Below the pieces are notes generated by a model. That model was not told the DNA's origin. It searched no databases and saw nothing but the letters and a program-made list of their open reading frames with translations. Shown here piece after piece: positions 1 to 39,022 of a DNA stretch of 39,022 nucleotides. The DNA is from a virus: IMG/VR virus record IMGVR_UViG_3300024520_000205, positions 1 to 39,022 of that record. One strand, given 5' to 3'. Within the stretch, counting starts at the first letter, position 1. Every line of letters begins with the position of its first letter. A program made the position numbers and the translations under genes.

Positions 1-175
1 TAAAGCCAACAAGCAGGAGAGTAAAAAGCAATGAACGACGAACTTTTATTGGAAATTGAAAGCCAGAAGCATAAAATGTTTGCAGAAGGCACAAAAGATA
101 CTAAGCCAACCCATGTTGAAATAGCAGGCGCAATAAACAAAAGAGGCTTTCTCGTTTATAATCTTGAAGTTTTTC
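1..175. repeat. Left copy of the 175-bp terminal direct repeat
   Basis: Positions 1-175 recur at 38848-39022 with 174 of 175 bases identical; the only difference is G at 128 versus A at 38975. This shows that the window is a complete unit of about 38,847 bp, from a circular/permuted molecule or an assembly overlap. The repeat covers the end of a 21-codon peptide gene and the first 48 codons of the gene at 31. I cannot tell a physical terminal repeat from an assembly overlap. Confidence 0.93.
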
Positions 176-246
176 ATGATGACATGATGGGTTTTTGGCG
201 GTTTATTGGGAAAATAAAAAAGCTAACCCCCAACCAAGGGGAATGA
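31..246 (+). CDS. Small unknown early protein (71 aa)
   Basis: I do not recognise this 71-residue, charged protein. Its ATG overlaps the TGA of the preceding 21-codon peptide gene (seen complete at 38816-38881) in an ATGA arrangement, so translation is probably coupled across the circular junction. GGAGAG lies upstream as the ribosome site. The C-terminus NQGE is encoded by the ribosome-site module (ACCAAGGGGAATGA) of the next gene; the same four residues end the genes at 38431 and 38697. A G-to-D variant exists in the terminal-repeat copy (codon 33). Confidence 0.7.
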   Translation: MNDELLLEIESQKHKMFAEGTKDTKPTHVEIAGAINKRGFLVYNLEVFHDDMMGFWRFIGKIKKLTPNQGE

Positions 247-248
247 CA

Positions 249-689
249 ATGAACGACAACGAACTGAAACAAGCAGAGCAGATTAAAGACCTTGAAGGAA
301 TTGTGGATTGTTTCACGATAAACGAAAGTGCTCTTGACGTTTACATAAAGATAAAGGCTTATACTCAGAAATACAACAAGCCTGACCCCGACAAGGAATT
401 GAAGGCGAAATTAAAAAGGTTTCAAGAGTGGTTCAAAAATGGAAAGTATTCACATGCGCAAGAACATGATATGAATGTCGCTTTTGGAAAAGCTAAATTC
501 TTTGGCATCCTAGCCACCGCAGAACACAACAAGGCCGAGCGAGTGAAGGGGGCTGTGGAGTTTGCTGATAAGTGCGTTGATTTTTACAGTGTCTGGGAAA
601 CTTCCAGCAAAGATTCTAAGATTCCAGTCATAGGTGTTGCGAATTATCTGTCCAAACTCAAAGCCCAATACCAAGCGGAGGCACAATGA
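249..689 (+). CDS. Unknown helical protein (146 aa)
   Basis: No family recognised. I chose the ATG at 249 because AAGGGG lies just upstream and the previous gene ends at 246; an upstream in-frame start at 195 would overlap it. The protein is mostly charged helix. Its first residues (KQAEQIKDLE) are encoded by DNA that recurs as a 29-base exact repeat in the gene at 2254, which suggests module shuffling among these small genes. The stop overlaps the next ATG (ATGA). Confidence 0.72.
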   Translation: MNDNELKQAEQIKDLEGIVDCFTINESALDVYIKIKAYTQKYNKPDPDKELKAKLKRFQEWFKNGKYSHAQEHDMNVAFGKAKFFGILATAEHNKAERVKGAVEFADKCVDFYSVWETSSKDSKIPVIGVANYLSKLKAQYQAEAQ

Positions 690-868
690 CAAAAGACGAA
701 CAGCTTGAAAAACGAGTATCTGAATTAGAAAAAGAGGTGAAATCTCTTAAAGAAATAATTCAAGGGTTAAACAATCAAACTTCTGTTTTAGAGCAGAGAA
801 CCATGCCGTTGATAGTAGTGGGCGAAAGTCCGAACCTATTGCCGGGTCAAACTATTAATGATATTTGA
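686..868 (+). CDS. Small coiled-coil protein (60 aa)
   Basis: Residues 4-38 (LEKRVSELEKEVKSLKEII) form a clear heptad-like coiled coil, followed by a short hydrophobic/proline-rich tail. The ATG overlaps the TGA of the upstream gene. Function unknown; such short coiled coils are common in phage early regions. Confidence 0.65.
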   Translation: MTKDEQLEKRVSELEKEVKSLKEIIQGLNNQTSVLEQRTMPLIVVGESPNLLPGQTINDI

Positions 869-875
869 GGCCCCA

Positions 876-1253
876 ATGAAATCAATTGACGAAAAGAAAC
901 GGGTGATAGTTGAAAAGGTTATGGGGTTTACGGTAGTTTCCATACCTGAGACTTTGTTGCCAGAAAAGATTTACACTGAATGGTATGCTTATCCTGGATT
1001 CCCAAAGAAAGCCGGGCTTTACTGTAGGGTGTCTGAATACGAGCCGTGGAAAAAAATAACCGACTTCATAGAGGTTGTGAGAAAGCTGGATAAACCAACC
1101 GCTGAAACCTTAGATATTTACTTACAGGACAACACAGCTTACGGAGACATTCATATTGCTGATTTTAACTCTAGGGGGTTGATTCTCTGGTACATAGACA
1201 ACCGGGCTATTGTAATGGACGCTGTAGTGGACTTGGTAGAGGGGGAGAAATGA
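876..1253 (+). CDS. Unknown protein (125 aa)
   Basis: Unrecognised. The ATG at 876 follows GAGG; an alternative in-frame ATG at 858 lies inside the previous gene. The protein looks globular and mixed alpha/beta, rich in aromatic residues (EWYAYPGFP, LILWYID). It ends in ATGA overlap with the methyltransferase-like gene at 1250, so the two are probably co-translated. Confidence 0.68.
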   Translation: MKSIDEKKRVIVEKVMGFTVVSIPETLLPEKIYTEWYAYPGFPKKAGLYCRVSEYEPWKKITDFIEVVRKLDKPTAETLDIYLQDNTAYGDIHIADFNSRGLILWYIDNRAIVMDAVVDLVEGEK

Positions 1254-1843
1254 ATATTCTTATTGCTTGTGAGTATTCGGGCGTTGTAAGAGATGCTTTT
1301 ATAAAAAAGGGTCATAATGCGTTGAGTTGTGACTTACTGCCTACGGAATCACCAGGGCCACATTATCAGGGTGATGTAATAGATGTTTTATATGATGGCT
1401 GGGATATGATAATAGCCCACCCTGAATGTACATTTATTGCAAATTCAGGCGTTCACTGCTTGCACAAAGACAAGTCCCGCTGGGATAAATTGGATTGGGC
1501 TTGCGCTTTTTTCAATTTGTTTCTTGAGCACCGATGCCCCAAAGTTTGTATTGAAAACCCCGTTCCCCATAAGTACGCTATCGAAAGATTTTACCAAAAC
1601 CAAAAATACACGCAAACAATACAGCCTTGGCATTTTGGCGAAGATGCAAGCAAAAGGACTTGTTTGTGGTTAAAGGGATTGCCGAAACTAACACCTACAA
1701 AAATCATAAAAAAAGATAAGTATGCTAATCAGACCCCATCAGGACAAAACAATTTAGGCCCATCAAAAGACCGTAAAAAATTAAGGAGCAAGACGTATCA
1801 GGGCATAGCAAACGCAATGGCTGACCAGTGGGGTATTTTATGA
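1250..1843 (+). CDS. Cytosine-C5 DNA methyltransferase-like protein
   Basis: The 197-residue protein starts with a Rossmann-type strand (MNILIACEYSGVVRDAFIKKGH, residues 1-22), has CDL (27-29) and the block IIAHPECTFIANSG (54-67). Phage proteins of this type usually carry HPPCT there, related to the Pro-Cys catalytic motif IV of C5 methyltransferases; here the second Pro is Glu. IENP (about 102-105) resembles the ENV motif region. It is far shorter than typical C5 enzymes (300 aa or more) and lacks a target recognition domain, so it may be a reduced or non-catalytic relative. Probable role is DNA modification or anti-restriction (inference). Confidence 0.7.
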   Translation: MNILIACEYSGVVRDAFIKKGHNALSCDLLPTESPGPHYQGDVIDVLYDGWDMIIAHPECTFIANSGVHCLHKDKSRWDKLDWACAFFNLFLEHRCPKVCIENPVPHKYAIERFYQNQKYTQTIQPWHFGEDASKRTCLWLKGLPKLTPTKIIKKDKYANQTPSGQNNLGPSKDRKKLRSKTYQGIANAMADQWGIL

Positions 1844-2082
1844 GGAAAAACATTAATAAACAAATTCTCGAAACAGGTCTGTACTGGAAGGAAAAGTCAG
1901 TTAAACTGGAGGCTGAGTTAAAGAAAAATAGTGATGAGCTTTATAAACAAATTCAAATAATGGAAAAGTGGATTTTAAAATCTGCGGAAACAGAATTTCA
2001 ACTTAGAGCCAGCAGGGCAGAGGTGAAAGCCTTAAGTCTAAAATTGCAGAGAAACTTCTCACCACCCCCAACCGGAGAATGA
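1840..2082 (+). CDS. Small coiled-coil protein (80 aa)
   Basis: The ATG at 1840 overlaps the TGA of the methyltransferase-like gene (ATGA); an in-frame GTG at 1828 is possible but less likely. Nearly the whole chain is predicted helix with heptads (ETGLYWKEKSVKLEAELKKN, SRAEVKALSLKLQRN). No family recognised. Confidence 0.62.
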   Translation: MRKNINKQILETGLYWKEKSVKLEAELKKNSDELYKQIQIMEKWILKSAETEFQLRASRAEVKALSLKLQRNFSPPPTGE

Positions 2083-2243
2083 TGATAATGAAACTGCCAT
2101 TAGATTGTATAAGTGGTGTATTCAGAAAGGGTGAATTTATCACTCAGGACGGCTTTTTGTTTGTAATCACAAAAGTAAAAGACCCACACAACTTGACTAT
2201 TAAGGATTATATCAGCCCAAGATACAGAGGACTTTTAATTTAG
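2082..2243 (+). CDS. Small unknown protein (53 aa)
   Basis: The start ATG overlaps the preceding TGA (TGATG) and follows CCGGAGAA as ribosome site. The product (MIMKLPLDCISGVFRKGEFI...) looks like a small beta-rich domain. It ends in TAG at 2241. Unrecognised; support is the gap-free fit in the overlapping gene chain. Confidence 0.5.
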   Translation: MIMKLPLDCISGVFRKGEFITQDGFLFVITKVKDPHNLTIKDYISPRYRGLLI

Positions 2244-2253
2244 CGGGGACCCC

Positions 2254-2412
2254 ATGACACCAACAGAGCAAAAACAAGCAGAGCAGATTAAAGACCTTGA
2301 GATAAAGATTTCTGTTCTAATCGCAAAAAACGACAGATTACATGGTGAAATTGATGAAAAGTTTTCTGATATAGACAGAGAAATTTTGATAATAAAAGAA
2401 CCAACCTCATAA
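2254..2412 (+). CDS. Small coiled-coil protein (52 aa)
   Basis: ATG at 2254 follows GCGGGGA. Codons 6-15 (QKQAEQIKDLE) come from a 29-base stretch that is identical in the gene at 249 (positions 268-296 versus 2273-2301). The rest is charged helix. Unknown function; an example of N-terminal module sharing. Confidence 0.5.
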   Translation: MTPTEQKQAEQIKDLEIKISVLIAKNDRLHGEIDEKFSDIDREILIIKEPTS

Positions 2413-2431
2413 ACAACACCAGAGGAGTAAG

Positions 2432-2893
2432 ATGAAGCCCATATCTGATCTTAAAAAAGTGGTGATCCCAATGAGCCCTGAAGCAAAGCGGGATAGTCTG
2501 CAAAAAAAGGACTTAAGGGGCAAGAGTAAGCCCAAAAAGAAGCCAAAAGGGCCAAAAGAGCAGGTAATTCAGGCACAGGTTGAAGGGTATCTAAGACTAA
2601 AGGGCATCCAATTCCTGCATATTCCAGATGTAGTATACAGAATGTGTTCCCCACTAAGCAGGATACCAGTATGGGACAAGCGCACGATAAGCCAGTATTT
2701 GAAGGGTGTTCCAGACCTACTCATATTTACCAAGGAAGCAGACAAACAGGCTAATACATGCCTTATATTGGAACTGAAGCGCAAAAATGGCAAGGCCAGG
2801 GATTCACAACTGGCATGGCATAAGGGGCTCAAGGTTTTTGTACCCCAGAGCTTTGAAGAGGCTAAAACCATAATCGATGAGGAAACAAAATGA
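2432..2893 (+). CDS. VRR-NUC domain nuclease
   Basis: The 153-residue protein has a basic, low-complexity N-terminus (residues 18-42) and a C-terminal VRR-NUC fold of the PD-(D/E)xK superfamily: E43/Q44 in the first helix, GVPDL at 92-96, LELKR at 113-117 and Q126 in the helix after it. These are the catalytic D, E and K positions. Phage VRR-NUC proteins are thought to act as structure-specific endonucleases in replication or recombination, but their substrates are mostly unproven. A strong site (GAGGAG) precedes the ATG, and the stop overlaps the next gene by ATGA. Confidence 0.85.
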   Translation: MKPISDLKKVVIPMSPEAKRDSLQKKDLRGKSKPKKKPKGPKEQVIQAQVEGYLRLKGIQFLHIPDVVYRMCSPLSRIPVWDKRTISQYLKGVPDLLIFTKEADKQANTCLILELKRKNGKARDSQLAWHKGLKVFVPQSFEEAKTIIDEETK

Positions 2894-3195
2894 AACTAAA
2901 ACAAGACGTTACAATGAACGGAATCAAACCAGAATTAGTATTAGGCTTAATGGTAGCTGATTCAATATGGAAGAAATACGGTGAGGAACTGGTAATAACC
3001 TCAATCACTGACAGCAGGCATAGCAAGAACTCACGGCATTATATTGGTTTGGCTGCCGATCTACGTACACGCTACTTTGACAAGCCTACAGCCCTTAGAG
3101 TGGCCAATGAATTGAAAACTGAGCTTGGTGATGAGTTTTTTGTCTTACTGGAAAGCACACACGTTCATATTCAATTTAATGGGTCGGTCGGATAA
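2890..3195 (+). CDS. M15-type peptidase, probable endolysin
   Basis: The 101-residue protein matches the minimal peptidase M15 (VanY/L-alanyl-D-glutamate peptidase) layout. SRHYIGLAADL (48-58) supplies zinc ligands H50 and D57, and ESTHVHIQF (88-96) supplies E88 and H93. Such proteins cut peptide stems of peptidoglycan and often serve as phage endolysins. No signal peptide is seen, so release would need a holin. Its place among small early genes, far from the virion genes, is unusual for a lysin. Start ATG overlaps the nuclease stop. Confidence 0.85.
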   Translation: MKLKQDVTMNGIKPELVLGLMVADSIWKKYGEELVITSITDSRHSKNSRHYIGLAADLRTRYFDKPTALRVANELKTELGDEFFVLLESTHVHIQFNGSVG

Positions 3196-3251
3196 TGTAC
3201 GACTGGCACACAACCTGTTTATACTACAAGATTAACTGGGTAATGATATGA
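3195..3251 (+). CDS. Possible 18-codon coupling peptide
   Basis: A TAATG overlap with the peptidase stop starts an 18-codon frame ending in TGA at 3249-3251, which itself overlaps the ATG at 3248. The arrangement fits translational coupling, but the frame is very short and may only be chance. Confidence 0.25.
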   Translation: MYDWHTTCLYYKINWVMI

Positions 3252-3451
3252 AAAGACCGCATGCGTTTGAGTGTTCTTGCGAAGATTGCCATGAGTGGCT
3301 AGAAGTTCATTATAAACGATTGAAACGATTATCAACTAATCTTATGCATAAATGGCATGGTGACATATCAATATTGGATGTTAAAGAAAAAAGTCACATA
3401 AGAAAGCGTCAAATAATGCTTGAAATTGAATTATTTATCAATGAGGAATGA
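3248..3451 (+). CDS. Small His/Cys protein (67 aa)
   Basis: Unrecognised 67-residue basic protein. The N-terminus CSCEDCHEWLEVH has three Cys and two His within 13 residues and could bind a metal. The rest is charged helix. It overlaps the next gene by ATGA. Confidence 0.6.
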   Translation: MKRPHAFECSCEDCHEWLEVHYKRLKRLSTNLMHKWHGDISILDVKEKSHIRKRQIMLEIELFINEE

Positions 3452-3678
3452 CTATGGATGAGAAAACCAGAACAATACTGAAAAAGTTATTTCAAATCAA
3501 ACGTAGAACCAAAAGAAAGCTCAAAAATCACCCTGAAGAGATCAAAGCGACACAGTTAAAAGCCATCAAAATCGCACAGGATAAGGCTAGAAAAGAGCAA
3601 AAGCGGGTAATAAAGGCAGTAATCCAAGCGCAAAAGAGTGCAGAGATACAGAGAAAAGCAGTTTATAAATTGATTTGA
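3448..3678 (+). CDS. Small, very basic helical protein (76 aa)
   Basis: About one third Lys/Arg, one long predicted helix (residues 10-70). It may bind nucleic acid (inference from composition only). Start ATG overlaps the previous TGA; an alternative ATG lies 2 codons later at 3454. It is the last gene of the first chain; a promoter-like region follows. Confidence 0.6.
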   Translation: MTMDEKTRTILKKLFQIKRRTKRKLKNHPEEIKATQLKAIKIAQDKARKEQKRVIKAVIQAQKSAEIQRKAVYKLI

Positions 3679-3700
3679 GTTATTTGAGGCACTATTTTGA

Positions 3701-3757
3701 AAATAAGTGAAATAAATCTCCTACTCGTGCTACATTGTAGTATATTAATAGTATAAT
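3701..3757 (+). promoter_or_regulatory. Candidate promoter with shared upstream motif
   Basis: TATAAT at 3752-3757 is a perfect -10; the hexamer 17 bases upstream (GCTACA, 3729-3734) is a poor -35, and CTACATTGTAG (3730-3740) is palindromic, so an activator or repressor may act here. The 19-base motif AAATAAGTGAAATAAATCT at 3701-3719 recurs with one change at 34684-34702, just before another promoter. It would drive the gene chain from 3783. Confidence 0.5.
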
Positions 3758-3782
3758 GATTAACACAAACAAAGGAAACAAA

Positions 3783-3944
3783 ATGACAAAAGCGCTTTGG
3801 GAAACTAAAAATTTAGAAGTTTACATCCATGACGGAAAAACACCCAACAGTTACAATAATGGAATGTTGGTTTGTTCAAAACAACCCAATAGCCCCTATG
3901 TTTTCTGTATCCCGCCAGAAGAATTAACAGTGTTGGTGGCCTGA
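3783..3944 (+). CDS. Small unknown protein (53 aa)
   Basis: First gene after the 3752 promoter. ATG at 3783 has AAAGGAA upstream; an in-frame ATG at 3756 lies almost on the -10 and is unlikely. The product (MTKALWETKNLEVYIHDGKT...) is unrecognised. TGATG overlap with the next gene. Confidence 0.6.
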   Translation: MTKALWETKNLEVYIHDGKTPNSYNNGMLVCSKQPNSPYVFCIPPEELTVLVA

Positions 3945-4123
3945 TGGGTGCTGGTTTTAATATTGAAAAAATAACTGTGAAGGGATTTGATTACTGTTTA
4001 ACTATAAAAAGTTCTGATGATACTATTAAAATGGAGGTTCCAATCATCAAAGAGGCGTTTTTTGCGTTGCTATGTGTGGCAGAGAAGCATGAAAGAATCG
4101 AGAACACCCCGGATGCAGGGTGA
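3944..4123 (+). CDS. Small unknown protein (59 aa)
   Basis: Starts by TGATG overlap with the previous gene and runs 59 codons to TGA at 4121. The sequence MGAGFNIEKITVKGFDYCLTI looks beta-rich and is followed by a helix (IIKEAFFALLCVAEKHE). Unrecognised; supported by contiguity of the chain. Confidence 0.5.
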   Translation: MGAGFNIEKITVKGFDYCLTIKSSDDTIKMEVPIIKEAFFALLCVAEKHERIENTPDAG

Positions 4124-4126
4124 TTT

Positions 4127-4315
4127 ATGAAAGCTGAACAATTTCCATTATGGAAACAGTTGAAATATTTTGTCGGGCCTTGTTTGACTGTGTTTTATTG
4201 GAAGGCTGTTTGGCAGTGGCGTTTATTCGGGAACAGTGAGCGCCATCATTATAATAGTACCTTATACTGGTGTAAAGGCGAATACTGGAGAAAGAAAAAG
4301 GAATATCCTAAATGA
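4127..4315 (+). CDS. Small Trp-rich protein (62 aa)
   Basis: Unrecognised. Residues 8-35 (WKQLKYFVGPCLTVFYWKAVWQWRLF) are aromatic and hydrophobic enough for a membrane-associated segment, with a basic tail. The gene ends in ATGA overlap with the HTH gene at 4312. Confidence 0.58.
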   Translation: MKAEQFPLWKQLKYFVGPCLTVFYWKAVWQWRLFGNSERHHYNSTLYWCKGEYWRKKKEYPK

Positions 4316-4494
4316 ACTTTAAACAAACCCGCACCTCACTAGGCTACACACAAGCCAGCATTGCCCCACTTTTGGGGCTTTCACTTCGCACAGTACAGGC
4401 TTATGAAGCTAAACCAGGGGCACCCAACCACCGAACCCCTTCACGGTCTGTTTTAATGCTACTGGAAAAATTACCTAAGATGGGGGGAGTATGA
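4312..4494 (+). CDS. XRE-family helix-turn-helix regulator (60 aa)
   Basis: Residues 5-32 (QTRTSLGYTQASIAPLLGLSLRTVQAYE) are a classic XRE/Cro helix-turn-helix with the TQ-x2-hA-x3-G-hs-x2-T-h-x3-E pattern. At 60 residues it is one DNA-binding domain without an oligomerisation or cleavage domain, like Cro. It lies inside the early chain and could regulate the promoters near 3752, 34719 or 37036 (inference). A PSR motif in the tail resembles antitoxin-type or phage XRE proteins. Confidence 0.82.
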   Translation: MNFKQTRTSLGYTQASIAPLLGLSLRTVQAYEAKPGAPNHRTPSRSVLMLLEKLPKMGGV

Positions 4495-4739
4495 AAGAAG
4501 AAGATAGGCCGGGACTAGATTTGAGAATTGCTTTGTGTGAAATTGATAATGGACGTTTTGAAGATATAGTACACGCTTTAAAAATAACAGATGCTTGTAC
4601 TAAATGTGCTTATTGGGATAAAACGCTATCAATGGATCACGCTTATAGGTGTCATGTGTCTGGAACTTGCATAGATGCAACGCTCAATCCTAGATTAATA
4701 AATTATATGCAACGTAAAATAGGGATGATAGATGAATAA
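4491..4739 (+). CDS. Small Cys-containing protein (82 aa)
   Basis: Unrecognised. Cysteines at CTKCAYWD and CHVSGTC suggest a zinc-binding knuckle in the second half (residues 36-63). Overlaps the HTH gene by ATGA and is followed by an ATGAATAA overlap with a 25-codon frame. Confidence 0.6.
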   Translation: MKEEDRPGLDLRIALCEIDNGRFEDIVHALKITDACTKCAYWDKTLSMDHAYRCHVSGTCIDATLNPRLINYMQRKIGMIDE

Positions 4740-4809
4740 ACGACTAAGAATGATAATTTACGAGCTAAAGGGTAAGGTAGACAGAGCCAAGGTTCAGGAG
4801 CGTATTTAG
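4732..4809 (+). CDS. Possible 25-aa peptide
   Basis: ATG overlaps the TAA of the previous gene. The 25 residues (MNKRLRMIIYELKGKVDRAK...) form a basic amphipathic helix. Very short; kept as a low-confidence gene because of the overlap and the absence of another gene here. Confidence 0.35.
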   Translation: MNKRLRMIIYELKGKVDRAKVQERI

Positions 4810-4823
4810 TGGAGGATAAATAA

Positions 4824-4997
4824 ATGAAAAGCGAAGAATTAAAAGAGAATTATTACATAGGTTTTGATGGCCAAAAGCTGTCTAAAGATGAATATGAGCC
4901 TTTTTACCCTATTCCCGGCAGACAATTCATGCACGGCTATGTAAAAAAGAATAAATCTCAATTAGAAGAATTTAGGTGGAGGATATACAACAGATGA
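4824..4997 (+). CDS. Small unknown protein (57 aa)
   Basis: ATG at 4824 has a strong GGAGGATAAATAA leader. The 57-residue product contains YYIGFDGQKLSKDEYEPFYP and ends in a basic segment. No family recognised. It ends by ATGA overlap with the gene at 4994. Confidence 0.58.
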   Translation: MKSEELKENYYIGFDGQKLSKDEYEPFYPIPGRQFMHGYVKKNKSQLEEFRWRIYNR

Positions 4998-5269
4998 AAC
5001 ACTACTTAGAGAAGATATTAGGCCCATTCAGCGAACCAGAGATTAGGCCAGACGGGTCAAAACGGTATTTACCGGGTGATACTGTTACTATCACAATGGA
5101 AGCTAAAACAGACATTAAATGGGATAAAGACGAATGGGAAAATTCAGAAGCCTGCAAAAGAGTCAATAAGTGGTGTAAAAGGGAAATCTTTTGGTGCTAT
5201 ATTAACATGACCTTTGCTGTGATCGGGCTCATCTCAGTGCCATTCATTTGGTATTTCGTTAACCGATAA
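4994..5269 (+). CDS. Small membrane protein with C-terminal TM (91 aa)
   Basis: The ATG at 4994 overlaps the upstream TGA; a GTG at 4976 would add six residues but sits in the previous gene. A charged cytoplasmic domain is followed by one transmembrane helix near the C-terminus (IFWCYINMTFAVIGLISVPFIWYFV). C-tail anchored topology is likely. A role in lysis or exclusion is possible but unproven. Confidence 0.65.
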   Translation: MKHYLEKILGPFSEPEIRPDGSKRYLPGDTVTITMEAKTDIKWDKDEWENSEACKRVNKWCKREIFWCYINMTFAVIGLISVPFIWYFVNR

Positions 5270-5275
5270 GGAGTT

Positions 5276-5440
5276 ATGATGACTAAACCCAAAATGACAA
5301 AAGGAACTATTTTCACCATTGAGGGAGTTGAGGAAGATGCAGCAGGCAGACACATAAGAGACGGAATCTGCATCAAAACAGGCAAACCAACCCCATTTCC
5401 AGTAAAACTGATTCAATATGAGGTGACAAGTGAATCTTAG
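5276..5440 (+). CDS. Small unknown protein (54 aa)
   Basis: Two adjacent ATGs (5276 and 5279) follow AAGGAG. The product resembles a small beta-barrel (KGTIFTIEGVEEDAAGRHIRDGICIKTGKPTPF). Unrecognised. Its last codons overlap the GTG-started gene at 5430. Confidence 0.5.
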   Translation: MMTKPKMTKGTIFTIEGVEEDAAGRHIRDGICIKTGKPTPFPVKLIQYEVTSES

Positions 5441-5621
5441 AGAACAATACACCAAAGAGACAGGCCAAAGCCTAGAGTATAGAATAGACGGCCCCCTAAA
5501 AGAATATATGTTGTGGCTTGAATCCAAATACAATGAGTCAAGGCTAGAACTAAGACAAGAGAGAGACGGTTTTCTAACGAGATTAAACAAGGCACTTGAC
5601 CCAAGGGAGACAGAAGGATGA
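5430..5621 (+). CDS. Small protein, first of a paralogous pair (63 aa)
   Basis: GTG start preceded by GAGG. It begins MNLREQYTKETGQSLEYRIDG and is clearly related to the next gene's MNLRYQYKQETGKRCPDYLFDE, with a shared later Y-x2-WLE segment. Probably a tandem duplication that diverged. The tail DPRETEG is translated from the ribosome-site module of the next gene and recurs in the gene at 5893. Function unknown. Confidence 0.6.
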   Translation: MNLREQYTKETGQSLEYRIDGPLKEYMLWLESKYNESRLELRQERDGFLTRLNKALDPRETEG

Positions 5622-5896
5622 ACCTTAGATACCAATACAAGCAAGAGACAGGGAAGAGATGCCCTGATTATCTATTTGATGAATGCGACCCGGATGTACA
5701 AGATTATGTTGAATGGCTGGAAAAGAGACTAGCTGAATACGAAAAGTTCAACGGGGCATTGATTAAGGCTTATGAACCAGACGAACCAATTTTAACAGTC
5801 AAAGAAACCCTAAACGAGCTCAACAAAGCAGTTGAGGAAATCTACAACACAGATAGGGGAATAAGTATTATTGGCCCAAGGGAGAAAAAACAATGA
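5618..5896 (+). CDS. Small protein, second of a paralogous pair (92 aa)
   Basis: Paralogue of the 5430 gene over its first ~45 residues, with an added helical C-terminus (KETLNELNKAVEEIYN). ATG overlaps the previous TGA and has AGAAGGATGA as its site. Unrecognised family. Confidence 0.65.
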   Translation: MNLRYQYKQETGKRCPDYLFDECDPDVQDYVEWLEKRLAEYEKFNGALIKAYEPDEPILTVKETLNELNKAVEEIYNTDRGISIIGPREKKQ

Positions 5897-6069
5897 CTAA
5901 GGAAGAATACCAACTATTTGATGGGATTTTGCTGATATTAGAGGATATGAAAGAGTCAAATCCAGCAGTAGAACACATAATAAGGGCTCAATTACAAGTA
6001 TTAAGGGATAATTTAGATGAAATGCCTATTGAACCTTTTTTGAGTGACCCAAGGGAGACAGAAGGATGA
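5893..6069 (+). CDS. Small helical protein (58 aa)
   Basis: ATG overlaps the previous TGA. The product is acidic helix (LLILEDMKESNPAVEHIIRAQLQVLRDNL). Its last residues DPRETEG come from a module duplicated from 5597-5620 (at 6044-6067), which ends one gene and provides the ribosome site of the next. Confidence 0.52.
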   Translation: MTKEEYQLFDGILLILEDMKESNPAVEHIIRAQLQVLRDNLDEMPIEPFLSDPRETEG

Positions 6070-6179
6070 GTAAGGTTAGCATAGAAATAGATAAATATGA
6101 AGGCCCAAAGCAAATAAACTGGGAAATAATCCATAAAGAAACGGGTAAATACTGGGAAACCACAATATATAAAGGATAA
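6066..6179 (+). CDS. Possible 37-aa peptide
   Basis: Begins with ATGAG overlap after AGAAGGATGA and ends at TAA 6177. Beta-type pattern with WEIIHKETGKYWETTIYKG. Short and unrecognised. Confidence 0.42.
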   Translation: MSKVSIEIDKYEGPKQINWEIIHKETGKYWETTIYKG

Positions 6180-6181
6180 AA

Positions 6182-6346
6182 ATGAAGACAGTTAGCGGAT
6201 TTAACAGAGCAATGGCTGAAAGATTCAACCAAGTAGCAGACCTGGAGACAATTAAGACCATTGAATCCCTGCACTTACAGCTAATAAAACAGCAGGAAAT
6301 CATTGCAAACCTAACTGAACTGGTAGACCTCCAGCTACTTCATTAA
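6182..6346 (+). CDS. Small helical protein (54 aa)
   Basis: ATG at 6182 lies 2 bases after the previous TAA; AAAGGA provides the site. The residues FNRAMAERFNQVADLETIKTIESLHLQLIKQQEIIANLTELV form a long amphipathic helix or coiled coil. Unknown. Confidence 0.5.
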   Translation: MKTVSGFNRAMAERFNQVADLETIKTIESLHLQLIKQQEIIANLTELVDLQLLH

Positions 6347-6390
6347 TCAAATTAATAGGAATAAACAACAAAAACCTTTATATTAATATC

Positions 6391-6549
6391 ATGGAACCTA
6401 TCTGTAAATGTGGACGTTTATCTTTCTGGCAATACCAGGATGAATTATGCGGTATCAAGTTTGGTGCTTATTAGTGCCCATTCTGTGATATACCCGTCAG
6501 CAGAGAGGATCAGGATATTGAATCTATCATGATACTGGGGAGTGACTAA
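6391..6549 (+). pseudogene. Zinc-ribbon gene interrupted by an in-frame TAG
   Basis: From ATG 6391 the frame reads CKCGRLSFWQYQDELCGIKFGAY, then TAG (6472-6474), then CPFCDIPVSREDQDIES to TAA at 6547. The two Cys knuckles (CxC and CPFC) that should form one zinc ribbon lie on opposite sides of the TAG, so the frame was one gene of 52 codons. It is either a nonsense pseudogene or a readthrough gene. TAG ends several structural genes here, so wholesale recoding is unlikely. The TAA overlaps the next ATG (TAATG). Confidence 0.6.
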
Positions 6550-6803
6550 TGAAACTAAAAAAAATAGTACTTGAGATAAAAGGCAAAGAGGTTTCAATGA
6601 GCCTTGAGGAAGCTAAAGCACTTGCTTTGGAACTGGGAAAACTGACAGAAAAAGAGGCACCAGTGTTTATTCCTTATAACCGTCCTGTTTGGCCTGATTC
6701 TCTACCTACAACTCCAATAGGCCCCCCACAAAGCCCTTTTTGGTACGCAACTCATACCACAAATGGAACTGAATTTACCGAAATTAACAGTTCAACAAAT
6801 TGA
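6549..6803 (+). CDS. Small unknown protein (84 aa)
   Basis: First 40 residues form a compact beta-alpha unit (KKIVLEIKGKEVSMSLEEAKALALELGKL), a pattern seen in many short phage proteins; the C-terminal half is proline and aromatic rich (YNRPVWPDSLPTTPIGPPQSPFWY) and may be disordered. Function unknown. Start overlaps the TAA of the interrupted zinc-ribbon frame. Confidence 0.65.
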   Translation: MKLKKIVLEIKGKEVSMSLEEAKALALELGKLTEKEAPVFIPYNRPVWPDSLPTTPIGPPQSPFWYATHTTNGTEFTEINSSTN

Positions 6804-6816
6804 TACTGGGGAATGA

Positions 6817-7002
6817 ATGAGAGTCTGGAAAAAAACAGGTAAACCAGTAGAGCCAGTTAAGTGGGAGACTAAACCATTGGATTTACCACCGATAAAGAAG
6901 GATGGCTTGTTGATACCTTGGATTGACGCTAAGAGATATATTTCCACCAACCCTAAATTAAACGCATGGGTGTCGTTTTACACTGATATTCCAGGAATTT
7001 AG
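6817..7002 (+). CDS. Small unknown protein (61 aa)
   Basis: ATG at 6817 after GGGGAATGA. Proline-rich and basic (TGKPVEPVKWETKPLDLPPIKKDG). Unrecognised. Confidence 0.55.
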   Translation: MRVWKKTGKPVEPVKWETKPLDLPPIKKDGLLIPWIDAKRYISTNPKLNAWVSFYTDIPGI

Positions 7003-7008
7003 GCTAAT

Positions 7009-7101
7009 ATGGATGACGACACATGGAACAAACTACAGAACGTATTACTCGCTTTCCTGTTCCTAATGTTGTTTTTAATGCTTATGAGGTGTATACTATA
7101 A
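7009..7101 (+). CDS. 30-aa hydrophobic transmembrane peptide
   Basis: ATG at 7009 starts a 30-residue peptide with a short charged N-terminus (MDDDTWNK) and one hydrophobic helix (VLLAFLFLMLFLMLM). It ends at TAA 7099, one base before the terminase small-subunit gene. The size and single helix fit small phage membrane peptides; a holin or signal role is possible but not shown. A good ribosome site is not evident. Confidence 0.4.
   Translation: MDDDTWNKLQNVLLAFLFLMLFLMLMRCIL
7069..7097 (+). promoter_or_regulatory. Possible promoter before the packaging genes
   Basis: TTGTTT (7069-7074), a 17-base spacer and TATACT (7092-7097) match sigma70 elements fairly well. Initiation would be at about 7104, on the terminase start codon, so it would serve that gene as a leaderless message or only the later genes. 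Weak support. Confidence 0.3.
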
Positions 7102-7102
7102 C

Positions 7103-7504
7103 ATGACTACTGGCAGGCCCCCTAAGTACAAAAGCAAGAAAGACTTACAAGTCAAGATTGACGAATACTTTGTAAAGGTAAAAGAAGAGAACGAAACTCA
7201 CCCTACCATTACAGGATTAGTATTGCATTGTGGTTACGCTGATAGAAAATCATTCTACGACCTCGAAAATCAAACTGAGTTTTCTCACACTGTAAAAGTA
7301 GCTCGCACAAGAATCGAGGAAGTTTATGAATCCCACCTAATGAAACCAGGGGCCGGACCAATATTTGCACTAAAGAATTTCGGTTGGAGAGATGTTCAAG
7401 AAACTAAGATTTCAGGTGAAATGACCACTAATACAGTAGATTTAAGCAAATTAAACGACAAAGAACTAGCTGACTACAAGAAACTAAGGGAGAAGATGGA
7501 ATGA
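7103..7504 (+). CDS. terS: Terminase small subunit
   Basis: The 133-residue protein begins TGRPPKYKSKKDLQVKIDEYF, the usual opening of DNA-packaging small subunits, followed by a helix-turn-helix-like segment (TITGLVLHCGYADRKSFYDLEN, residues 33-54) and FALKNFGWRD, a motif common in these proteins. It recognises packaging sites and forms a ring that works with the large subunit at the portal. It lies 530 bp upstream of the large subunit, separated by three small genes. Confidence 0.88.
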   Translation: MTTGRPPKYKSKKDLQVKIDEYFVKVKEENETHPTITGLVLHCGYADRKSFYDLENQTEFSHTVKVARTRIEEVYESHLMKPGAGPIFALKNFGWRDVQETKISGEMTTNTVDLSKLNDKELADYKKLREKME

Positions 7505-7668
7505 CACCCCCCACATGCACTCATTGTAATAGAACCACACAAGTAATATTTGTAGCTTGCAGACCAGAAGCATCTGAATACTACTGCTCAAACTGTCACA
7601 AATCACAACACATTCCACCAAAAGAACTTGATTTCTGGCACCAAAGACACTTACAGGGGATAAAATGA
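7501..7668 (+). CDS. Small zinc-ribbon protein (55 aa)
   Basis: ATG overlaps the terminase small-subunit stop. CTHC and CSNC (residues 6-9 and 31-34) form a two-knuckle zinc ribbon; the tail carries HQRHLQ. Its position between terminase genes is shared with other tiny genes; role unknown. Confidence 0.62.
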   Translation: MTPPTCTHCNRTTQVIFVACRPEASEYYCSNCHKSQHIPPKELDFWHQRHLQGIK

Positions 7669-7880
7669 GCAAGAAAGACGAACTCATTGCCAATCAATAC
7701 GTTTACATCAAAAACCTTGAGGAAGAGTGCAAAACCCTTGAGGAACGAGTAAAGGAGCTAGAGAAGATAGTATTCAATGATTCCCCTGAATGGGCCAAAA
7801 AGCTCTCTAAAGCTGGATTTGGCGATGATTATACCGGAACAACGGGAAGTATTAAACTGCCTGAGTTGGAGGTAGTATGA
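7665..7880 (+). CDS. Small coiled-coil protein (71 aa)
   Basis: ATGA overlap with the zinc-ribbon gene. Residues 10-36 (YVYIKNLEEECKTLEERVKELEKIV) are a coiled coil; the rest is acidic. Unknown role within the packaging block. Confidence 0.62.
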   Translation: MSKKDELIANQYVYIKNLEEECKTLEERVKELEKIVFNDSPEWAKKLSKAGFGDDYTGTTGSIKLPELEVV

Positions 7881-7945
7881 CTGAAGAACTAGAGGTATTT
7901 GACCATAAACAGCATAAATGGGTAAAGATTAAGGATAAACAGTAA
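7877..7945 (+). CDS. Possible 22-aa peptide
   Basis: ATGA overlap with the coiled-coil gene after GGAGGTAGT. The 22 residues (MTEELEVFDHKQHKWVKIKDKQ) are charged. The strong ribosome site is the main support. The 87 bases that follow (7946-8032) hold no gene or clear signal. Confidence 0.38.
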   Translation: MTEELEVFDHKQHKWVKIKDKQ

Positions 7946-8032
7946 AATTGTATATTCCTGCTCCCCCTAATTCTATCCAGCCGGGGCCAAATGACACTTT
8001 TGAATCAAAATAGCCATTCTTAATTGTAGATT

Positions 8033-9628
8033 ATGACTACAGTCGAACCATCCTTATCCGATATAGACAGAGAAATCTTCTACAGAGACCATGAAAGGGA
8101 GACTATTACCGGGGTACTGGCTGAGAAGTTCATGTTTGGAGATGTTAGAATCTCTATCGTACCTAAGCTAAGACCATTATTCGAGTGCAATACAGAGAAA
8201 TACAAAGATATTGAGTTCTTCCCTGTTGGTGGTGGCCGTGGTGGTGCTAAATCAAGGGGAATAGGGGAAGTCCTCGTTTTATTAGCCAGAAGCGAAAGAA
8301 CGCGAATACTCTGCACCAGGGAAATCCAAAATAGTATCAAGGATTCAGTAAAGAAGGTAATTGAGAATTGGATTTACTTTCTAGGATTTGGCCCTGAGTT
8401 CACGATCACAAACGACACTATAATCCACAAGAAAACTAAGACTGACTTCATATTTATGGGAATGAGAGTGGGAACCTATGATGAATCAATCAAAGGTCTG
8501 GAGGATGTGAAATATGCTTGGGTTGAGGAAGCCCAGACAATGAGCCTTGAATCTTTGGATATGCTGATACCTACTTTAAGGGTAGAGGGTCGAAAGTTTT
8601 TCTTTAGTTATAACCGTAGAACTGAGCATGATGTAGTAGAAACCCTGAAGCGCAAGAAGAAAGCATTAATGATTAGTATCAATTACTATGACAATCCATT
8701 TCTCGAAAAGGTCATGTATGAGGATGCTTTAGAGGATAAAGAGCTTAACTTCGAGCATTATCTCCATATCTGGGAAGGACAACCAAGGGCTGAGGACGCC
8801 AGTAGTATCATATTGCCATATAGTCAATTAATGAAGTGTGTTGATTTACACTTGGAACATGGGTTTGGTGATGGGTTGATGCAGGGTGGATTCGATATTG
8901 CAGAGGGACAAATGGAGTTTCATGATAAGAATAGCTTTGCAGCGAGGTCAGGCCCCACAGTGCATAAGGTTGAAGAATGGCGAATTGGTGAGGTTTATGA
9001 ATCAGTGCGTAAAGTGCATGGCTGGTATTATGAGTTAGGATTCTCAGAGGTAGCATTTGACGGTGTTGGGGTCGGGGTGGCTGCTAAGTCAGAATACGCC
9101 CGTATTGAGGCTGAAGAAAAGGAGAAAGAGGACGGATTTAGGATCCCTTATGATGTGATTCCAATGAAAGGATCGGAATCTCCAAAGGGGGCTGATACGG
9201 TATTCGTGAAGCATGGGAACAACTTAATAACAAATAAACAGCACTTTAAGAATATAAAAACACAGTTATGGTGGAATCTCAAACTTAGATTAGCCAATAG
9301 CATGAAGCTGATTCAAGGCCACAAACTAGATAGAGAGGGATATTACCTTTCATTCTCCAGTAAAATACCAAACCTTGACAGCTTATTCAGTGAATTAAGT
9401 CAGGCCACCCATAAATTAGATGGTGCCGGTCGAATAATGATTGATAAAGCTCCCGGCGTTAGAGAGATTAAGGTTGACAATAAGACTAAAAGTGTAAAAA
9501 GTCCTAACAAAGCAGACTCTACAATTTTATCTTATGCAAGGGACCTAGAATTTGGTTTAAGAGCACATGGAGACGAAGTTATCGAGGAAGAAGATATACC
9601 AGAACCAATTAACGAGTGGGTCATGTGA
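8033..9628 (+). CDS. terL: Terminase large subunit (packaging ATPase/nuclease)
   Basis: The 531-residue protein is of the PBSX/Terminase_3 kind. Walker A is GGGRGGAKS (66-74), Walker B with catalytic Glu is YAWVEEA (161-167), and the coupling motif SYN is near 192. The C-terminal RNase H-like nuclease shows D288 (GGFDIAEG) and D343 (VAFDGVGVG), with a further acidic residue expected near the late PNKADS segment. It pumps DNA into the prohead through the portal and cuts concatemers. Full length for the family. It overlaps the portal frame by 13 bases. Confidence 0.95.
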   Translation: MTTVEPSLSDIDREIFYRDHERETITGVLAEKFMFGDVRISIVPKLRPLFECNTEKYKDIEFFPVGGGRGGAKSRGIGEVLVLLARSERTRILCTREIQNSIKDSVKKVIENWIYFLGFGPEFTITNDTIIHKKTKTDFIFMGMRVGTYDESIKGLEDVKYAWVEEAQTMSLESLDMLIPTLRVEGRKFFFSYNRRTEHDVVETLKRKKKALMISINYYDNPFLEKVMYEDALEDKELNFEHYLHIWEGQPRAEDASSIILPYSQLMKCVDLHLEHGFGDGLMQGGFDIAEGQMEFHDKNSFAARSGPTVHKVEEWRIGEVYESVRKVHGWYYELGFSEVAFDGVGVGVAAKSEYARIEAEEKEKEDGFRIPYDVIPMKGSESPKGADTVFVKHGNNLITNKQHFKNIKTQLWWNLKLRLANSMKLIQGHKLDREGYYLSFSSKIPNLDSLFSELSQATHKLDGAGRIMIDKAPGVREIKVDNKTKSVKSPNKADSTILSYARDLEFGLRAHGDEVIEEEDIPEPINEWVM

Positions 9629-11880
9629 ATAAAACAGAAGTTTTAGAGAAGTTTAAAGAATGCCTTGTAATAGGTGAGGCCAACTGGTCAGGGATACACA
9701 AAGATTTCAATGATGACAAGAAATTCATCCAATTTGGCCAGCAGTTAATCAATGACGATGGATCAGAGCAGAAGCTCAAAGGCCGTCCCCGTTTCGTAAT
9801 CAATAAATTAATCCAGTTTGTAAAGTCTGTCTCTAATGAACAGCTCAAATCCAGTATTGTTGGGAAAACGTACCCTATTGATAATGGAGCAGATGAGGAC
9901 AAAGCGCTTGCAAGACATGGTGTAATCCGTGGAGTAGAAAGGACTTCCAATGCTGAGTACGCTTATTGCTATGGTGCTGAAGAGGCATTGACAGGTGGAA
10001 TGGGTGCTTGGAGAGTTGATATTGATTATATCTCTGACAAGAGCATGGATCAGACTATGAAGGTTAACCGAATAGTGGACGCTTCAACTGTGATGGCAGG
10101 CCCCGGAATACAACCTGATTACAGTGATTCAAAATGGTTCATTATCAAAGCTAAGTCAGACAAGGTTATTAAGTGGAGTGTTGACTACCACCGATTAGAT
10201 GAGGCTAAAACAGATATTTGGGGGATGGATTTACAACCCTTTGAGTATGAATTTTGGTATCGAGAGGATGTAAAAGACACTCTTTATGTTTGGAAAACAG
10301 GGCGAACAGTATTCAAGAGCCAGGTTAAACCAGACACTCCAGATGATTTATTTGTAATGAAGGATGGCAAACGTCTTTCAAGACCTACCTGGCGCAGGCA
10401 ATGGACTCAGTACCGGCTTAAATATGACGATTATGTAGATGGATATGAACCAAAGAAATGGCCCGGTAAATATGCTGGTATTGTAATCTGTAATGGTAGA
10501 GAGGTTTACCATGAAGGTGAGCGTAAATTACTTAGTCTGTGTAGGTATACCAAAGATTCTCAAAGACTGTATAACTTCGCACGTCAGGAGATGGGTCGTA
10601 AACTTGGGTTTAATCCTAAAGCAATGTGGCTTGCAGCAATTGAGGCTATACCAGCTAAATATAGGAATATGTGGAATCATGCTCATGAGGATACTTATGG
10701 CACCCTTTATTGGAATGACAAGGATAAATCAGGCAAACCTATCCAGAAGCCGGAGCTTGTTAATAGCTTCCCATTAGACCCTGCCTTATCTCAAGAAATA
10801 GCTGTCACTGATAGAGAACTGAAAGACACTACAGGCATTCAAGCTGAGAATCTAGCTATGACCTCGAATGCTACCTCCAAAGTAGCTATTGATGCCAAGA
10901 AGAATGAAGGCGATACAAATACATATGATTTCACTCATAATAAAGCGGTTGCGGTACAGCACACAGAAAGAATATTATTAGACCTGACTCCTAAAGTAAT
11001 AGACACTAAAAGACAGATAAGATATGTGGGTGAAGATGATGCTGAAAAGGTGATTGAGGCCAATGCAGAGTATACAGATAAGAAAACAGGTAAGATTAAG
11101 ATGGATTATTACTTCAGTGAAGAGGAAGAGTATGATCTAGGTGTTACCGTAGGGGCTAGTTATGACAGCAAAAGACAGCAAGATTCAGAGAATTTACAGC
11201 AATTAATGCAGTATGCTGACCCAACTGGTAAAATGGCATTACTACCCACAGCTGTTGAGAATATGGATTTCAACGGTGCCAAGGAAGCAGCCAAAGCACT
11301 TAAGAAAGCTGCAAATATGGTTGTACCGAACCTCTTTGAGATAACAGATGATGATGAGGAAGGGCCACCAAAACCAGAAATACCTGTAGAAGTCCAACAG
11401 CAATTACAAGAACACCAAGAAATGAAACAAGCATTTGGACAGATGCAACAGGAATTGCAGGAGCTTAAATCCAGTAAGGATGTAGAGTTTGCCAAGCTGA
11501 ACCAACAGCGCAAAACAGAAGTTGATAAACTTAGGATAGAGCAGGAAAAGGTTAATGTCAGCAAGTTTGAAGCCCAGACTAACCGCTTGGAAGCAGGGCA
11601 GAAAGGCCGGGAAAATGAAGCTAAACTGGCAAATGACAAGCTGATAGCTGAATCCAATGAACAATTTGAAACTCAGAAAACAGAGATAGAAGCTAATTTC
11701 CAAAGCCAGATGGATGCAGTTATAAAGAAATTCGATGAAAGTGTAAAGTCACTTGAAAAACCTGATAAAGAAGAAAAACAGCCAATCACTATCATTAATC
11801 AGATACCTAAGTCAGGCGGTAAGAAAGACATTCAACCCAATGGTAAGGGTGGTTATACAGTAGAGACTGAGGATGATTGA
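9616..11880 (+). CDS. Portal protein, P22 type
   Basis: The 754-residue protein matches P22 gp1-like portals: an early IHKDFNDDKKFIQFGQQ block, PRFVINKL, then the EYAYCYGAEEALTGGMGAWRVDIDY block (residues ~113-138). Twelve copies form the DNA entry vertex and bind terminase, gp4 and coat. The C-terminal 150 residues are a long coiled coil (QQQLQEHQEMKQAFGQMQQEL), like the barrel of P22 portal. Start is GTG 9616, or GTG 9625 overlapping the terminase stop. It overlaps the next gene by ATGA-type contact. Confidence 0.93.
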   Translation: MGHVNKTEVLEKFKECLVIGEANWSGIHKDFNDDKKFIQFGQQLINDDGSEQKLKGRPRFVINKLIQFVKSVSNEQLKSSIVGKTYPIDNGADEDKALARHGVIRGVERTSNAEYAYCYGAEEALTGGMGAWRVDIDYISDKSMDQTMKVNRIVDASTVMAGPGIQPDYSDSKWFIIKAKSDKVIKWSVDYHRLDEAKTDIWGMDLQPFEYEFWYREDVKDTLYVWKTGRTVFKSQVKPDTPDDLFVMKDGKRLSRPTWRRQWTQYRLKYDDYVDGYEPKKWPGKYAGIVICNGREVYHEGERKLLSLCRYTKDSQRLYNFARQEMGRKLGFNPKAMWLAAIEAIPAKYRNMWNHAHEDTYGTLYWNDKDKSGKPIQKPELVNSFPLDPALSQEIAVTDRELKDTTGIQAENLAMTSNATSKVAIDAKKNEGDTNTYDFTHNKAVAVQHTERILLDLTPKVIDTKRQIRYVGEDDAEKVIEANAEYTDKKTGKIKMDYYFSEEEEYDLGVTVGASYDSKRQQDSENLQQLMQYADPTGKMALLPTAVENMDFNGAKEAAKALKKAANMVVPNLFEITDDDEEGPPKPEIPVEVQQQLQEHQEMKQAFGQMQQELQELKSSKDVEFAKLNQQRKTEVDKLRIEQEKVNVSKFEAQTNRLEAGQKGRENEAKLANDKLIAESNEQFETQKTEIEANFQSQMDAVIKKFDESVKSLEKPDKEEKQPITIINQIPKSGGKKDIQPNGKGGYTVETEDD

Positions 11881-12278
11881 TGGATACGGAGTTAGCAAAG
11901 AATATTTCGATAATACTGGCAGCAGTAGGTATTTTACTCAAGATTGTATTCGATTATACAAAGTCAAAGGAAAGCTCCTATGAGGCTGTAATGACTACAA
12001 TTGTAACAGATGTAAAGGCAATTCTCATAAAACTAACTGAGAATACAAGCTCAATCGGTGTAGTGGTCACAAGCACGAATGGGGAAACTAAGCAGTTGAA
12101 CAAGAGTCTAGATAGGCTAACCGAGAAATCAGATGATAGGGCAGAGAAGCTAAATGATATTCTGGGTATGTCAAGGCGTGATCATGATAGGATTAAGGAA
12201 ACAAACGATTCAATGAAAACACTGGCTAACTTATACGCTTCAACAAAGTATTGTAAGGTGCCAAAGGGAACAGCATAG
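11877..12278 (+). CDS. Membrane-anchored coiled-coil protein (133 aa)
   Basis: One transmembrane helix near the N-terminus (ISIILAAVGILLKIVFDYT, residues 8-26) is followed by about 100 residues of helical, coiled-coil sequence (QLNKSLDRLTEKSDDRAEKLNDIL). It overlaps the portal stop. This is the topology of some phage holin/spanin-like or virion membrane proteins, but no family is recognised. It is a candidate holin partner for the M15 peptidase (inference only). Confidence 0.65.
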   Translation: MMDTELAKNISIILAAVGILLKIVFDYTKSKESSYEAVMTTIVTDVKAILIKLTENTSSIGVVVTSTNGETKQLNKSLDRLTEKSDDRAEKLNDILGMSRRDHDRIKETNDSMKTLANLYASTKYCKVPKGTA

Positions 12279-12286
12279 GAGAGATA

Positions 12287-12526
12287 ATGGCAATTTCAGC
12301 AACTAATTTGGCGAAATTAAGGCGGGGAGTCTGTAAAGACCTTCACCCTACTTTCACTAAAACAGAGATAAACGCAGCACTTGATTCAATTAATGACTGG
12401 TGGGAGACTGTAAAACTAAGCGGGTCAGGGGCAATTGAAACGGCTGCCCCCGGGGTATTTAATAATGCACTCAAGAAAAAGATTGCAGCGTATTGGTTTG
12501 AGCACAAATTTCAGGAGGATAAATAA
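12287..12526 (+). CDS. Small virion-region protein (79 aa)
   Basis: ATG follows AGGAGAGATA. Mainly helical, with DSINDWWETVKLSG, resembling short phage proteins found between portal and coat genes. Function unknown. Its stop touches the ATG at 12526 (TAATG). Confidence 0.62.
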   Translation: MAISATNLAKLRRGVCKDLHPTFTKTEINAALDSINDWWETVKLSGSGAIETAAPGVFNNALKKKIAAYWFEHKFQEDK

Positions 12527-13026
12527 TGGCTACTTTCAGAATCCCAATAATGGGGTTTGGTACAAAACCCGATACAAGCGGTGATGTTTTCTTTGAACCG
12601 GAATCTGTAAAATACAGTAATGCTTTAAATGATGTACTACTTGGAGTTTTTAATGATACCGCTACCAGAATTGGACTAGCTTTAAAATTTAAAGTTCCAG
12701 TTAACTATGTCGATAATCCAAAGCTGATTATTACTTGGTCCTCTACTGCCACAAGCGGAGATGTTGAATGGGACTATGACTACACTTCAATTGCAATAGG
12801 CGAAACACTTGACCCTGCTGCTGCGCAAAGAAGTATAAATCAGAACGATACCGCCCCCGGAAGCTCTTTATTTATGTTAGAGGCAGAGTTAGCAATGACA
12901 AACACTGATTTAGCTGCTAAAGATTTGTGCAAAGGCGTTTTGTTCCGTGATGGGACTGATGCTGGAGACACGATGACTGCTTCTGCAATTATTGAAACTA
13001 TTGAATTTGAATATACGGATGCTTAA
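12526..13026 (+). CDS. Probable virion decoration protein (166 aa)
   Basis: Beta-rich sequence (FRIPIMGFGTKPDTSGDVFFEP, LALKFKVPVNYVDNPKLIITWSSTATSGDVEWDYDY) consistent with a jelly-roll head-decoration or fibre-like domain. No named family. Stop overlaps the next start (TAATG). The position among structural genes supports a virion role. Confidence 0.6.
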   Translation: MATFRIPIMGFGTKPDTSGDVFFEPESVKYSNALNDVLLGVFNDTATRIGLALKFKVPVNYVDNPKLIITWSSTATSGDVEWDYDYTSIAIGETLDPAAAQRSINQNDTAPGSSLFMLEAELAMTNTDLAAKDLCKGVLFRDGTDAGDTMTASAIIETIEFEYTDA

Positions 13027-13760
13027 TGGCTAGACAGTTTTCCAAAACGCCCACCCCAGATGACGCAGTCAATTGCGGGGATTTTGCTTCTGTTGATGGG
13101 TTAACGACCTTTACAATGGGGGCATGGGTTAAGCGAGATTCTAGTAACGCATTGGTTAATATATCAAAGTTTTCCTCTGTTAACAGTGATATTTCAATCC
13201 AAGTGTTTAGTGATGGAAACATATACTTTGCGATGCGGAATGGTGCTAACACATCAGCGAATTTTGCTAGAAATGTAACTACATGGGACAGACTTTTAAT
13301 GGTTTTCGATGGGGCTCTTGTTGGGGATGCCAGATTAACGTGTTTTTTAAATGGGGCTTCTCAAGCGTTATCATATACAGGAGCAATGCCAGCCACAACC
13401 CCAACTAATGCAGGGGATTTTATTATAGGAAGCATAAACTCTGGTGGGTCGGATGGTTCAATTGCAGAGGTTAAACTTTGGAGTACAGCATTAAACGCAG
13501 GTCAAGCAAAAGACGATTATTACGGTAGAGGCCCTCACGCAGATTTAGGGTATTGGCCTTTAGGCTATGGCAGTCCAGAGCCGGATTATTCAGGGGCAGG
13601 GAATAATGGCACATTGGTAAGTTCACCTTCAATCGTAGACCATCCCCCAATAGGGACACAGTTTGGGTATGATGAGAGTATAAGCCCTTATGAGGTGGCA
13701 GCAGCAGGTGGTCACGGTGGATTACTTTCTTCACAAAGAAATAGATTAGTAGGAGTATAA
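13026..13760 (+). CDS. LamG/concanavalin-like virion protein (244 aa)
   Basis: Residues ~25-160 match a LamG (concanavalin A-like) jelly roll: FTMGAWVKRDSSN, WDRLLMVFDGA, FIIGSINSGGSDGSIAEVKLWSTALNAGQA, and then the typical GYWPLGYGSPEPDYSGAGNNGTLV. Such domains bind glycans and decorate phage heads or fibres. The C-terminal 40 residues are Gly/Ser rich. Two bases separate it from the next gene. Confidence 0.75.
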   Translation: MARQFSKTPTPDDAVNCGDFASVDGLTTFTMGAWVKRDSSNALVNISKFSSVNSDISIQVFSDGNIYFAMRNGANTSANFARNVTTWDRLLMVFDGALVGDARLTCFLNGASQALSYTGAMPATTPTNAGDFIIGSINSGGSDGSIAEVKLWSTALNAGQAKDDYYGRGPHADLGYWPLGYGSPEPDYSGAGNNGTLVSSPSIVDHPPIGTQFGYDESISPYEVAAAGGHGGLLSSQRNRLVGV

Positions 13761-13761
13761 A

Positions 13762-14502
13762 ATGAGTTATATAGGCGATTTTGCAGAAGATTATGCGACC
13801 CTGAACACAAAGTTTACAACTGTGGGCAGTGATGGGGCCTCAACCGTACTGGCTGGCACTCCGGCTATTTCGGTATACAAGGCAAACGGTACCACTCAGA
13901 GTACAGCCGGGATAACTTTATCAGTAGATTTTGATTCTGTAGTGGGGTTGAATAATGTGTTGATTGACCTTTCAGCAGATGCTTTTTACGCTGTTGGCAA
14001 TGATTACCAGATTGTAATTACTACTGGAACAGTGGGAGGCACAAGCGTTGTGGGTTATGTAGTAGGCGAATTTAGTATTGAAAACCGCTTTATGAGAGGA
14101 ACTGATTCAGCAGCCACAGCTTCAGCATTAACCACCCATGACGGCAAACTGGATACCGCTCAGCTCGATTTAGATACCTTAACGGGAGCAGACGGTGCCA
14201 CACTGGCAACCACTCAAGGGAATTACGCCCCTAATGTAGTAGTACCGGATGCAGCAGGAGTAGCCCCAACAGCAGCGGAAATCTTCACGGCGGTATTAAC
14301 AACCCAATTATCGGAAGCCTATTCAACGAAAGGATCGGCCCCCACCGCTGCTCAATTTATGTTTGAGGTTCTGGGTTTATTGAGAGAAAGAAGCGTAACA
14401 GGCACTACTGAAACAATTAATGGTATTGACGGCGCAACGGCCAAAATGACAAATACACTTGGAGATGCCACCAGTCCAACCTCAGTAACTAGAGCTACAT
14501 GA
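13762..14502 (+). CDS. Beta-rich virion structural protein (246 aa)
   Basis: The N-terminal ~110 residues (MSYIGDFAEDYATLNTKFTT, IDLSADAFYAVGNDYQIVI, EFSIENRF) follow a pattern seen in many phage structural proteins that begin SFxGDFAED and end their first domain with FSIENR. The second half is Ala/Thr-rich helix. Likely a head-decoration or fibre-base protein; exact role unknown. RBS GGAG at 13752-13755. Confidence 0.7.
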   Translation: MSYIGDFAEDYATLNTKFTTVGSDGASTVLAGTPAISVYKANGTTQSTAGITLSVDFDSVVGLNNVLIDLSADAFYAVGNDYQIVITTGTVGGTSVVGYVVGEFSIENRFMRGTDSAATASALTTHDGKLDTAQLDLDTLTGADGATLATTQGNYAPNVVVPDAAGVAPTAAEIFTAVLTTQLSEAYSTKGSAPTAAQFMFEVLGLLRERSVTGTTETINGIDGATAKMTNTLGDATSPTSVTRAT

Positions 14503-14831
14503 GCGTAACAACCTATATAACAAGGGGGATTCATTCCTCTACAACTATTAAGGATTACATTACCCGAGGTCTGTCGATTGGCGACAGTTCTATCATATCA
14601 GATGCAGACGCAAGCAAAATTGCAAGTTATGTGTGGGAGCACGTATTAGAGGCTTCATTAGAGGCTCAGGAATTTATGAGAATAATGCTTTCTACTACGG
14701 CAGCCGGTTTAGTGTCAGGGCTTCCTGGGGAACCTCAGTTTCTAGCTCAAGATGGGAAAAAGGTTAGAGTTAGAATGATAACAGATGAGAACGGAAACAG
14801 ATTAAAGGTTTTGGTATTGGACGGTAGTTAA
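14499..14831 (+). CDS. Virion-region protein (110 aa)
   Basis: Short beta N-terminus (VTTYITRGIHSSTTIKDYITRGL, with an ITRG repeat), then a helical segment (ADASKIASYVWEHVLEASLEAQEFMRIMLSTTAAGLVSG) common in phage head-region proteins, then an Arg-rich beta end. Overlaps neighbours at both ends (ATGAG, TAATG). Role unknown. Confidence 0.62.
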   Translation: MSVTTYITRGIHSSTTIKDYITRGLSIGDSSIISDADASKIASYVWEHVLEASLEAQEFMRIMLSTTAAGLVSGLPGEPQFLAQDGKKVRVRMITDENGNRLKVLVLDGS

Positions 14832-15166
14832 TGTACGGTTCTGGATTCTTCAGTAAATCATTCTTTGGTGGTGGATTCTTCGGACCAGCCCCGTTTACAG
14901 GTGATTCTGAACCTTGGGGGGTAGCGACAAAAGAGTCAACCTCTACGATACTAGAGAATCTACCAGACCAGACTTTAATCGATCTCAAGAAAAAACGAGC
15001 CATAATTGAGAAGATTGAGCTATTAAGAAACCCTTATTTACCTGAATTAACCACAATTGACAATCGTATCAGTGAAGGATTGATGAGGGAAAAACTAGCT
15101 GAACCAGTAGAACTGGCACCAGATATAGCTTTAATGATTGCTATTGCAGAGGCTTGCGATGACTAA
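14831..15166 (+). CDS. Gly/Phe-rich virion-region protein (111 aa)
   Basis: The N-terminus MYGSGFFSKSFFGGGFFGPAPF is a Gly/Phe repeat, a style found in small phage head or tail proteins; the rest is helical. Ends the block before a 170-base untranslated region. Role unknown. Confidence 0.6.
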   Translation: MYGSGFFSKSFFGGGFFGPAPFTGDSEPWGVATKESTSTILENLPDQTLIDLKKKRAIIEKIELLRNPYLPELTTIDNRISEGLMREKLAEPVELAPDIALMIAIAEACDD

Positions 15167-15336
15167 AATAACTAAAGAAACGGTATTTTGTTTACATAAT
15201 ACTTTTTTTACGAACTCTAATAACTTATACTAAGACTATGATGAATTTTACTGGTTTTTTAAAAACTTGCAATAACCGCTTAGCGGGCTACAGGCTAACG
15301 GATGCCTATGAATCCGGCGTTAACTTGAGGTAACTC
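15167..15336 (+). promoter_or_regulatory. Leader region of scaffold/coat genes
   Basis: This 170-base gap without a gene has an AT-rich first half with TATACT (15226-15231) but no good -35, so a promoter here is uncertain. The second half can form two hairpins: CCGC/GCGG at about 15275-15288 and GGAT/ATCC inside TAAC/GTTA at about 15295-15325. The latter lies just before the scaffold ribosome site (TTGAGGTAACTC) and could modulate its translation. Confidence 0.4.
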
Positions 15337-16164
15337 ATGGCAGAAGAAGCAGCAACACCAGCAGAAGGCAAAGCACCCGAAACAGTGGTTGAGAAACCCG
15401 CTGAATCGCAACAGCCCATAGAAGAAGGGGCTAAACCTGAGGAATCAGGGCCAGAAACAAAGCCTGAAGCGAAACCGGAGGGGAAACCGGATGCAGTTAT
15501 ACCAGAATGGCGATTTAAACAGGAGTACAAGGCTAAGAAGGAGTTAGAAAGGGAAAATGCTGAACTTAAGGCAAAAGTCAATTCTAAACCTGCTGAATCT
15601 CAACCCCTGCAAAATGAACCAGTTTGGGAAGATTATGAAGCACAAGGGAAAACAGTAACCGATTTTAACAAGGATTATCTGGATTTCCATTATGATTCAA
15701 AAAGGGCCAAAGAGAAAGAACAGGAAACCGCTCAGACTCAACAGTCAGAATGGAATGACAGGACGATGAAAGCGACTCTAAATTACCAGACAAAATCACA
15801 GTCCGCAAGGGCAAATCATCAAGATTATGACGCGAAGATACAAGAAGCTCAATCCATTGGGATAGGCTTTGCTCCAGCTATTAATCTACTTATTGATGAA
15901 AGTGAGAATGCCGGGGAACTTAGATACCATTTATCAACCAATCATGAAGCAGCTTATAAATTAATGAGTTTGCCAATTGATAAGGCCATTCTGAAATTAG
16001 GCTCTATAGCTGGAAAACTGCCAACGGGGAAAAGTCAGCCCGTAAACATGACTAATACAGAACAACCGCCAGAACCCCTGCATGGCGGTGGGAAAGCACC
16101 AACTAAATGGCGTGAGGGTGGAACTCTTGCGGAATTTAAAGCAATGTTTCCCAGACCAAATTAA
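15337..16164 (+). CDS. Scaffolding protein
   Basis: The 275-residue protein lies directly upstream of the coat gene. It has an acidic, Pro/Glu/Ala-rich low-complexity N-terminus (residues 1-48), a helical middle (EWRFKQEYKAKKELERENAEL, DFHYDSKRAKEKEQETAQTQQSE) and a short basic-aromatic C-terminus. This is the composition of P22-type scaffolds, which guide coat assembly and leave the prohead. Called by position and composition; sequence identity not assessed. Confidence 0.78.
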   Translation: MAEEAATPAEGKAPETVVEKPAESQQPIEEGAKPEESGPETKPEAKPEGKPDAVIPEWRFKQEYKAKKELERENAELKAKVNSKPAESQPLQNEPVWEDYEAQGKTVTDFNKDYLDFHYDSKRAKEKEQETAQTQQSEWNDRTMKATLNYQTKSQSARANHQDYDAKIQEAQSIGIGFAPAINLLIDESENAGELRYHLSTNHEAAYKLMSLPIDKAILKLGSIAGKLPTGKSQPVNMTNTEQPPEPLHGGGKAPTKWREGGTLAEFKAMFPRPN

Positions 16165-16182
16165 TAACAGGAGCTAATAATA

Positions 16183-17418
16183 ATGGCTACTTCTACCTAT
16201 AATACCAGTGACCTGGTGAGCATGGCTGTAAAGGATTCTCTTTACTCTGACAATATGCTTATCAACACAGTAGACAAAGGCTACTCGTCTGAGTTTACAC
16301 AAAAAAGTTATGTATCCGGTCAAACGGTAACTATTGAAATTGCACCTCAAGCTACTTTTACGAGTGGTCGAGTTGGTATATTGCAGGCCCGTAAACCTAA
16401 AACCGTAACAGCCACTCTGGGCCAATACAATGGAGTATTTGAAACAAGCTCTATTCAAAAGGCATATGACCAGAAAGGTGAAGCCGGGATTACGGAATAC
16501 GGACGAACCATTGGAAAGGCACTTTGCCGTGAAATGGAAATCACTGGTTTTGCAACTGCTGCCCAGTATTTTGGTAATGCTGTAGGCACTGCTGGAACTG
16601 AACCCGGTTCTCTCCGAACTTGGTCAACAGCCAGAGCAAGAGTTAAATCACAGTTAAGTCATGGAATCACATATGCAGCTGCATCACCTGATGCAATGGT
16701 TGCGTTGTCAGACTCCCTCAAACACGCTACCAATCCAGGCACTGCAATTTCAAAGCAGTATGAGACTGGTGAAGTAAAACGTGCAATGGGTCTTGATTTC
16801 TATGAATCTGACTCAACCTTTCGCCATACCGCTGGAACTGTAGATAATACAACTCCTTTGGTAGATGGTACTCCCTCAAACGGTGCAACCACTCTTCACA
16901 TTGATGGTACAACTAACGGTGAAATAGCAAATATTTCTACCAAGTTTACTGTCGGTGCGGTCGGGGCTGCCGATGCCGTTTATGCGGTAGACCCGCAGAG
17001 CAAGAAAAATCTGCCATATTTGTACACTTTCACTTGTACAGCAACCTCTTCTGCCTCTACTGGTTCAGGTGATGTTGATCTCACTGTCAATGCAATGTAT
17101 GACTCTACTGATTCACGTCAGAACATGAGCCAACTTCCGCAAGATGGTGCTGAAATCACTTGGCAGACTGAAGATTCAGCACTGGCACAGCAGAACATCG
17201 TATATGGTCCTGATGCACTGTCACTGATAAGCGTTCCTTTGGCCTCTGATTCTTCAGGTGGCTTGAAAGAGACTTTTCAGAATTATGATGGTTGTATTAT
17301 CAGAACTGCCATCCATCCCCGTGATGCAATCAATGACACTGAAACGCTCAGGGTTGATGCTTGCTGGGCATGGTTTTCCCCTCGACCTGAGCACGGTTGT
17401 GTTGTGTGGGGTGCCTAA
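16183..17418 (+). CDS. Major coat protein, P22 type
   Basis: The 411-residue protein has the length and opening of P22 gp5-like coats: TYNTSDLVSMAVKDSLYSDNMLINTVDKGYSSEF, then QTVTIEIAPQATFTSGR. An inserted beta domain at ~205-330 (VGAVGAADAVYAVDP, YTFTCTATSSASTGSGDVDLTVN) corresponds to the P22 insertion domain. The end (PRDAINDTETLRVDACWAWFSPRPEHGCVVWGA) is also typical. AGGAG lies before the ATG. It forms the HK97-fold icosahedral shell with the scaffold. Confidence 0.92.
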   Translation: MATSTYNTSDLVSMAVKDSLYSDNMLINTVDKGYSSEFTQKSYVSGQTVTIEIAPQATFTSGRVGILQARKPKTVTATLGQYNGVFETSSIQKAYDQKGEAGITEYGRTIGKALCREMEITGFATAAQYFGNAVGTAGTEPGSLRTWSTARARVKSQLSHGITYAAASPDAMVALSDSLKHATNPGTAISKQYETGEVKRAMGLDFYESDSTFRHTAGTVDNTTPLVDGTPSNGATTLHIDGTTNGEIANISTKFTVGAVGAADAVYAVDPQSKKNLPYLYTFTCTATSSASTGSGDVDLTVNAMYDSTDSRQNMSQLPQDGAEITWQTEDSALAQQNIVYGPDALSLISVPLASDSSGGLKETFQNYDGCIIRTAIHPRDAINDTETLRVDACWAWFSPRPEHGCVVWGA

Positions 17419-17419
17419 T

Positions 17420-17737
17420 ATGCTAGGAAATCTAATAGCTGGAAAAGCATTTAAGTTTGGTGAAGCAAAAACGTGGGCAGAAACAGCCACTATTACAACT
17501 GCTGAACAAACTGTAGCTGCTCCGGGTGTCCTAGTTGGTGATATTGTGATCGTAACCAAGCCTACCCATCAGGCTGGCTTGGGCTACGTTGCCACTGCAA
17601 GAGTCGCATTGGTTGACCAACTCACGATTAAATTCACTAATCCAACGGCAGCCGGGATAACCCCAACAGCAGAAGAGGCATGGAGCGCAGTGCTCTTTCG
17701 CCCCGAATTACCACTATTAACCGATGCCACAGCATAG
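17420..17737 (+). CDS. Small structural protein after coat (105 aa)
   Basis: ATG at 17420 follows the coat TAA by one base. The sequence (KTWAETATITTAEQTVAAPGVLVGDIVIVTKPTHQAGLGYVATARV, IKFTNPTAAGITPTAEE) matches small beta-sandwich proteins often encoded after coat genes as decoration or vertex proteins. It ends in TAG and the next gene is in the same frame four codons on. Confidence 0.68.
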   Translation: MLGNLIAGKAFKFGEAKTWAETATITTAEQTVAAPGVLVGDIVIVTKPTHQAGLGYVATARVALVDQLTIKFTNPTAAGITPTAEEAWSAVLFRPELPLLTDATA

Positions 17738-17746
17738 GAGAATAAA

Positions 17747-18193
17747 ATGACTGAAGTAACAACTACAATCACAAAATACCAGGATACTGGTGAGACTGAT
17801 GCCCCGGTCGTTATGCGAGCAGGCACCGTTTCAACTAGTCCTACATTAGGAAACGGTTATGCAACCGGAGCCGGTGGTGCGGTAACACAGATAACAGACA
17901 GAACAACTGGTGTTGAATTGAATAAGATTTGTGGCCAGATTACCACAGATAATACTTCACTTGCAGCCGAAGCATCAGCCAAATTCACTGTCACTAATTC
18001 AACGGTAGCCGAAGGTGATGTAATCGCCCTTAGTTTCCGTGATGCCGTTGCATTGAATACTGATGTTGTTGTAACAGATACAGCAGCCGGAACCTTTGAG
18101 CTTACAGTAATTAATAATAACGTAGCAGCCGGTACAGCCGAAACTGGTGCGATTGTCATTAATTTTGTAGTGATTAAAGCAGTAGCAGCTTAA
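17747..18193 (+). CDS. Probable capsid decoration protein (148 aa)
   Basis: Beta-rich, Thr/Ala/Val-rich protein without charged helices, containing ITTDNTSLAAEASAKFTVTNSTVAEGDVIALSF and FVVIKAV, suggestive of an Ig-like or beta-sandwich decoration fold. AGGAGAATAAA precedes the ATG. Position after coat supports the role; family not named. Confidence 0.63.
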   Translation: MTEVTTTITKYQDTGETDAPVVMRAGTVSTSPTLGNGYATGAGGAVTQITDRTTGVELNKICGQITTDNTSLAAEASAKFTVTNSTVAEGDVIALSFRDAVALNTDVVVTDTAAGTFELTVINNNVAAGTAETGAIVINFVVIKAVAA

Positions 18194-18198
18194 AACTT

Positions 18199-18224
18199 TA
18201 GGGGTCAGAGATGGCCCCTATTTC
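18199..18224 (+). terminator. Hairpin, possible weak terminator
   Basis: TAGGGG (18199-18204) pairs with CCCCTA (18215-18220) around a 10-base loop, followed by TTTC. The 6-bp stem and short U run would make a partial terminator or an RNA-processing/stability hairpin that lets coat mRNA exceed downstream tail mRNA. Confidence 0.4.
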
Positions 18225-18240
18225 ACATTAAGGAGACAAA

Positions 18241-18519
18241 ATGGGATACCCCAGTATTTTACATAAATTGGATAAGAAGGTTCATACAAAGAGATTCGTT
18301 AAAGATGAAGGCGAGATGCTTGATGCTTATGCAGCCGGATTCAAAGACAGTCCAGCAGATTTTTCCCCTGAAGCAATTGCAGAACAGAAGAAAATTGCAG
18401 CTCAGAAAAAGATAGATGATGAAATTGCAGCCAAGGCAAAAGCAAGGGCTGATAAAGCAGAGGCTCTTTTAGTAGAGCAAGAAGCTAAGGAAGCCAAAGC
18501 TGATAAAACTAAAAAATAG
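18241..18519 (+). CDS. Small Lys/Ala-rich protein (92 aa)
   Basis: AAGGAG precedes the ATG. The first half (GYPSILHKLDKKVHTKRFVKDEGEMLDAYAAGFKDSPADF) is seen in small phage proteins near coat genes; the second half is an Ala/Lys helix (AAQKKIDDEIAAKAKARADKAEALL). Role unknown. Confidence 0.62.
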   Translation: MGYPSILHKLDKKVHTKRFVKDEGEMLDAYAAGFKDSPADFSPEAIAEQKKIAAQKKIDDEIAAKAKARADKAEALLVEQEAKEAKADKTKK

Positions 18520-18527
18520 AGGTTTAC

Positions 18528-18842
18528 ATGAGTTATACTTTTCTGCCAGATAAGATTACTGGAACACCGCACACTACGGCGTTAAATTCGGCGGTTACTG
18601 ATACTGCCGGGTCTTTGGCGTTAACAGGGTCTTTTGGATTTATTAGTGTGGGCCTTGCACCTATATATATTAGGTTTGGAATAGCTGGCACAACTGCGGT
18701 AACATCTTCAACTGGCACTAGACTGCCTCTTAATTATACAGGCCAATGGTCTTACCCTGAAGGATGCACTCATATTCATTTCGTCCGGGATGGTGCTGTT
18801 AGTAGCGTCATATCAATTCAGAGTGGCTTGAGTGGTACATGA
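18528..18842 (+). CDS. Small structural protein (104 aa)
   Basis: Thr/Ser/Gly-rich beta protein (SFGFISVGLAPIYIRFGIAGTTAV, GCTHIHFVRDGAVSSVISIQSG), a pattern consistent with a small virion beta-sandwich. Stop overlaps the gp4-like gene (ATGA). Role unknown. Confidence 0.6.
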   Translation: MSYTFLPDKITGTPHTTALNSAVTDTAGSLALTGSFGFISVGLAPIYIRFGIAGTTAVTSSTGTRLPLNYTGQWSYPEGCTHIHFVRDGAVSSVISIQSGLSGT

Positions 18843-19558
18843 CCGGGCTAGAGTACATTCAAGGTGCTCTTGAGTTACTTGGTGTTCAAGACGCTGGTGA
18901 AGGTGTAGAACCAGAAGATAGCTCCACGGCCCTGAGATGGCTCACATCCATGTTAAACTCATGGTCTGGTGAGATAGGTGGAATATACCAAGACACTCAG
19001 GAATCATTCACTGTCACAACAGCGCAGTTGCAATATACAATTGGCCCTACTGGTGATTTTGTTACCACAAGACCGATTACTTTTATTAAAGCGGTTCTGA
19101 GGGATGTGCAGAATGTGGATCATGATTTAAGGTTAATGCCTAACAGAGAATATCAGGATTTCGCTTTGAAGTCTCCCGGTGATGCTCTGCCTTGGGCAAT
19201 GGGTTATAACATGACTAACCCTGATGTGACAATCACATTTTACCCACCACCAGACACCACTTATACACTTAGGCTTACCACTGCAAAAGAACTAACTGCA
19301 CCAGCTTTAAACACTGAATACGTAGTACCTCCGGGATATGATGATGCAATTCAATGGGGTTTAGCTGTTAGATTAGGCCCTGTATTTGGTAGGAGTAATA
19401 TAGTTGGTAGTCCGGCTAATCCAGCAAGTATAGCAGGGATGGCAGCTGACATGTACCGTCAATTAATTATTTCTAATACAGAGCCAGAGGGAATTGGTCT
19501 TGATCCGTTGCAACCAGGAAACGCACATGTATTGAGAAGTTGGAAATATGCCCCATAA
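18839..19558 (+). CDS. P22 gp4-like tail accessory/adaptor protein
   Basis: The 239-residue protein starts with a helical region typical of gp4-like adaptors (IQGALELLGVQDAGEGVEPEDSSTALRWLTSMLNSWSGEI), then beta segments (QESFTVTTAQLQYTIGPTGDF, RPITFIKAVLRD) and YVVPPGYDDAIQWGLAVRL. P22 gp4 docks on the portal after packaging, closes the channel and joins it to gp10. Length is normal for environmental relatives. The neighbouring portal and gp10 homologues support the call. Confidence 0.88.
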   Translation: MTGLEYIQGALELLGVQDAGEGVEPEDSSTALRWLTSMLNSWSGEIGGIYQDTQESFTVTTAQLQYTIGPTGDFVTTRPITFIKAVLRDVQNVDHDLRLMPNREYQDFALKSPGDALPWAMGYNMTNPDVTITFYPPPDTTYTLRLTTAKELTAPALNTEYVVPPGYDDAIQWGLAVRLGPVFGRSNIVGSPANPASIAGMAADMYRQLIISNTEPEGIGLDPLQPGNAHVLRSWKYAP

Positions 19559-19569
19559 AAGGAGAAAGA

Positions 19570-20979
19570 ATGGCAGATGTTAATTGGGGAATACAAAAGT
19601 TTCAGCAACCTAACCAGCTAAATATACAGCCTGGTATTCAGAACTATTTCCAAGGCCAAGCTAATCAAAGGGCCAATCAGCAAGCCCAACAGCAGGCCCA
19701 GCGTGCTCAGATAGAACAGGCCCAAGTAAAACAGGCCCAGCTAAAGCAAAAGACCATTAATGATTTAATGAAGCAAAGCCAGAAGATAACTCCAGAAGGG
19801 GTTACAATGGACAAGCCTAAATTTATTCAGGGATTGTATCAAGCTGGGTATGGTCAAGATGCACAGGCTTACGAATACCAACAGTACCAGCAAGACACTC
19901 AAAAGCAAAAAGACTTCATGAATAATTTTGAGATGAAGCGAGAAGCAGAGCGTTCAATGTTCAAAGACACTGAGGGTATGATGGAGGCTGTTGTTGATAA
20001 AGACCCGAAAGAAGCTGCAAAACTATTAAAACTTACTTATGCGAAATGGAAAATGGATGCTTCTGGCATAGCCGATGAGATCACTAGGGAACAATTTGAC
20101 GCGATGAAGTTGTCAATGGAAGAAGATTTTGCCGGTCAAGGGCAGTTTCTAAATACAGATGCTGGTATATTGTTTGGAGACAAAAGAAGTGGTACTACAA
20201 GAACATTAATTAACCCTGAAACTAATAAACCTTATATGCCATCCTTTGCCCCTAAAGCAGGGAAGGTTATTGAAACCGCTGGCGGACAAACTCTTGTAGA
20301 GCCTGTTGGAGGTAAGCCTATCTCTCAATATGGGCCAAAACCAGCCACTACCATAGCACAAGCAAAATTAGACCTAGATGAAGAAAGGTCTGGTAGAGAA
20401 TTTGAAAAACCCAACCTGACTATTGGAGAGGAGGCTATTGATAGAGAATTTGGGAAAGACTACGCAAAATTTGTAACTGGTGGATTTGCCGATGCCGTGA
20501 AGGGCGTAGACCAAATGAATGGCGCTGTCTCAGAGTTAAAGGCCGGTAAGCATAATTATACCGGCCCAGTTCTTAGCAAAAATCCGAAATGGGGCAGGGA
20601 AATGACTCACCAACCATCTGTTGATTTACAGGAAAGGGTTGAGGATCTAGTTCAGCGAAACTTGCGGGTAATATTAGGCGCACAATTCACAGAAGAGGAA
20701 GGGAAAAGACTGATTGCTAGGGCTTATAACATAAGTTTGGATGAAAAAATCAACGCAAAAAGGCTTGAAAGGCTAGCTAAACAGATGAATGATGCGTTGC
20801 AAGCTAAAAAACAGGCTGCTGATTATTTTAATAAAAATGGCACGCTCAAAGGATTTCCTATGCCTTTGATAACAAGTCAGTCACAATTTAATTTAAGCGG
20901 TTCCCAACCTATTACAAAAAAGCCTATTGGTACTAAGAGCACTAAGAAAAGACGCAAGGCCACTGCGGAGGATTTCTAG
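19570..20979 (+). CDS. Putative DNA ejection protein (469 aa)
   Basis: I place the start at ATG 19570 (GGAGAAAG upstream) rather than the in-frame ATG 19540 inside gp4. Residues 28-60 are a Gln/Ala-rich helix (ANQQAQQQAQRAQIEQAQVKQAQLKQ); the rest is mostly helical. Place and composition match P22 E-proteins (gp7/gp20/gp16 kind) that leave the capsid during injection. No direct homology recognised. Confidence 0.65.
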   Translation: MADVNWGIQKFQQPNQLNIQPGIQNYFQGQANQRANQQAQQQAQRAQIEQAQVKQAQLKQKTINDLMKQSQKITPEGVTMDKPKFIQGLYQAGYGQDAQAYEYQQYQQDTQKQKDFMNNFEMKREAERSMFKDTEGMMEAVVDKDPKEAAKLLKLTYAKWKMDASGIADEITREQFDAMKLSMEEDFAGQGQFLNTDAGILFGDKRSGTTRTLINPETNKPYMPSFAPKAGKVIETAGGQTLVEPVGGKPISQYGPKPATTIAQAKLDLDEERSGREFEKPNLTIGEEAIDREFGKDYAKFVTGGFADAVKGVDQMNGAVSELKAGKHNYTGPVLSKNPKWGREMTHQPSVDLQERVEDLVQRNLRVILGAQFTEEEGKRLIARAYNISLDEKINAKRLERLAKQMNDALQAKKQAADYFNKNGTLKGFPMPLITSQSQFNLSGSQPITKKPIGTKSTKKRRKATAEDF

Positions 20980-22979
20980 TGCCTAAGATATACTACACTA
21001 AAGATAAAAACGGTGAAGAGGTAGAGGTTGACTCTATCCTTGCAAAACAGCTTGTGGATAGTGGGAAAAGACAGCCTAGTGATTTTACAATTGAAGATTT
21101 ACCATACACTAATCAACAGCCAGTCACCCAGCAACCTATGGGACAACAATCCGCTATGCAATTCGGCAAAGAGAATATAGTTGACCCATTACTAAAGGGT
21201 GCTTCCGCTGTTGGTGGGTTTGTTGATAAATTTGCAGGTGCCCCAAGTAGAGTTTTTGTAAATGAGATTATAAACAGCCCCACACAGGGCCAGCTAACAG
21301 ATTTCCCGATAGTTAAGGGAGCACTCAAGGCAGGCAGACAGTTATTTAGAGACCCTTCACAAGCCCCTACTGGTAAGCAGATAATGACTGAAGCTGGGGT
21401 GTCTGATACTCCACTTAGCGAGAAATTCCCTAAAGGATTCTCTGAAACAGGGGAAGGGGCCACTACTTTCAAAAAAGGCGGTTTCTTTGATGTATCCCCG
21501 GCTGGTGTCGCTGGTCTGGGTGTTGATGTGGTTGCTGATGCTTCAAATGTAGTCCCTATTGGGCAGATGGCTAAATTAGCTGGAAAGGGTGCCGGGAAAG
21601 TTGCAGGCCAAACTGTTAAAACCGCCGGTAAAGCTACTGATTACGCAACCGGGACCAACATAGCCCAAAAGGTAGGGGCCGGTGGTAAGGAATTTGGAAA
21701 GACAATAGCAACAGGGCTAAAACAAAGATTCTCAGGGAAGCTATCAGAAGACCTACCCAAATATTTAGATGTTGGAAAGAAAAACAAGATAGACACTAAC
21801 CTTTATCCGAAATCTGTCAAACATGGCAAAGAATCGTCTATCTCAATGAATGAGAAGAATATAGGTGAAGGGCCAGAGGGTGAGTTAATCCGAAGAGATA
21901 ACAAGGAGCTTCACAAGCAAATAAATGGGGCTTTGGCCGAAGATGTGAATAGAATGTCAGGCGGACAGATATATGATGTTGAAACCGCTGGAAAGGAACT
22001 GAGGGAAGGTTACAACGCTGGATTGAAACAGGCTTTTGATGAATTAGATGTGACCTACAATTCAATAATCAAAGACAATCCACGCCAGCTTATTGAAGAC
22101 AAAGCTTTTGTTAAACTTGAATCTAGGCTAAACGGTATTGAAAAACGCATGAAAGGGCAACTTGCAAGAGGCTCTAATGAATCTAAAAGTGCAGCCAAGC
22201 AGGTATTAGACCAGATTTCAGCTATAAGGCGGAATAATGGGTCATATAAACAAACTGTTGACCAGTTGCAACAGGTAGGCCGGGAGAACTTTTCCTCTGT
22301 GCAGAAATTCCAAACCCCTCCAGATGTTCAGGAAATGCGGAATATTTACGGGGCTCTGAAAGATGCTTTAGTTGAGACCGCTGATTGGATAGACCCGAAT
22401 GTAGGTAAACAGCTAAGAACTAATAACAAAATAATGACTGAGATTTTTGGGGACAAGTCTGTATTAGCCGGAGTAATGGGCAACACAAAATCAGGCAATG
22501 AAACCTTATTTAAACAGCTTATTGCAAATGGTGACTCAAAGAAAATCCAATCATTAAAGAAATTTCTAACAAAAGACCAATGGGATGGGGTTAAAGGATC
22601 TTACCTATCTTCAATGATGGCTGAGACTAGGGCGGGGGGAATTAAAGACGGAACTCTGTTTTCTACGCTAACAGACCCTTACAAGTCAGCTAAATTTGAT
22701 GTCATGTTTAATCCGAATGAATTAGACAATTTCATGGATTTACTCCGTTTAAAGGATCAAGTGGGTGCGCCATTATTAAGCAAGTCTGCAACAGGGTCAT
22801 CAAATATGTTCCTTAATTTCAGAAATGATTTGTCAAGGGCTACTGATGCGGGTATTGCTAAATCAATCACAACTAAAAAACCGATTACCCAGTCCCCTTT
22901 GGTTAAGAGAATTGCGAAGAAAGCAAGGAGACCGGCTTTAAAAGGAGCACAGGTTTACTCAGTTCAGGAGCGTAACTAA
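20979..22979 (+). CDS. Putative DNA ejection protein (666 aa)
   Basis: GTG start overlapping the preceding TAG, with GGAGGA upstream. A Gln/Pro linker (residues 45-65) is followed by Gly/Ala-rich segments with amphipathic character (FDVSPAGVAGLGVDVVADASNVVPIGQMAKLAGKGAGKVAG) and long helices. This is typical of large internal virion/pilot proteins. No lysozyme or transglycosylase motif is visible. Between another ejection-like gene and gp10. Confidence 0.65.
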   Translation: MPKIYYTKDKNGEEVEVDSILAKQLVDSGKRQPSDFTIEDLPYTNQQPVTQQPMGQQSAMQFGKENIVDPLLKGASAVGGFVDKFAGAPSRVFVNEIINSPTQGQLTDFPIVKGALKAGRQLFRDPSQAPTGKQIMTEAGVSDTPLSEKFPKGFSETGEGATTFKKGGFFDVSPAGVAGLGVDVVADASNVVPIGQMAKLAGKGAGKVAGQTVKTAGKATDYATGTNIAQKVGAGGKEFGKTIATGLKQRFSGKLSEDLPKYLDVGKKNKIDTNLYPKSVKHGKESSISMNEKNIGEGPEGELIRRDNKELHKQINGALAEDVNRMSGGQIYDVETAGKELREGYNAGLKQAFDELDVTYNSIIKDNPRQLIEDKAFVKLESRLNGIEKRMKGQLARGSNESKSAAKQVLDQISAIRRNNGSYKQTVDQLQQVGRENFSSVQKFQTPPDVQEMRNIYGALKDALVETADWIDPNVGKQLRTNNKIMTEIFGDKSVLAGVMGNTKSGNETLFKQLIANGDSKKIQSLKKFLTKDQWDGVKGSYLSSMMAETRAGGIKDGTLFSTLTDPYKSAKFDVMFNPNELDNFMDLLRLKDQVGAPLLSKSATGSSNMFLNFRNDLSRATDAGIAKSITTKKPITQSPLVKRIAKKARRPALKGAQVYSVQERN

Positions 22980-24451
22980 TGGTTGAGGTCCCATTCATAG
23001 GCCCTTCATACACATTGGACGCTCTGGATGTATCAGCGCAATCATGTGTCAATATGTATGTAGAAATATATCGTGATGGAAACACAAAGGTTCCTGCATC
23101 ACTAAGGTCTACTGCTGGATTATCGCTATTTGCTACTCAGGTCGGTGATTGGAACATGAGGTGTTTGTATCTGTCATCTGACGGGACTTTCTTTGGAGTA
23201 CGAGGGGATCAGGTCAGTACATTTAGTACGGCCGGAGTGGAAGCGGATAGGTTTGATTTAGATACTGGGTCGATTTCAACAGAGCAAGGAATAGTCAGGG
23301 CAGCGGATAGTTTAAACTCTGCTGAGACAACCACTAATGTTTTGTTTGTAGATGGAACGGCTAACGCTTATTCATATGATGTTACAACATTTACAGCTAC
23401 TAAGGTAACTGATTCAGCTTTCCCCGGTGGGGCGTTTGTAGCTCAGATTGGTGGGTATTTTATAGTAAATAAACCCGGTACACTGAAAGCATATTTTTCA
23501 ACTATCAATGATCCAACTACATGGAATACACTAAGCACAATTACCAAAGAATCCACAACAGATCACATTACTGCGTTAATTGCGCATGATGGTAGATTGT
23601 GGATGTTTGGTACTCAATCGCATGAGGTGGCAGGCCCTACAGGGGACAGTAATAACCCGTTTTTAAAGATACAAGGCACTGAGTCAGATATTGGGATAGA
23701 GTCCCCTGATTCGCTCGCTGGTGATGGTGACAGCTTATACTGGCTAGGTTCCGATAGTCAGGGGTTTGGGAAGATTTACCAGTCTCTGGGTTTTGATTCC
23801 CAGCCCATAAGCACCGTACCAATCGAAAGGGAGATTCATACTTATTCAGTTACAAACGATGCCGAGGGATTTTGTTATCAGCAAGACGGACATAATTATT
23901 ATCAGCTTACTTTTCCAACCGAAAATAAAACATGGTGCTATGATTCAACTACTAGAATGTGGCATGAGAAATCCTACTGGAATAAATCAACTTCAACCGC
24001 TGAAAGGCACAGAGCAAGAGTGTCAGCTTTCTTTAATGGGAAGAATTACATAGGTGATTGGAAGTCAACAGGACAAATTTACAGTTTTGAACAAGATGTT
24101 TACACTGATAATGGCGATATAATTAAAAGGCGAAGAACAGGCCCAACTCACTGGAACAACCTAAACAGACTATTCTATTCTAAAGTAGAATTTGATTTAG
24201 AGGGTGGTGTAGGGCTCACATCAGGGCAAGGCAGTATTCCAAAAGCGAGATTTTCCTATTCAAATGACGGTGGTAATAATTACGGTAATGTAAGGCTTAT
24301 TTCCCTTGGTAGAATTGGTGATTACAAGAAAAGAACTAAGAAGGAAAGGTTAGGCCGTTCTAGGAAAAGAGTATGGAAGATTGAATATACAGAGCCAACT
24401 AAATTCACCATTTTAAGCATGTTTGCTGATATTGGGCAGGGGTCTAGCTAA
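22979..24451 (+). CDS. P22 gp10-like tail hub/DNA stabilisation protein
   Basis: The 490-residue protein has the marks of the phage-stabilise (gp10) family: opening VPFIGPSYTLDALDVSAQSCVNMYVE, the blade motifs HDGRLWMFGTQSHEVAGPTGD and SLYWLGSDSQGFGKIYQ, and the late RRTGPTHWNNLNRLFYSKVEFDLEGGVGL. In P22, six gp10 copies join gp4 to the needle and tailspikes. Full length. TAATG overlap with the next gene. Confidence 0.93.
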   Translation: MVEVPFIGPSYTLDALDVSAQSCVNMYVEIYRDGNTKVPASLRSTAGLSLFATQVGDWNMRCLYLSSDGTFFGVRGDQVSTFSTAGVEADRFDLDTGSISTEQGIVRAADSLNSAETTTNVLFVDGTANAYSYDVTTFTATKVTDSAFPGGAFVAQIGGYFIVNKPGTLKAYFSTINDPTTWNTLSTITKESTTDHITALIAHDGRLWMFGTQSHEVAGPTGDSNNPFLKIQGTESDIGIESPDSLAGDGDSLYWLGSDSQGFGKIYQSLGFDSQPISTVPIEREIHTYSVTNDAEGFCYQQDGHNYYQLTFPTENKTWCYDSTTRMWHEKSYWNKSTSTAERHRARVSAFFNGKNYIGDWKSTGQIYSFEQDVYTDNGDIIKRRRTGPTHWNNLNRLFYSKVEFDLEGGVGLTSGQGSIPKARFSYSNDGGNNYGNVRLISLGRIGDYKKRTKKERLGRSRKRVWKIEYTEPTKFTILSMFADIGQGSS

Positions 24452-26655
24452 TGGCTTTAAGTAATAAACTATCATCCCCTCCACTGCATAACGTCCATAC
24501 AGAACTTGGAAAAGTTAAAACCGTAGAGCCGGGTAAACCTACTATTCCCTGGAATATGTGGTATCAGGATATTTACAACCGAGTCCCTGTAGTTGCTCCG
24601 GGTGGGTCTCTGGATGCTTCAAAGGATGTACAGACAGATTCAAGTGGGTTTCTAACTTCAATCACAAATACAGGTACGGTTTCAAATGTGATGAGTGATA
24701 GCCCAACTATTACAACTCAGTTCACATCCACAGGCACTAATATATTATCGGGTTTAACCTATCCTACAGTAGACGGTACAGCAGGGCAGGCAATTGTAAC
24801 GGATGGGGCCAATACACTATCATGGGCCAAAAACCTGTTTGATGTGGAAGCCGGAATTACAGCAGGTACCACTCAAACACAGGCCGGTGGTTATGCACTT
24901 ACTAAGTCTTTCAATGAAGTGGCTATATGCGCAACAGACGGGAACGCTGTTACCATGCCGAGTGCAAGTGTAGCGGAATACATTATAATTACAAATAATG
25001 GAGATGCTAATTTACAAATATTTCCCTTTCTAGGTGATAATTTTGAAGGTGTGGCTACTGATGCAAGTATAACTTTACCACCAAACACAGGCGGGGGTAC
25101 TGGGGCTAATTCAATATTTTGGGCTCAAGACGGTACTGTCTGGCAACAAATGAATAGTATTCCAACGGGTTACGGTTCAAACACTGGATCGGGCGGGGGT
25201 ACTAGGCATGGGTTAGCAATGTTTAAAGCTGTTACATCAACCCAAACATCCAACACACTAATGACATTGGACCAAGGGGCACATGGAATAGGGGATTTGT
25301 ATTTTGATGAACAATCAACACAGGTGGATTTACACCTTCTTTCGACTGGTTCAAGTGGGGCGAAACTAACTGTTGATTCAAACAGTGCTAATGCTAATGC
25401 AGATGCTGAACTTACCTTAGAAAGCACAGCAGGCGATCCTCAGATAAGGTTTCAAACAGCAAGTGGTGGGTCAGGAACATGGTTTCTTTTTGGTAGGGAT
25501 AACTCTACAACAGGCGACCCTTTAAAACTTTCATATGGTAACAGTATAGGTGACACTAATATATTTAGAGCTAAAACAGACGGGAACTTTTCATTTGAAG
25601 TAAGTGGCAAAGGCATTGAATGTTATGGACTTGGCACTGCTGATAGTGCAGCAGTAGGACAACCTACAGAGAATTTACATTTATATGACGATGGTACAAA
25701 CTCTGTTTTGGATGGTGGCCTAGCTTCCGGTGTGGGCGCTGTAGCCCACAGCCTAAAGATACAAACCCAAAGCACAGACGCTATTGAGATAGACACTTCT
25801 CAAGATGTAACAGTACCAAACCTCGCAGGAGCCGGAACAGAGATAGTAACAGCAGACTCAGCCGGTAAACTGGGGATAGTCACTAATCAAGTTTCTATCC
25901 CCATGAGTTTTGAAAGTTATGATGCAGAACCAGCAAGGGGAAGTGAATCAAATATTCATGGTGCTTTGCTTTCTTTGGCAACTGGACAGGCTTTGAACTC
26001 AGTACCCACAGACTTAGTAGTAACTAAGGGTATTGGTAAACTGGTTATCGTGATTAATGCAGGTTCAGACTTTTCAGGAAGCATTACAGTAACAGGAACA
26101 AGCGTAAACAGAAATACAGGAGCAACCACAGGGGCCGACACAGACACAATTACAGTAGACGCTCTAACAACCGATACCTCAACTACTGATTCAAACGGTA
26201 ATATGTTACATGCTTTTTCAGGTGCTTATATTACATCGAAATGGTTTACTGGTACGGTTACGCTTTCAACAGCAGATTTAACCCTGACAGATGTTGATGT
26301 TTGGCATTGTAGTTTCGAGCAGTTTAATGATATTGGGGCGCTTACTTTAGACACTTTTGATGTGAATTTACTCACTACTAATGCTAACGCAGAATTTGAC
26401 GCTTACCTGTATTGTTTGGAGGTAACGGGAACTGATAAATGCTCTATTACCAGATGTTCCAGTTTGAACGTAGGTGCAGACGGTGAGACCGCAATAGCTA
26501 ATAAATACTGGCGTTTAAGACGGGGAACAATTGCAAAGGCTTTAGACACAAGTACGGATGGGGTATGGGTTGATATACACTACTCAAACAGCCCTTCTTA
26601 TATAGAAGATATGACAATGAAAGTATGGGCAACCAGACTTCAAGCAGTAGGATAG
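24451..26655 (+). CDS. Large tail fibre/spike-type protein (734 aa)
   Basis: The first ~50 residues (SSPPLHNVHTELGKVKTVEPGKPTIPWNMWYQDIYNRV) are an attachment-type head, followed by low-charge, Thr/Ser/Gly-rich fibre sequence with repeated LTLESTAGDP/DNSTTGDPLKL-like units, then a C-terminal beta domain. Directly after gp10, it fits the fibre that binds the virion tail. A 7-bp hairpin (TGTGGGC/GCCCACA near 25733-25752) lies within the frame. No endosialidase or lyase motif seen. Confidence 0.75.
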   Translation: MALSNKLSSPPLHNVHTELGKVKTVEPGKPTIPWNMWYQDIYNRVPVVAPGGSLDASKDVQTDSSGFLTSITNTGTVSNVMSDSPTITTQFTSTGTNILSGLTYPTVDGTAGQAIVTDGANTLSWAKNLFDVEAGITAGTTQTQAGGYALTKSFNEVAICATDGNAVTMPSASVAEYIIITNNGDANLQIFPFLGDNFEGVATDASITLPPNTGGGTGANSIFWAQDGTVWQQMNSIPTGYGSNTGSGGGTRHGLAMFKAVTSTQTSNTLMTLDQGAHGIGDLYFDEQSTQVDLHLLSTGSSGAKLTVDSNSANANADAELTLESTAGDPQIRFQTASGGSGTWFLFGRDNSTTGDPLKLSYGNSIGDTNIFRAKTDGNFSFEVSGKGIECYGLGTADSAAVGQPTENLHLYDDGTNSVLDGGLASGVGAVAHSLKIQTQSTDAIEIDTSQDVTVPNLAGAGTEIVTADSAGKLGIVTNQVSIPMSFESYDAEPARGSESNIHGALLSLATGQALNSVPTDLVVTKGIGKLVIVINAGSDFSGSITVTGTSVNRNTGATTGADTDTITVDALTTDTSTTDSNGNMLHAFSGAYITSKWFTGTVTLSTADLTLTDVDVWHCSFEQFNDIGALTLDTFDVNLLTTNANAEFDAYLYCLEVTGTDKCSITRCSSLNVGADGETAIANKYWRLRRGTIAKALDTSTDGVWVDIHYSNSPSYIEDMTMKVWATRLQAVG

Positions 26656-26665
26656 GAGATATATT

Positions 26666-27874
26666 ATGGCATCATGGGATTGGAAAGATACACTAGGGGC
26701 CATAGGTGGCCCAACTGTTAGCGGTGCTTTAGGCATTGACCAGGCTATCACAGGCGGTCAAGGGGCAAATTACCTTGATAACGCAACTGGAAATGTGGCA
26801 AGCAATACCCTTGGCGCTATTGGTGGTGGTGTAGGTGATTACTTCATGGGGCCAACTAATGCAGCGGAAGCACAGGAACAAGCTGCAAGAGATGCCGTGG
26901 GATATGTAGGCGAAGGTTACAGCCAAGGTTTAGGAACTATGGGCGGTCTCGCTGATGCAGGAATGCAGGATTATCAAACCTACAGAAATCAGGTTCAAGG
27001 TGGTCAGTACCAAACCAATCCAAGGTCGTTTGAAACAGGTGGATACAACGCCCCTAATAGAGGTCAGACACCCGGTTTTAATCCTTACCAGCAAGGGCAG
27101 GCACCCGGCTTCCAACAATACAACAGAGGTCAAGACCCATCTTTCCAGAGGGCCGATGCAGGTAACTTTAATTTTGACTATCAACAGAGCCCCGGCTTTC
27201 AACAGCAATTAGACCAGACCCTTGGTGCCATACAGGGTAGCCACTCTGGACAAGGTTCAAGATTCTCAGGAGGTGCGACAAAGGATGCTATCGATTATGC
27301 CTCTGGGGCGGTATCTAGAGATTACGCTCAAGATTATAATCGCCAGCGTGGCGCTTTTGAGCAAGACAGAGGATTTGGAGAACGTCAAGCCGGACAGCAA
27401 AACCAGTTCAATCAGGGAAATTATCAATTCGGTCAGGGAATGGATGCTAACCAAATGGCACAGCAAAATCAATTCAGCCAGAACCAATATCAGTTCGGGA
27501 CGAATGTAGGTGTCGGTCAATCAGACCAAGCAAACGCCTATGGTAATCAAAACTTCTGGCAAGGTGCAGGGATGGATCAAGCTAATTCACAGTTTGGGTT
27601 TAATGCTGACTTAGCTGCCAATAACCAGAATTATGGAATGTACAATCAACAGAACCAACAGCAGGCCAATATGATGGCAGGTCTCGCAGGTTATGGCCCA
27701 CAAGCACAGCAGAATTACGCTAATATGCAGATAGGTCAAGGTGAAGCACTTGGAAACGCTGCTTTAGGTCTTGGGAATGCTCAAGCCAATAGTGCAATGG
27801 CAATGCAGAATACAGTCAATCCTATTTTGAATACCGCTGCCCAATTTGGGGGAGCATATTTAGGCGCAGGATAA
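26666..27874 (+). CDS. Gln/Asn/Gly-rich virion protein (402 aa)
   Basis: After an N-terminal segment (WDWKDTLGAIGGPTVSGALGIDQAITGG), residues ~110-370 are low complexity with YQ/FQ/NQ repeats (TPGFNPYQQGQAPGFQQYNRGQDPSFQ; FNQGNYQFGQGMDANQMAQQNQF). The pattern resembles tail-needle or internal proteins found near phage tail genes; prion-like, possibly flexible. Located between two fibre genes. Role unknown. Confidence 0.65.
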   Translation: MASWDWKDTLGAIGGPTVSGALGIDQAITGGQGANYLDNATGNVASNTLGAIGGGVGDYFMGPTNAAEAQEQAARDAVGYVGEGYSQGLGTMGGLADAGMQDYQTYRNQVQGGQYQTNPRSFETGGYNAPNRGQTPGFNPYQQGQAPGFQQYNRGQDPSFQRADAGNFNFDYQQSPGFQQQLDQTLGAIQGSHSGQGSRFSGGATKDAIDYASGAVSRDYAQDYNRQRGAFEQDRGFGERQAGQQNQFNQGNYQFGQGMDANQMAQQNQFSQNQYQFGTNVGVGQSDQANAYGNQNFWQGAGMDQANSQFGFNADLAANNQNYGMYNQQNQQQANMMAGLAGYGPQAQQNYANMQIGQGEALGNAALGLGNAQANSAMAMQNTVNPILNTAAQFGGAYLGAG

Positions 27875-27884
27875 AGGAGTAAAA

Positions 27885-28793
27885 ATGGCATCAAATCTAA
27901 CAGCAACACGCTTTCAGTCTTTTCTGGCAGATGGTACAACACCAAATGCTTCTGGGAAAGTTTATGTGTATGAAAATACAACGGTGGTTGAAACCAATTC
28001 ATATACAGACCGGGCAGCAGGCACTCCAAACCTAAATCCCGTTATTTGTGACAGTGGTGGTTATTGTGCCATTTGGCTTCCAGAAGGGGCTCAATACACT
28101 ATTGCAGAAGAAACTAGCGCAGATGTGCCAATTCGGAGTACAGACGGTATTTCAGTAACAGACCTTGAGAACTGGGTTGTATCTGGCTCAAATATAAGCT
28201 TCAGTGCTGGTAATGTAGGAATAGGTGGGGTAGCTGGTTCAGAGACTTTGAAAGTAACTGGGACTTTCGCAGTTACTTCTACTGCTGCAATAACTGGTAA
28301 TGTAACTCTGGATAGAGCGTTGACAGTAAATGAATCCGGCTCTGATTTTGACTTGAGAGCAGAAGGGCTTACAGCCACAAATTTATTCGTAGTTAACGCC
28401 GGGGCCGATCAGGTTAATATAGGAACCACTACAGAAGGGGCTTTAGCTCAGTTTTCATCTGGTCTAATTTCCTTAAAACAACTTACTCAAGTAACGGGTG
28501 GGTTACAGGTTCTTAGTGGTGATTTGAATATCTCTGCTGCTGGGGCTGCTCTTGCTATAAATACTGGGGTTGCTACTGATTACGCAGGTACAGCTGTATT
28601 ATCTGGTGGGACTATAACAGTGAGTCATACCGGGATTACTGCCACTGATTTGATAATTTGCTCAAGGTCTACCACTGGAGGCACTGAGGGGCATTTATCT
28701 TATACAATATCAGCATCGACTAGCTTTACAATAAACAGTTCAAGCGGAAGCGATACAAGCACAATAGCGTACTTAATCGTCAAACAATTATAG
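27885..28793 (+). CDS. Tail fibre protein (302 aa)
   Basis: The N-terminus (FQSFLADGTTPNASGKVYVYENTT, LNPVICDSGGYCAIWLPEGAQYTIAEE) is the common phage fibre/spike head domain (LNPVxLDxxGxxxIWL). The remainder is a Gly/Ala/Thr beta shaft ending in ISASTSFTINSSSGSDTSTIAYLIV, like a trimeric fibre tip. AAAGGAG precedes the ATG. Confidence 0.8.
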   Translation: MASNLTATRFQSFLADGTTPNASGKVYVYENTTVVETNSYTDRAAGTPNLNPVICDSGGYCAIWLPEGAQYTIAEETSADVPIRSTDGISVTDLENWVVSGSNISFSAGNVGIGGVAGSETLKVTGTFAVTSTAAITGNVTLDRALTVNESGSDFDLRAEGLTATNLFVVNAGADQVNIGTTTEGALAQFSSGLISLKQLTQVTGGLQVLSGDLNISAAGAALAINTGVATDYAGTAVLSGGTITVSHTGITATDLIICSRSTTGGTEGHLSYTISASTSFTINSSSGSDTSTIAYLIVKQL

Positions 28794-28800
28794 GAGAAAA

Positions 28801-29028
28801 ATGGAAACTGAGGCAACATTTACAGACAGTGATTTCAAACAATTCAGTGAATTAAACCCACTAGCATGGTTTCAACTGTGCAATATCAGATTAACCCGAA
28901 TTATCGGGGAAATGCAGATTATAAAAAGCAATATGGAAAAGCACGCGATAGAGCAAGACGCTCATATATCCGATTTAGAGCAGATAATAGAGGATTCTAA
29001 AAAAGAGTTACCTGAGACTCCGGCATAA
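28801..29028 (+). CDS. Small protein ending the late operon (75 aa)
   Basis: AGGAGAAAA precedes the ATG. The protein is acidic and helical (IRLTRIIGEMQIIKSNMEKHAIEQDAHISDLEQII, coiled coil at the end). Its last 32 bases overlap the end of the convergent leftward gene at 28997. No terminator hairpin is evident at the junction. Confidence 0.65.
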   Translation: METEATFTDSDFKQFSELNPLAWFQLCNIRLTRIIGEMQIIKSNMEKHAIEQDAHISDLEQIIEDSKKELPETPA

Positions 29029-29287
29029 CAGCCCTCGAAACTCTGACTGTCATTCCGTTCTCTATCCTGGAACCACATTCCTCAAGTACACCGTTTTGGT
29101 GTAATTCTGTAATTCTAGGCTGGCAGAAATTTAGATTGTCAGAACCGGGTTTTAATGAGCGCAGTACCTCCCTGTCAGTTAATTGCTTCCGTCCAAAGTA
29201 GAAGTGTTCAAATATCATTTGTGATCTGGATTTCTTCTTACCGGAATTAATCATACTCTTGTAAGCCTCAAGTGAATTAGGGTGCAT
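28997..29287 (-). CDS. Winged-helix-like protein (96 aa)
   Basis: Residues 25-80 (IFEHFYFGRKQLTDREVLRSLKPGSDNLNFCQPRITELHQNGVLEECGS) have the helix-turn-helix and ARITELxxxGxLxE wing pattern of phage winged-helix proteins. It is the last gene of the leftward operon and overlaps the convergent late operon by 32 bases. May bind DNA; specific role unknown. Confidence 0.7.
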   Translation of the reverse strand: MHPNSLEAYKSMINSGKKKSRSQMIFEHFYFGRKQLTDREVLRSLKPGSDNLNFCQPRITELHQNGVLEECGSRIENGMTVRVSRAVMPESQVTLF

Positions 29288-29699
29288 TTCTAACCTCCTT
29301 TGGTGCTTTTTGTAGTGGTTGCCAGTGGGTCACGTTCTCGCAACTATCCCAACCCCCATTGGTTATTATCTGCCATTCCCCGTCAATTAAAATACCACAA
29401 TCGACAAGCCCATTATCACAAAGCAACACTTTTACATTTTCTTTAGGGAGCACATCGTCAACCGAAAGCCACCTTTTATATAAGAGTTTCCATAGTTTAT
29501 TTTCCCTCACGGCTTTTTTGTACTTTTCCATTTGTACCTGATAAAGTACCCAAGTAACTGGGTTTAGCTGTGTACCTAGCTCTGTGTAGTCGTGACCGGC
29601 GTTGCAGTCTTTGAGTAGTGCGTCATGTTCAAATGCTCTTGATTTCCACCATTCAGAATCTTCACAGCCACATTTTTCAATAGTCTCTGGTTGTTTCAT
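29277..29699 (-). CDS. DUF551 protein (140 aa)
   Basis: The C-terminal half has the DUF551 signature: WLSVDDVLPKENVKVLLCDNG (about residues 76-97), followed by GWDSCENVTHWQPL (118-131). The N-terminal half carries a Cys-rich start (KCGCEDSEWWKSRAFEHD) and helices. DUF551 proteins are frequent in phage early operons; their role is unknown. Overlaps the 28997 gene by 11 bases. Confidence 0.85.
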   Translation of the reverse strand: MKQPETIEKCGCEDSEWWKSRAFEHDALLKDCNAGHDYTELGTQLNPVTWVLYQVQMEKYKKAVRENKLWKLLYKRWLSVDDVLPKENVKVLLCDNGLVDCGILIDGEWQIITNGGWDSCENVTHWQPLQKAPKEVRNAP

Positions 29700-29711
29700 T
29701 TATGCCCCTTT

Positions 29712-29906
29712 TTAGTCATCTAATCCTATGATCGGCCTGTTAATAAACTCGTTAAACTCATCCATGCAATCTATTTTTCTGATTAGCACAGCACTTTTAC
29801 ACCAAGTACATTTGAAAGCGTAATAAGCCACTTTCTCTACACTCAAATCCCGCATGAAATGGCAGTCCTCATAACAATTTGGGCACATTACAACGCTGTT
29901 ATCCAA
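29712..29906 (-). CDS. Small zinc-ribbon protein (64 aa)
   Basis: CPNC (residues 8-11) and CTWC (34-37) form a zinc ribbon; the tail is acidic. Overlaps the start of its upstream neighbour at 29899 by a few codons, typical of coupled translation. Function unknown. Confidence 0.65.
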   Translation of the reverse strand: MDNSVVMCPNCYEDCHFMRDLSVEKVAYYAFKCTWCKSAVLIRKIDCMDEFNEFINRPIIGLDD

Positions 29907-30270
29907 CTGGCAAAGCCTCCCAATATCTTTTGTCTAAGTCTTGCTCAGATTCATCACCAAACCTATTCACAATAATAAGCCTTAGGTGCCAGTAGTAATA
30001 TTCAAAGTCAGCATATGCAAAACCAAGCTGATCCCACTTCACATCATCAATATAATTGGTGTTTTCAATTTCAAATATTATGCACTCTTTTTTTTCAATA
30101 TTCCATAGGTAGGCATCAGGAATAAAATCAATTCTTATTTCCTCAAAACCCTCTTCTTTATCGGCCATTTCCTCTATAATCATATTCATGACTTTTTTGA
30201 ATTTATAGCGCATTATTGAAGGGTATCTTTTCTTAATTTTTTGAAAGACTTCTATTTCATTCTGACTCAT
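29899..30270 (-). CDS. Putative PD-(D/E)xK-like protein (123 aa)
   Basis: Contains IDFIPDAYLWNIEKKECIIFEIENTN (residues 47-72): a Pro-Asp followed ~17 residues later by E-x-E in a strand, similar to the core of PD-(D/E)xK nucleases but with N instead of K after the E-I-E. It may be a degenerate nuclease fold. Start overlaps the 44-aa gene upstream by ATGA. Confidence 0.6.
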   Translation of the reverse strand: MSQNEIEVFQKIKKRYPSIMRYKFKKVMNMIIEEMADKEEGFEEIRIDFIPDAYLWNIEKKECIIFEIENTNYIDDVKWDQLGFAYADFEYYYWHLRLIIVNRFGDESEQDLDKRYWEALPVG

Positions 30271-30401
30271 TTAATATCCCCCACAGCCTTTAAATAATCC
30301 AGGTATAACAAACAGCCCTCAACCCTCTCCAGTGCTTTTTGCCTTGGGGTCAGCTTGCGCCATCTTGCTAGTTCAGCTTTTTTTCTTGTATCACTCTGCA
30401 T
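30267..30401 (-). CDS. Small basic protein (44 aa)
   Basis: Starts at ATG 30401 and ends in TGA overlapping the next ATG. The product (MQSDTRKKAELARWRKLTPRQKALERVEGC...) is a helical, basic peptide. Support is the ATGA coupling and lack of another gene in this gap. Confidence 0.5.
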   Translation of the reverse strand: MQSDTRKKAELARWRKLTPRQKALERVEGCLLYLDYLKAVGDIK

Positions 30402-30435
30402 TTTCAGCCTCCAGTTGCTTGATTAATAGTTTGGC

Positions 30436-30708
30436 CTATGCTTCTGCCATTTCAGCAAGGTTTACAAGTCCCTGCCTTAGTGGGTGATAATTTTCTTTCA
30501 GAAACCATGAATTAGAAAGTAGACCCTCCAGCGCCCTCCCCGAGAACTCATAAAGCCAGTTCCTAGCCCCTCCATCTGTCAGGCCCTTCTGGTATGCTTC
30601 ATCATAAACGGTGGATGATTCCTTTACCGCTTCTTTCATTTGGTCATAAAGAGATTTCTTAACCCATTGCTCCCCGTCGTGATCTATTGTTTCTGTTACT
30701 TGTGTCAT
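30436..30708 (-). CDS. Unknown protein (90 aa)
   Basis: Starts VTETIDHDGEQWVKKSLYDQMK, an opening common in short phage proteins with a DGEKWV motif, then helices. AGGGAAC upstream of the ATG. Unrecognised family. Confidence 0.62.
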   Translation of the reverse strand: MTQVTETIDHDGEQWVKKSLYDQMKEAVKESSTVYDEAYQKGLTDGGARNWLYEFSGRALEGLLSNSWFLKENYHPLRQGLVNLAEMAEA

Positions 30709-30782
30709 AAGTTCCCTCCAGGTCGTATTGTGAGTTTGTACATAAGGGTTACTTGTTCGTTTAATAAGTCTGGTTCTAGCAT
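30705..30782 (-). CDS. Possible 25-aa peptide
   Basis: A GGAGGAAAAATG start with a near-perfect ribosome site opens a 25-codon frame (MLEPDLLNEQVTLMYKLTIR...) whose TGA overlaps the ATG at 30708. Both neighbours overlap it by a few bases. The strong site and overlaps support translation or at least coupling. Confidence 0.45.
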   Translation of the reverse strand: MLEPDLLNEQVTLMYKLTIRPGGNL

Positions 30783-31048
30783 TTTTCCTCCTTTCCTTCG
30801 AGAGTTTCTAACATTTTAACATTTTGCTCAAACATGTTAAAATCACTTTGAGACCCCATAATTATCTCCCCCCAGTTATTCATTAGATTCATCATTTTAT
30901 CATAGACAAATCTCGGTATTATATTGAAGGTTTCTGACCTAGCCTTTCCTATAGGGTTTTCCATCTTGATTGTAATTTTGACAGCATATGCCCTTTCTAT
31001 GGTTTCTTTCCGTTTATAATCATCTATTATTTCCTTGTCTGTTTTCAT
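30776..31048 (-). CDS. Unknown protein (90 aa)
   Basis: Helix (DKEIIDDYKRKETIERAYA), a beta strand pair, then helices (YDKMMNLMNNWGEIIMGSQ). AAGGAGAAAAA before the ATG. No family recognised. Confidence 0.62.
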   Translation of the reverse strand: MKTDKEIIDDYKRKETIERAYAVKITIKMENPIGKARSETFNIIPRFVYDKMMNLMNNWGEIIMGSQSDFNMFEQNVKMLETLEGKEEKC

Positions 31049-31058
31049 TTTTTCTCCT

Positions 31059-31337
31059 TTAGTAATGTTCTCTTAAAGTATCCAAAACTTTCGATTGTTG
31101 TTCTGAAGTAAAATCAGCCCCTCTCTTGCAAATGCGCTCTATGTCATTGTACATACTGACGTTGCCAACTATTCTTTGTGCGGTTTTCCCTATAATCCAA
31201 AAAATACCGACCCATATAATGGCGTATACTGTCATCTGGAAGTAAGGCCAAAAAAAGTGGATTAAGGCCAGACTGTAAGCCCCTTCCCCCGCTTTACCAA
31301 CCATTTCAAGTATCATTTTTAATTGCTCTATGTTCAT
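31059..31337 (-). CDS. Small membrane protein (92 aa)
   Basis: ATG 31337 (MNIEQLK) has AAAGGAGAAAAA just upstream; an in-frame TTG ten codons earlier lies in the RNA stem at 31355-31404 and is unlikely. Residues 18-48 (YSLALIHFFWPYFQMTVYAIIWVGIFWII) form one or two membrane helices; the C-terminus is charged. Could be a holin-like or exclusion protein; not proven. Confidence 0.65.
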   Translation of the reverse strand: MNIEQLKMILEMVGKAGEGAYSLALIHFFWPYFQMTVYAIIWVGIFWIIGKTAQRIVGNVSMYNDIERICKRGADFTSEQQSKVLDTLREHY

Positions 31338-31354
31338 TTTTTCTCCTTTAAAGC

Positions 31355-31404
31355 CTACCGGGTGCAAGGAACAAACTTGCGGGCGTGATTACCCTACCCG
31401 GTAG
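31355..31404 (-). ncRNA. Compact three-way-junction RNA element in 5' UTR
   Basis: CTACCGGGT (31355-31363) pairs with ACCCGGTAG (31396-31404), 9 perfect pairs. Inside lie two hairpins with almost no linkers: GCAAG/CTTGC (31364-31368 with 31376-31380) and GGG/CCC (31381-31383 with 31392-31394). On the transcribed minus strand the element ends about 5 bases before the ribosome site of the 31337 gene. It may be a cis-regulatory or protein-binding element, or an intergenic stabiliser; family unknown. Confidence 0.65.
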
Positions 31405-31412
31405 ACTATTTG

Positions 31413-31943
31413 TTATTCTCTTATTTTGGCTAATATTTCAGAAATCTTGTATGAATCCTGAATCTTGAAAGACTCAAGGAATCCTTCTATGGTTTCTTTC
31501 GCTCTCTTTTTCGCTTTTTCTTGGAGAATTGGAAAACTTTCAAGGCAGTCCCCCCATCGACCTAGAATATAATCGCCCGTTCCGATACGCCAATTATACT
31601 GACAAGCTATGACAACAGGGTCGGGCTCTTTTCTTTCTGGTGACATGATATGTATAGTTCTGTCTGTTATGTTTAACGATTTAAAGTGACTTGCTAATTG
31701 AAGTATCCTTATGGGTATCACCTCTTCCTCAAAATTTTCTAATGGGGTTACTTTAGGGAATAGCGTGGTATAAGTGAATACTTCGTCATCATTCATTTTT
31801 CTATATGGGCAAATATCTTTAGATTCGGAAGTAAGATTTTTCTGCCCTTTTAATCCTAAATCATCAACAAACTTTTCATATTCGGTTTTATTTTCTATCG
31901 CCATTTCGGCAACTTCTGTGTTTTCAAATGTTTCTATTTCCAT
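31413..31943 (-). CDS. Unknown protein (176 aa)
   Basis: AAAGGAAC precedes ATG 31943. The N-terminus is acidic; the centre (EEEVIPIRILQLASHFKSLNITDRTIHIMSPERKEPDPVVIACQYNWRIGTGDYILGRWGD) looks globular and conserved-type; the C-terminus is helical. Not recognised. Sits between the recombination genes and small membrane genes of the operon. Confidence 0.68.
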   Translation of the reverse strand: MEIETFENTEVAEMAIENKTEYEKFVDDLGLKGQKNLTSESKDICPYRKMNDDEVFTYTTLFPKVTPLENFEEEVIPIRILQLASHFKSLNITDRTIHIMSPERKEPDPVVIACQYNWRIGTGDYILGRWGDCLESFPILQEKAKKRAKETIEGFLESFKIQDSYKISEILAKIRE

Positions 31944-31956
31944 TTTGTTCCTTTGG

Positions 31957-32328
31957 TTATTTGTTTCTACGCAACCAATCGTCAGGGCTTTCTAAATAAG
32001 TCTCCCATTCAACGGCTATATATTTAAGTGATTTGTCTATAAGTTCTGAAAATTCTGTTGTATTCATTTTACTTGTAGGCTGGACTATCCAATCCTCTAA
32101 TTCAGGGATGTATTTTAAAGCACATTTGGCTTTTAGAAACTCCTTTGCAAAACTGGCTGAAACTTTCTTTTTCATCCGTTCTTGAAGAATTAAGGCAAAT
32201 GAAGGGGCTAAATATCCATGAAAATACCTGTTTTGTGGGCTTGTCCGTTTATTCTTGAACTTCTCAATTTCATAAAACCCATCAGCGACAGGCTCTATGA
32301 TTTTATTGTTTAGTACCTGGATTTTCAT
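31957..32328 (-). CDS. NinB-like recombination accessory protein (123 aa)
   Basis: KRTSPQNRYFHGYLAP (residues 26-41) and TSKMNTTEFSELIDKSLKYIAVEWETYLESPDD (83-115) match the pattern of NinB-like and related phage proteins adjacent to recombinases. In lambda, NinB (Orf) binds single-stranded DNA/SSB and replaces RecFOR functions. It overlaps the ERF gene by ATGA, which supports a recombination role. Family assignment moderate. Confidence 0.65.
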   Translation of the reverse strand: MKIQVLNNKIIEPVADGFYEIEKFKNKRTSPQNRYFHGYLAPSFALILQERMKKKVSASFAKEFLKAKCALKYIPELEDWIVQPTSKMNTTEFSELIDKSLKYIAVEWETYLESPDDWLRRNK

Positions 32329-33113
32329 TCGCCATGTGCCAGAAAAAGGGTGTCAAGTATCTTTTTGTTTTCTGGTGTATCAAGTAGTTTATTCTGGTTA
32401 AGCTGTGTTTCTAGTGTTTTGACTGTTTCAAGGTCAGCACATCTTGAGGCTATCCCTGACCATTCTTTCTGTAGATCCTCTGGGGATTGATTAGCGTTTA
32501 CTGGTGGGGTTCCGTGGACTCTCATTCTATGGGTCTCAAAAAGCATCTTCCAAGTTTCTATCTTATCACCTCGCTTTCCAGACAACCAACCCCAAGCACC
32601 CTTGGTGTGTTTCTTTTGGAATGCTTTGGCATAATTAGTGTATTCTTCTGGAGTTCTGAGTTCTAGCAATTCACCATTTACAGAAGCCCGAGAGGGTAGT
32701 TTGGGGCCGTTTACAGGGGGTTTCATTGTATCCGCATCTTTGGTGTCATCAATACAGAAAAGACCATTAAGGGCATATTTACGGGCATAGGAGCTTGCTG
32801 TGCCTGTTATCTGACTTTCATCCATTCCTTTTCTGGAAAGCGGTTCCCTGGCAAAGGCTGAGACTGATACATTCCCATCTTGCCCGAAGTTTTTACCATC
32901 CTGATTGTAAAGTTTTGCAGTGGCTTTTATGTAGTAACGGTCTCCAATCAAAACTATTTCATCAGTAATCGTTAATGAACACTCTTGTTCAGCTAATAGC
33001 GGTTTGACAGCGTTTAGAATATCCTCACAGCTACGGTATTTATACTTACCAAAGGCATTGGTCTGGCCTTTCGGCGCCTTTAAGGCGCTTTGTATTAGTT
33101 GTAATTCTTTCAT
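32325..33113 (-). CDS. erf: ERF-family single-strand annealing protein
   Basis: The 262-residue protein has the ERF core: KYKYRSCEDILNAVKPLLAEQECSL (residues 24-48), YYIKATAKLYN, and the diagnostic SQITGTASSYARKYALNGLFCIDDTKDADT (101-130). P22 Erf anneals single strands for genome circularisation and recombination. The C-terminal ~100 residues are a variable domain. It overlaps genes on both sides by ATGA, in one operon with the NinB-like gene. Confidence 0.92.
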   Translation of the reverse strand: MKELQLIQSALKAPKGQTNAFGKYKYRSCEDILNAVKPLLAEQECSLTITDEIVLIGDRYYIKATAKLYNQDGKNFGQDGNVSVSAFAREPLSRKGMDESQITGTASSYARKYALNGLFCIDDTKDADTMKPPVNGPKLPSRASVNGELLELRTPEEYTNYAKAFQKKHTKGAWGWLSGKRGDKIETWKMLFETHRMRVHGTPPVNANQSPEDLQKEWSGIASRCADLETVKTLETQLNQNKLLDTPENKKILDTLFLAHGE

Positions 33114-33244
33114 TTTACCCCCATAAATTCATTAACGGTTAAAGGTTTTTTAGGCAGGTTTCTCATAATATCCTTATTCAACTCAACCCCGTAGAATTTC
33201 CGTAGCTTTTCCCGGTAGATGTTTAATGTTCTGTCATCGCTCAT
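33110..33244 (-). CDS. Small protein before erf (44 aa)
   Basis: ATG 33244 overlaps the TGA of the upstream gene and its own TGA overlaps the erf ATG. The product (MSDDRTLNIYREKLRKFYGVELNKDIMRNLPKKPLTVNEFMGVK) is basic and helical. ATGA contacts on both sides support a real coupled gene. Confidence 0.58.
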   Translation of the reverse strand: MSDDRTLNIYREKLRKFYGVELNKDIMRNLPKKPLTVNEFMGVK

Positions 33245-33624
33245 TTGTTTAGCTCCTTATCTAGGGTTTTAGCTAGCGCTTCAATCATGGGTTCTGAATT
33301 GCCTTTTGCGTGAAATAATTGGTGGGGTGAATCATCACCGTCTGAACATGGATACCCAAGTGTTTCACGCAATGGACAGTCAGAACACCAATAATTATTA
33401 CATAATGAACAACTTGAAGATCCAAATCTAAAGAACTCAGCGCAGGATTCATTCCCTTTCACATCCATATCTAAATCAATTTCACAATTGTGTTTTCCCA
33501 GATTCTCAGGTGTTAATCCTATCCACTTCATTAGTGAATGCTCTATCCTCTGTGCTTTCGTTTTGAGTTCTGGACTGTCTGCTGGTATCCGGTAAAACTC
33601 TGATTTCCATGTTTCTAAGCTCAT
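33241..33624 (-). CDS. Cys-rich protein (127 aa)
   Basis: I prefer ATG 33624 (MSLETWKSEFYRIPADSPEL), which overlaps the TGA of the upstream gene, over an in-frame start at 33693. Cysteines cluster at SSCSLCNNYWCSDCPLRETLGYPCSDGDDSPH, probably an iron-sulfur or zinc site. Similar Cys clusters occur in phage proteins of unknown function. Confidence 0.65.
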   Translation of the reverse strand: MSLETWKSEFYRIPADSPELKTKAQRIEHSLMKWIGLTPENLGKHNCEIDLDMDVKGNESCAEFFRFGSSSCSLCNNYWCSDCPLRETLGYPCSDGDDSPHQLFHAKGNSEPMIEALAKTLDKELNK

Positions 33625-33959
33625 TTGGCATCCTCCAGTATCTTGCTTATAGCCTCTAAAACACCTTTCACACTGGACTCCTGACAGCCCCAATCACCTT
33701 TGTCAAAGGCTTCTTGTAGGGTGGGGTGCATGGTGGGGGTTGGTTTTTTCTTTAGACGGTTGTATTCCGATTCTGATATTTCAACGGCCCAACTCGCTAG
33801 AATGTAGTCGCCATTAGAAACAAAAACCGGACCAGCATAAGAAGTACTATCAAAATTTTCAAAAACAAAACTCTCTCCGGAAGCCCCTTGTTTGCCACCT
33901 ATGCCCTCTTTCTCACACATTTCCTCTGTCACATCTTTAATAAATACTCCATATCTCAT
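33621..33959 (-). CDS. Unknown protein (112 aa)
   Basis: Mixed alpha/beta; GPVFVSNGDYILASWAVEISESEYNRL (residues 58-84) is the most distinctive region, followed by a helical tail. ATGA overlaps with both neighbours. Not recognised. Confidence 0.65.
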   Translation of the reverse strand: MRYGVFIKDVTEEMCEKEGIGGKQGASGESFVFENFDSTSYAGPVFVSNGDYILASWAVEISESEYNRLKKKPTPTMHPTLQEAFDKGDWGCQESSVKGVLEAISKILEDAK

Positions 33960-34150
33960 AACTCTATCCTCTCATTGTTAAGTATTCTGTCAATTGCTTC
34001 TAAATTTCCATTCTGTGAGTCCCTGTAAGCACTCCAAGCCTGTACTCTTTTAGCCTCTTGCTCTATCCATCTCTGTTTCTTGATGGCTGTAAGCACCTTC
34101 AGATAGACTATGAAAGCAAGGGCAAAGGCTGGTAATAAGATAAGCTCCAT
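33956..34150 (-). CDS. Small membrane protein (64 aa)
   Basis: An N-terminal transmembrane helix (ELILLPAFALAFIVYLKVLTAI, residues 2-23) followed by a charged cytoplasmic helix (KKQRWIEQEAKRVQAW). TAATG overlap with the HTH gene upstream. Function unknown. Confidence 0.65.
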   Translation of the reverse strand: MELILLPAFALAFIVYLKVLTAIKKQRWIEQEAKRVQAWSAYRDSQNGNLEAIDRILNNERIEL

Positions 34151-34326
34151 TATAACCCCGCCTTTTTCAGATAAGCATCACAAGCGTCCCCTATACGCTT
34201 TCTGCCTGGTTCCTCACCCCGCATTAGATTCTGCAAGGTGGTAGGTGAAATCCCTATTTTAACAGCTAGAGCTACTATAGAGCCCTCTTTGTCAATGCCC
34301 TTCTTTAATCGTTTTCCTAGTTTCAT
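34150..34326 (-). CDS. Small helix-turn-helix regulator (58 aa)
   Basis: ATG 34326 follows AAGGAGATAAAA. The product (MKLGKRLKKGIDKEGSIVALAVKIGISPTTLQNLMRGEEPGRK...) has an HTH at residues ~16-40 of the XRE/Cro kind: SIVALAVKIGISPTTLQNLMRG. It is the second gene of the leftward operon, near the divergent promoter pair at 34644-34748, so it is a good candidate for the regulator that acts there. It is a single domain without a cleavage or dimer domain. Confidence 0.75.
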   Translation of the reverse strand: MKLGKRLKKGIDKEGSIVALAVKIGISPTTLQNLMRGEEPGRKRIGDACDAYLKKAGL

Positions 34327-34328
34327 TT

Positions 34329-34616
34329 TTATCTCCTTCTTCGTGTGTATTCGGAACTCAACTGATAACCGTCTGAATCGAAATTATCTCCAGTCTCTGC
34401 AAAAATGGCCTGAATTAGCAAATCCATCATAAAATCTTTCATCTGCCATTTCTGTGCCCACTGGTCAAAATCAACGTCTATCTCTTTGCCTTTGTCATTT
34501 GTAAAAGCAATTTTCCAGATACGGGTCTCACCGCAACCTGATTCAGTTTCCCATGATACAGGGATTGTTTTGATTACTTCTTCGTCTTGGTTGCTGATTT
34601 CGATTGTTGTGTCCAT
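34329..34616 (-). CDS. First gene of leftward operon, unknown (95 aa)
   Basis: Acidic protein with an N-terminal beta region (TTIEISNQDEEVIKTIPVSWETESGCGETRIWKIAFTNDKGKEIDVDF) and a helical C-terminus. It starts about 27 bases downstream of the -10 at 34644-34649. GAGGAAC is the ribosome site. Not recognised; a first-gene position suggests early function. Confidence 0.65.
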   Translation of the reverse strand: MDTTIEISNQDEEVIKTIPVSWETESGCGETRIWKIAFTNDKGKEIDVDFDQWAQKWQMKDFMMDLLIQAIFAETGDNFDSDGYQLSSEYTRRRR

Positions 34617-34643
34617 TTGTTCCTCAGTGTTATTATGACTTCA

Positions 34644-34672
34644 ATATAACACCAACTTGGTATACTTGTCAA
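34644..34672 (-). promoter_or_regulatory. Promoter of the leftward operon with palindromic operator
   Basis: Read on the minus strand: TTGACA (34672-34667), 17-base spacer, TTATAT (34649-34644). The palindrome ACCAACTTGGT (34651-34661) fills the spacer and is a probable repressor site. It starts about 26 bases upstream of the gene at 34616 and diverges from the promoter at 34719. Confidence 0.8.
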
Positions 34673-34683
34673 GCTCTATCTTC

Positions 34684-34748
34684 AAATAATTGAAATAAAT
34701 CTTTTTTTTATTTTTCACTTGCATTTATCTATGGAATGGGTTTATATT
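34684..34748 (+). promoter_or_regulatory. Promoter of the large structured RNA, with shared motif
   Basis: TTGCAT (34719-34724) and TTATAT (34742-34747) lie 17 bases apart; initiation is expected at about 34755, just where the first RNA stem begins. Upstream is an AT-rich motif AAATAATTGAAATAAATCT (34684-34702) that matches 3701-3719 in 18 of 19 bases. No start codon with a ribosome site follows for about 570 bases. Confidence 0.7.
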
Positions 34749-34912
34749 AGAATCATCTGATAAACTCAGATTCCCCGGCGGTTCGTCTCACGTACTAAAG
34801 GGGAGTCATTTATCAGTAGAGTGAGTTTGTCAGAATCCACTCGAAATCATAGCAGTAAGCATCCGGTGAAGAGCCTAACGGTATCTCTATGGGAAAGGTG
34901 CAAGTATATTAT

Positions 34913-35033
34913 AGTGGTGTAAATCAACGGGCAGACGGCATTGGGCGAAACGGTTAAAGAGTCTCAAAGTACACGAGATGTTCATTGGAGTAGTTTTGGC
35001 AGTGAGATACAGGTTCGAGTCCTGTCACCGCTT
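34913..35033 (+). ncRNA. tRNA-like element A with oversized loops
   Basis: T-arm ACAGG-TTCGAGT-CCTGT (35009-35025) is canonical, followed by CACCGCT (35026-35032), which pairs 7 of 7 (one G-U) with AGTGGTG at 34913-34919, itself followed by T-A as tRNA positions 8-9. Between them are GTCTC/GAGAT with a 9-nt loop (34961-34979) and CATTG/CAGTG with a 12-nt loop (34983-35004), where D- and anticodon arms should be, plus about 40 extra bases after position 9. No CCA is encoded. It is not an ordinary tRNA; it may contain an insertion or be a tRNA-derived domain. Confidence 0.5.
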
Positions 35034-35052
35034 ATATTTTATGGTCTGGTTA

Positions 35053-35150
35053 AGCTGATGGTTTAGCTCCTTTTAATCGAGGGTAATTGTAGTATCGACT
35101 GCTTAAACAACAGTTTTACACTCAAGGGTTCGATTCCCTGCCATTCCCCA
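35053..35150 (+). ncRNA. tRNA-like element B ending in CCA
   Basis: T-arm AAGGG-TTCGATT-CCCTG (35124-35140; outermost A-G mismatch) is followed by CCATTCC and CCA. Upstream are arms AGCT/AGCT with a GG-containing 8-nt loop (35053-35068), GGTA/TATC (35082-35096), and GACTG/CAGTT with the 9-nt loop CTTAAACAA (35097-35115). I find no good 5' acceptor strand nearby. Either a degraded tRNA or a structural domain of the large RNA. Confidence 0.42.
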
Positions 35151-35278
35151 ATAATATATATGGGCCTGCCACAGGTTCCCGGATACCAGGATTCGGGAGA
35201 GGTGGTTAACAAGTACAGCTAAACGACTCAGCGGAGTACGGTTATTTCTCCCAGTGTTAAGTCTTTTCAAGATTTGGC

Positions 35279-35318
35279 ACTGGGAGAACTGCGTTTGCAC
35301 ACAATCTAACAGAGTAGA
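35279..35318 (+). repeat. 40-base direct repeat, copy 1
   Basis: Matches 35912-35951 at 33 of 40 positions; ACTGGGAGA, ACACAATCTA and CAGAGTAGA are invariant. It lies just before the start of the nuclease gene at 35325 and contains the 3' strand of the 11-bp hairpin 35246-35288. Confidence 0.75.
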
Positions 35319-35324
35319 GGAATT

Positions 35325-35912
35325 ATGGTTATATACAATAAAGAATTATCAAAAAAACATAAAGCGGTTAAAGACAGAATAAGAGTAAAGAACAAGGATT
35401 CAATCTATATACCCTACCCTACAGAACATTCTGAGACTGAGGTGGTACATTATATATTAAATGAATTGCACGAATTAGAAATAGATGCTCGCGCAGAAGT
35501 AAGCTCAAAGGATGGTACAAGTAGATTTGATATTGTGATATTTAAGAATAAAGTTGCTCAAAGAATAATAGAAGTCAAAAAAAGGAATGGCACTCTTACA
35601 GAAACACAGCGTAAAAAATATGAAAAATACCAGATACCAGTAGACCATGTAAGAGGTGTGAAAGGGGCCGACAAGTACCTTAAAACAGCCTTTGAAGTGA
35701 TTTTATCACAACCTATTGAACTAGAGAAGAGACCAAGCAGAAGAAAAATCACAGAAGAATTTCAACCTTGTAGAAAATGTGAAACCCCAGTAATTAGAAT
35801 TTTCCCACAGAGAACCGAGAAACCGGGCCAAAAATACAGATTCCAGTCTTATTTAAAATGCCCATCTTGTGAAACCATGTACATGAATGAAAAAGATAAA
35901 ATTTACCTATGA
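35325..35912 (+). CDS. PD-(D/E)xK nuclease-like protein with zinc ribbon (195 aa)
   Basis: An HSDR_N/PD-(D/E)xK-like core: E37 region (HSETEVVHYILNELHEL), SRFDIVIF with D69, and RIIEVKK with E83 and K85. The C-terminal 50 residues are a four-Cys ribbon (C149, C152, C179, C182) that is homologous to the whole gene at 36335 (shared CRKC, KGQKY/PGQKY, CxxCxTMYM). The gene is flanked by the 40-base repeats at 35279 and 35912. Possibly a phage nuclease or homing-type endonuclease; not proven. Confidence 0.72.
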   Translation: MVIYNKELSKKHKAVKDRIRVKNKDSIYIPYPTEHSETEVVHYILNELHELEIDARAEVSSKDGTSRFDIVIFKNKVAQRIIEVKKRNGTLTETQRKKYEKYQIPVDHVRGVKGADKYLKTAFEVILSQPIELEKRPSRRKITEEFQPCRKCETPVIRIFPQRTEKPGQKYRFQSYLKCPSCETMYMNEKDKIYL

Positions 35913-35951
35913 CTGGGAGAGGTACGATCACACACAATCTAGCAGAGTAGA
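35912..35951 (+). repeat. 40-base direct repeat, copy 2
   Basis: Second copy of the 35279-35318 element (33 of 40 identical). It begins at the stop codon of the nuclease-like gene and lies about 33 bases before the next ATG at 35985. The pair may be a conserved leader or the trace of a duplication or insertion. Confidence 0.75.
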
Positions 35952-35984
35952 ACAAACATATAACAAACAATAAGGAGTAACAAA

Positions 35985-36338
35985 ATGATTAATGATGAAA
36001 TGTACCCAGACTTGCCAGAACAGGCAAAAAAAGAATATCAGGAGTTAATCGATAATGCAAAGGACAAAATAAAGGAAGTGGCTGAAAAAGCGATAAGTGA
36101 CCTTTATTGTGATGTTGGAACTCATATTGAAACCGACTCTTGGACAAATTTCAGAAATACCCTAATAAATGGAATTAAAGGTTATCCGAGCTATTTAAAG
36201 CATGACTTCAAGAAAATCAGAGAAGAGATATTCAAAGAGAATCGAGAAGAAATTATCAAGGACTTAAACCAGGATTTAGTGGATGAGGTTGAATCTTTAA
36301 AGGCTCAATTAATACGTGCATACGATAGGGTCTATTGA
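35985..36338 (+). CDS. Helical protein (117 aa)
   Basis: AAGGAG precedes the ATG. All-helical, acidic/basic protein (YQELIDNAKDKIKEVAEKAISDLY; EIIKDLNQDLVDEVESLKAQL, coiled coil at the end). Ends in ATGA overlap with the zinc-ribbon gene. Not recognised. Confidence 0.66.
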   Translation: MINDEMYPDLPEQAKKEYQELIDNAKDKIKEVAEKAISDLYCDVGTHIETDSWTNFRNTLINGIKGYPSYLKHDFKKIREEIFKENREEIIKDLNQDLVDEVESLKAQLIRAYDRVY

Positions 36339-36544
36339 TGACTAAAAAGAAAAAACTCAGCGAGGGAGACGGTTGCCGGAAATGTGGTCACCCTGTCACA
36401 TACAGAACCCCTTTAAGGAGACCCAAGAAGGGCCAGAAGTACTATTTCAAAAAGTACCTGTACTGTATCTCTTGTGGGACAATGTACATGATAGAATCAG
36501 AGAAAGTATTAACCAACACTAAAGGAGAACACGATGGAACCTGA
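36335..36544 (+). CDS. Zinc-ribbon protein, paralogue of nuclease C-terminus (69 aa)
   Basis: Cys pairs C14/C17 and C44/C47 in CRKCGHPVTYRTPLRRPKKGQKYYFKKYLYCISCGTMYM align with the C-terminal ribbon of the 35325 gene. It is a free-standing copy of that domain, so the two arose by duplication. It may bind DNA or RNA. Confidence 0.7.
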   Translation: MMTKKKKLSEGDGCRKCGHPVTYRTPLRRPKKGQKYYFKKYLYCISCGTMYMIESEKVLTNTKGEHDGT

Positions 36545-36701
36545 CTATAAATTAATAACAGAAACTTTTATTAGATGGATAAATGAAGGAGCTACTCTTT
36601 CGCCACAGGAAAATGGCAGTGTCACTATTAAAGATGGTGTTCTTAAGGGACTTCATGTTTATGGTGCCAAGGCCGGGTTTAAATTTAAAACCAACCAGTA
36701 A
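36534..36701 (+). CDS. Small protein (55 aa)
   Basis: AAAGGAGAACACG precedes ATG 36534, inside the tail of the previous gene. The product has a helix (YKLITETFIRWINEGATL) and a beta hairpin (NGSVTIKDGVLKGLHVYGAKAGFKFK). The +2 frame at 36583-36801 is a shadow of it. Not recognised. Confidence 0.6.
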   Translation: MEPDYKLITETFIRWINEGATLSPQENGSVTIKDGVLKGLHVYGAKAGFKFKTNQ

Positions 36702-36713
36702 CCAAGGAGAAGT

Positions 36714-36896
36714 ATGGAAACTGATAGAGAAGTCGCTGAAATCCTCTGGTGTTTGCTTGACGATATTGACACAGCGGGAGATATATTTAAGCCAGAACTA
36801 AATGCCTATTTCAAGTATGTGGCGAAAAAACACGCTGAGCGGTTCAAATATATTTCAAGTGATGGATATAAATTAATTTGGCCGACAAAGGAGTAG
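36714..36896 (+). CDS. Small helical protein (60 aa)
   Basis: ACCAAGGAGAAGT upstream of the ATG. Acidic N-terminal helix (REVAEILWCLLDDIDTAGDIF), then a basic segment (YFKYVAKKHAERF). Not recognised. Confidence 0.6.
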   Translation: METDREVAEILWCLLDDIDTAGDIFKPELNAYFKYVAKKHAERFKYISSDGYKLIWPTKE

Positions 36897-36902
36897 AGAC
36901 AG

Positions 36903-37034
36903 ATGAAAACCGCTCTATTCCTAACAGCCCTGTACATTTTGGGAGATTATAATTTCTGCTGGCTGTACTACCCCGACCAGGAGCGGTGGCACCCTGAGCC
37001 AGTTGATATTAAATACTGCTTGGAAAAGAAATAG
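36903..37034 (+). CDS. Small protein, possibly exported (43 aa)
   Basis: ATG 36903 after GAGACAG. The N-terminus MKTALFLTALYILGDYNFCW looks like a short signal or membrane segment; the rest has YYPDQERWHPEP. It stops at TAG 37032, two bases before the strong promoter at 37036. Confidence 0.48.
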   Translation: MKTALFLTALYILGDYNFCWLYYPDQERWHPEPVDIKYCLEKK

Positions 37035-37035
37035 C

Positions 37036-37063
37036 TTGACAAACTCCAGTATATACCTATAAT
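37036..37063 (+). promoter_or_regulatory. Strong sigma70 promoter
   Basis: TTGACA (37036-37041), 16-base spacer, TATAAT (37058-37063), both consensus. It is followed by AAGTATAC (37065-37072), which also lies next to the -35 of the leftward promoter (34660s, minus strand), a possible shared operator. It would transcribe the 37091 gene and the tRNA-like element after it. Confidence 0.82.
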
Positions 37064-37090
37064 TAAGTATACACTAACCAAAGGAACAAA

Positions 37091-37612
37091 ATGAAAATTA
37101 TTGAGGCAATGAAAAAAATCAAATACCTGAGAAAAAAGGTGGATGACCTTACAGGGAAAATACAGCAAAACGCTGCTGATTATGACCATGAAAAACCCCC
37201 ATACGGAACCCCAGAGGAACAGAAAGAACAGGTCAAAATGTGGATTCAAAGCGCAGAAGATGTGATCAAGGAAATATTAAGTCTAAGGGTAGCAATTCAA
37301 GCAACCAACATTTCCACAGACTGCTCTATTGAACTAGGTGGCAAGCAGGTCACAAAAACAATTGCTGAATGGATTCACCGCAGACGGGATTTAGCAGACC
37401 TTAATAAGGCCGTATGGAACGCTCTGGGAACTTCTGGCAGAAATCAAAAGCATATTGCCTTTAAGAACATGGAAGGTGATGAACAGGTAGCTGCTTTAAG
37501 ATTCCATTACGACCCAGCACAAAGGGACAAAATGAAAGACGTTTATGCAGAAGAACCTAGTCTAATTGATGGGGCTCTCGAAGTTAAAAACGCAGTAACA
37601 GATTTAGTTTAA
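37091..37612 (+). CDS. DIP1984-like protein (173 aa)
   Basis: The helical N-terminus (MKIIEAMKKIKYLRKKVDDLTGKIQQNAADYD) is followed by a helix (SAEDVIKEILSLRVAIQATNISTDCSIELGGKQVTKTIAEWIHRRRDLADLNKAVWNALG) in the style of DIP1984/septicolysin-family proteins, which are small helical bundles of unknown function in bacteria and phages. AAAGGAAC upstream of ATG. First gene behind the strong promoter, so well expressed. Confidence 0.55.
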   Translation: MKIIEAMKKIKYLRKKVDDLTGKIQQNAADYDHEKPPYGTPEEQKEQVKMWIQSAEDVIKEILSLRVAIQATNISTDCSIELGGKQVTKTIAEWIHRRRDLADLNKAVWNALGTSGRNQKHIAFKNMEGDEQVAALRFHYDPAQRDKMKDVYAEEPSLIDGALEVKNAVTDLV

Positions 37613-37987
37613 ATGAATTTCCTACAAACAGAGATAAAAATTGATAAAAACAGAATGCGGTACGGCATTAAGTACAACGATAACCAGCTGAATGAAAATT
37701 TAGCAATTGCTTCTGGTGCAATGGTAATACATCTCGTTAGAGAACGTGGGTTCGAATCCCTCTCTGCCTGTCATGGACAGATAGCCAAGTGGATTAAGGC
37801 GTGTATTGACAACAATCTAAAGGCTCAAGTTTCAAGGCTTCAGTACGCAAGTCTCAAACTCATAAAGCCCGCAAGCATCACAGTATCAAGGCTAATCTTG
37901 GAGATTCCGAGAACGTCCTTAGACAAGTTAGTTTTTCTGTTATCATTCAAATCTTCTAAGGCTTCCTGTTTGGGAGGATTTATTTAA
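37613..37987 (+). CDS. Doubtful frame overlapping the permuted tRNA
   Basis: A 124-codon frame starts right after the TAA of the previous gene (TAAATG). Its first ~35 codons (MNFLQTEIKIDKNRMRYGIKYNDNQLNENL...) could be coding, but from about codon 38 it runs through the tRNA-like element and has an unlikely composition. There is no convincing ribosome site. I think most of the stretch 37640-37990 is RNA. Near its end CTTCC/GGGAG (37959-37978) before ATTTATTT may be a terminator. Confidence 0.25.
   Translation: MNFLQTEIKIDKNRMRYGIKYNDNQLNENLAIASGAMVIHLVRERGFESLSACHGQIAKWIKACIDNNLKAQVSRLQYASLKLIKPASITVSRLILEIPRTSLDKLVFLLSFKSSKASCLGGFI
37727..37810 (+). tRNA. Candidate circularly permuted class II tRNA
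   Basis: Order along the DNA: anticodon-stem 3' strand ATACA (37727-37731); variable arm TCTC-GTTA-GAGA (37732-37743); T-arm GTGGG-TTCGAAT-CCCTC (37746-37762, one T-T mismatch); 3' acceptor TCTGCCT (37763-37769); five bases GTCAT; 5' acceptor GGACAGA (37775-37781); T8-A9; D-arm GCC-AAGTGGATTAA-GGC (37784-37800); G26; anticodon-stem 5' strand TGTAT (37802-37806). Acceptor strands pair 6 of 7 (A-C mismatch), the anticodon stem 5 of 5. Every element has tRNA spacing, but 3' half precedes 5' half. The anticodon cannot be assigned, because the loop is split. Confidence 0.6.
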
Positions 37988-37999
37988 AAAAAGGAAAAT

Positions 38000-38152
38000 A
38001 TGCGAAAAAAACTATTAACAATTAAAGTCCATGAGGCCGAAAAGAAAGCCCTGAAAATTGAGGCTGATAAAAGAAATACCAAAGTAGGTACAATGCTTTT
38101 AAAACCCTTTCGGAAAATACTCGACAAAGCCAACAAACAACCTTTGAGGTAA
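38000..38152 (+). CDS. Ribbon-helix-helix-like protein (50 aa)
   Basis: AAAGGAAAAT before the ATG. Basic 50-residue protein: strand KLLTIKVHEAE, helix KKALKIEADKRN, helix KVGTMLLKPFRKILDKA. This is the Arc/CopG-type RHH arrangement, usually a dimeric DNA-binding repressor. Assigned by pattern only. Confidence 0.6.
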   Translation: MRKKLLTIKVHEAEKKALKIEADKRNTKVGTMLLKPFRKILDKANKQPLR

Positions 38153-38153
38153 A

Positions 38154-38429
38154 GTGATGGACCAATACGCAGAAATCGAGAAACTCAGGTGCGAACATGG
38201 TAGCCTGGGATGTTATGAGTGTCTCCGCAAAGAAAACGAGAGGCTGAAATCCGGCATTTTGAAAATGAGTTCCCAGTGTGACGAAAACATTTACACATTA
38301 AAGGAAAATTTCAAAAACCGACAGGACTCTGATAATTATCCTTATGCTTTTGATATTACGTGCCAGAAAGGGTTTAAGATTAAATTAAAAAGGCTTCTCA
38401 CCCCCACCCAACCAAAGGAGGGTAATTAA
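38154..38429 (+). CDS. Small Cys-containing protein (91 aa)
   Basis: Start MMDQYAEIEKLRCEHGSLGCYECLRKENERLKSGI has CEH...CYEC, a possible zinc site, then a coiled coil and a basic tail. ATG follows AGGTAAAGTG. Not recognised. Confidence 0.6.
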   Translation: MMDQYAEIEKLRCEHGSLGCYECLRKENERLKSGILKMSSQCDENIYTLKENFKNRQDSDNYPYAFDITCQKGFKIKLKRLLTPTQPKEGN

Positions 38430-38430
38430 T

Positions 38431-38697
38431 ATGGCAATACGAATCGCAAGATTAATGGATGAGTTCAGGTCTCAAAAAACCGGAATCAGCTTCCACCACT
38501 TTGCATCAAAAAAAATAGGTGAATTGGAAGCCACCATAGACAAGCAAGCCACCCGCATCCAAGCCCTTGAAGCCCGTAATACTTTACTACTTAAATATGC
38601 TAGTCATAAATGGGAATGCAATAAATCTAAAGATTTTATAGGAAATGACAGTAAATGCACTTGCGGATTGGACGAACTACTTAACCAAGGGGAATGA
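38431..38697 (+). CDS. Coiled-coil protein with C-terminal Cys/His (88 aa)
   Basis: GGAGGGTAATTAAT before the ATG. Residues 28-55 (KKIGELEATIDKQATRIQALEARNTLLLKY) form a coiled coil, followed by WECNKSKDFIGNDSKCTCGLDELL, a possible Zn site. Ends in NQGE from the ribosome-site module of the next frame. Function unknown. Confidence 0.62.
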   Translation: MAIRIARLMDEFRSQKTGISFHHFASKKIGELEATIDKQATRIQALEARNTLLLKYASHKWECNKSKDFIGNDSKCTCGLDELLNQGE

Positions 38698-38813
38698 TGG
38701 AATTGTGGAGGAAGTGTCATGGAGTGGCCTCTGGTGAGGGTGTACACATAAAAATAGCGAGTTCGATTCTCGCCCACTTCCTACCACAAGCTTTATTTAA
38801 CCAAGGGGAATGA
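38697..38813 (+). CDS. Possible 38-aa peptide overlapping tRNA-like element
   Basis: ATG overlaps the previous TGA (ATGATGG) and runs 38 codons to TGA 38811, ending NQGE like its neighbours. It covers the tRNA-like element at 38710-38782, so either the frame or the RNA is probably not functional, or both are used. Confidence 0.35.
   Translation: MELWRKCHGVASGEGVHIKIASSILAHFLPQALFNQGE
38710..38782 (+). tRNA. tRNA-like element C, poor anticodon stem
   Basis: Acceptor GGAAGTG (38710-38716) pairs 7 of 7 with CACTTCC (38775-38781); T-arm GCGAG-TTCGATT-CTCGC (38757-38773) is perfect, with one extra C at 38774. Total length is about 73, right for class I. The best D-arm has A14, G15 and G18-G19 in an 8-nt loop with a 3-bp stem using two wobbles. 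In the best register the anticodon loop reads GTGTACA, anticodon GTA (Tyr) after U33, but its stem pairs only 3 of 5. May be degenerate or unusual. Confidence 0.5.
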
Positions 38814-38815
38814 CA

Positions 38816-38881
38816 ATGGAGCATGGAATTGTAAGGTGTGAGAACTGTAAAGCCAACAAGCAGGAGAGTAAAAAGCAATGA
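38816..38881 (+). CDS. Possible 21-aa peptide (RCENCKANK)
   Basis: AAGGGGAATGACA precedes ATG 38816; the peptide MEHGIVRCENCKANKQESKKQ has one CxxC pair and ends in TGA overlapping the ATG at 38878. Its 3' end is repeated at window positions 1-34, so it is the gene before 31-246 in the circular genome. Confidence 0.42.
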   Translation: MEHGIVRCENCKANKQESKKQ

Positions 38882-39022
38882 ACGACGAACTTTTATTGGA
38901 AATTGAAAGCCAGAAGCATAAAATGTTTGCAGAAGGCACAAAAGATACTAAGCCAACCCATGTTGAAATAGCAGACGCAATAAACAAAAGAGGCTTTCTC
39001 GTTTATAATCTTGAAGTTTTTC
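38848..39022. repeat. Right copy of the 175-bp terminal direct repeat
   Basis: Repeats positions 1-175 with one mismatch at 38975 (A) versus 128 (G). It contains the start of a second, truncated copy of the 71-aa gene, from 38878 to the window end; in that copy codon 33 is Asp instead of Gly. The mismatch argues against simple k-mer overlap and suggests strain variation or a long-overlap assembly. Confidence 0.93.
38878..39022 (+). CDS. Partial second copy of the 71-aa gene
   Basis: The same start as the gene at 31, cut off by the window end after 48 codons. In a circular genome it is the same gene and should not be counted twice. Confidence 0.7.
   Translation, partial: MNDELLLEIESQKHKMFAEGTKDTKPTHVEIADAINKRGFLVYNLEVF

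Follow-up and report, generated by a model that had tools for sequence, protein, structure and literature searches.

What does this phage genome hold in the spacer at 34620–35324, which has a leftward gene block on one side and the rightward ORF 35325 on the other and contains no credible gene? Its only ORF (65 aa, GTG start) lies on the minus strand. The absence of a credible gene agrees with the earlier note, which had seen here a large structured non-coding RNA with T-arms and its own promoter. Structure statistics and a near-threshold Rfam tRNA match uphold the structured RNA, whereas the promoter is not supported (see section The 5′ Domain and the Ends of the RNA). The stretch at 34757–35290 (plus strand) probably encodes a structured non-coding RNA of the phage, ~530 nt long; its transcription, its boundaries, any partner, and its function we infer.

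Genome Setting

The window, i.e., the whole 39,022-base stretch of DNA analyzed, is one IMG/VR virus record. It encodes a P22-like portal, coat protein, and terminase, with a NinB-like gene and an ERF-type recombinase (32325–33113, minus strand; assigned by motif and by similarity to other phages' ERF-like proteins) among its genes. Because the first ~174 bases recur at the end of the record (1–174 and 38849–39022 form a terminal direct repeat, identical apart from one mismatch), the record probably represents a whole genome of about 38.85 kb that was assembled as a circle. No close relatives of the virus were found in the collections searched, and its portal homologs are at most ~31% identical over long stretches.

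A strong candidate for a leftward promoter is located at 34643–34672 on the minus strand (TTGACA-18-TATATT with an extended −10, 11 of 12 matches). To the right of the spacer, ORF 35325–35912 (195 aa) by eye resembles a PD-(D/E)xK nuclease whose C-terminal part is a zinc ribbon, repeated in ORF 36335; neither a family match nor relatives were found for ORF 35325. The repeat D1 lies just upstream of this ORF (copy 1, 35279–35318, plus strand, ACTGGGAGA...CACACAATCTAACAGAGTAGA) and again upstream of ORF 35985 (copy 2, 35912–35951, 40 nt, 83% identical to copy 1). The D1 core has these two matches in the window (0.01 expected) and occurs nowhere else in it.

The 5′ Domain and the Ends of the RNA

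Folding of 34757–35290 gives a minimum free energy (MFE) z of −3.4, and that of the region 34730–35330 a z of −3.1. The 5′ domain (34757–34833, plus strand) consists of P1 (34757–34768/34822–34833; 12 bp, CTGATAAACTCA/TGAGTTTGTCAG) stacked on P2 (34769–34776/34800–34807; 8 bp, GATTCCCC/GGGGAGTC, one G·U pair). The nested stems described previously are present, with P1′ (34757–34764/34809–34816; 8 bp, CTGATAAA/TTTATCAG) around P2; P1′ is an alternative to the stabler P1, which is favored by 7.8 kcal/mol (−31.7 vs. −23.9 kcal/mol). The 5′ element 34757–34838 has a z of −5.8, and none of 500 shuffles equals its stability. The terminal hairpin lies at 35246–35288 (plus strand; z −8.3), and its length had been understated as 11 bp: it has 20 bp, including G·U pairs that form only when the plus strand is read.

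The weak sigma70-like promoter candidate at 34719–34749 (plus strand; TTGCAT-N17/18-TATATT, 8/12 consensus) is of the quality expected by chance (~0.9 sites scoring 8/12 per 60 bp), and it is absent from the list of the consensus scan. No terminator was found after the hairpin, so the RNA continues into ORF 35325 unless it is processed.

The tRNA-like Modules

Both tRNA-type T-arms that had been reported (35009–35025 and ~35124–35140) exist, but not as loose helices: the first belongs, as its 3′ arm, to a full acceptor/T-arm fold that has no anticodon (TL1), and a closing helix carries TL1 and the second module, TL2, together on its tip. TL1 (34913–35033, plus strand) is a full-length match to the Rfam tRNA model at 27.7 bits, below the RF00005 cut-off of 29 bits (E = 6e-4 for 4227 Rfam families and 291 nt; 2e-5 for this genome). 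The acceptor stem (AGUGGUG/CACCGCU) and the T-arm (35009–35025, ACAGG-TTCGAGT-CCTGT) are perfect, and TL1 thus combines, as in RF00005, a 7-bp acceptor with a 5-bp T-stem and a 7-nt loop of the form TTCRANT. Its D-arm is degenerate, with loss of the D-stem and retention of U8, A9, A14, G18, G19, and A21. The 5-bp anticodon stem (CAUUG/CAGUG) continues into a 52-nt extension, so that TL1 has no anticodon, and a 7-nt anticodon loop with U33 is absent. The unconstrained MFE structure is the tRNA-like fold, with a variable region of 4 nt; the extension is not stabler than shuffles. TL1 is not an ordinary intron-containing tRNA either, as no excision at the canonical site (37/38) yields a loop with U33.

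The weaker TL2 (35043–35147, plus strand) matches Rfam tRNA-Sec at 18.8 bits (genome-wide E = 0.008). It has the T-arm AAGGG-TTCGATT-CCCTG (AGGG-UUCGAUU-CCCU) at ~35124–35140, a D-arm-like AGCUGA-UGGU-UUAGCU, and an imperfect acceptor, GGUCUGG/CCAUUCC. A perfect 7-mer pairing of GGAATGG at 34733 with CCATTCC at 35141–35147 lacks D-arm features after it and is probably due to chance.

Two further elements lie outside the RNA. TL3 (37686–37770, plus strand; Rfam tRNA, 18.8 bits) has a T-arm and the arm UCUC-GUUA-GAGA without a 5′ acceptor strand, and its stretch 37715–37759 is 80% like the tRNA-Asn genes of phages. It belongs to a probable second structured RNA at 37613–37997 (plus strand; 385 nt, z −2.1, long-range closing helices), which overlaps a doubtful 124-aa ORF; 37613–37987 may be coding. 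TL4 (38703–38789, plus strand; Rfam tRNA-Sec at 38709–38785, 23.7 bits, genome-wide E = 4e-4) has the acceptor AGGAAGUG/CACUUCCU followed by A-CCA, the T-arm GCGAG-UUCGAUU-CUCGC, and an irregular D/anticodon region. All four elements are on the plus strand within 4 kb of one genome, and none is able to decode. ARAGORN calls none of them, its default and intron options having given nothing credible. The motif GGTTCRANNCC occurs three times in the window (0.47 expected). That TL1–TL4 are relics of attP sites is unlikely, as an integrase match is absent among the larger proteins scanned.

The Four-Way Junction and Helix B

Base-pair probabilities from partition-function folding place a four-way-junction scaffold at 34850–35221 (plus strand), made up of a closing helix (34850–34857/35214–35221), hairpin A (34862–34894), helix B (34896–34912/35151–35167; 15 pairs over 17 positions, p 0.94), and hairpin C (35168–35206). 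Helix B encloses TL1 and TL2: its 5′ strand stops flush at the start of TL1, and its 3′ strand begins three bases past TL2. Its energy is −15.3 kcal/mol, compared with −6.8 ± 2.3 kcal/mol for shuffled sequence, and one of 500 shuffles is as stable. The flanks of the junction, taken without the modules (34838–34912 plus 35148–35245), have a z of −3.9, whereas the domain 34850–35221 folded whole has no excess stability over shuffles (z +0.2). Stable flanks in an ordinary whole form the pattern expected for a scaffold with an insert, a pattern that also limits what can be claimed for the inserts.

Since no terminator separates the RNA from ORF 35325, the region could be a cis-acting leader of the rightward operon, which would provide sites for processing by RNase III, RNase P, or RNase Z, or for control of the transcript ("tRNA punctuation"), and which implies no independent trans-acting RNA. 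RNase III could plausibly cleave the 20-bp hairpin, D1 precedes two ORFs, and the other tRNA-like elements are likewise at gene boundaries of the rightward transcription unit. We nevertheless consider such a leader improbable, because a 370-nt junction scaffold around two modules exceeds the needs of punctuation and because P1 and the junction are left unexplained.

Comparison with Known RNA Families

GOLLD, ROOL, tmRNA, and group I introns had been named as models to check against the region, none of which is borne out: with all families of Rfam 15, at gathering and permissive thresholds, no large-RNA family matches 34755–35324. An explicit search with the ROOL model (RF03087; 574 positions, threshold 99.1 bits) gave no match in the region or in the genome.

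ROOL, for which a homo-octameric nanocage is characteristic, is likewise ornate and borne by phages or prophages, is 570–660 nt long, and has a linker that can hold a tRNA-like T-arm. In one phage locus (L099), a ROOL at 12781–13373 (298 bits) is followed by two tRNAs, and the alignment places the T-arm ATAGG-TTCGACT-CCTAT exactly in the variable linker, the part that is inside the RNA cage (PMC12286853). A T-arm in the linker is not a general rule for ROOLs, as it is absent in a second locus (L226). The helices of ROOL differ from those of the 34757–35290 RNA, in which a four-way junction bears two modules. GOLLD is also a large phage RNA near tRNAs, and its linker sometimes contains tRNAs (PMC12286853), whereas the present RNA is shorter and its modules are not decoding tRNAs; a cmscan with every Rfam 15 family gave no match to the GOLLD model, which covers the conserved 3′ region. 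Were the RNA a highly divergent ROOL or GOLLD, this would account for its comparable size, its location in a phage, and its tRNA-like content, for the T-arm in the L099 linker, and for the setting, given that both ROOL and GOLLD adjoin tRNA islands (PMC12286853). This is highly improbable, as the permissive cmscan and the genome search are negative, yet RF03087 scores 298–328 bits elsewhere (L099, L226).

With tRNA (RF00005) and tRNA-Sec (RF01852), the modules have the acceptor, T-arm, and elbow nucleotides in common, whereas they are without an anticodon loop, have lost the D-stem, and fall below the family cut-offs. The tRNA-like end, the degenerate D-arm, and the long helix in place of an anticodon arm are reminiscent of tmRNA; Rfam gave no tmRNA match, ARAGORN was negative, and the tmRNA start motif was not seen. 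YrlA, a bacterial Y RNA (RF02553), is another non-coding RNA with a tRNA-mimicking module; its model has merely 114 positions and does not match 34755–35324.

In its working, the 34757–35290 RNA is probably akin to ROOL and GOLLD without being a member of either, and shared ancestry is not shown here. Searches by DNA, neighboring protein, portal, and ERF, as well as single-sequence covariance models run over 1.1 Mb, found no homolog, and the RNA therefore has no covariation. A blastn search of 50,697 phage records with the L099 or L226 ROOL also found nothing, so the lack of blastn homologs says little. The RNA is at present an orphan.

tRNA-like Elements in Other Phages

A survey for T-arms covered the window and 170 phage loci (~1.45 Mb). 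Strict T-arms number 22, compared with 1.95 in shuffled sequence, and those with a full 7-bp acceptor partner number 13, compared with 0.05 expected, the latter including some canonical tRNAs. ARAGORN does not call TL1, TL4, or the elements in the loci L124, L133, L143, L147, and L177 (at 4478). Because the elements were found via T-arms, their preserved T-half is partly a matter of ascertainment. Several T-arms without acceptors in other phages are beside ORFs of ~330–400 aa, in what look like integrase–att arrangements.

A region of ~1 kb in locus L106 (13552–14530), largely ORF-free, holds a Lacto-phage-1 RNA (RF03004) and a tRNA-Trp, along with an odd element at ~13893–13952 that resembles a tRNA without a D-arm. 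On the minus strand of phage record G047, a 1.2-kb non-coding region (L182, 627–1829), of which the L143 element is a part, has two tRNA-like elements, one with TCACTGG/CCAGTGA enclosing ~150 nt and the other with TTGACGT/ACGTCAA and the T-loop ATCGAGA. The L143 part has no Rfam family match, and the region may encode a further RNA of the large, ornate kind.

A tRNA without an anticodon arm was first seen at L094 (1501–1558). An IMG/VR scan for the pattern of a D-arm (GCTC/GAGC), a linker of 8–13 nt, and a T-arm, with no anticodon arm, found such tRNAs, ~58–63 nt each, in 48 contigs (L227–L274), none of which ARAGORN calls. The class has 28 distinct acceptor stems. Among its 34 distinct sequences, 94.9% of the pair cells hold a standard pair, compared with 71.7% when shuffled and 36–47% with slid partners; the covariation score is 0.61 (shuffled, 0.15; reached by none of 500 shuffles), and both sides change in six of the seven acceptor pairs. 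As the pattern fixed the D-stem and the inner T-stem, the independent evidence consists of the acceptor and outer T-stem pairs. No description of such phage tRNAs was found in the open-access literature searched. The elements of the window are outside this class, from which their D/anticodon regions differ, and are related to it in principle only.

These findings bear on the chief rival explanation, in which TL1–TL4 are decayed phage tRNA genes, i.e., pseudogenes in an unremarkable mRNA leader and in gene spacers. Decay accommodates TL2 and TL3, the acceptors of which are broken, as well as the tRNA-Asn likeness of 37715–37759 and the adjacency of canonical and odd tRNAs in L099, L106, and L177. 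TL1, TL4, and helix B fit it poorly: the acceptor and T-arm stems of TL1 and TL4 are perfect and the decoding half alone is lost, TL1 and TL2 are flush within a significant closing helix, structure is strong outside the tRNA-like parts, and a covarying class of anticodon-arm-less tRNAs exists in phages. On balance, decay is unlikely.

A Proposed Scaffold for tRNA Mimics

RNase P, RNase Z, the CCA-adding enzyme, and EF-Tu recognize the acceptor/T half of tRNA. We propose, at about even probability, that the 34757–35290 RNA is a phage scaffold that displays tRNA mimics lacking a working anticodon to host factors that bind or process tRNA. The 5′ stem domain and the four-way junction would act as the scaffold, and the tip of helix B would display TL1 and TL2 as tandem modules, neither of which offers a usable anticodon; acceptor stem, T-arm, and elbow nucleotides are all retained in TL1 and less completely so in TL2. 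The modules may be taken for tRNA by the four factors named above or by tRNA-targeting defense nucleases, and may attract, or be processed by, such host factors without entering translation. The RNA could serve as a decoy, toward which we lean slightly, or the modules could mediate its maturation from an operon leader.

Mimicry of tRNA without translation is favored because TL1 and TL4 keep the acceptor/T half and lose decoding. The scaffold proposal is further supported by the similarity of TL1 to tRNA and its tRNA-like MFE fold, by a helix B that is flush with the modules and matched in 1 of 500 shuffles, by the scaffold z of −3.9, by the stable 5′ and 3′ hairpins, and by G·U pairs that fit a plus-strand RNA. 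The presence of four tRNA-like elements on one strand within 4 kb, the lack of an integrase match among the large proteins scanned (which makes attP relics unlikely), the excess of acceptor-partnered T-arms (13 vs. 0.05), several of which are not canonical tRNAs, the T-arm of the L099 ROOL linker, and the covarying anticodon-arm-less class in 48 phage contigs point in the same direction. Counting against it are the broken or missing acceptor strands of TL2 and TL3, as decay would give, the ordinary stability of the TL1 extension and of the whole 34850–35221 domain, the lack of a homolog and hence of covariation, and a promoter and terminator that are not above chance.

Phage tRNAs have been proposed or shown to evade tRNA-cutting defenses (PMC10264068, PMC11555353), and, as understood here, such tRNAs still decode. 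More tentatively, and short of an even chance, phages may make an unrecognized set of decoding-dead tRNA mimics that engage host factors reading the acceptor/T half. The free members would be the anticodon-arm-less tRNAs, and the scaffold-mounted members would be the 34757–35290 RNA and some ROOL linkers. The evidence is stronger for the general occurrence in phages of tRNA-like RNAs unable to decode than for the RNA at 34757–35290.

Implications for Phage Biology

Decoding-dead look-alikes of tRNA recur in many unrelated phages, which raises the question of why they are carried and touches on what large ornate RNAs and many tRNAs do for phages. If tRNA-shaped RNAs without decoding ability are retained by phages, their purpose would not be codon supply, and roles as decoys, in processing, or in packaging would come to the fore. 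Such roles are testable with RNase P, the CCA-adding enzyme, EF-Tu, and tRNA-cutting defense systems, and the covarying anticodon-arm-less class provides many natural examples for these tests.
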